The notes under the pieces are model-generated. The model was not told the origin of the DNA. It did no database searches and was given only the letters and a program-made list of their open reading frames with translations. Shown here piece after piece: positions 1 to 28,753 of a stretch of 28,753 nt of DNA. The translations under genes and the position numbers were made by a program. Source of the DNA: a virus; IMG/VR virus record IMGVR_UViG_3300043466_000356, positions 1-28,753 of that record; one strand, 5' to 3'. Numbering within the stretch: position 1 is the first letter of the stretch; each line of letters starts with the position of its first letter.

Positions 1-165
1 AAACTGCAAAATACTATTGCAGACAATGCTAAAAAAATTAGCAATTTAGAAAAGAAACTACAAATTGTTCAAAAGTATAAAAGGAGATTTTATATACTTA
101 CCGGACTATTAACATTATTTTTGTTCTTCAAGTTAAGTAGATGGTTTAAACTCCTGCCTTTTTAG
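1..165 (+). CDS. 3' end of a coiled-coil protein with a C-terminal membrane anchor (partial)
   Basis: Frame 1 is open from the first base and ends at TAG 163-165. It gives 54 residues: a Lys-rich, heptad-like stretch (NLEKKLQIVQKYKRR) followed by one hydrophobic segment, about residues 34-47, and a short tail ending LLPF. The start is missing here. The partial ORF at the right end (28664-28753) ends on a codon boundary in the frame that continues into this one, so the two are probably halves of one 84-residue protein. It would close the structural operon, because an intrinsic terminator overlaps its last codons. Function unknown. A small anchored coiled-coil protein could be a lysis or virion accessory factor, but I cannot decide. 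Confidence 0.6.
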   Translation, partial: KLQNTIADNAKKISNLEKKLQIVQKYKRRFYILTGLLTLFLFFKLSRWFKLLPF

Positions 166-179
166 GTGGGGGTTTTTTT
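150..179 (+). terminator. Intrinsic terminator closing the late operon
   Basis: A nine-pair stem, ACTCCTGCC against GGTGGGGGT with three G-T wobbles, has a TTTTTA loop and is followed by a seven-T tract. The stop codon of the preceding gene lies in the loop. The early promoter lies about 25 bases further on, so this hairpin separates incoming structural-gene transcription from the early operon. Its CTGCC/GGTGGGG core resembles the terminator at 25050. Confidence 0.8.
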
Positions 180-204
180 ATTTTTTTATTTAAGAAAATA
201 GGTT

Positions 205-239
205 TATATTCGTTGTTCATTAAAACCATCTACAATGAA
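205..239 (+). promoter_or_regulatory. Early promoter -7 element and conserved leader
   Basis: TATATTCG at 205-212 matches the Bacteroidetes -7 consensus TAnnTTTG at all but one specified position. No clear TTG -33 element is visible at 17-23 bases upstream; that stretch is T-rich. The leader from 221 into the start codon, TAAAACCATCTACAATGAA, is repeated exactly at 15191-15209 behind another TAnnTTCG element. This supports a shared control sequence and fixes the start of the first gene at 235. Confidence 0.5.
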
Positions 240-825
240 CACAGTAAACATTAAGGGGAAGCCATATGTTACAGTCAATGAAAGGCTGAAACACATTGCA
301 GCCAATTTTCAGTACAGCATCAAGACAGATTTTACCTATTACCCAGAAAGAAAAATGTGGGTAGTAAAAGCATCACTATCTTTATTTCGTGATGGTCTTG
401 AATGCACTTACACAGGATTAGCACAGGAGATTGAATCCGAAAATTACAAAGAAGTTAATTTCAGTTCTGCTTTAGAGAATGCAGAAACAAGTGCAGTAGG
501 TCGTGCCTGTGCTATGGCAGGTATTGGTATTGATGGAGGTATTGCTTCAGCAGATGAAGTTAACAAGGCTTTGAACAGGCAAGTTGATGAAGTAGGAGAA
601 GAATCAAGACTTTACCTTATAACCCTTCTTGAAAATACAACCTACGAAGAAAGGCAAAAAGAAACTTTAGCACACAGGATTAATAACCTGCTTTCAAAGG
701 CTGACTATGAAAAAGCTTTAGCTAATCTTCAAATGAATCAGATTGAAGACAAAGACAGGATTGCAATGGGTATGGCTTACAACCAATCCGATATTAAAAA
801 AACTTTAAAATCTAAAGGGATATGA
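235..825 (+). CDS. Putative single-strand annealing / recombination protein
   Basis: 196 residues. The strongest signal is the segment at about residues 79-109 (ALENAETSAVGRACAMAGIG...ASADEV). An ETSAVGRAL-x-GIG core of this kind is frequent in phage recombination mediators of the Rad52/Sak-like group. The N-terminal 75 residues look like a mixed beta-alpha domain (MWVVKASLSL...LECTYTGLAQEI). The C-terminal part (115-196) is charged and helical. It would bind and anneal single-stranded DNA during phage recombination or replication. It is the first gene after the early promoter and overlaps the next start by four bases, as expected for an early DNA-metabolism operon. The exact family is uncertain. 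Confidence 0.45.
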   Translation: MNTVNIKGKPYVTVNERLKHIAANFQYSIKTDFTYYPERKMWVVKASLSLFRDGLECTYTGLAQEIESENYKEVNFSSALENAETSAVGRACAMAGIGIDGGIASADEVNKALNRQVDEVGEESRLYLITLLENTTYEERQKETLAHRINNLLSKADYEKALANLQMNQIEDKDRIAMGMAYNQSDIKKTLKSKGI

Positions 826-1193
826 GAGAATTAAAAGACTATAACGAATCATATGAGAAGATGATTAACTATCTTGCGCAACCAATGCCAAAAGAAATAG
901 ACCTAATGATAGATAGGTTAGATAAATTAGGAATCCTAATGACCAGAGCAGGGCAATACCTTACCGATGTATCATACAAAATAGATGAAGTAGTAGATAT
1001 TGAATGCCAGACTAACATAGAACTTCTGGATAAGTACTCCGCTTCCACATTTAATATGATGGTAAAGGCTAAAGGTAAGGATTGGAACAGGCTTAAAATA
1101 GGGTTTGATAAATGCTGCTCTGCATCGGTACACCAGATTGATGCAATCCGTTCAATACTTTCTTTTGAGAAAGCTAAAATGCAAATACTATGA
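822..1193 (+). CDS. Helical early protein, function unknown
   Basis: 123 residues, ATGA-overlapped with both neighbours, so translation is probably coupled. The sequence is almost entirely predicted helix (MINYLAQPMPKEIDLMIDRLDKLGILMTRAG...) with two cysteines near residue 98 (KCCSAS). I recognise no catalytic motif. Its position directly after the annealing-protein candidate suggests a recombination or replication accessory factor, but this is only guilt by association. Confidence 0.75.
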   Translation: MRELKDYNESYEKMINYLAQPMPKEIDLMIDRLDKLGILMTRAGQYLTDVSYKIDEVVDIECQTNIELLDKYSASTFNMMVKAKGKDWNRLKIGFDKCCSASVHQIDAIRSILSFEKAKMQIL

Positions 1194-1384
1194 ACACTTA
1201 CCAAGATTTACCCCCACAAGAACGAATGGTCTTTATTGCAAAAATTTATCACAATATTTGGTACGATGAAGATAGATTTGCAGAGATTAAAAGATTAGTA
1301 AACGAATGGGAATTAAACCCAACTAAGGAAGCAAAATATTTAAATCAAATACACAATGGAACAGACACAACAGAAATTTGCTGA
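1190..1384 (+). CDS. Small early protein, function unknown
   Basis: 64 residues (MNTYQDLPPQERMVFIAKIY...). Acidic and basic residues are mixed, predicted structure is helical, and there are no membrane segments. It starts by ATGA overlap with the previous gene and runs 29 bases into the next. Nothing in it points to a function. It is kept as a real gene because it maintains tight operon spacing. Confidence 0.65.
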   Translation: MNTYQDLPPQERMVFIAKIYHNIWYDEDRFAEIKRLVNEWELNPTKEAKYLNQIHNGTDTTEIC

Positions 1385-1559
1385 AGGCATTTATTTAAGC
1401 AAGACAGTTAAAGGTTATTTTAGTTTATCAATTAAGCAACCAGATGGAACATATAAAAAGTATGTAGCCTTTGAAAGCAAAAAGAAGGACAAATTTGATA
1501 ACCTTATTTACTCTGTCTTTGACAAACAACAAAAACCAAAAGAAGATTTACCATTTTAA
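1356..1559 (+). CDS. Small protein with an SSB-like acidic C-terminal tip
   Basis: 67 residues. The body (GIYLSKTVKGYFSLSIKQPDGTYKKYVAFESKKK) looks like short beta strands. The last residues, PKEDLPF, end in an acidic residue followed by a hydrophobic tip ending Pro-Phe, as in the C-terminal tail of bacterial SSB (consensus DDDIPF) that docks host replication and repair proteins. It is too short for a full SSB OB-fold domain of about 110 residues. It lies between recombination genes and a DnaA-like gene. Either a minimal ssDNA-binding protein or an SSB-tail mimic is possible, and the resemblance may be chance. Confidence 0.55.
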   Translation: MEQTQQKFAEGIYLSKTVKGYFSLSIKQPDGTYKKYVAFESKKKDKFDNLIYSVFDKQQKPKEDLPF

Positions 1560-1561
1560 TT

Positions 1562-1954
1562 ATGAATACTCAACTTGTAACCTTAAAGTCATTAATGAAA
1601 TCACAGTTAGCATTAATGAAGAAAATAGAAATGCTTTTAAAAGATGAACCTGTAAAGCTAAAGTCTGCACATATTAGCAAACATTCTGACAGGATTATAG
1701 ATGCTGTAAATAAAGAGTTTGAAACGATATGTACTGTATCTGTAAAGAATAAGCAGGTATCTGATGCCAGAGCAGTAGCTATGTATCTTTTAAATAAGTA
1801 CACTAAACTTAATTTAACTGAAATAGCTTTAGCTACAGGCAGGAACAACCACACTACAGTTATAGCAGCAAAAGATAAAGTTCTGTCTTTTATGCAGATA
1901 TACCCAGACTTTAAAGAAAAAGTTGATAAAATTGAACTTGAATTAGAAAATTAG
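1562..1954 (+). CDS. DnaA domain IV-like DNA-binding protein (no ATPase domain)
   Basis: 130 residues. Residues 67-110 match the C-terminal DNA-binding domain of DnaA: ARAVAMYLLNKYTKLNLTEIALATGRNNHTTVIAAKDKV, with the GRxxHTTV signature helix at 93-100 that contacts DnaA boxes. DnaA domains I-III, including the AAA+ ATPase, are absent; the first 50 residues form a short helical region. The gene sits just before a structured intergenic region and a replication-initiator candidate. It could bind DnaA-box-like sites in the phage origin, or compete with host DnaA. Many phages carry stand-alone proteins with this domain, and their roles are poorly defined. Confidence 0.85.
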   Translation: MNTQLVTLKSLMKSQLALMKKIEMLLKDEPVKLKSAHISKHSDRIIDAVNKEFETICTVSVKNKQVSDARAVAMYLLNKYTKLNLTEIALATGRNNHTTVIAAKDKVLSFMQIYPDFKEKVDKIELELEN

Positions 1955-2061
1955 TTTTATCTTCGTGTTATGAAGGTGTCAGACTTCATATTTAAAAACT
2001 TTTATTTTTCCTATTAGGGGGCGGTGCTGACACACCAAACCCTTTTAGGATTTTTTATTTT
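1955..2061 (+). promoter_or_regulatory. Structured intergenic region: terminator or candidate replication origin
   Basis: This 107-base stretch lies between the DnaA-domain gene and the initiator-like gene. It contains a seven-base inverted repeat, GTGTCAG (1976-1982) and CTGACAC (2027-2033). It also contains CCTATTAGGG (2010-2019) opposite CCCTTTTAGG (2040-2049), which pair with two central mismatches, enclosing GGTG/CACC (2023-2026/2033-2036) and followed by six Ts. The last arrangement reads as an imperfect intrinsic terminator. Neighbouring genes make an origin an alternative. No canonical DnaA box (TTATCCACA) is present. Confidence 0.45.
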
Positions 2062-2790
2062 ATGAATACAGGACAGATAATAAAAAGTAAAACTACTGAA
2101 AGGTTTACTACCCTACCAAATGATATTATTAAGTCTAAGAATTTAACACTTGAAGAAAAAGGTCTTTTAAGCTACTTGTTAAGCCTACCTTCTGATTGGG
2201 TTTTATACAGACAGAACCTTTACAATAGTTTGCCCGATAAGAAAGGAACTATAGATAAATGCTTTAGAGGTCTTCAGCAGAAAGGATATATAGTAAGTTT
2301 TAAAGTACACGATTTAACTACAGGTAAGTTTAAAGGTTGGAATCACGTGGTCTATGATATATCTACCGATAGTGGAATTGACCGAGTTCGGGATTTACCG
2401 AGTTCGGGTTTTACCGATGTCGGTGAAAATGCCCCTATACTAAAGACTAATGTATTACTAAATACTAATTTATTACAAAAGACTAATAGTATACAAAAGC
2501 CCTTACAATCTGAAGTTATTAGTTATTTTTTAGAGAAAGGTAGTACAGAAGATAGGGCAAAGAAAGCCTTTGAATACTATGAAGCAGGTAATTGGACAGA
2601 CAGCAAGGGAAATAAAGTAAAAAATTGGAAACAAAAAATGTTAGCTAATTGGATAAATAACAATAACTTTACTAAAACCACTACCAATGACAAACTTGAC
2701 GCTTACAAATCAAAATTTGACAACATCGTTAATTCAGAATGGGCAAGAGAAATTGACAGCCAGATTCAGCAACGCAAAGAAAACATCTAA
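2062..2790 (+). CDS. Winged-helix replication initiator-like protein
   Basis: 242 residues. The N-terminal 110 residues are a winged-helix domain of the kind found in phage and plasmid initiators: FTTLPNDIIKSKNLTLEEKGLLSYLLSLPSDW, then YRQNLYNSLPDKKGTIDKCFRGLQQKGYIVSFKV. A low-complexity Asn/Thr-rich linker (about 130-160) follows. The C-terminal segment AKKAFEYYEAGNWTDSKGNKVKNWKQKMLANWI is common at the end of DnaD-like phage replication proteins. It would bind the origin and help load host helicase, and it starts just after the structured intergenic region. The family assignment rests on motif resemblance only. Confidence 0.65.
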   Translation: MNTGQIIKSKTTERFTTLPNDIIKSKNLTLEEKGLLSYLLSLPSDWVLYRQNLYNSLPDKKGTIDKCFRGLQQKGYIVSFKVHDLTTGKFKGWNHVVYDISTDSGIDRVRDLPSSGFTDVGENAPILKTNVLLNTNLLQKTNSIQKPLQSEVISYFLEKGSTEDRAKKAFEYYEAGNWTDSKGNKVKNWKQKMLANWINNNNFTKTTTNDKLDAYKSKFDNIVNSEWAREIDSQIQQRKENI

Positions 2791-3400
2791 AATAATAGAT
2801 GCTACAGTTGCAGACATCATTGGGATAGTAAATAAGGGAATGATTCTGTTAGGCATCAAAGCCGAAAAGCTACCTACTGAATTTGAACTTACCTATATGG
2901 TCCAGATGATTCGCCAAGACTATACATACCTTCCAATAGGAGAACTATCTTTAGCTTTTGAGTTAGCAGCTACCAATAAATTAGATACTGAAGCAGAAAC
3001 TTACCAAAACTTTTCTGTGCTGTACTTTTCAAGAATGATGAGTTCTTATGCAAGATGGGCAGCAAAACAGATATATGAGGTTAAAGAAGTAATAAAAGAA
3101 TTACCTGTACCAAACGTAGATGAAGATGAATTAATCCAAATGTCATTGGATAGCTACAAAAAGACAAGGCAGTTTGACCAGATATTTATGAGCCTTAAAG
3201 TTTTTAATATCCTGCACAAAAGAGGACTAATAAACTTTGATGCAGAAGATATTGTTTTACAGGCAGAGATAGAATTAAAGAGAAGAATTACAGATAATGT
3301 TAGTAGAAAAGAAATTAAAAAGATTTTACAAGACGATGACCAAATGGAATTAACTTGTAGAAGGATAGCATTAGCAGAATACTTTAAAACTATAATATGA
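2687..3400 (+). CDS. Replication-module protein, possible helicase-loader analogue
   Basis: 237 residues from ATG 2687, overlapping the initiator-like gene by 104 bases. The next in-frame ATG (2840) would remove 51 residues. The core (TEFELTYMVQMIRQDYTYLPIGELSLAFELAATNKLDTEAETYQNFSVLYFSRMMSSYARW) looks like a helical phage replication protein seen in Bacteroidetes elements. I see no Walker motifs. The position directly after an initiator suggests a loader-like role, but this is inference. The first 30 residues may be a by-product of the overlap; a non-ATG start near 2790 cannot be excluded. Confidence 0.6.
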   Translation: MTNLTLTNQNLTTSLIQNGQEKLTARFSNAKKTSKIIDATVADIIGIVNKGMILLGIKAEKLPTEFELTYMVQMIRQDYTYLPIGELSLAFELAATNKLDTEAETYQNFSVLYFSRMMSSYARWAAKQIYEVKEVIKELPVPNVDEDELIQMSLDSYKKTRQFDQIFMSLKVFNILHKRGLINFDAEDIVLQAEIELKRRITDNVSRKEIKKILQDDDQMELTCRRIALAEYFKTII

Positions 3401-3603
3401 CACCAAAAGAAAAAGCAGAAGAATTGTTTTACAAAATGTCTACTAATAGTTCAGATGAAGACCACCATTGCAGCCATTATGTAGCAAAAAATTGTGCACT
3501 AATAGCAGTTGATGAAATATTAAAAGCTAATTTAGTTTGGTACATTAATAGTATTCCTCATAAATATTGGACTAATGTAAAAAAAGAAATACAAAATCTA
3601 TGA
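3397..3603 (+). CDS. Small conserved-looking phage protein, function unknown
   Basis: 68 residues starting MTPKEKAEELFYKM, with the segment HYVAKNCALIAVDEIL. This pattern (TPKEKAxELxxKM ... AKxCALIAVDEI) is familiar from small genes in Bacteroidetes phages and prophages, without known function. It starts in an ATGA overlap with the previous gene and ends in another with the following micro-ORF. Confidence 0.75.
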   Translation: MTPKEKAEELFYKMSTNSSDEDHHCSHYVAKNCALIAVDEILKANLVWYINSIPHKYWTNVKKEIQNL

Positions 3604-3701
3604 ATAATTTAACATTAATTTTAATAGCAGGTTTATTTATTGCCTTAATATGGGCAGGTAACGAATTAAATAATTGGTCTGATAAAAATAATAACTTATG
3701 A
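3600..3701 (+). CDS. 33-residue membrane microprotein
   Basis: ATG 3600 overlaps the previous stop (ATGA) and the ORF ends at TGA 3699-3701. The product has a hydrophobic stretch LTLILIAGLFIALIWAG (residues 4-20) followed by a polar tail, so it is a single-pass membrane peptide. Coupled overlaps at both ends support it as a real gene. Its function is unknown. Confidence 0.6.
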   Translation: MNNLTLILIAGLFIALIWAGNELNNWSDKNNNL

Positions 3702-3799
3702 AAATAACAACCTGTTGCGGTGCAGAAACTGACTTTACTGAAATCGGTATCTGTCCAGAATGTTTAGAGCATTGCGATTTTGAAACAATAGAAGAATAA
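3698..3799 (+). CDS. 33-residue zinc-ribbon-like microprotein
   Basis: Starts ATG 3698 inside the previous stop and ends TAA 3797-3799. The peptide MKITTCCGAETDF...ICPECLEHCDFETIEE has five cysteines including a CPEC knuckle; the CC pair at 6-7 and the CxxC at 19-22 could bind one zinc ion. The acidic tail follows. It resembles rubredoxin-type or zinc-ribbon minimal peptides common in phage early regions. Its target is unknown. Confidence 0.55.
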   Translation: MKITTCCGAETDFTEIGICPECLEHCDFETIEE

Positions 3800-3811
3800 T
3801 ATTTAACAACA

Positions 3812-3982
3812 ATGAAAATAACTATTGAAACAAATGAGATGTCAGTAATGATTGAAGAACAAGTAGGAGATATTAAAGACTTACTAGATGTTTATAGAAG
3901 ATTGGCAATCGCATTAACTTATCACCAAGATTCTTGGGATATTGCAATATTTGAAATAAGTGATGAAATTAAAAATAAATAA
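3812..3982 (+). CDS. 56-residue acidic early protein, function unknown
   Basis: ATG 3812 to TAA 3980-3982. The product (MKITIETNEMSVMIEEQVGDIKDLLDVYRRLAIAL...) is acidic and probably forms a beta hairpin followed by two helices. It starts with the same MKIT residues as its upstream neighbour, though the rest does not match. It fits the gap between neighbours with no other use. Its function is unknown. Confidence 0.55.
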   Translation: MKITIETNEMSVMIEEQVGDIKDLLDVYRRLAIALTYHQDSWDIAIFEISDEIKNK

Positions 3983-3984
3983 CT

Positions 3985-4083
3985 ATGTGTAAGATAATAT
4001 TCTTCTCTATATTAATTAGTGCACTTATATTAGCATATTTTATAGCAAAACAGCATAAAGATGATGACCCATTTTTCTTTTAA
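3985..4083 (+). CDS. 32-residue membrane microprotein with acidic/aromatic C-terminus
   Basis: ATG 3985, two bases after the previous stop; TAA 4081-4083. The hydrophobic stretch IIFFSILISALILAYFIA (residues 4-21) is a clear membrane segment. The cytoplasmic-looking tail is KQHKDDDPFFF. The DDDPF ending recalls SSB-type docking tails, but on so short a peptide this may be coincidence. Confidence 0.5.
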   Translation: MCKIIFFSILISALILAYFIAKQHKDDDPFFF

Positions 4084-4095
4084 AAACAAATAATT

Positions 4096-4314
4096 ATGAA
4101 AGAACAAACAGCAGTAGAATGGTTGGAAGATAATTTAATCGGAAATCCTTTTAGTGAAAAAGATTTTTCCCATAATGTAAATGTTTTTAAACAAGCCAAA
4201 GCAATGGAGAAAGAGCAAAGAAATAAAGATTACAACGCAGGATATACGGATGCACAGTGCAACCACATAAACGATTGTGAGAATTATGGCAATGAACAAG
4301 ATTATGCACGGTAA
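4096..4314 (+). CDS. Small conserved-looking phage protein, function unknown
   Basis: 72 residues (MKEQTAVEWLEDNLIG...FKQAKAMEKEQRNKDYNAGYTDAQ...). The layout TAVEWLxxxL plus a charged helix FxQAKxMEKEQ is a pattern I recognise from many small Bacteroidetes phage genes of unknown function. It is probably a helical soluble protein. It closes the first early gene block; a 160-base control region follows. Confidence 0.7.
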   Translation: MKEQTAVEWLEDNLIGNPFSEKDFSHNVNVFKQAKAMEKEQRNKDYNAGYTDAQCNHINDCENYGNEQDYAR

Positions 4315-4476
4315 AGATGTCAAGTTTATTGTGCAAAAAACAGGACAATTAATGTGCAATATAAAGCACTTTTACCAACGATAATGTGCAGTATATACCA
4401 CGTTAACGTAGAAAGAGCAATATAATGCATTAAATTTCAGAAAAATTCAGGCATATTTTGTAACAAATAATTAAAA
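4315..4476 (+). promoter_or_regulatory. Intergenic control region with direct repeats and palindromes
   Basis: No ORF is visible in these 162 bases. A TGTGCA-containing motif occurs three times: TTATTGTGCA (4326), TTAATGTGCA (4349) and ATAATGTGCA (4381). Two perfect palindromes follow: GTATATAC (4391-4398) and ACGTTAACGT (4400-4409). Near the next gene, TATTTTG at about 4453 is a poor match to a -7 element. The arrangement suggests an operator or promoter region controlling 4477 onward, but no binding protein can be named. Confidence 0.4.
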
Positions 4477-4680
4477 ATGGAAGATAAAATAGTTCAATCA
4501 GTTATAGATAAGTTTAATCAGAGGTCTGAATTAGGCATACAAAAGTATGGCACAACGCTTGACCAGAACCTATTAACATTAGATGAATGGCTAACACACG
4601 CACAGGAAGAAGCAATGGACTTTGTCTTATATTTGGAGAAGATAAAGAAATTAGGTATAGGCAACGCTAAATTACACTAA
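4477..4680 (+). CDS. MazG-like nucleotide pyrophosphohydrolase-type small protein
   Basis: 67 residues. RSELGIQKYGTTLD (residues 16-29) followed by EWLTHAQEEAMDFVLYLEKI (37-56) resembles phage members of the all-alpha NTP pyrophosphatase (MazG/dUTPase-like) superfamily. The EE-x-x-D acidic cluster on the second helix, near residues 44-48, would bind magnesium. The protein is shorter than typical MazG domains of about 90-100 residues, so it may act as a dimer or be non-enzymatic. It could hydrolyse nucleotides or alarmones to favour phage DNA synthesis. Confidence 0.5.
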   Translation: MEDKIVQSVIDKFNQRSELGIQKYGTTLDQNLLTLDEWLTHAQEEAMDFVLYLEKIKKLGIGNAKLH

Positions 4681-4690
4681 CTTTGTAAAT
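4678..4690 (+). promoter_or_regulatory. Possible -7 promoter element just before the VRR-NUC gene
   Basis: TAACTTTG (4678-4685) matches TAnnTTTG exactly and lies five bases before ATG 4691, so a transcript starting here would be nearly leaderless. No TTG is present at 17-23 bases upstream (the nearest candidate is TTA at 4651), and the element overlaps the previous stop codon. It may be fortuitous. Confidence 0.3.
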
Positions 4691-4993
4691 ATGACAGCAT
4701 CCGAAATTACGAAATGGGCAAAGAAACAATTAGAAGATGAAGGCTGTAGATTAAATCGTGTTAACAATATTCCTGTACACAGAAGAAAGGGAACTATTGA
4801 AAGAGGTTGGTCAGACCTGCAAGGTTACACAGAAGAAGGGCAGTATGTAGCTATTGAGGTTAAAACTTCTGGAGATAAATTAAGTGTTTATCAGAAGCAA
4901 AGATTAGATGATATTGTAGATTGCAAAGGATTGGCATACATAGCTACTGAAGTGGAAGGTTTACCAATACTAAGAAGTTGGACAGGAATTTAA
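4691..4993 (+). CDS. VRR-NUC-type PD-(D/E)xK nuclease
   Basis: 100 residues. The motif SDLQGYTEEGQYVAIEVKTSGDKLSVYQKQRLDDI contains the expected catalytic residues D42, E56 and K58, with the downstream Q of the KLSxxQ segment. This is the arrangement of stand-alone VRR-NUC nucleases in phages, which are linked to branched-DNA or Holliday-junction processing. The N-terminal helix (ASEITKWAKKQLEDEGC) is also typical. It overlaps the following sigma-like gene by 16 bases. It probably acts in recombination or in resolving DNA before packaging. Confidence 0.75.
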   Translation: MTASEITKWAKKQLEDEGCRLNRVNNIPVHRRKGTIERGWSDLQGYTEEGQYVAIEVKTSGDKLSVYQKQRLDDIVDCKGLAYIATEVEGLPILRSWTGI

Positions 4994-5460
4994 TAATAGA
5001 AGAACTTTGGCACAGCAAAGATGTAGATGATGCAATTAAGAAGATGCATCCGGTTGAGATGCAGGAAGATTTAAAGAGTGAATTGTTTTTAGTGGTAGCT
5101 GAACTTGATGAAAGTAAACTGATTGAACTTTACAAAAAGAATCAATTAAAGTTTTATATGGTTCGGGTTATGATTAATATGGTCCGGAGTTCTAAGAGCA
5201 AATTTTATAAGAACTACAGGAACTACCAAGAATATATACCTATTGAAATACAGGAGAATGAGCAGTCAGATGTAACACAGATAATGCTTGAACACATTGA
5301 AGGTCTTTATTGGTATAATAAAACTATATTAAATCTTTACACTTTTGAATTTAACAAGAATGCAAAAGAGTTGAGCAGACAGACAGGCATACCATATCAA
5401 TCTATTATCAGAAGTTTAAACGATACAAAAAGAGAATTAAAGAAAAAAATACGACAATGA
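4978..5460 (+). CDS. Sigma-70-like protein, candidate phage transcription factor
   Basis: 160 residues. The layout fits a minimal sigma-like factor: an N-terminal helical region (about 10-75: VDDAIKKMHPVEMQEDLKSELFLVVAELDE... then FYMVRVMINMVRSSKSKFYKNYR, reminiscent of sigma region 2). An acidic linker follows, and a C-terminal helix-turn-helix (about 125-156: FEFNKNAKELSRQTGIPYQSIIRSLNDTKRELKKKI) is like region 4. It would direct host RNA polymerase to phage promoters. Its mid-early position suits a late-gene activator. Sigma homology is weak by eye; a generic HTH regulator is the alternative. Confidence 0.6.
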   Translation: MDRNLIIEELWHSKDVDDAIKKMHPVEMQEDLKSELFLVVAELDESKLIELYKKNQLKFYMVRVMINMVRSSKSKFYKNYRNYQEYIPIEIQENEQSDVTQIMLEHIEGLYWYNKTILNLYTFEFNKNAKELSRQTGIPYQSIIRSLNDTKRELKKKIRQ

Positions 5461-5714
5461 TTATAATTACTGCTATCTGCTTTGCTTTGTTTTTTGTAGA
5501 GATACATAGATTTAATGTTAAATGGAAGTTAGACTTTAAGCCATTTAACTGTGGTTCTTGTCTTGCTGCTTGGACTGCATTAGCTTTATATTTATTACCT
5601 ACTATAGTTACTGAAATAGCTTTTGTAATGTTTGTATCTGGTGTACTTGCACCAATAGGTAGACAGGCTATGGAATTTATTTGGAAATACTTTTCTCAAA
5701 AAAACTTTAAATGA
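5457..5714 (+). CDS. Small inner-membrane protein with a CxxC motif
   Basis: 85 residues with three hydrophobic segments: IIITAICFALFFVEI (2-16), CLAAWTALALYLLPTIV (about 35-51) and EIAFVMFVSGVLAPIG (about 53-68). Between the first two is FKPFNCGSCLAAW, a CxxC next to a membrane entry, reminiscent of DUF1360-like membrane proteins. It starts in an ATGA overlap with the sigma-like gene. Possible roles include superinfection exclusion or membrane remodelling, but no function can be assigned. Confidence 0.7.
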   Translation: MIIITAICFALFFVEIHRFNVKWKLDFKPFNCGSCLAAWTALALYLLPTIVTEIAFVMFVSGVLAPIGRQAMEFIWKYFSQKNFK

Positions 5715-5998
5715 AACAAGAACACCTTGATTATTTAGAAAGCAATATAGCCAATTACAATATGGCTCAAAGCGGTTATATCAGAAACCTTGACTTAGAA
5801 CTATTGCAGATGTATGAGCATATTTACAGAGCCAATATAGACCCATCCTTCGTGCTTACTAAGTGGTGCAGTTCCTGCGTTATGGATTTAATAAAAAGAC
5901 TTTATGCATACTATCTAAGTTTACCACAGGAACAAGTACAGCAGTTAACACAGTCTGTAGAAATTATAATTAAAAAGAGGGGCAGACCTAAGAAATGA
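5711..5998 (+). CDS. Helical protein with a basic AT-hook-like tail
   Basis: 95 residues. The body is helical (LDYLESNIANYNMAQSGYIRNLDLELLQMYEHIYRANI...) with cysteines near residues 53-56 (WCSSC). The C-terminus IIIKKRGRPKK contains the RGRP core of AT-hook minor-groove binding motifs. This suggests DNA association, fitting the surrounding nucleases and regulator, but no family function is known to me. It overlaps both neighbours by four bases. Confidence 0.65.
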   Translation: MKQEHLDYLESNIANYNMAQSGYIRNLDLELLQMYEHIYRANIDPSFVLTKWCSSCVMDLIKRLYAYYLSLPQEQVQQLTQSVEIIIKKRGRPKK

Positions 5999-6366
5999 AT
6001 GAAGCAGAACTTTTTGAGATTATAAAAAAGTACATACCAGATTTGGTAAAGACTGACCAATTTAATCCAAAGGATGCATATTCAAAACATTATGATTTAT
6101 CAATAGAGTTAAAGTGCAGGAATAAACATTACAATAAATTACTGATTGAGAAAATTAAATACGATTCATTGATAAAGAATAAAAATGTAAGGTATATATG
6201 TTCAACACCTTTAGCAATATATTCTTTTGACTTACATAAAATAAAAGAACCTAATTGGGTTCTTTCAAGTTTACCAATGACAAGTGAGTTTGATAATAGA
6301 AGCAACATAGATAAGCTAATAGGTTGTTTAGATATTGATGATGCTAAAAAAATAAAATGCGAATAG
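5995..6366 (+). CDS. PD-(D/E)xK-like protein, putative nuclease fold
   Basis: 123 residues. YDLSIELKCRNKHYNKLLIEKIKYDSLI (33-60) contains D34, E38 and K40 in a beta strand, followed by a basic helix, as expected for a small PD-(D/E)xK core. NVRYICSTPLAIYSFDLHKI provides the next strand pair. The D-to-ExK spacing is short, since motif II immediately follows motif I, so activity is uncertain. I believe similar small proteins occur in Bacteroidetes phages without a known role. The glycosyltransferase start overlaps its end by 10 bases. Confidence 0.5.
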   Translation: MNEAELFEIIKKYIPDLVKTDQFNPKDAYSKHYDLSIELKCRNKHYNKLLIEKIKYDSLIKNKNVRYICSTPLAIYSFDLHKIKEPNWVLSSLPMTSEFDNRSNIDKLIGCLDIDDAKKIKCE

Positions 6367-7352
6367 TCGGAATAACATCACCACAAAGCGGAGTAGGTTA
6401 CCATAGGATTATTATGCCGGTGGCACATATGCAGAAAGAATATGCAATGCTGACCGATACAGTTACAGATGAAATAGTAGATAACAATTACGATATTTTT
6501 TTAATGAATAGGTACTTCACAGGTGTAACCATTCAACAAGTACTTGAAATGAGAAAGAAGTACGGCTTTAAACTTGTGGTTGATAATGATGACTTTTGGA
6601 GGTTAGATGCTTCTCACGTTCTTTATAATCGTTATGCTGATGGGGATATTACAAACAAGATATTAGAGTATGTAAGGGCAGCAGACCTATGTACTGTAAC
6701 ACACGAAAGATTAGCTGATGAAGTTTACAAGTATAATAAAAATGTTGAGATAATACCCAATGCTTTACCATACGGAGAAGAACAGTTTTTAGATAATAAG
6801 ATTGAATCAGAATTAGTTAGGTTGTTCTGGGCAGGTAGTGGTACACACGAACACGATTTAAAGATACTTAAAAACCCTATGCGTAAAATAACGCAGCTAC
6901 CTGTGAAGTCTGTGATTGCAGGGTACAATGACCAAGAGCAATTTGTTTGGAATAAGATGGCAATGTGGTTTAGTAATAACTATAACATACCTACGCAGAT
7001 TTACAGATTTACTGAAGTGTTTAAATATATGGCAGCTTATGCTGACTCTGATATTAGCCTAATTCCATTAGTTGAATCTACTTTTAATTCAATGAAGTCT
7101 AATTTAAAAGTATTGGAAACGGCTGCAAAGAAAAACCCTGCTATAGTTTCTAATGTGCATCCTTATAAAGATATGCCTGTACTGTATGTTAACAAACAAT
7201 CTGATTGGTTCAAACATACAAGGGATTTAGTACACGATAAAGCAATGAGAGATGAATTAGGATTAAAGCTATATGAGTACTGTAATGCTAACTATTCACT
7301 TAAACATATAAATAACAAAAGATATGACATTTATAAGAGATTAATCTCTTGA
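6357..7352 (+). CDS. GT-B fold glycosyltransferase
   Basis: 331 residues. The N-terminal Rossmann-like domain starts MRIVGITSPQSGVGYHRIIMPVAHM and includes LVVDNDDFWRLD and the switch AADLCTVTHERLADEVYKYNKNVEIIPNALPY. The C-terminal domain (about 150-331) has LVRLFWAGSGTHEHDLKIL and the donor-binding-like ISLIPLVESTFNSMKSNLKVLETAAKKNPAIVSNVHPY, in the style of GT1/GT4 enzymes. It would transfer a sugar from a nucleotide donor to an unknown acceptor: phage DNA, a virion protein or a host glycan. It begins a block holding two more glycosyltransferases and a methyltransferase. Confidence 0.8.
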   Translation: MRIVGITSPQSGVGYHRIIMPVAHMQKEYAMLTDTVTDEIVDNNYDIFLMNRYFTGVTIQQVLEMRKKYGFKLVVDNDDFWRLDASHVLYNRYADGDITNKILEYVRAADLCTVTHERLADEVYKYNKNVEIIPNALPYGEEQFLDNKIESELVRLFWAGSGTHEHDLKILKNPMRKITQLPVKSVIAGYNDQEQFVWNKMAMWFSNNYNIPTQIYRFTEVFKYMAAYADSDISLIPLVESTFNSMKSNLKVLETAAKKNPAIVSNVHPYKDMPVLYVNKQSDWFKHTRDLVHDKAMRDELGLKLYEYCNANYSLKHINNKRYDIYKRLIS

Positions 7353-7353
7353 A

Positions 7354-7767
7354 ATGCCTGTAATTAAGTGTAGCAACGGAAAATATAGAATAGGTGGGGG
7401 TTCGTGTATTTATGAATCAGAAGAAAAAGCACAGAAGGCTTGGACTGCTATTAGAGTAGCAATGGTTGAAAGCTATAACGACTACCCACAATCTGCAAGG
7501 GTAAATGCTCAAAGGGCAATAAATTTAAGGGAACAATACAAATTAGGTTGCGGAACTCCTGTAGGATGGGCAAGAGCCAATCAGTTAGCAAATGGAGAAA
7601 ATATTACAAGAGAAACAATAGCAAGAATGTCAGCCTTTGCAAGACACAGAGATAATTCTAAAGGTAACCCTAAAGAAGATTGCGGTGCTTTGATGTGGTT
7701 GGCTTGGGGTGGGGATGCAGGTATTGAATGGGCAAGTAAAAAATTACAAGAAATAGATAAGAAATGA
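7354..7767 (+). CDS. Phage protein with CSNGKYRIG and YNDYPQSA modules, function unknown
   Basis: 137 residues in two recognisable parts. The N-terminus (KCSNGKYRIGGGSCIYESEEKAQKAWTAI) follows a CxNGKYRxG-GxCxY-xxEKAxxAY pattern frequent in phage accessory proteins. Residues 38-137 (YNDYPQSARVNAQRAINLREQ...CGTPVGWARANQLANGENITRETIARMSAFARHRDN...CGALMWLAWGGDAGIEWASKKL) match a module I have seen attached to capsid protease or portal genes of tailed phages. Here it stands alone beside the lysis pair. No catalytic motif is known to me. Confidence 0.7.
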   Translation: MPVIKCSNGKYRIGGGSCIYESEEKAQKAWTAIRVAMVESYNDYPQSARVNAQRAINLREQYKLGCGTPVGWARANQLANGENITRETIARMSAFARHRDNSKGNPKEDCGALMWLAWGGDAGIEWASKKLQEIDKK

Positions 7768-7940
7768 ATCATCACGCAGTAGATAATAAAAGCATAGGAA
7801 TGTGTTTGGCATCAATTATGTTAAAGATATGGTCAGATATGGCTTTAAGTGATTTGGCTACAGGATTAGCAGCTATTGCAGCAATAACTACAGTTGCCTA
7901 TAATCTACAGAGAATGTACAAAGAGTGGAAGCAAAAATAG
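7764..7940 (+). CDS. Holin-like membrane protein
   Basis: 58 residues, ATG 7764 in an ATGA overlap, TAG 7938-7940. It has one hydrophobic helix LATGLAAIAAITTVAYNL (31-48), preceded by a shorter moderately hydrophobic segment (IGMCLASIMLKIW, 11-23), and a basic tail RMYKEWKQK. A small helix with a charged C-terminus directly before an endolysin is the classic holin arrangement. It would form the membrane hole that releases or triggers the M15 peptidase. The assignment rests on size, topology and position. Confidence 0.6.
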   Translation: MNHHAVDNKSIGMCLASIMLKIWSDMALSDLATGLAAIAAITTVAYNLQRMYKEWKQK

Positions 7941-7965
7941 ATTTTATATAAATTAATTTTTAAAT

Positions 7966-8442
7966 ATGAAACTAAGTGAACATCTTGAACTATCTGAAGT
8001 AGTAAGGTCTGAATCAGCTAAGAGATTAGGTATAAGCAATATGCCTACAGAAGAACATATAAATAACTTTAAGAAATTAGCAGAACATATCTTTGAGCCT
8101 ATTAGAGCCAATTTTAGATGTCCTATATTAATATCAAGTGGATATAGGTCGAAGGCTTTAAACTCGGCTATTGGCGGTTCAGCGACATCACAGCATTGTC
8201 TTGGCGAAGCTGTTGATATTGATATGGATGGAACAGGGCAAGGTGTTACTAATAAAGATATTTTCGACTATATTAAAAATAGTCTTAACTTTGACCAATT
8301 AATTTACGAATTTGGAAACAAAGAGAATCCGGATTGGGTTCACGTGAGTTACAAAAGTAATGGGAATCAGAGGAAGCAAGTGTTACGAGCCACAAAAATA
8401 AATGGCAAGACAACATACGCACCATATGATAGAAAAAACTAA
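7966..8442 (+). CDS. M15-family peptidase endolysin
   Basis: 158 residues. The zinc-peptidase core is clear: ILISSGYRSKALNSAIGGSATSQHCLGEAVDID carries ligands H77 and D84, and NPDWVHVSY carries H126. This is the M15A (D-Ala-D-Ala carboxypeptidase / L-Ala-D-Glu endopeptidase) arrangement used by phage endolysins to cut peptidoglycan cross-links. There is no signal peptide or cell-wall-binding domain, as usual for Gram-negative hosts, so export depends on the holin just upstream. Full length for this family. Confidence 0.9.
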   Translation: MKLSEHLELSEVVRSESAKRLGISNMPTEEHINNFKKLAEHIFEPIRANFRCPILISSGYRSKALNSAIGGSATSQHCLGEAVDIDMDGTGQGVTNKDIFDYIKNSLNFDQLIYEFGNKENPDWVHVSYKSNGNQRKQVLRATKINGKTTYAPYDRKN

Positions 8443-9163
8443 GAGAAGAAGATTATTTTTTGACATAGAGGTAAGTGCAAACATTGGTTTATTCTGGCAG
8501 TCTGGATATAAACTGAATATTGGACCAGAGAATATAATAAAAGAGAGAGCAATAATTTGTATTTGTTATAAGTGGGAAGATGACCGGATTGTGCATTCTT
8601 TAAAATGGGATGCAAAGCAGGATGACAAAAAGTTGTTACAGCAGTTTATTAAAGTGATTAATGCGAGTGATGAAGCAGTAGGGCATAACGGAGATAGGTT
8701 TGATTTATCTTGGATTAGAACACGCTGTTTATTTCACAAGATAGATATGTTCCCTAACTATGTTACTATTGATACTTTAAAAATAGCAAGGCAGAAGTTT
8801 AGATTTAATAGCAATAAGTTAAATTACATTGCAGACTTCTTAGGGATAGGCGAAAAGATTAAGACAGACTTTGGACTTTGGAAAAAGATAATGTTAAATA
8901 AAGACCCAAAGGCAATGGCAGATATGATTAAGTATTGTCAGAAAGATGTGGTCTTACTTGAAAAGGTTTATAAGGAGTTGGCAAAGCATACTGTGAATAA
9001 AACCCATTACGGAGTTATATTTGGGCAGGATAGGGGAAGTTGCCCAGAGTGTGGTAGTGATACTTTAAAGATACAGAATAGGAGGATTTCAGCAAGTGGG
9101 GTGAGAAAGATACAGTTCCAATGCAGTACCTGTGGAAAACATAATACTAAAATAGAAAAGTAA
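8402..9163 (+). CDS. RNase H-fold 3'-5' exonuclease with a C-terminal zinc ribbon
   Basis: 253 residues. DEDDh/y-type exonuclease motifs are visible: ExoI LFFDIEVS (D21, E23), ExoII GHNGDRFDLSW (about D101) and ExoIII YCQKDVVLLEKVY (Y178, D182; a DEDDy type). A four-cysteine zinc ribbon follows: CPECGSD (C214, C217) and CSTCGKH (C241, C244). Such stand-alone predicted exonucleases occur in many phages and may proofread or recycle DNA. The start at 8402 overlaps the endolysin by 41 bases; ATG 8426 (MIEKTKRRR...) is an equally plausible start and would shorten the overlap. Confidence 0.8.
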   Translation: MARQHTHHMIEKTKRRRLFFDIEVSANIGLFWQSGYKLNIGPENIIKERAIICICYKWEDDRIVHSLKWDAKQDDKKLLQQFIKVINASDEAVGHNGDRFDLSWIRTRCLFHKIDMFPNYVTIDTLKIARQKFRFNSNKLNYIADFLGIGEKIKTDFGLWKKIMLNKDPKAMADMIKYCQKDVVLLEKVYKELAKHTVNKTHYGVIFGQDRGSCPECGSDTLKIQNRRISASGVRKIQFQCSTCGKHNTKIEK

Positions 9164-9351
9164 TGTTACCTAAGAAACTTAACAAGATGAATATAGACGA
9201 GCAGGAAGCGTACATCGTTAACAGGTTAAATGAATTGTACATTAAAGAGAAGTTATACAGGATTGCACTTGCTAAAGTTAGAGGTAATGTTAAAATAGAT
9301 ATATCAGAGATTGACAGACCAGATTTAATGCTAATGAAAGTTGAGGATTAA
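9163..9351 (+). CDS. Small helical protein, function unknown
   Basis: 62 residues (MLPKKLNKMNIDEQEAYIVNRLNELYIKEKLYRIALAKVR...). It forms one long charged helix followed by a short tail. It starts in a TAATG overlap with the exonuclease stop and overlaps the next TTG start by 11 bases. No motif is recognised. Confidence 0.65.
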   Translation: MLPKKLNKMNIDEQEAYIVNRLNELYIKEKLYRIALAKVRGNVKIDISEIDRPDLMLMKVED

Positions 9352-9610
9352 AATAAAATATACTAAACTTGGAAAACAAAAGGCTTGGGGAATGGCTGAT
9401 TCAGACGGGTTGGTACTTCTTGACAGTAGGCTTAAGAGTAAGAAGCACCTTGAAATATTATTACACGAGTGTTTGCATATTTTATACCCTAAAAATTCTG
9501 AAGAAGAAGTAGTCGAGAAGTCTATTATCTTAACTAATACTTTGTGGCACGAGAAGTACAGAAGAATAGAAGATAGCGAAACAGTACCTTTGCAGGATGG
9601 TAGCTTATGA
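9341..9610 (+). CDS. HExxH putative zinc peptidase-like protein, TTG start
   Basis: 89 residues starting at TTG 9341; no ATG lies upstream in frame after the previous gene. Residues 38-50, EILLHECLHILYP, contain H42-E43-xx-H46, the gluzincin zinc-binding and catalytic motif, in the style of small ImmA/IrrE or SprT-like proteins. The C-terminal helix EEEVVEKSIILTNTLWHE could supply the third ligand. It might cleave a repressor or host factor, but such small phage proteins are often of unknown activity. It ends in an ATGA overlap with the HNH gene. Confidence 0.6.
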   Translation: MRIKIKYTKLGKQKAWGMADSDGLVLLDSRLKSKKHLEILLHECLHILYPKNSEEEVVEKSIILTNTLWHEKYRRIEDSETVPLQDGSL

Positions 9611-9870
9611 AGAAACATACAAAACTATATTTTGACTATTTTGGCTATACTAAAGATGAATTTATTGCCTGTGAAGTATGCGGTGGTAAAGCTGTTGACA
9701 TTCATCACATTGATTGCAGGGGTATGGGTGGCAGCAAAGTTAAAGACGAGGTCAAGAATTTAATGGCTGTGTGCAGGGAATGTCATTTAAAGTATGGGGA
9801 TAAGAAAGAGTTTATGGAACTTTTAAAAGAAACACATTATAAATTTATGGACTACTATGGCAAAGGATAA
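9607..9870 (+). CDS. HNH endonuclease-fold protein with zinc-binding cysteines
   Basis: 87 residues. CEVCGGKAVDIHHIDCRGMGG...KNLMAVCRECHLKYG shows the beta-beta-alpha-metal core: C22 and C25, H33-H34, N51, then C56 and C59-H60, so a structural zinc is held by two CxxC pairs with HH-N-H as the catalytic set. Small HNH proteins like this in tailed phages act in packaging, recombination or as nicking endonucleases. It is not beside the terminase here, so packaging is less certain. Confidence 0.8.
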   Translation: MKKHTKLYFDYFGYTKDEFIACEVCGGKAVDIHHIDCRGMGGSKVKDEVKNLMAVCRECHLKYGDKKEFMELLKETHYKFMDYYGKG

Positions 9871-10498
9871 AGAAATATTTGTAGCTGTTTATACAAATAA
9901 AGTTAAAAGCTATTGCGATGTAGAGTTCTTTAATGCATTGCAAAACAATATTAGCACCGAAAATATTTATGTAGTTGATAATACAAATGATAACGGACTA
10001 TATGCATCTGAATTAAGAAATATAATTAATTGCAGTATTGTTAATTTAGACATACCAATAGAGCCACAGCATACTAAATTCCACAGGAAGGTTGCAGAAT
10101 CGGTTTTATACTTAAGAGATATTTTTTTAAAGTCTGATTATAAATATTTTTTAATAGTTGAAAGTGATGTTGTTATTCCACCTAACACAATAGATACACT
10201 TTTAAATAACATTGAAACAATGCCACCAGATACAGGGGCAATTGGGGCATTATACTATGAAGGATTTCACAACTACTCATTAACAGGGATACAATATACT
10301 AATCACGTTTTAAGTGGATGCACAATTTACAAAAGAGATATGATAGAGAAATATCCTTTCCGTTATCAAGAAGATTATTTACAGGCATTCCCAGATGCTC
10401 TTATCTGCATAGATGCTATCAACGAATATAAGTATTACAACAATCACGAATTAATCTGTAAACACGCACATTCAAGTAATGGTTCAAGATATGTATAA
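9857..10498 (+). CDS. GT-A-like glycosyltransferase (second of the cassette)
   Basis: 213 residues. KYFLIVESDVVIPPNTIDTLLNNIE (about 97-121) carries an E-S-D metal/sugar-nucleotide motif equivalent to the DxD of GT2-like enzymes, after an N-terminal Rossmann half (EIFVAVYTNK...NIYVVDNTNDNGLYA). LSGCTIYKRDMIEKYPFRYQ and FPDALICIDAI resemble the acceptor-side segment of family-2 transferases. It overlaps the HNH gene by 14 bases and the methyltransferase gene by 20. The acceptor is unknown; the neighbours suggest a shared modification pathway. Confidence 0.7.
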   Translation: MAKDKEIFVAVYTNKVKSYCDVEFFNALQNNISTENIYVVDNTNDNGLYASELRNIINCSIVNLDIPIEPQHTKFHRKVAESVLYLRDIFLKSDYKYFLIVESDVVIPPNTIDTLLNNIETMPPDTGAIGALYYEGFHNYSLTGIQYTNHVLSGCTIYKRDMIEKYPFRYQEDYLQAFPDALICIDAINEYKYYNNHELICKHAHSSNGSRYV

Positions 10499-11138
10499 AA
10501 TAAATAGTATTACAATAGATTCAACAAACTCTGTAACGGACTTATGTCTGCTTGGTGTAAAATACCCAACCGACAAATCTCCGTACAATACAGAAGGCAA
10601 CTTACACAAACACGCATATACAGCTATCTATAATCTTTTGTTTTCTAACCTTAGATATAAAGATATTAAACTTGGAGAGTTAGGAATTTTAGATAATAAC
10701 TCTATGCTAAGTTGGAGAGAGTTTTTCCCTAATGCTAAACTATACGGCTTTGAATGGTTTGATGAAAGATTGGATAAAGCAATTAATGATAATATTGATT
10801 GTACATATATTAAGATGAATGTAAAAGATGTTAATTCAATATCTGAAGGACTATCTGTTGCAGGAAGCAAATTTGATATATTAATAGAGGATTCAACACA
10901 CCTATTTGAGGACCAAATAAAGTTTGTAAATGAAGCATATAAGCATTTAAACCCCGGAGGGATATTAATAATTGAAGATATATTTATAAATGCGAATGAA
11001 GAAGATTACTTTAAAGCTATAAATCTTGAACACTTTTGTTCTGCAACATTCATATTTGCAAATCATAATTTAAAGAACTCTTTAGGATGGAACAATGATA
11101 AGTTACTTGTGCTACATAAAAACGATAAATGTTTATAA
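10479..11138 (+). CDS. Class I SAM-dependent methyltransferase
   Basis: 219 residues. Motif I is KLGELGILDNNSMLSWREFFPNAKLYGFEWFD (64-95), a variant of the E-x-G-x-G-x-S SAM loop with the acidic end FEWFD. FDILIEDSTHLFEDQIKFVNEAYKHLNPGGILIIED supplies motifs IV and V. The N-terminal LGVKYPTDKSPYNTEGNLHKHAYTAIY is typical of sugar- or macrolide-associated methyltransferases such as the TylF/MycE-like group, which fits the flanking glycosyltransferases. It could methylate a transferred sugar. The start may be ATG 10491 (fifth codon), reducing overlap with the previous gene. Confidence 0.8.
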   Translation: MVQDMYKINSITIDSTNSVTDLCLLGVKYPTDKSPYNTEGNLHKHAYTAIYNLLFSNLRYKDIKLGELGILDNNSMLSWREFFPNAKLYGFEWFDERLDKAINDNIDCTYIKMNVKDVNSISEGLSVAGSKFDILIEDSTHLFEDQIKFVNEAYKHLNPGGILIIEDIFINANEEDYFKAINLEHFCSATFIFANHNLKNSLGWNNDKLLVLHKNDKCL

Positions 11139-11659
11139 ATATTATAACACCCTGTTCAAGACCACAGAATTTAAAATTAATTTCTGAAAGCATAAACATA
11201 CCTAAAGAAAACTTTAAGTGGATTGTGGTTTATGATTCAATGGAAGTATTTGAATCACCTGATAATTGTGAAGCATATTGTGTTAAAGATAACAATAGTA
11301 TATACGGCAATGCTCAAAGAAACTATGCCCTTGATTTAGTTACTGATGGGTACGTTTACTTTAACGATGATGATACAACCATTTATCCAGATTTATGGGA
11401 TGAAATAAAGCACAAAGAAGCAGACTTCATATCATTTAAACAATCTAACAAAGATGGTTCAATAAGGTTGGAAGGGAATCAAATTATACCTAACTTTATA
11501 GATAGTCATAATTTTATAGTATCTGCTAAATGTATAACCTCAAGATGGGCATTAGACAGATATGATGCTGATGGAGTTTTCGCAGTTGAATGTTATGAGA
11601 ATGCAAAAGAAAAGTTATATATTCCTAAAGTATTATCTATTTATAATTCTCTAAAGTAA
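11129..11659 (+). CDS. GT2-type glycosyltransferase (third of the cassette)
   Basis: 176 residues. It opens with a strand typical of GT-A enzymes (INIITPCSRPQNLKLISESI) and has GNAQRNYALDLVTDGYVYFNDDDTTIYPDLW, where the acidic DDD at 80-82 is the metal and nucleotide-sugar site. It is shorter than usual GT2 enzymes (220-300 residues) and lacks a membrane segment. It overlaps the methyltransferase gene by 10 bases. With 6357, 9857 and 10479 it probably builds or decorates a glycan of unknown location. Confidence 0.75.
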   Translation: MFINIITPCSRPQNLKLISESINIPKENFKWIVVYDSMEVFESPDNCEAYCVKDNNSIYGNAQRNYALDLVTDGYVYFNDDDTTIYPDLWDEIKHKEADFISFKQSNKDGSIRLEGNQIIPNFIDSHNFIVSAKCITSRWALDRYDADGVFAVECYENAKEKLYIPKVLSIYNSLK

Positions 11660-11778
11660 TGGCAAAACAAACGGGTAGCAGTAAGACAACATTTGGTAAA
11701 AGAAAAAGAGGGATAGCTAAAAAATCATTTAATAAACACAGTCCAAGACCTAAAAAATATAAAGGTCAAGGAAGATAA
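11659..11778 (+). CDS. 39-residue highly basic protein
   Basis: ATG 11659 shares one base with the previous stop; TAA 11776-11778. The peptide (MAKQTGSSKTTFGKRKRGIAKKSFNKH...KKYKGQGR) has about 14 Lys/Arg residues in 39. The GKRKxGxAKKxxNKHxxxxKxYxGQGR layout is a pattern I recognise from small genes in Bacteroidetes phages. It may bind nucleic acid or a packaged genome. It is too short for most gene callers. Confidence 0.6.
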   Translation: MAKQTGSSKTTFGKRKRGIAKKSFNKHSPRPKKYKGQGR

Positions 11779-11789
11779 AACAATAAACT

Positions 11790-12083
11790 ATGGCGGTAAA
11801 AAACTTAAACCCAGTTACAGGCATAATGGATTTTAAAACATTCTCAAAGAATCCTATTGTAGCTACATTATTTTTAGTACTTATAGCAATATCTTATTTA
11901 TACATTGATGTTAAATCTACTTTTAAAGAACAAATAGTATCACAGAATGCTAAAGTTATTAAATTAGAAGAAAAAGTTGATGTGATGCAAATACTTCTAA
12001 GGAGGACAGATTCTTCATTAGCTGCTGCCACAACTAAATTAAGTACATTGGAACAATTAGGTAAAATTCAAATGATTAAATAA
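11790..12083 (+). CDS. i-spanin-like protein: N-terminal membrane anchor plus coiled coil
   Basis: 97 residues. There is one membrane segment, PIVATLFLVLIAISYLYI (22-39), followed by a long periplasmic-looking coiled coil (FKEQIVSQNAKVIKLEEKVDVMQILLRRTDSSLAAATTKLSTLEQL). This is the topology of an inner-membrane spanin subunit. The next gene encodes a lipoprotein starting in the overlapping TAATG, as in Rz/Rz1-type pairs, and a holin-like gene follows. It would connect inner and outer membranes in the last step of lysis. No sequence family is recognised, so the assignment is by topology and context. Confidence 0.5.
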   Translation: MAVKNLNPVTGIMDFKTFSKNPIVATLFLVLIAISYLYIDVKSTFKEQIVSQNAKVIKLEEKVDVMQILLRRTDSSLAAATTKLSTLEQLGKIQMIK

Positions 12084-12421
12084 TGAAGTACATATTTTTA
12101 TTACTATTAACAGGATGTAGTTTGTCTGCTCAAAACGATAGTAATGAGCAAAAGAAAGATGCTGAATATCAAAAGTTAATTAATGATGTAAAGAATAATC
12201 ACAATACCTTTAACAGAGTACAGGCTAAAGCCAAAGCAAAAGAAACTAAGTTAGTCTATCAAGCAATAAGTAAAATAGCAATTTTAAGTGAAGAAGTGAA
12301 AAGCCTTAAAAATGATATAAGTAAAATAAAGGTAGATACAATATACATACACGATACGATACAGATTAAAGAGAAAAAGAACTTTTGGGGTAAAACAAAA
12401 GTAGACACTACAAATAATTAA
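12083..12421 (+). CDS. o-spanin-like lipoprotein
   Basis: 112 residues. MKYIFLLLLTGCSLS is a short signal peptide with a lipobox, L9-T10-G11-C12, so C12 would be lipidated after signal peptidase II cleavage. The mature part is charged and coiled-coil-like (KLVYQAISKIAILSEEVKSLKNDISKIKVDTIYIHDTIQIKEKKNFWGKTK). It overlaps the coiled-coil membrane protein by one base, supporting a two-component spanin. It is longer than Rz1 (about 60 residues). Alternatively it is an outer-membrane exclusion lipoprotein. Confidence 0.55.
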   Translation: MKYIFLLLLTGCSLSAQNDSNEQKKDAEYQKLINDVKNNHNTFNRVQAKAKAKETKLVYQAISKIAILSEEVKSLKNDISKIKVDTIYIHDTIQIKEKKNFWGKTKVDTTNN

Positions 12422-12424
12422 TAT

Positions 12425-12682
12425 ATGAAAAAGTTATTTAATTGGTTAGCAGGATTTTTCAGTTCAGAAAGTGGTACATCAAGTAAAAGACTTGTAGGCA
12501 TTATAGGTGCTTTTGTTTTGTTCTTTACTATGTTCGATAATTCAAGGTCTGAAAGCCACTTTGCACCTGCTGATTCTTTAGTATGGGCAACCTTTGCATT
12601 AAGTGCCACTGCACTTGGACTTACAACTATTGAAACAGTAACAGATTTAATTAAAGGCTACAAAGAAAAGAAAGATAGCTAA
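12425..12682 (+). CDS. Second holin-like protein with two membrane segments
   Basis: 85 residues. Two hydrophobic segments, LVGIIGAFVLFFTMF (23-37) and LVWATFALSATALGLTTIETV (about 52-72), are separated by a short charged loop (DNSRSESHFAPAD). An N-terminal amphipathic stretch and a Lys-rich tail (KGYKEKKDS) flank them, which is a class II holin topology. It follows the spanin-like pair by three bases. It may be the real holin or an antiholin to the 7764 gene. Confidence 0.6.
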   Translation: MKKLFNWLAGFFSSESGTSSKRLVGIIGAFVLFFTMFDNSRSESHFAPADSLVWATFALSATALGLTTIETVTDLIKGYKEKKDS

Positions 12683-12692
12683 ACTATATTTA

Positions 12693-13124
12693 ATGATAAA
12701 CGATAACGAGATTACAAAGTTAGGTAGACCTACAAAGTACAAAGAAGAATACTGTGAAATGCTCATAGAACATATGGCAGAAGGCTATTCTTTTGAATCT
12801 TTTGGGGGAGTTATTGAAGTTGCTGAAGATACTTTATACGAATGGGCGAAGGTTAATAAGAATTTTTCCGACTCCAAGAATATAGGAACGCAAAAAAGTA
12901 TGGTTTGGTGGGAGAAAGTAGGGCGTAAAGGAATGATGAACGATATACCTTTCTTTAACGATAGAATCTGGAGGTTGAATATGATTAACAGATTTAGGAG
13001 TAAGTGGACTGATGGAACGAAGAACGAGAATAATAACAATGTTAAAAAAGAAATAGTTGTCAGATACGCAAACAACAGAGATAACGCTACCGATTCCACA
13101 CAAGAGCCAGAAACAGATTCTTAA
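12693..13124 (+). CDS. terS: Terminase small subunit
   Basis: 143 residues. The N-terminal region GRPTKYKEEYCEMLIEHMAEGYSFESFGGVIEVAEDTLYEWAKVNKNFSDSKNIG (11-65) is the DNA-recognising helix-turn-helix of phage small terminases. A helical oligomerisation segment follows (MVWWEKVGRKGMM...FNDRIWRLNMINRF). The C-terminus is acidic and Asn-rich. It overlaps the large terminase by 68 bases, the usual terS-terL order. It would bind the packaging site and regulate the motor. Confidence 0.85.
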   Translation: MINDNEITKLGRPTKYKEEYCEMLIEHMAEGYSFESFGGVIEVAEDTLYEWAKVNKNFSDSKNIGTQKSMVWWEKVGRKGMMNDIPFFNDRIWRLNMINRFRSKWTDGTKNENNNNVKKEIVVRYANNRDNATDSTQEPETDS

Positions 13125-14232
13125 CTGTAATAAGCGGTTTATAGTTTTAATGTGTGGCAGGAGATGGGGTAAGTCCTTAATCTCTCAAAGTATAGCTATA
13201 GAGAATGGTCTGGATAATAAAATAATAGCATACGTTACACCTACATACCAACTTGCTAAAGTATTCTTTGATGAACTGATTAAAATTATACCTGCTGAAA
13301 TCATTACATCTAACAGGTCTGATTTAACCATTCAGTTTATTACAGGTGGGGTAATACGATTTTTCACAGGGGAAAGGTTAGACAACTTCAGAGGTCTAAA
13401 GTTCCATATGGCTATCATTGATGAAGCATCCTACATTCCAAACTTAGAACAAGGATGGCTTAATAGTATTAGACCAACTCTGACAGACTTTAAAGGGAAG
13501 GCAATCTTTCTATCAACTCCAAGAGGACAGAATTACTTTTACTCTTTGTTTATGAAGTCAGATGCTAATTGGGCATCTTATAAGTTCAGCACATACGATA
13601 ACCCACACATTGACAAGGATGAGATAGATGATGCTAAAAGCCAATTACCTTCAGCGGTATTTGAGCAGGAGTATATGGCTAATCCTATGGAGAATGCAGC
13701 TAATCCATTTGGTAGTGAGCATATCAGAGCCTGTATCAGACCAATGAGTTATAACGAGCCTGTATGTTACGGCATTGACCTTGCCAAGTCTTATGACTTT
13801 ACAGTTATCATAGGACTTGATTTGAACGGCATTGTCTGCTATTATGAACGATTCCAAAGGGATTGGTCAACCACAAAACAAACCATCCTTAAACTGCCTA
13901 GAAAGCCTATTGTAATCGATTCAACAGGAGTAGGTGACCCAATCTTTGAGGACTTACAAAGGGAAGGTTTACAGATACAAGGGTTAAAGTTCACACAGGG
14001 AAGTAAGCAACAGTTGATGATAGGACTACAGACAGCTATCCATACTCAAAAGATAGGCTACCCAGATGGGGAAATAGTCAGGGAGTTAGAAGTCTTTGAA
14101 TATCAGTACTCTGCAACAGGGGTAAAGTACTCTGCCCCCTCTGGATTTCACGATGATTGCGTTATGGCACTTGCTTTAGCGTGGCATAATATGAACTTTA
14201 AGGCAGGTTCAGGTAGGTACAACTTCTTATAA
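13057..14232 (+). CDS. terL: Terminase large subunit
   Basis: 391 residues with both functional halves. ATPase: Walker A CGRRWGKS (33-40), Walker B MAIIDEAS (118-125, D122 and E123) and the coupling motif LSTPRG (152-157). RNase H-like nuclease: YGIDLAKSYDF (D241), IVIDSTGVGD (D288) and FHDDCVMALALA (D366/D367). It cuts and translocates genomic DNA into proheads through the portal. It is compact compared with typical 450-600 residue terminases but appears complete. The overlapping start is normal for this gene pair. Confidence 0.97.
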   Translation: MSDTQTTEITLPIPHKSQKQILNCNKRFIVLMCGRRWGKSLISQSIAIENGLDNKIIAYVTPTYQLAKVFFDELIKIIPAEIITSNRSDLTIQFITGGVIRFFTGERLDNFRGLKFHMAIIDEASYIPNLEQGWLNSIRPTLTDFKGKAIFLSTPRGQNYFYSLFMKSDANWASYKFSTYDNPHIDKDEIDDAKSQLPSAVFEQEYMANPMENAANPFGSEHIRACIRPMSYNEPVCYGIDLAKSYDFTVIIGLDLNGIVCYYERFQRDWSTTKQTILKLPRKPIVIDSTGVGDPIFEDLQREGLQIQGLKFTQGSKQQLMIGLQTAIHTQKIGYPDGEIVRELEVFEYQYSATGVKYSAPSGFHDDCVMALALAWHNMNFKAGSGRYNFL

Positions 14233-14247
14233 TGCAACAATGTTGCA
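14233..14247 (+). repeat. Perfect inverted repeat just after terL
   Basis: TGCAAC-AAT-GTTGCA begins at the base after the terL stop codon. It could form a six-pair hairpin followed by AAAAA rather than a T tract, so it is a poor intrinsic terminator. It may be an operator or an mRNA 3'-end structure. Confidence 0.4.
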
Positions 14248-14275
14248 AAAATACTTTAAAAATAGTTGTAGTATA

Positions 14276-14308
14276 TTGACTTTTGTATTAACAATAGGTT
14301 TATCTTTG
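14276..14308 (+). promoter_or_regulatory. Bacteroidetes-type promoter for the regulator block
   Basis: TTG (14276-14278) and TATCTTTG (14301-14308) are separated by 22 bases. This matches TTG-N(17-23)-TAnnTTTG, the primary promoter form of Flavobacterium and Bacteroides. Transcription would begin near 14314 and give a 25-base A-rich leader to ATG 14338. It is the best promoter in the window. Confidence 0.7.
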
Positions 14309-14337
14309 GTATTCAATAACAAATAAACCACTACACA

Positions 14338-14547
14338 ATGACACAAACAGCACACAGAAATTTAATCTTAGAAATTTCAGAAATCAACGAAGAAACAAAT
14401 GTTTTTACCATTGCTAAAAATATGATGAAAGCTTTAAGGAATAATGAAATAACAAGTAGACAGTATGATTTACTTGCAGGAGAATTACAATTAGAGTGCC
14501 TTCGCCAAAAACTCCCAACATCAAACTTAATTTGTTCTTTATTTTAA
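14338..14547 (+). CDS. Small protein, function unknown
   Basis: 69 residues (MTQTAHRNLILEISEINEETNVFTIAKNMMKALRNNEITSRQYDLLAGELQLECLRQ...), predicted helical and soluble. It is the first gene behind the 14276 promoter, with a leader (AAACCACTACACAATG) resembling the repeated early leader. No motif is recognised. It may be a small regulator or host-takeover factor. Confidence 0.6.
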   Translation: MTQTAHRNLILEISEINEETNVFTIAKNMMKALRNNEITSRQYDLLAGELQLECLRQKLPTSNLICSLF

Positions 14548-14601
14548 AACACAAGGGGTGCAGCATCCTATCAACTGCAATAACCATCTAAACTAAACAT
14601 T

Positions 14602-14760
14602 ATGAAGTATTACAAAGTAACAATCGGAACGAAAGTAGAAACAGTTTATCAACCATCTTTAAAAGAAGCTAAACAACTTGCTCAATGGCTTAAACAAAAA
14701 TGGGGCATCAATGGTAAAACTACTGTTAAATTAATTGGATACATAAACCAGATAAACTAA
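14602..14760 (+). CDS. 52-residue protein, function unknown
   Basis: ATG 14602 to TAA 14758-14760. The product (MKYYKVTIGTKVETVYQPSLKEAKQLAQWLKQKWGINGKTTVKLIGYINQIN) looks like a beta-alpha-beta fold: strand, helix with an LxxWLKQKWG turn, strand. It is preceded by the AACCATCTAAAC leader variant. It is a small basic soluble protein with no known function. Confidence 0.55.
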   Translation: MKYYKVTIGTKVETVYQPSLKEAKQLAQWLKQKWGINGKTTVKLIGYINQIN

Positions 14761-14765
14761 ACACA

Positions 14766-15155
14766 ATGATTTACGAAATCAGAACAAAGAAAGAAGTTAT
14801 CAGACCTTACCATTCCAATTACAATAAGTATATGCAGAAGAAGATAATGGAAGTCTATGTAGGGGTTATAAATCCTTATGGGGATTATATGATAATGGAC
14901 TGCACAGGACCACACAATGCAATCTACCACACAGAAAGAGAATTACCACAGGTAGAAAAGATACTACAGAAAGAAGGCATCATTTACACTATAAACAAAA
15001 TCAACAATGGAAAACTTAACAAACAAACAGGCAGCAGTAGGGTTAACAATAATTTTAATTCTGATACTTCTGGCGGACAACTTTTAGAATGCGATATATG
15101 CGAAGGCACAGGGTGGTTAGATATTAATCATACCTGCCCAAAATGTGAACCATAA
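14766..15155 (+). CDS. Protein with a C-terminal four-cysteine zinc ribbon
   Basis: 129 residues. Residues 1-78 form a compact domain (MIYEIRTKKEVIRPYHSNYNKYMQKKIMEVYVGVINPYGDYMIMDCTGPHNAIYH...). Residues 81-107 are Asn/Ser/Gly-rich and coincide exactly with the micro-ORF 15007-15087 in another frame. The last 21 residues, CDICEGTGWLDINHTCPKC, carry C109, C112, C124 and C127 in a DnaJ-like CxxCxGxG arrangement likely to bind zinc. The linker looks overprinted rather than conserved in this frame. Function unknown. Confidence 0.6.
   Translation: MIYEIRTKKEVIRPYHSNYNKYMQKKIMEVYVGVINPYGDYMIMDCTGPHNAIYHTERELPQVEKILQKEGIIYTINKINNGKLNKQTGSSRVNNNFNSDTSGGQLLECDICEGTGWLDINHTCPKCEP
15007..15087 (+). 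CDS. 26-residue membrane micro-ORF overprinted on the zinc-ribbon gene
   Basis: ATG 15007 to TAG 15085-15087, in a frame shifted by one base from the host gene. The peptide MENLTNKQAAVGLTIILILILLADNF has a continuous hydrophobic stretch (VGLTIILILILLA) with polar ends, a credible single-pass membrane peptide. The host frame over the same bases gives low-complexity sequence, as expected if selection acts on this frame. Its small size means it could also be chance. Confidence 0.35.
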   Translation: MENLTNKQAAVGLTIILILILLADNF

Positions 15156-15159
15156 TCTA

Positions 15160-15209
15160 TTGTTATATCAAAAACTTTATTTAACTTCGCTAAAACCATC
15201 TACAATGAA
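15160..15209 (+). promoter_or_regulatory. Promoter and repeated leader before the 15205 gene
   Basis: TTG (15160-15162), 19 bases, then TAACTTCG (15182-15189): a Bacteroidetes-type promoter with TTCG in place of TTTG. The leader and start, TAAAACCATCTACAATGAA (15191-15209), is identical to that at 221-239. This sets the gene start at 15205, because an upstream in-frame start would place the promoter inside the coding region. Confidence 0.6.
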
Positions 15210-15423
15210 ATCTTATTTTAACGAGTATTTAGAATCCGAAATGAATGCTATAAAAATTCAAGGAGAAGTTGATTCCCTTGCTATAGCCTTTAAGTATGTA
15301 ATTAAAACCTTGACAGACGAACAAGCCAAACTTGCCAAGACTTTTATAGAAATGGTAACAATATCAGATAAAACAAAAACAACCATATATGATTCACGAT
15401 TTACTGAAAACAGAAAGGACTAA
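15205..15423 (+). CDS. Small helical protein paired with an Xre regulator
   Basis: 72 residues from ATG 15205 (MKSYFNEYLESEMNAIKIQGEVDSLAIAFKYVIKTLTDEQAKLAKTFIEMVTIS...). A longer in-frame start at 15145 is rejected because the promoter and conserved leader lie inside it. The product is helical and soluble. It overlaps the following helix-turn-helix gene by 35 bases, so the two are co-expressed. No toxin motif is visible; an antirepressor or early host-takeover role is possible but unsupported. Confidence 0.6.
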   Translation: MKSYFNEYLESEMNAIKIQGEVDSLAIAFKYVIKTLTDEQAKLAKTFIEMVTISDKTKTTIYDSRFTENRKD

Positions 15424-15592
15424 GCAAGGATTAACACAGAAACAACTTGCTGACAAAGCAGGTGTTAGCTTCGTAAGTATTAACCGTATTGAGAAAGGAA
15501 ATCTCCCCAGAGTTTCTGTAATCAATCAAATCTTTAAAGCACTTGGAAAAGACCTACAATTTGTTATTGCAGATTCTGCTCTGGTCAATTAA
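15389..15592 (+). CDS. Xre/Cro-family helix-turn-helix regulator
   Basis: 67 residues. LLKTERTKQGLTQKQLADKAGVSFVSINRIEKGNLPRVSVINQIFKALGKDLQFVI (5-60) is a complete HTH_3 domain: the LTQKQLADKAGVS helix-turn, the recognition helix FVSINRIEKG, and a final helix followed by a strand resembling HigA/HipB-type antitoxins. It probably represses its own or a nearby promoter, and the 15160 promoter is the nearest candidate. No adjacent toxin or integrase is seen, so it does not by itself show lysogeny. Confidence 0.85.
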   Translation: MIHDLLKTERTKQGLTQKQLADKAGVSFVSINRIEKGNLPRVSVINQIFKALGKDLQFVIADSALVN

Positions 15593-15608
15593 GCTAACAG
15601 CTTACACG

Positions 15609-15692
15609 ATGATTTTAATAATAGCCTTGCCAATTATATTGGTGGGGTTATTATTAGAGTTAAAGGAATGGTATAATAACATTCATTATTAA
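15609..15692 (+). CDS. 27-residue membrane microprotein
   Basis: ATG 15609 to TAA 15690-15692. MILIIALPIILVGLLLELKEWYNNIHY is hydrophobic for residues 1-16 with a charged tail, typical of a single-pass membrane peptide. It lies alone between the regulator and the tail chaperone. It is supported only by composition and fit in the gap. Confidence 0.45.
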   Translation: MILIIALPIILVGLLLELKEWYNNIHY

Positions 15693-15702
15693 TAATACTA
15701 AT

Positions 15703-16362
15703 ATGACTTGGGAAGATATTAACTTATTTAAATATCAAAGGCTTATCCCTGTTTTGCAGGAAGGAGAAAACATAGACCAATACTCAAAGATAATTGGCAT
15801 CCTTTATGATATGACAGATAACGAAGTTAATAGCTTGTCAATAAGCCAATACTTAGATTTAAAAGCAAAGGTTAACTTACTTTTAAACACAGACATCAAA
15901 GGTCAGCCTGTTAAGTACATTAAGTTGAAAGGTCGCAGGTATAAGTGCATTTATGATATAAGGAACTTACCTGCTGCCAGATACATTGAAACAAAAGTAT
16001 TTAGTGAGGACTTTATAGGCAACATTCATAAGATAGCTGCATCAATGGTAATGCCTATGAAGAAAACTTTATTCGGTTGGAAGTTGGATAAGTACGATGC
16101 CAGTAAACACGATGTGTACGCACAGGATATGTTGGAAGCAAGGTTTGTAGATGTGTATCAGAGTGCAGTTTTTTTTTTAAGTGTTTATCTGAATTGGATA
16201 AAAGTTTCGCAGGATTATATGATACAGGAGTTGAGCAAGACAGTAACCCATTCGGAAGCAGTAAAGGAGGTAGCAGATTTGTTGAAGTTTATGGATGGCA
16301 TTATACCATATACGAAATTGCCAAGCTCAACAATCAAGCGGTTAACGAGGTCTGGGAGATGA
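15703..16362 (+). CDS. Tail assembly chaperone, zero-frame product (G-like)
   Basis: 219 residues. The N-terminal part (MTWEDINLFKYQRLIPVLQEGENIDQYSKIIGILYDMTDNEVNSLSISQYLDL) looks like the structured domain of Bacteroidetes phage tail chaperones. The gene lies just upstream of tail genes, contains a ten-T slippery run at 16169-16178, and has an overlapping -1 frame that continues into a conserved-looking C-terminus. Those are the hallmarks of the lambda G/GT arrangement. The unshifted product continues past the slip site as LSVYLNWIKVSQDYM.... It would bind the tape measure before tail tube polymerisation. Confidence 0.75.
   Translation: MTWEDINLFKYQRLIPVLQEGENIDQYSKIIGILYDMTDNEVNSLSISQYLDLKAKVNLLLNTDIKGQPVKYIKLKGRRYKCIYDIRNLPAARYIETKVFSEDFIGNIHKIAASMVMPMKKTLFGWKLDKYDASKHDVYAQDMLEARFVDVYQSAVFFLSVYLNWIKVSQDYMIQELSKTVTHSEAVKEVADLLKFMDGIIPYTKLPSSTIKRLTRSGR
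16169..16179 (+). other. Programmed -1 frameshift slippery site
   Basis: Ten Ts then A. In the chaperone frame the codons are TTT (16174) and TTA (16177) preceded by T, giving T TTT TTA, the same heptamer as in retroviral -1 sites. Slippage moves translation into the 16179-16424 frame. No obvious strong downstream pseudoknot was found by eye. Confidence 0.7.
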
Positions 16363-16424
16363 AAACTTTAGAATATTTAAACACGATGGCATATATAAAA
16401 GCTTTGAGGGATTATCAGAAATGA
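16179..16424 (+). CDS. Tail assembly chaperone -1 frame extension (T-like)
   Basis: This frame is open from 16107 and has only a TTG (16194), no ATG, near the overlap. Entry from the slippery heptamer yields a fusion of 159 zero-frame residues plus 81 residues here (240 in total). The extension KCLSELDKSFAGLYDTG...RFVEVYGWHYTIYEIAKLNNQAVNEVWEMKTLEYLNTMAYIKAL is well structured. The IYEIAKLNNQxVxEVxEMxTLExLNxMAYIKA part resembles C-terminal chaperone segments of related phages. This supports a G/GT pair that recruits tape measure and tail tube in different ratios. Confidence 0.75.
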   Translation, partial: KCLSELDKSFAGLYDTGVEQDSNPFGSSKGGSRFVEVYGWHYTIYEIAKLNNQAVNEVWEMKTLEYLNTMAYIKALRDYQK

Positions 16425-16663
16425 GGTATTTAGACTTAGATGTACTTGTGCATAACGACTCAACTAAGTTAATGGACAGCTTGGATATGGACTTTGACTT
16501 AGAAACCTGTGATATTAAAACAATAAGGTTATATGACATTAGTTTTATAATGCCATACGAGCAGAACGGAATAGACTATACACAGATATTTGTTAGTGGC
16601 AATTCTTTTATAAGTCCATTAGATTATAACACATTTAAGAAATTGGTTACGGTGTTTGGTTAA
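16421..16663 (+). CDS. Small acidic tail-module protein
   Basis: 80 residues (MRYLDLDVLVHNDSTKLMDSLDMDFDLETCDIKTIRLYDISFIMPYEQNGIDYTQIFVSGNSFISPLDYNTFKKLV), acidic, probably a beta-sandwich-like fold. It starts by ATGA overlap with the frameshifted chaperone end and is followed by a strong terminator. No function is recognised; the position suggests a tail assembly accessory factor. Confidence 0.7.
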   Translation: MRYLDLDVLVHNDSTKLMDSLDMDFDLETCDIKTIRLYDISFIMPYEQNGIDYTQIFVSGNSFISPLDYNTFKKLVTVFG

Positions 16664-16683
16664 ATAAAGGCAGGTGTCCTTTT

Positions 16684-16712
16684 ACCCTATTCTTCGGAGT
16701 AGGGTTTTTTTT
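16684..16712 (+). terminator. Strong intrinsic terminator with a UUCG tetraloop
   Basis: A nine-pair stem (ACCCTATTC against GAGTAGGGT, one T-G wobble) closes a TTCG tetraloop and is followed by eight Ts. The C(UUCG)G loop is exceptionally stable. It ends the chaperone transcript 20 bases after the 16421 gene. The next gene therefore needs its own promoter or read-through. Confidence 0.9.
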
Positions 16713-16736
16713 GTCAGTTATTTTAGCTTTAATCAC

Positions 16737-16751
16737 ACATTTATAGGTGTG
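16737..16751 (+). promoter_or_regulatory. ACATTTATA start-site motif (copy 1)
   Basis: ACATTTATAGG lies directly before the GTG start at 16749, about 24 bases after a strong terminator. Exact ACATTTATA cores recur before the starts at 22316 and 25111. It may be part of a late promoter, or a translation element. Confidence 0.4.
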
Positions 16752-17441
16752 AGCATATCCAAAGAACAAGCTAAAGCATTCGCTAATAATTTCCTGCAAA
16801 CATTAGGAAGCAGTCAATACGACAAAGACCCAAAGATAGGCGGAGTTATTGAAGCTATGCTTTTGCAGTATGGATTGGAGTGGAACAAGGAAGCTAAAAA
16901 GAACCTTGAAAAATCTAAAGCTATAAGTTCTGGTGCATTGGCAGACATCTCTGTTCCAAGAGTATACCCAACGGCTACAGGCTACACATTAGAGTTAGGA
17001 TATCCTTTGAATTCTGCACAGGCAGGTTACTATGATTTCGTGAACAAGGGTGTGCAGGGCGTAGGAGGTGGTACAAAGCCTAAGAAGGCATCTGGAACTT
17101 ATAAGTATAAAACGGCTTACCCTAATAAGAAGATGGCTTTAGCTATACTCCTATGGCTTAGGAAGGCTAACCTATCTGTTAGGAATGTACCAAAGGCTAC
17201 AACAGGACTTGAAAGGAAAAGAAAGAAGTTATCAAAAATGGTAGGGGATGCAGAGAATAAAAAGAAGTTAGCCTACGCTATCTCTACTAACATAAAAAAG
17301 AATGGTCTAAGGGCAACCTACTATATCGATAAAGCTAATAAGATAATCTTTGATAAGAACTTTCAAGCAGGATTAGCGGAAGCATTAGACGCAGAAGTAA
17401 CAATTCAAATACGTTCAATAAATGGCAGCAGTAATAAATGA
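16749..17441 (+). CDS. Tail completion-like protein (GTG start)
   Basis: 230 residues from GTG 16749. The frame is open to ATG 16674, but that start would put the intrinsic terminator inside the gene and add a non-conserved-looking N-terminus. The product (MSISKEQAKAFANNFLQTLG...) contains ISSGALADISVPRVYPTATGYTLELGYPLNSAQAGYYDFVNKGVQGV, reminiscent of HK97 gp10-like tail completion proteins. A basic C-terminal helical region (AYAISTNIKKNGLRATYYIDKA) follows. It probably acts at tail assembly or the head-tail interface. It overlaps the next gene by 20 bases. Confidence 0.6.
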   Translation: MSISKEQAKAFANNFLQTLGSSQYDKDPKIGGVIEAMLLQYGLEWNKEAKKNLEKSKAISSGALADISVPRVYPTATGYTLELGYPLNSAQAGYYDFVNKGVQGVGGGTKPKKASGTYKYKTAYPNKKMALAILLWLRKANLSVRNVPKATTGLERKRKKLSKMVGDAENKKKLAYAISTNIKKNGLRATYYIDKANKIIFDKNFQAGLAEALDAEVTIQIRSINGSSNK

Positions 17442-18612
17442 TTCACCGAGTGCATATGCACCGGCACACGATGACATATGGTTTACGTTAACCTCAAATC
17501 AAAGTGGTACAACTAACTTCAAATTTGTAGTAGATATTAAAGTAAACAATACTTTGGTATCAAGGGCAAAAGTATTCCCAGATGCAAGTGGGTATGGGTA
17601 CTATAATTCCGGTCCTATAGTTAGGGCATACATTACCAATTACTTTGAGCCTTCAGGTAGTTCAATCCTTGTGGCATCAAATGATAAACTGCACGTGGAC
17701 TATAAATTAGAACTTGGCGAAGAAGTAAGCGGTGTAGTAACAACTAACCAAGCGAGTGGAAACTTTGCAGGTTATAATTGTTACAGGTCTATGTTTACAG
17801 ACTATTACAAAACAGGTGCAACTACTTTTACAAGCTATTACGATACCAACACCTTGACGAACTATGAAGATAATTGGCTCACTGAAAGGGATTTAACAAT
17901 AGGTGCAGATGTAAACGAAAGTATGTTTATAACCTTCTTTAAAAAGACAGCAGGAACTTACACAGGTGTTTTACAAATAGTAGGCGAAGGCGAAGTGGTA
18001 CAAAGTTCTGTGAGTGGAACAATAGCTTTAAATGAAATGAATCTATTTAATTTGGGTTCAGCGAATATAAATACTTGGGCTGCATCAGCGGTCATAAATG
18101 CAAATACTTATGGTTACAACTTTTACTTGGACAGAGCAGGAACTAAATCACGTACAGTTAAAATACGAAATAAATGCTACCCAAAGCATCAGCCATATAA
18201 CATTCACTTCCTCAACAGACTTGGTGGTTACGATACGATGAAATTTGCCTTAGTAAATAAGAGGTCAAGTAACTTTGAAAAGCAGACATTCCAGAAACCA
18301 CAATGGCAAAGCCAAAGTAATGTAAAGGTATTGGCAGATAGTTACAATAGGATAAATGAAACGAATGTAGCTTTTTCTGTAAACCACAAGAACAGAATGC
18401 ACTTAGTAAGTGATTGGGTTAGTCAGCAGGATTCAGATTGGATGCAGCAATTAATCGCATCAACATCTGTATATATTGAAAGCAATGGCGGTTACTTTCC
18501 TGTTACTATAAGTACTTCTCAATATGACTTTAAGATAGTTGCAGCGGATAAACTTTGGAACGTAGAAATAGACATTGATATAAGCAGAACTATTAACTCT
18601 CAATTCAGATAA
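17422..18612 (+). CDS. Tail-module structural protein (distal tail candidate)
   Basis: 396 residues, rich in beta strands and in Ser, Thr and Asn, with no catalytic motif. It begins MAAVINDSPSAYAPAHDDIWFTLTSNQSG and contains KCYPKHQPYNIHFLNRLGGYDTMKFAL and a C-terminal WNVEIDIDISRTINSQFR. This layout is familiar from Bacteroidetes siphophage tail modules, where a protein of this kind precedes a larger tip protein. It shares its last base with the start of the 18612 gene (TAATG). A baseplate or distal-tail component is the best guess. Confidence 0.65.
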   Translation: MAAVINDSPSAYAPAHDDIWFTLTSNQSGTTNFKFVVDIKVNNTLVSRAKVFPDASGYGYYNSGPIVRAYITNYFEPSGSSILVASNDKLHVDYKLELGEEVSGVVTTNQASGNFAGYNCYRSMFTDYYKTGATTFTSYYDTNTLTNYEDNWLTERDLTIGADVNESMFITFFKKTAGTYTGVLQIVGEGEVVQSSVSGTIALNEMNLFNLGSANINTWAASAVINANTYGYNFYLDRAGTKSRTVKIRNKCYPKHQPYNIHFLNRLGGYDTMKFALVNKRSSNFEKQTFQKPQWQSQSNVKVLADSYNRINETNVAFSVNHKNRMHLVSDWVSQQDSDWMQQLIASTSVYIESNGGYFPVTISTSQYDFKIVAADKLWNVEIDIDISRTINSQFR

Positions 18613-20630
18613 TGAAAACAGAAATCTTTATTGAAGGTCAGCCTTTGGACTTAATGGATAACTTACCTACAGAGTTCACCTATGCTATTGATGACATACA
18701 AGACTTTGGCAGCAAGAACACATCATTTAGTAAGACTTTAAATATAGCAGGTTCAGCTAACAACAATCAAATCTTTGGTTTTGTTTTTGATTTAGGTAAT
18801 GCTAATTTAACCAATGATGCAACACCTAACGTAGGTTATAACTTTAACGCTACTAAGGCTGCACAATGTAGAATCTTCGTGGATGGTATACAGGTGTTTA
18901 AAGGCATTCTAAGGCTATTAGAAATGGTTAGAACAGGCGAGGTAATAGAATATCAATGTTCTGTATTTGGTGAACTTGGTGGCTTTATAACTGCCCTTGC
19001 AAATAAGAAATTAGAAGAACTTGATTTCTCTGCATATAATAAGGCTTGGTCATATACTAACATTACTAACAGTTGGGATACTATAGCAGGTAGCAATGTT
19101 TTGTTTCCTTTAGTAGATACAGGTGAGGTAAGCACTGATAAAATTAGCTTTGACTTTAAAGCGTTTAAACCTGCTTTGTTTGTTAGGGAGTATTTAGAAA
19201 AGATTATTACTGCATCTGGTTACACTTGGGATTTCCCTTTGCTGACAACTTCTTTAATGAATAGGCTTGTTATACCGAACAATCAATCAGTAGTAACTAA
19301 GCTATCAAATAACATAGGGGATTATAGACCAACAAATGGAACTTATAATTCTATTACACGAGTTCCATTAACAACTATTTTAGCAGGTAACTTTACAAAA
19401 ACAGGTGGAGATACTTTAGAATATACAGCAGCAGGAAGCATAGTAACTAATATTAAATGGCAGGTAGGTGGAACTATTAATACTACTACTTCTGTTCCTG
19501 TAACTGTAGATATAACACTTTGGAAAAATGCAACAATACTAAGCAATAAAAGCTTTAACGTAACGAGCAATCCGCAATCATTTATAGTTAATGTTAATCT
19601 AAGCAATATAACAATCTCTAATGGAGATGATATATATATTGGTATATCTACAAATGTTACTCAAATAAGAATTAGCACAGGTGCTTTATTATTTACAACA
19701 GAAGCATCTACCAGAGTGCCTATAGGGTACAATGAAACATTAATTATAAACGATACTCTACCACTTGGTATTTTTCAAAGGGATTTCTTTTTATCAATTT
19801 GCAAAATGTTTAACCTCTATGTTTACGAGGACCAATGGGATAGCAAGAAACTTATCATTAAACCTTATGTAGATTTCTATGATGGTAGCTTTATAGATTG
19901 GTCTAACAAGATTGATAGAAGTAAACCTCTTGGTATAAAGCCAATGTCAGAAATTAATGCAAGGTATTATGCTTTCAAGTACAAATCAGATAATGACTTC
20001 TACAATGACAACTATAAAAAGAAGTTTAACGAAGGCTACGCAGATAGGCTTTACGACACCGAATTTGATTTTGTTAAAGATACAGATAGTACGGAAGTAA
20101 TATTTGCATCAAGTCCATTATACCAAGCTACAGGAACAGATAAGATTTATCCTGCTATATATAAAAAGTCTGACAATAACACAAAGGAAGATAGGATGGA
20201 CTTTGTGATTAGGATTTTACAGGCTAAGAAGATTACAGGTAGAACATCTTGGACAATAACTAATGGTGCATCTTTAGGTAGTCAAACAACATACGGATAT
20301 GCAGGACATTTAGATGACCCATTTACTCCTACTAATGACATAAACTTTGGCGCACCAAAAGAATTATATTTTACTGCATCTACCTATCCAACTACTAACC
20401 TATTCAATGCCTACTATTCAGATTATATGGCAGAGATAACAGATAAAGATAGTAAGCTATTAAAGTGTGAAGCATTGCTAAACATAGCAGACATACAAAA
20501 CCTTGACTTCTCAAAGTTAATAATGATTGATAATCAGCTATTCAGACTTAACAAAGTGGATGGTTACAGCATTATAGATTATAAGACAAGCAAGGTAGAA
20601 TTATTAAAAGTTATAACTAAAGTATTCTAA
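18612..20630 (+). CDS. Large tail tip / baseplate protein
   Basis: 672 residues. The N-terminus TEIFIEGQPLDLMDNLPTEFTYAIDDIQDFGSKNTSFSKTLNIAGSANNN is a signature I associate with the tail-tip proteins of Bacteroidetes phages. A beta-rich middle (240-360, Thr/Asn-rich, possible carbohydrate- or host-binding domain) and a C-terminal domain with YYSDYMAEITDKDSKLLKCEALLNIADIQNLDFSKLIMIDNQLFRLNKV complete it. It would form the hub or tip contacting the host. It lies directly before the tape measure, the reverse of the usual lambda-like order. Confidence 0.7.
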   Translation: MKTEIFIEGQPLDLMDNLPTEFTYAIDDIQDFGSKNTSFSKTLNIAGSANNNQIFGFVFDLGNANLTNDATPNVGYNFNATKAAQCRIFVDGIQVFKGILRLLEMVRTGEVIEYQCSVFGELGGFITALANKKLEELDFSAYNKAWSYTNITNSWDTIAGSNVLFPLVDTGEVSTDKISFDFKAFKPALFVREYLEKIITASGYTWDFPLLTTSLMNRLVIPNNQSVVTKLSNNIGDYRPTNGTYNSITRVPLTTILAGNFTKTGGDTLEYTAAGSIVTNIKWQVGGTINTTTSVPVTVDITLWKNATILSNKSFNVTSNPQSFIVNVNLSNITISNGDDIYIGISTNVTQIRISTGALLFTTEASTRVPIGYNETLIINDTLPLGIFQRDFFLSICKMFNLYVYEDQWDSKKLIIKPYVDFYDGSFIDWSNKIDRSKPLGIKPMSEINARYYAFKYKSDNDFYNDNYKKKFNEGYADRLYDTEFDFVKDTDSTEVIFASSPLYQATGTDKIYPAIYKKSDNNTKEDRMDFVIRILQAKKITGRTSWTITNGASLGSQTTYGYAGHLDDPFTPTNDINFGAPKELYFTASTYPTTNLFNAYYSDYMAEITDKDSKLLKCEALLNIADIQNLDFSKLIMIDNQLFRLNKVDGYSIIDYKTSKVELLKVITKVF

Positions 20631-20631
20631 A

Positions 20632-22284
20632 ATGGCAGAACAATTAAATTTAAGTATAAATGTAACCGGTAACGTAGAAGAATCTTTAGGTTCAATAAAG
20701 AAACAATTACGAGAAGCACAGAATGAAGTAACTGCTTTGTCCGATAAGTTTGGGGCTACATCTAAGGAAGCAGTAAACGCAGCAAAAAAAGCAGCAGACC
20801 TTAAAGACAGAATAGGAGATGCTAAAGCATTAACAGAAGCATTTAATCCAGACCAAAAATTTAGAGCATTAACACAATCACTTGCAGGTGTAGCAGGTGG
20901 ATTTGCAGCAGTTCAAGGTGCTATTGGTTTATTTGGTGGAGAAAGCAAAGAGCTTGAAAAGCAATTACTAAAAGTTCAATCTGCAATGGCTTTATCAGAA
21001 GGTCTTGAACAAGTTGGTAATAGTATAGATAGTTTTAAACAATTAGGTACAGTAATTAAAACACAGGTAGTTACTGCTTTTAGTACTTTGCGTGGTGCTT
21101 TAATAGCAACAGGAATAGGTGCATTGGCAATCGGAATAGCATTAATAGCAGCCAACTTTGATAAAGTAAAAAAGGCTGTACTGAATGCAGTACCCGGTCT
21201 TGAAACCTTTGCAAATTTTGTAGGTAAAATAATAACTAAAGTAACTGACTTTGTAGGTATTACAAGTGTTCAAGATAGGGGATTCCAACAACTTATAAAA
21301 ACTACAGAGAGAGCAAATGAAACTATAGACCAAAGGATAAAACTACTTACTGCACAAGGTGGTAAAGAAAAAGAAATATATGAATTAAACAAACAAAGGA
21401 ATGAGAATGAACTAAAGATATTAAGAGAAAAACTAAAGCTAACAGGGCAACTTTCTGAAGAAGAATCTAAAAGATTTAGAGAATTAAAGAATGAGAATGC
21501 AGTCTTGGATTTAGAAGAACAAGGAAGATTAACAAAATTACAAGAAAAGCCTAATGTAGTTAAAGATATTGTTGAAAAGGAAACTAAAGTACAAAAAGAT
21601 AATAGTGCAGAAGTTGCAAGAAATGTCGCAAAATTACAAAAAGAAGCACAAGAAAATTCAGATAAAGCAGCTGCAAAAAAACAAAAAGATGATGATGAAG
21701 AAGTTGAAAGATTATTTCAACAAGAAGAAGATTTGCAACAAAAAAATATAAAAATATCTAATGAAAAAATATTATTAGATAAAAAAAATGCACAAGCAGC
21801 TGAAATAATTGCAAGAGAAAAGAAAGAGTCTGAAACTATGTATGCAATGCAAACATTGGATATTATAGGTGGATTAGTAGACCAGAATAGTGTAGCAGGT
21901 AAAGCTATTTCAATAAGCCAAGCTATTATAAATACTTACTTGGGTGCATCAAAAGCAATAGCACAAGGTGGTGTGTTTGGTCCAATAGCAGCAGCAGCAA
22001 CTATTGCAGCAGGATTAGTAAACGTACAAAAGATTATTAGCACTAAAGTACCTTCTGCAAAAGGTCGTGGAACTGTAGGCGGTGGCGGAGGAGGTGGTTT
22101 AATATCGGCATCTTCTGCTGCACCAATTCAGCCTTTAGGGGAGCAGGCACAGTTAACACAATTAAATCAAAGTAGCATTAATGCTATAGGCAATCAATCA
22201 ATGAGGGCATACGTAGTTGAAACAGATGTTACATCATCACAGCAGAGAATAGCAGCTATACAACAGAGAGCAAGGTTTAATTGA
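20632..22284 (+). CDS. Tail tape measure protein
   Basis: 550 residues. It has the typical pattern: an N-terminal Ala-rich helical coil (VTGNVEESLGSIKKQLREAQNEVTALSDKFGATSKEAVNAAKKAADLKDRIGDAK), a hydrophobic segment (LIATGIGALAIGIALIAANFDKV, about 158-180), a long Lys/Glu-rich coiled coil (290-400) and a second Ala-rich hydrophobic part (QGGVFGPIAAAATIAAGLVNV) ending in a Gly-rich linker. It sets tail length and is ejected with DNA. The short length suggests a tail of roughly 80 nm if the usual 0.15 nm per residue holds. Confidence 0.9.
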   Translation: MAEQLNLSINVTGNVEESLGSIKKQLREAQNEVTALSDKFGATSKEAVNAAKKAADLKDRIGDAKALTEAFNPDQKFRALTQSLAGVAGGFAAVQGAIGLFGGESKELEKQLLKVQSAMALSEGLEQVGNSIDSFKQLGTVIKTQVVTAFSTLRGALIATGIGALAIGIALIAANFDKVKKAVLNAVPGLETFANFVGKIITKVTDFVGITSVQDRGFQQLIKTTERANETIDQRIKLLTAQGGKEKEIYELNKQRNENELKILREKLKLTGQLSEEESKRFRELKNENAVLDLEEQGRLTKLQEKPNVVKDIVEKETKVQKDNSAEVARNVAKLQKEAQENSDKAAAKKQKDDDEEVERLFQQEEDLQQKNIKISNEKILLDKKNAQAAEIIAREKKESETMYAMQTLDIIGGLVDQNSVAGKAISISQAIINTYLGASKAIAQGGVFGPIAAAATIAAGLVNVQKIISTKVPSAKGRGTVGGGGGGGLISASSAAPIQPLGEQAQLTQLNQSSINAIGNQSMRAYVVETDVTSSQQRIAAIQQRARFN

Positions 22285-22302
22285 TAATATAAACAAATTA
22301 AA

Positions 22303-22318
22303 ACATTTATAAGGTATG
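22303..22318 (+). promoter_or_regulatory. ACATTTATA start-site motif (copy 2)
   Basis: ACATTTATAAGGT ends next to ATG 22316, in the gap between tail and head modules. It matches the motif at 16737 and 25099. No terminator precedes this copy. Confidence 0.4.
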
Positions 22319-22900
22319 GAACTTCCTATTTACGAATTAATGATTAACGAAGATGTCAATGATGATGCAGAAGTTAGCTTCGTGGCAATGGTTGAAAGAC
22401 CTGCCATACAGCGTAATTGGAATGCGTTTAAAGAAAAAGTTAATTTTGAAATTATATCTGAAGAAAAGCGTATTATTTCTGGTCCTCTTATGTTGGCTGA
22501 TACGCCAATTTTTAGGAGTGATGATAAGCTTGGGGATTATTATATTACTATTTCTAAAGATACTATTCTCAAAATTGTTCAAAAGTTTTTTAAGAAAGGT
22601 TACCAAGCGAATGTAAACGTAGAGCATAACCCAGATTATAAGGTAGAAGATATGGTTATGTTTGAATCTTTTATTTCAGATAGTTCAAGGGGCATAGCAC
22701 CAATGAAAGGATTTGAAGATGCACCAGAGGGTTCGTGGTTTGGTAGCTTTAAAGTAGATTCTGACGATGCTTGGGAGAAGGTAAAAAGCGGAGAAGTAAA
22801 AGGGTTTAGTGTGGAGGGTGTATTTGAATACGCAAAGCAAAAGAATAAAGACCAACAGTTATTGGAAAGTATTTATAATATCCTTTCATCTGTTAAGTGA
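22316..22900 (+). CDS. XkdF-like prohead protease
   Basis: 194 residues. The N-terminus ELPIYELMINEDVNDDAEVSFVAMVERPAI and the core RIISGPLMLADTPIFRSDDKLGDYYITISKDTILKIVQKFFKKGYQANVNVEHNPDYKV match XkdF-type phage serine proteases. H103 in NVEH and the serine in VKGFSVEGVF (about 155) are likely catalytic. It would cleave scaffold and capsid proteins during head maturation. It lies immediately before the scaffold candidate and the capsid gene, the classic order. Confidence 0.8.
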   Translation: MELPIYELMINEDVNDDAEVSFVAMVERPAIQRNWNAFKEKVNFEIISEEKRIISGPLMLADTPIFRSDDKLGDYYITISKDTILKIVQKFFKKGYQANVNVEHNPDYKVEDMVMFESFISDSSRGIAPMKGFEDAPEGSWFGSFKVDSDDAWEKVKSGEVKGFSVEGVFEYAKQKNKDQQLLESIYNILSSVK

Positions 22901-22936
22901 TAAACTAATTAATTAATAAACATTTAAAACAAAAGT

Positions 22937-23509
22937 ATGAATCCAAAAGAAGCGATACTAAAAATTAAGGCACTATTTGAAGAAGTGCCTATGGACAAGA
23001 AACCAGAAGAAGTTATTGAAGAAGGCAAAGTCGAGATGGCTGAATATTCTTTGATGGATGGAACTAAGGTTATGATTTCTGCCCTTGAAGTAGGTGGAGA
23101 AGTTGTACTTGAAGATGGTACTGCTGCACCAGATGCTGAACACGAACTTGCTGATGGCAGCAAAATAGTTACTGTTGGTGGTATCATCACAGAATTTAAA
23201 CCTAAAGAAGATGCTATTGAAGTAGAAATTGAAGCAGGTAAAAAGCCTGAAGATATGGAAGCTGAATTTAACGCTAAGTTTGAAGCATTGATGGCAGAGA
23301 AAGTTGCACTTGAAAATAGACTTGCAGCAATCGAAGCTAAAACTAAAGATGGTTTTTCACAAGTGGTTGAGTTGATTGAAGCTATGTCTAAAGTACCTTC
23401 ATCCAATCCGATTGAAAAGCCACAGTCTTATAAGTTTGAAGATTCAAAAGACATCAAACTTGATAGGATTAATAAATATCGTAACGCAATTTTAAACAAT
23501 AAAAACTAA
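22937..23509 (+). CDS. Scaffold-like protein
   Basis: 190 residues, acidic. A beta-repeat-like region SLMDGTKVMISALEVGGEVVLEDGTAAPDAEHELADGSKIVTVGGIITEFKP (36-87) is followed by a coiled-coil helix (EAEFNAKFEALMAEKVALENRLAAIEAKTKDGF, about 110-142) and a basic C-terminus (KLDRINKYRNAILNNKN). Lying between protease and capsid with a coiled coil and charged C-terminus, it is a good scaffold candidate. The leader contains a weaker ACATTTAAAAC motif. It probably guides capsid assembly and is cleaved by the 22316 protease. Confidence 0.65.
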   Translation: MNPKEAILKIKALFEEVPMDKKPEEVIEEGKVEMAEYSLMDGTKVMISALEVGGEVVLEDGTAAPDAEHELADGSKIVTVGGIITEFKPKEDAIEVEIEAGKKPEDMEAEFNAKFEALMAEKVALENRLAAIEAKTKDGFSQVVELIEAMSKVPSSNPIEKPQSYKFEDSKDIKLDRINKYRNAILNNKN

Positions 23510-23514
23510 ATAAA

Positions 23515-24465
23515 ATGGCATTTAATGTATCTTCATTGGCTGACTATACAGAACAAAACGAAGCATTGCTCGTTACTTCTTCTGTACTTGGTGCTAAGAC
23601 TGCTTCTCTTATCAAGAGTGCAGGTAACGTAATGGTAGGAGTTAAATCTTCTGAAACCATTAATATTATGGACACCGATGCTTTCTTTCAAGCAGGTGGT
23701 ACTTGCGGATTTAACGCATCTGGTACAACTTCATTCACACAGCGTACTGTAACTGTCGGAAAAATTGCAGTTATGGAAGCTATCTGTCCTGCTGACCTTG
23801 AAGCGAAGTACTTGCAAAAAGCACTTCCTACCGGTTCTATGTATGACAGCATTCCTTTTGAGCAAGAATTTTCTGAAAAGAAAGCTAAGAGAATTGCATC
23901 TCAAATTGAAATTGCACTATGGAATGGTAACACAGGTTCTGCAAATGGTAACCTAAACAAGTTCAACGGATTGATTAAGTTGATTGCTGATGCATCTGCT
24001 TCTGTAGCTGCTAACGATGCTGCTTATATCTCTGGTGGACCTGTAGCTTCAATCACTGCTGCTAACGTAATCGCAGTATTTGATGCAGTTTACAAGGCTA
24101 TCCCTTCAGCAGTTGTTGCTGAAGATGATATGACTATCTTCTGTGGTCAAGACCTTTTCAGAACTTATACTATTGCTCTTAAAAATGCAAATCAGTTCCA
24201 TTACTCTATTGATGTAAAGGCTGATAGTGAGTTCGTTCTACCGGGTACACTTATCAAAGTTGTAGCTGTTCAAGGTCTTAACGGAAGTAACAAAGTTTAT
24301 GCTATGAGATTGAGCAATATGTTCTTGGGAACTGACTTGCTTAACGAAGAAGAAAAGTTTGAGTTGTTCTACGCTAAAGAAGCTGACATTGTTCGTTTCG
24401 TAGCTAAGTTCAAAATCGGTGTGAACGTTGCGTTCCCAGACGAGATTGCTTTCTTCGCACTTTAA
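23515..24465 (+). CDS. Major capsid protein (HK97 fold)
   Basis: 316 residues. N-arm then the mixed core: SSVLGAKTASLIKSAGNVMVGVKSSETINIMDTDAFF, FTQRTVTVGKIAVMEAICPADLEAKYL, EFSEKKAKRIASQIEIALWNG (spine helix) and the C-terminal FELFYAKEADIVRFVAKFKIGVNVAFPDEIAFFAL, a typical capsid ending. Codon use here favours AAC, TTC, GGT and CTT more than in neighbouring genes, as expected for the most strongly expressed protein. It follows the protease and scaffold and is closed by a terminator-like hairpin. Confidence 0.85.
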   Translation: MAFNVSSLADYTEQNEALLVTSSVLGAKTASLIKSAGNVMVGVKSSETINIMDTDAFFQAGGTCGFNASGTTSFTQRTVTVGKIAVMEAICPADLEAKYLQKALPTGSMYDSIPFEQEFSEKKAKRIASQIEIALWNGNTGSANGNLNKFNGLIKLIADASASVAANDAAYISGGPVASITAANVIAVFDAVYKAIPSAVVAEDDMTIFCGQDLFRTYTIALKNANQFHYSIDVKADSEFVLPGTLIKVVAVQGLNGSNKVYAMRLSNMFLGTDLLNEEEKFELFYAKEADIVRFVAKFKIGVNVAFPDEIAFFAL

Positions 24466-24473
24466 TTAATAAT

Positions 24474-24495
24474 GGGGGTGTAAAAAGCCCCCTTT
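24474..24495 (+). terminator. Terminator-like hairpin after the capsid gene
   Basis: GGGGGT pairs with GCCCCC (one T-G wobble) around GTAAAAA, followed by only three Ts. It lies nine bases after the capsid stop. It is likely a leaky terminator or an mRNA-stabilising 3' structure that raises capsid message level over downstream genes. Confidence 0.6.
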
Positions 24496-24507
24496 AAATA
24501 TACAACT

Positions 24508-25029
24508 ATGGCTTGTGCTTTAACTCAAAATTACGTCTTAGACTGTAAAGATTCTTTAGGTGGTATCACCGAAGTTTACTTTATTGCATCAGCAGATGTA
24601 ACATCTTATACAGAAGCAAGTGGTGTTATTACTGCACTTGTTAAAGGTTCTGGAAAAAGATTTTACAAATATGATTTAGTTAAAGGTACTTCAAGTTTTG
24701 TTGAGAATATTAATGCTTCTGTTGAGAATGGAACTATCTTTTATCAACAAGAACTAACAATTATTTTAAACAAACTACAAGCTAATACAAGGAATGAAAT
24801 TCTTTTGTTAGCGAAGAATCTTTTAGATGTTGTCGCTAAAGATAACAACGGCAAGTATTGGTTTCTTGGTCTTAAAAGAGGTCTTGACATTACAGCAGGT
24901 TCATCACAAAGTGGTGCTGCTGAAGGCGATAGAAGCGGATATACTTTGACCTTCACAGGTAAAGAAGATGCCCTTGCACCAGAGGTAAACTCTACTGTTG
25001 CTTTAGCCTTACAAACTCCCGGTTCTTAG
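24508..25029 (+). CDS. Major tail tube protein
   Basis: 173 residues. MACALTQNYVLDCKDSLGGITEVYFIASADVTSYTEASGVITAL is a beta-rich opening. The core VENINASVENGTIFYQQELTIILNKLQANTRNEILLLAKNLLDVVAKDNNGKYWFLGLKRGLDITAGSSQSGAAEGDRSGYTLTFTGKEDALAP has the beta-sandwich pattern and loop of siphophage tail tubes: a helix after ETRN-like, then KYW-LG, GDRxGYxLTFTGKE. It is separated from the other tail genes, placed between capsid and portal. It is the protein polymerised around the tape measure. Confidence 0.65.
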   Translation: MACALTQNYVLDCKDSLGGITEVYFIASADVTSYTEASGVITALVKGSGKRFYKYDLVKGTSSFVENINASVENGTIFYQQELTIILNKLQANTRNEILLLAKNLLDVVAKDNNGKYWFLGLKRGLDITAGSSQSGAAEGDRSGYTLTFTGKEDALAPEVNSTVALALQTPGS

Positions 25030-25049
25030 TGGTTAAATGAATTATGTGG

Positions 25050-25078
25050 ATGCCCTGCCTTTATGGTGGGGCATTTTT
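25050..25078 (+). terminator. Intrinsic terminator after the tail tube gene
   Basis: A ten-pair stem (ATGCCCTGCC against GGTGGGGCAT, two wobbles) with a TTTAT loop is followed by five Ts. It shares the CTGCC/GGTGGGG core with the terminator at 150-179. The next gene begins 33 bases after the T tract. Confidence 0.8.
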
Positions 25079-25098
25079 GTTAAATTCCATCAATAAGA

Positions 25099-25113
25099 AC
25101 ATTTATAAGTGTG
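25099..25113 (+). promoter_or_regulatory. ACATTTATA start-site motif (copy 3)
   Basis: ACATTTATAAGT abuts the GTG start at 25111, about 20 bases after an intrinsic terminator. This repeats the arrangement at 16737: terminator, then motif, then GTG start. It supports a late-promoter or initiation role. Confidence 0.4.
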
Positions 25114-25485
25114 ATACAACTAATCAAAGGAACTACTGCAAATGTTATTTTAACTCTTACAGAAAAGCAGTTATTATCTGCACCTAACTATTTATTTGTG
25201 TTTACGAATAGGACTACTAACTATGATGTTAAATTTATATTGACTAATGCTAAAGATTTATCTTTATTTAAAGAAAGGTTTAACAAGTTTAGTATTAAAG
25301 TAGATTCTTACTTTTCTACAAAGCTGAATGGACAATGGGGTTATTCTGTCTATGAGCAAACAAGTACACAGAACACAGATGTTACAGGATTAAATTTGTT
25401 AGAGAGTGGAGTAATGATATTAAGCGAACCGGAAACTATTTATACAGAATATAGTCCTTCTGATAAATTTAAAATAAGACAATGA
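25111..25485 (+). CDS. Virion-module protein, function unknown (GTG start)
   Basis: 124 residues. IQLIKGTTANVILTLTEKQLLSAPNYLFVFTNRTTNYDVKFILTNAKDLSLFKERFNKFSI is a beta-sandwich-like pattern, then SVYEQTSTQNTDVTGLNLLESGVMILSEPETIYTEYSP. I recognise this layout from structural regions of Bacteroidetes phages, without a defined role. The GTG start follows the terminator and the ACATTTATA motif. It overlaps the portal start by four bases, suggesting a head-tail accessory protein. Confidence 0.65.
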   Translation: MIQLIKGTTANVILTLTEKQLLSAPNYLFVFTNRTTNYDVKFILTNAKDLSLFKERFNKFSIKVDSYFSTKLNGQWGYSVYEQTSTQNTDVTGLNLLESGVMILSEPETIYTEYSPSDKFKIRQ

Positions 25486-27392
25486 ACAATTTTTTCGTAG
25501 TACAATTTGCTGAAGCAAAACAGCCTGAATATATTGAAAAGAAAGGCGAAGGATATATCCAATACGGACACAGGAACGACTACCCTAATTATTTGGTAGA
25601 ACTTTACAATAAGTCTGGTAAGCATCAATCTATTATTAAATCCAAAGTACATTACATTACAGGTAATGGATGGAAGGGTGCAGAAGGGTTTGTTAATAAC
25701 CCTAATAGAAGCGAGAATTTAGATGATGTTACCAGAAAGGTATCTTTGGATATAGAAATATTCGGAGGTGCTTATTTAGAGGTTATATGGTCTACAAGTG
25801 GCAAGATAGCAGAGGTGTGGCATTGTGATTATACTAAGTTTAGAACAAATAAAGACAACACACAGTTCTGGTATAAAAAAGATTGGAGAGATGCTAAAGA
25901 GAAGTACGAAGTTTACCCTGCTTTTGAACCAAGAAACCCAACAGGTAAACAGATATTGTATCTAAAAGAGTACAGACCAAATATGGAAACCTACACCTTA
26001 CCGGGTTATTTCGGTGGGTTAAATTATGTTGAATCAGATATAGAAGTATCTAAACATATTTTAGGTAATGCCAAGACAGGATTTAGTGCAAGTAAGTTAA
26101 TTACACTACCCAATGGCGAACCTTCTCCGGATGAACAGACTGTAATACATAAGAAGTTTAAAAATACATATACAGGTGCAGATGGTATAAAGTATATGTT
26201 AGCTTTTGTTAACGATGCTTCAAGAAAACCAATCGTTGATGATTTAGGGCAAAGTGATTTGACTAAAGAAGATTTTAGTAATGTAGATACTATCATCCAG
26301 ACTAACATATTTTCTGCACATCAGATTACTACTCCTTCAATTTTTGGTATTGCACAGGCAGGAAGTCTTGGCAGTCGTAGTGAAATGCGTGATGGGTACG
26401 AGATATTTAAAAATACTTACGTTAATAGTAAGCAAATGTTCTTGGAAGCTAACTTTAATATGTTAGCAGGATATGCCGGATATGAAGAAGATTTAAAACT
26501 AATACCTACAGAACCTATAGGAATTGATTTGTCTGAAGCTGTACTATTGCAGATAATGAGTAAAGATGAACTAAGGGATAAAGTAGGACTTCCACAAATA
26601 GAAGTTAAAGAAACTGCAAGTAATCAAGATATCATTGATGCTATTAATAGCCTTTCTCCTTTGGTTGCTACTAAGGTTATGAATACCCTTACAATTAATG
26701 AGTTAAGAAGTTTAATAGCATTAGCACCAAAAGAAGGTGGCGAAGGTATAGAATCAACAGATGTAGCTGTAGAGATGTCAGAGCAATTTAATTTTGCAGA
26801 CCTTGATGGATTTGGAGATAGTAAAGAAAGTTTCCATATTTGGAAACAAAAAGAACACTTTGCAGATGTAGAATTATTTGCAGATGTTACACAGCTTCAA
26901 TCAAATGTTCTTGACCTAATAACAAAGGATAAAAGAATCACACCAGAGGTTATTGCAGACACATTAAAGGAAGATGTGGGAGTGGTTAAACGAATACTAA
27001 CAGACTTAGAAAAGAAAGGCTTTATAAGCTCTAAAATTACTACCATTGGCGAAGGCTATGATGAGAGTGAGATTATAGAAAGAAAGCTAACTGCACCAAT
27101 TAGTGAGATAGTAGAAAAAATTAAACCTTCAACCACTGAATTTCTTATTCGTTATTCTTATGAGTGGCGGCAGGGGTTTAATGATTCTGATTTAAGTAGT
27201 TCAAGGCAGTTTTGTAAATACTTTAAAACTACAAATAAACTTTATAGCAGGTCAGAGATTGAAGCTATGAGTGCAAGGCTTGGTTATGATGTATTTACCA
27301 GAGGTGGTGGATGGTACACTTTACCGGGAACTAATAACCACAGGAACTTTTGTAGGCACTTGTGGAAAAGCAATGTTGTTACACGTAAATAA
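25482..27392 (+). CDS. Portal protein with winged-helix insertion and MuF-like C-terminus
   Basis: 636 residues in three parts. Residues 1-about 400 are a portal core: KHQSIIKSKVHYITGNGW, DIEIFGGAYLEVIW, ISKHILGNAKTG-like stem region and TNIFSAHQITTPSIFGIAQAGSLGSRSEMRDGYEIFKNTYV. Residues about 468-518 (QSNVLDLITKDKRITPEVIADTLKEDVGVVKRILTDLEKKGFISS) form a winged-helix pattern. Residues about 552-636 (RYSYEWRQGF...SSRQFCKYF...EAMSARLGYDVFTRGGGWYTLPGTNNHRNFCRHLWKSNVV) resemble a MuF-like head-morphogenesis domain. Its last eight codons are repeated, synonymously recoded, at 28029-28055. Confidence 0.85.
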   Translation: MNNFFVVQFAEAKQPEYIEKKGEGYIQYGHRNDYPNYLVELYNKSGKHQSIIKSKVHYITGNGWKGAEGFVNNPNRSENLDDVTRKVSLDIEIFGGAYLEVIWSTSGKIAEVWHCDYTKFRTNKDNTQFWYKKDWRDAKEKYEVYPAFEPRNPTGKQILYLKEYRPNMETYTLPGYFGGLNYVESDIEVSKHILGNAKTGFSASKLITLPNGEPSPDEQTVIHKKFKNTYTGADGIKYMLAFVNDASRKPIVDDLGQSDLTKEDFSNVDTIIQTNIFSAHQITTPSIFGIAQAGSLGSRSEMRDGYEIFKNTYVNSKQMFLEANFNMLAGYAGYEEDLKLIPTEPIGIDLSEAVLLQIMSKDELRDKVGLPQIEVKETASNQDIIDAINSLSPLVATKVMNTLTINELRSLIALAPKEGGEGIESTDVAVEMSEQFNFADLDGFGDSKESFHIWKQKEHFADVELFADVTQLQSNVLDLITKDKRITPEVIADTLKEDVGVVKRILTDLEKKGFISSKITTIGEGYDESEIIERKLTAPISEIVEKIKPSTTEFLIRYSYEWRQGFNDSDLSSSRQFCKYFKTTNKLYSRSEIEAMSARLGYDVFTRGGGWYTLPGTNNHRNFCRHLWKSNVVTRK

Positions 27393-28036
27393 TGCCATAT
27401 TTATATAGACATATCAGATTAGATAAAAATCAACCATTCTATATTGGAATAGGTAGTGATACTACTTTTAAAAGAGCATATAGCAAACAAAAAAGAAATA
27501 ATTATTGGTATTCTATTATAAATAATACTAAATATGAAGTTGAAATATTATTAGATAATTTAACAATACAAGAAGCTATAATAAAAGAAAAAGAATTTAT
27601 AAATCTATATGGTAGAAAAAATAACAATACAGGCATATTATCAAATATGACAGATGGTGGAGAAGGTGGATTAGGTGTTATATTTACAGATGAAAGAAGA
27701 AAAAAAATATCTATAAAAAATTTAAACAATAAATATAATTTAGGTAAAAACCATTCTGAAATAACAAAACAAATATTATCATTAAAGACAAAATCATATA
27801 TAAATATAAATAATCCAAGAATAGGTAAAAATCATAATAAAGAATCAAAAGAAAAAATAGCAATATCAAAAAACTGTGAACCATTCTTAGTTTTTAAAAA
27901 TGATAAATTTATTGGAAAATATTATGCACAAAGCATATGTGCTAAAGAATTAAATATAAATAGATGTGCAATTAATATGTGTTTAAAAGGAAAAAGAAAT
28001 AAAACAGAAAATTATACATTTATTTATGAAATCTAA
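27392..28036 (+). CDS. GIY-YIG homing endonuclease inserted at the portal stop codon
   Basis: 214 residues. GIY-YIG core: YLYRHI (3-8), FYIGIG (16-21), R28, catalytic Glu in KEKEFINLYG (about 66) and NMTDGGEGG (85-93). Two DNA-binding modules follow: RKKISIKNLNNKYNLGKNHSEITKQ (NUMOD3-like) and VFKNDKFIGKYYAQSICAKELNINRCAINMCLKGKRNK (NUMOD1-like). GC content is far below the flanking genes: sample 60-base lines count 9-10 G+C against 28 in the adjoining portal line. Its ATG shares the portal stop (TAATG). It is a recent free-standing mobile gene. Confidence 0.9.
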   Translation: MPYLYRHIRLDKNQPFYIGIGSDTTFKRAYSKQKRNNYWYSIINNTKYEVEILLDNLTIQEAIIKEKEFINLYGRKNNNTGILSNMTDGGEGGLGVIFTDERRKKISIKNLNNKYNLGKNHSEITKQILSLKTKSYININNPRIGKNHNKESKEKIAISKNCEPFLVFKNDKFIGKYYAQSICAKELNINRCAINMCLKGKRNKTENYTFIYEI

Positions 28037-28055
28037 CGTAGTAACACGCAAATAA
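28029..28055 (+). repeat. Displaced, synonymously recoded copy of the portal C-terminus
   Basis: In the same phase as the portal, nine codons read KSNVVTRK-stop, identical in protein to the portal end at 27366-27392. The DNA differs at seven of 27 positions, all silent: Ser AGC/TCT, Asn AAT/AAC, Val GTT/GTA twice, Arg CGT/CGC. It overlaps the last codons of the homing endonuclease and ends one base before the next gene, as the original portal stop would. Confidence 0.85.
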
Positions 28056-28056
28056 A

Positions 28057-28653
28057 ATGAGTGCAAATATACTTTTTATATCAGTAGATTCAATTAAGGA
28101 ACTAAGCGGTCTGCATAACAACGTGGATGAAAAACTTATCAAGCCAGAGATTAAAACGGCACAGGATATGTTTATTCATCCTGCTTTGGGTAGTGCTTTA
28201 TATTTAAGACTGCAAGAAGGTCTTGAATGTGGCAACCTAACTTGTGATGAAGAAACTTTACTTAGTGGATATATATCAGATACACTTATAAATTATGTGC
28301 TATCTGAATTACCACAGGGTTTGAGCTATCAGTTTTATAACAAAGGTCTTGTTAGGAAAAGTTCAGACAATACTGAATTACCTTCTATGCAGGACTTAAT
28401 TGATATTAGCAATAGATATAGGTCAAGAGCAGAGTTCTACAAGCAAAGACTGATTAAATACCTTAAAGAAAATCAAAATCTTTACCCTCAATACTTAAAT
28501 TTTGGTAGTGGTATAGATGCAATAAAGCCAGATAACGATGCCTACAGGGCAAGTATATGGCTTGGGGATGATGGATGCTGTGGACCATTCGACAAAAAAC
28601 CTTTGTATAGAGATATTTATCAAGGGAATAACCCTCCTTTTTGTTTGGACTAA
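28057..28653 (+). CDS. Head-tail connector candidate
   Basis: 198 residues. IKPEIKTAQDMFIHPALGSALYLRLQEGLECGNLTCDEETLLSGYISDTLINYVLSELPQGLSYQFYNKGLVRKSSDNTELPSMQDLIDISNRYRSRAEFYKQRLIKYL is a helical bundle with the DxxLIxxxLxxAL-like character of head-tail adaptors. I recognise the family as recurrent in Bacteroidetes phages, where it lies after the portal. It sat directly after the portal before the homing endonuclease arrived. Two cysteine-rich turns occur near the end (DGCCGPF). A connector or neck role is likely but unproven. Confidence 0.6.
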   Translation: MSANILFISVDSIKELSGLHNNVDEKLIKPEIKTAQDMFIHPALGSALYLRLQEGLECGNLTCDEETLLSGYISDTLINYVLSELPQGLSYQFYNKGLVRKSSDNTELPSMQDLIDISNRYRSRAEFYKQRLIKYLKENQNLYPQYLNFGSGIDAIKPDNDAYRASIWLGDDGCCGPFDKKPLYRDIYQGNNPPFCLD

Positions 28654-28663
28654 AACTAAATGA

Positions 28664-28753
28664 ATGAGCAAACAAGCTAACTTAAAAAACCAAAAGAAGT
28701 TAAAAACATATCTTAAAAAAAATGACCTTAAATCAAATCATAACACAGATAAA
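28664..28753 (+). CDS. 5' part of the coiled-coil membrane protein continuing at base 1 (partial)
   Basis: ATG 28664 opens a frame that runs to the window end without a stop: MSKQANLKNQKKLKTYLKKNDLKSNHNTDK, 30 codons ending exactly on a codon boundary. Lys and Asn-rich, hydrophilic. If the molecule is circular, the frame continues at base 1 into a coiled coil and membrane anchor ending at 165, giving an 84-residue protein. The start follows the connector gene by 10 bases. Confidence 0.6.
   Translation, partial: MSKQANLKNQKKLKTYLKKNDLKSNHNTDK

Follow-up and report, generated by a model that had tools for sequence, protein, structure and literature searches.

A predicted GIY-YIG homing endonuclease cassette with a synonymous replacement of a phage portal C-terminus

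Some prophages and islands rebuild the 3′ end of the gene they enter, as phage 21 and e14 do in icd: the element brings its own, differently spelled version of that end, which takes the place of the native one, and it integrates by means of a site-specific integrase and att sites. Synthetic cleave-and-rescue drives combine a nuclease directed against an essential gene with a recoded, cut-resistant rescue; they are engineered, use Cas9 and are usually placed elsewhere in the genome. The phage cassette described here would follow the logic of a cleave-and-rescue element, but differs from the synthetic drives in being natural and in lying at its presumed target, and from phage 21 and e14 in having an endonuclease and, presumably, repair-based homing.

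Replacement of a C-terminus by an endonuclease open reading frame has been described in fungal mitochondria, first for atp6 of Allomyces and then for four genes of Glomus (atp6, atp9, cox2 and nad3, the atp9 enzyme being of the GIY-YIG type), where the native tails remain downstream and the differences are mostly silent (PMC3630166). A preliminary description of the present locus had drawn this parallel, and it is a real one. Like the fungal mobile ORFs (PMC3630166), the phage cassette has an endonuclease ORF near the 3′ end of a gene and an inserted C-terminus of high amino acid but low DNA identity to the second copy, and in related insertions a native C-terminus downstream that is closer to relatives. 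Unlike them, the phage cassettes affect a gene for a virion structural protein and one for a phosphoesterase, the replacement in the window is no longer than eight codons, relatives in the empty, occupied and scarred states can be compared in number, and in the phosphoesterase case the endonuclease frame runs on into the displaced tail. A review of T4 endonucleases describes SegA–SegG of T4-like phages, which resemble the cassette in being intronless GIY-YIG genes between conserved genes that spread by co-conversion, but which are intergenic and cleave hundreds to thousands of bases away (PMC2988022). The word stem ‘duplicat’ is absent from that review and no C-terminal duplication is described in it (PMC2988022), and the passages searched in a survey of phage endonuclease genes gave no case of tail replacement (PMC10448857). 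As our literature search, confined to openly available papers, also returned no phage precedent, C-terminal replacement by an endonuclease is apparently new in phages.

Two portal tails around a predicted endonuclease

The window (the whole stretch of DNA analysed, 28,753 nucleotides of IMG/VR record IMGVR_UViG_3300043466_000356) carries on its + strand, at positions 25482–27392, an open reading frame for a portal protein of 636 aa (PHROG 11226, 33693, 12 and 68). It ends in K-SNVVTRK and a stop at 27366–27392, spelled AAA AGC AAT GTT GTT ACA CGT AAA TAA, and this is the putative replacement tail, in which recoding begins at about the AGC codon (27369). The gene for a predicted GIY-YIG homing endonuclease of 214 aa (27392–28036, +) starts within the portal stop codon, as its ATG at 27392 shares the last base of the TAA (TAATG). 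The same eight residues and stop recur at 28029–28055 (+) as AAA TCT AAC GTA GTA ACA CGC AAA TAA, a putative displaced older tail that is untranslated in the portal frame; all eight residues agree, and the seven of 27 bases that differ are all silent, including a switch of the serine codon between AGC and TCT. On these points the sequence agrees with the preliminary description. That description had placed the second tail after the end of the endonuclease gene, which needs correction: the endonuclease TAA (28034–28036) sits within the tail, with an 8-base overlap in another frame. The offset of 663 bases between the copies is also as described, but the shared phase read into it has no coding meaning because stops separate the two copies. 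A DUF6712 structural gene (28057–28653, +; PF20459, E 1.9e-19), which directly follows the portal gene in relatives without the endonuclease (‘empty’ relatives), begins one base past the downstream tail; the 1-base spacer followed by ATGAGTGCAAAT is the same in the empty relative L005.

Chance similarity of the two tails was ruled out. A six-frame translation of the window contains 3938 stop-anchored 8-mers, of which just these two read KSNVVTRK, and the next-best 8-mer matches at 4/8 residues. When the tail of the upstream gene was compared with the sequence around the endonuclease end at 68 endonuclease loci, again anchored at stops, the window phage scored 38; in 4272 unrelated pairings that served as background, the 99.9th percentile was 23 and the maximum 25. 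An assembly artefact was ruled out as well, because the junctions recur identically in three contigs from other metagenomes (L001–L003).

The endonuclease matches TIGR01453, an NCBI family of group I intron endonucleases, with E 3e-10, which lies under the curated cut-off of that family, and 19 of 24 relatives match it at E 0.01 or better; Pfam GIY-YIG is found at E<0.01 in only one of the 24 members. An AlphaFold2 model, of moderate confidence (mean pLDDT 71.8) and poorly predicted in its middle, matched, by Foldseek, UvrC GIY-YIG domains (1yd5; prob 1.00, TM by target 0.57, E 0.016) and, in its C-terminal part, the DNA-binding part of I-HmuI (1u3e; E 7e-5). Residues Y5, Y17-I18-G19, R28, E68 and N85 are invariant across the 24 members, so the N-terminus is predicted from the model to have the GIY-YIG catalytic fold with its conserved Tyr, Arg, Glu and Asn. 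A separate NUMOD-type DNA-binding part is predicted at the C-terminus, where the window protein has a NUMOD-like match (PF22083); NUMOD3 is found in 19/24 members and the NUMOD-like part of I-HmuI in 12/24. Pairwise dN/dS among the endonucleases is 0.07–0.49, which indicates purifying selection.

The likeness to group I intron endonucleases raises the possibility that the gene sits within a self-splicing intron, the second tail being the end of the 3′ exon. Rfam searches at gathering and relaxed thresholds gave no intron at the window endonuclease, nor did Rfam at L267, L309, L086, L084 and L161. The portal C-terminus and stop are moreover complete before the insert, so that the portal frame is closed where an intron or intein would interrupt it, and TAATG leaves no intron sequence ahead of the endonuclease; we regard this explanation as extremely improbable. 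Identical short direct repeats of the kind left by a transposon are not found either, since the window tails are 7/27 bases apart and the copies in L086, L267 and L309 also differ.

Native, replaced and scarred portal ends

Scans of IMG/VR with the portal protein yielded about 170 loci having both portal and DUF6712 genes. Most of these are without an endonuclease and join the portal directly to DUF6712 with gaps of −4 to 6 bases (−4 to 13 bases between portal stop and DUF6712 across the endonuclease-free relatives), which is what had been expected of uninterrupted relatives. An endonuclease lies between the two genes in 22 entries, duplicate records of the same contig included (the window phage, L001–L003, L083, L084/L049, L085/L047, L086–L088, L161/L300 and L244). 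These represent at least five distinct endonuclease types, and the portal 3′ end is therefore a preferred site. At L083, L161 and L244 the endonuclease occupies the same place with no clear second copy of the tail, so the two-copy pattern either decays or is not universal. Relatives in genome contigs were found only in records of Chitinophagaceae and Mucilaginibacter, and the hosts are therefore probably Bacteroidota.

The relation between the two copies is clearest in L086–L088, whose endonuclease is 51% identical to that of the window. Here the upstream copy is GTT TCA AAT ATT GTC AGA AGG AAA TAA and the downstream copy CGT TCA AAC ATA GTT AAA AGA AAA TAA. In L086 and L088 the downstream copy shows 0/27 differences from the native tails of the empty loci L164 and L165, whereas the upstream copy has four differences from its nearest native, and the portals of L086 and L164 are 96.9% identical upstream of the tail. 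Because of this identity, from which the upstream copy departs, comparison with the empty loci identifies the downstream copy as the displaced original and the upstream copy as the replacement.

For the window phage the assignment is less direct. Its nearest empty relatives, L004–L006 (97% identical over the upstream portal), have a third synonymous tail, TCA AAT ATT GTA ACA CGT AAA TAA, five bases away from each window copy; this is possibly another old replacement. The tail of L007 is four bases from the window downstream copy. It had been predicted that uninterrupted relatives would join a tail of the type TCT AAC GTA GTA ACA to the connector gene, and this holds for L011, a more distant empty portal (TCT AAC GTA GTA ACA AGA), but not for the other empty relatives found. 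An exact search of viral contigs for the window downstream tail with its left context (TGGAAATCTAACG...) gave no match, and a looser pattern for this tail returned just the same phages and L011. The downstream copy is on average nearer the native tails of the same type (7.5 differences, against 10.2 for the upstream copy) and its 3′ flank is the native flank. Its position, and the parallel with L086, L267 and L309, lead us to take it as the older tail; the lineage to which it was native may be the one originally invaded and not this exact one.

The limits of the altered stretch were examined in pairs of portals with no more than 10% divergence over the 300 bases upstream of the tail. Window and L004 differ by 0–1 bases per 15 nt upstream and by five in the last eight codons. 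For codons 1–5 from the stop, divergence is 0.166 in comparisons of occupied or scarred with empty loci and 0.012 in pairs of empty loci; the corresponding values are 0.346 and 0.070 for codons 6–10 and 0.028 and 0.018 for codons 11–15, the two kinds of comparison being alike from codon 11 on. Among close relatives the divergence between occupied or scarred and empty portals is thus confined to the last ten codons or so. On permutation of the labels the observed tail difference was reached in 0/5000 trials (94 loci, 18 occupied or scarred), a figure which, as the loci are related and not independent, describes a sharp boundary more than a strict probability.

These comparisons bear on whether two tails in line might have arisen by target-site duplication or slippage, as identical copies of which one then drifted. 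Flank divergence is 0.072 for occupied or scarred against empty loci and 0.068 for empty pairs, and divergence in the tail is an order of magnitude greater; in L086 and L088, furthermore, it is the untranslated copy that is unchanged and the translated one that differs, beside a near-identical flank, which is the reverse of drift. Such an origin is very improbable, and an ordinary target-site duplication is rejected, as it had been in the preliminary description, because the copies differ (7/27 bases in the window) and the untranslated copy is native wherever this can be resolved.

Several loci represent what we term scars, having a recoded tail and no endonuclease (L166–L168, L174, L176, L178, L190, L193, L194 and L196). 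They have 11–12 extra bases between the tail stop and the next gene, for example AGAAAATAAGAA, which corresponds to the end of the native tail plus the spacer; in L167, L176, L178 and others the recoded tail is followed by AGAAAATAA, a remnant of the native tail. L168 agrees fully with the occupied locus L161 in its last nine codons. Read most simply, the scarred loci have probably lost the endonuclease and kept the replacement tail; partial transfer of the tail alone would give the same appearance. The endonuclease of L161/L300 is of a different type and lies behind exactly the L168 scar tail, which suggests that tails are shared or exchanged among endonucleases.

Evidence of movement comes from comparing endonucleases with their flanks. 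The window and L003 do not differ in the endonuclease or in either tail, whereas L003 departs from the window in the portal region from 1482 bases before the endonuclease start and in DUF6712 from 706 bases after it. Between L086 and L088 the endonucleases are 1.6% apart and the portals about 7.5% apart, and between L084 and L085 the endonucleases are 88% identical and the portals 77%. As the endonuclease is in each case more conserved than its flanks, it moves between portals, and absence from orthologous sites together with this spread between genomes is the behaviour of a homing endonuclease, as judged from the sequences compared.

A second target gene

In L267 and L309 the endonuclease follows a gene for a calcineurin-like phosphoesterase, in the same two-tail layout. 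These two loci lay outside our initial tail scan (67 loci from the first 80 endonuclease matches) and were among the four loci that exceeded the entire background in the 68-locus stop-anchored scan: L267 (51), L309 (47), the window phage (38) and L086 (30). L268, L281, L130, L137 and L280 were weak candidates. Across the final 36 bases (12 codons, the stop among them), the L309 downstream copy differs from the native tail of L322 at 2/36 positions and the upstream copy at nine from its nearest native; in L267 the downstream copy differs from native L325 at 1/36 and the upstream copy at seven from its nearest native. Because they are near-identical to the tails of empty relatives, the downstream copies are, on this comparison, identified as the native ones, and the DNA past the native phosphoesterase tails is nearly unchanged. 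In L267 the displaced tail (NGVALITLDEQGNVDVQNKRIKNGRIM followed by a stop, about 28 codons) is fused in frame as the C-terminus of the endonuclease, and in L309 it is likewise read in frame as the endonuclease’s own C-terminus. In the phage lineage to which L105, L103 and L096 belong, occupied phosphoesterases end in NYTIDKGQIS or NFTINKGEIS, while the natives are mostly of the KRIHKGKIL type; L412 has an end of the replaced type without an endonuclease.

Both genes bear on an explanation in which homologous recombination with a diverged phage brought in a portal 3′ end together with the endonuclease, so that the tail is the edge of a co-conversion tract with no role in immunity. The recoding is no larger than the synonymous differences among diverged natives (for example L011 and L013), differences of this size being normal among portal lineages, and a diverged donor would therefore suffice. 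Co-conversion probably does occur, as the altered stretch of L309 extends about 270 bases upstream as it would predict. However, a simple exchange leaves one tail, whereas in these loci the old one still follows the endonuclease, the altered stretch of the portal ends within about 10 codons in many comparisons, and the same layout is found at a second gene. This alternative, which departs from a cassette mainly over the cause of the recoding, is thus possible but doubtful.

Taking the several hundred related loci compared as a whole, the idea that a mobile gene brought a synonymous portal C-terminus and displaced the old end, put forward in the preliminary description, finds support in the empty relatives, in L086/L088 and L309/L267, and in the limit of about 10 codons. 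We consider that the feature is very probably a mobile cassette composed of a synonymous replacement of the portal C-terminus, a stop and a predicted free-standing GIY-YIG homing endonuclease. The comparisons demonstrate its architecture, the displacement of native tails in related insertions, the sharp limits, the recurrence at two genes and lateral spread, together with scars that probably record losses of the endonuclease.

Proposed mechanism and wider implications

The cassette would have inserted into an intact portal gene, eight codons short of the stop, so that the portal now ends in cassette codons and the old last codons lie unused behind the endonuclease and beside DUF6712. Given the in-frame stop, only the upstream copy should be expressed with the portal core. 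The endonuclease is expected, from what is known of homing endonucleases, to recognise and cut the portal 3′ end of phages that are without it, and repair off the occupied phage would then copy the endonuclease and the replacement tail together. The tail would have to differ in DNA and not in protein because the left flank joined to an identical tail would rebuild the target; a silently different tail could thus provide both a whole protein and target immunity. Recognition of the portal 3′ end and immunity of the recoded target are plausible.

Immunity might instead arise from physical disruption of the site alone, or cleavage might take place hundreds of bases away as with T4 Seg, with the tail swap incidental in either case. 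Free-standing T4 endonucleases do cut far from their own genes (PMC2988022), but the inserts here enter repeatedly within the same few portal codons, and in the clear cases they bring a substitute for just the part that they displace, as a site spanning the insertion point predicts. We judge an incidental tail swap improbable.

More broadly, we incline to the view, with some reserve, that natural cleave-and-rescue elements form a recurrent class in phages, seen here mainly in phages that probably infect Bacteroidota, and consisting of GIY-YIG cassettes at the 3′ ends of conserved structural and enzyme genes with recoded, cut-resistant C-termini. If so, the recoded tails and short remnants left after loss would be traces of earlier invasions and would preserve immunity of the gene. 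With no intron or intein, a free-standing homing endonuclease could then target conserved coding sequence in an essential phage gene by means of a differently spelled replacement, which ties phage homing endonucleases to C-terminal replacement in fungal mitochondria and to engineered cleave-and-rescue drives. Native and recoded tails, and occupied, empty and scarred alleles, provide natural test pairs with which recognition and immunity could be mapped. Caution is also due with synonymous hot spots near the ends of genes, as they may be scars of old invasions and not signals of codon usage.

Some further observations were made in the course of the scans. No tail copy was present at six loci of cultured phages that carry related endonucleases (Flavobacterium Fpv1, Curvibacter P26059A, two Rhizobium, one Sinorhizobium and one Enterococcus). 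In Flavobacterium phage Fpv1 (L483:1671-2001) a Sak4-like gene has its annotated start within a related endonuclease gene. The stretch of about 330 bases before this endonuclease has no gene annotation and by eye resembles an intron; Rfam at the gathering threshold gave no match there. L280:350-3804 has two GIY-YIG endonucleases, each after a gene ending in ...IVATK-stop, the first of these genes being of the Peptidase_S74 tail-fibre type, and the first endonuclease itself ends in IVATK-stop; because the codons of the IVATK copies are identical, L280 was ruled out as a recoded tail. Contig IMGVR_UViG_3300033094_000132 (L049/L084 and L105/L401) carries two endonucleases, at the portal and phosphoesterase 3′ ends, whose C-terminal halves are unlike. 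Elsewhere in the window, at 15703–16424, the overlapping open reading frames 15703–16362 and 16194–16424 could be a frameshifted pair.
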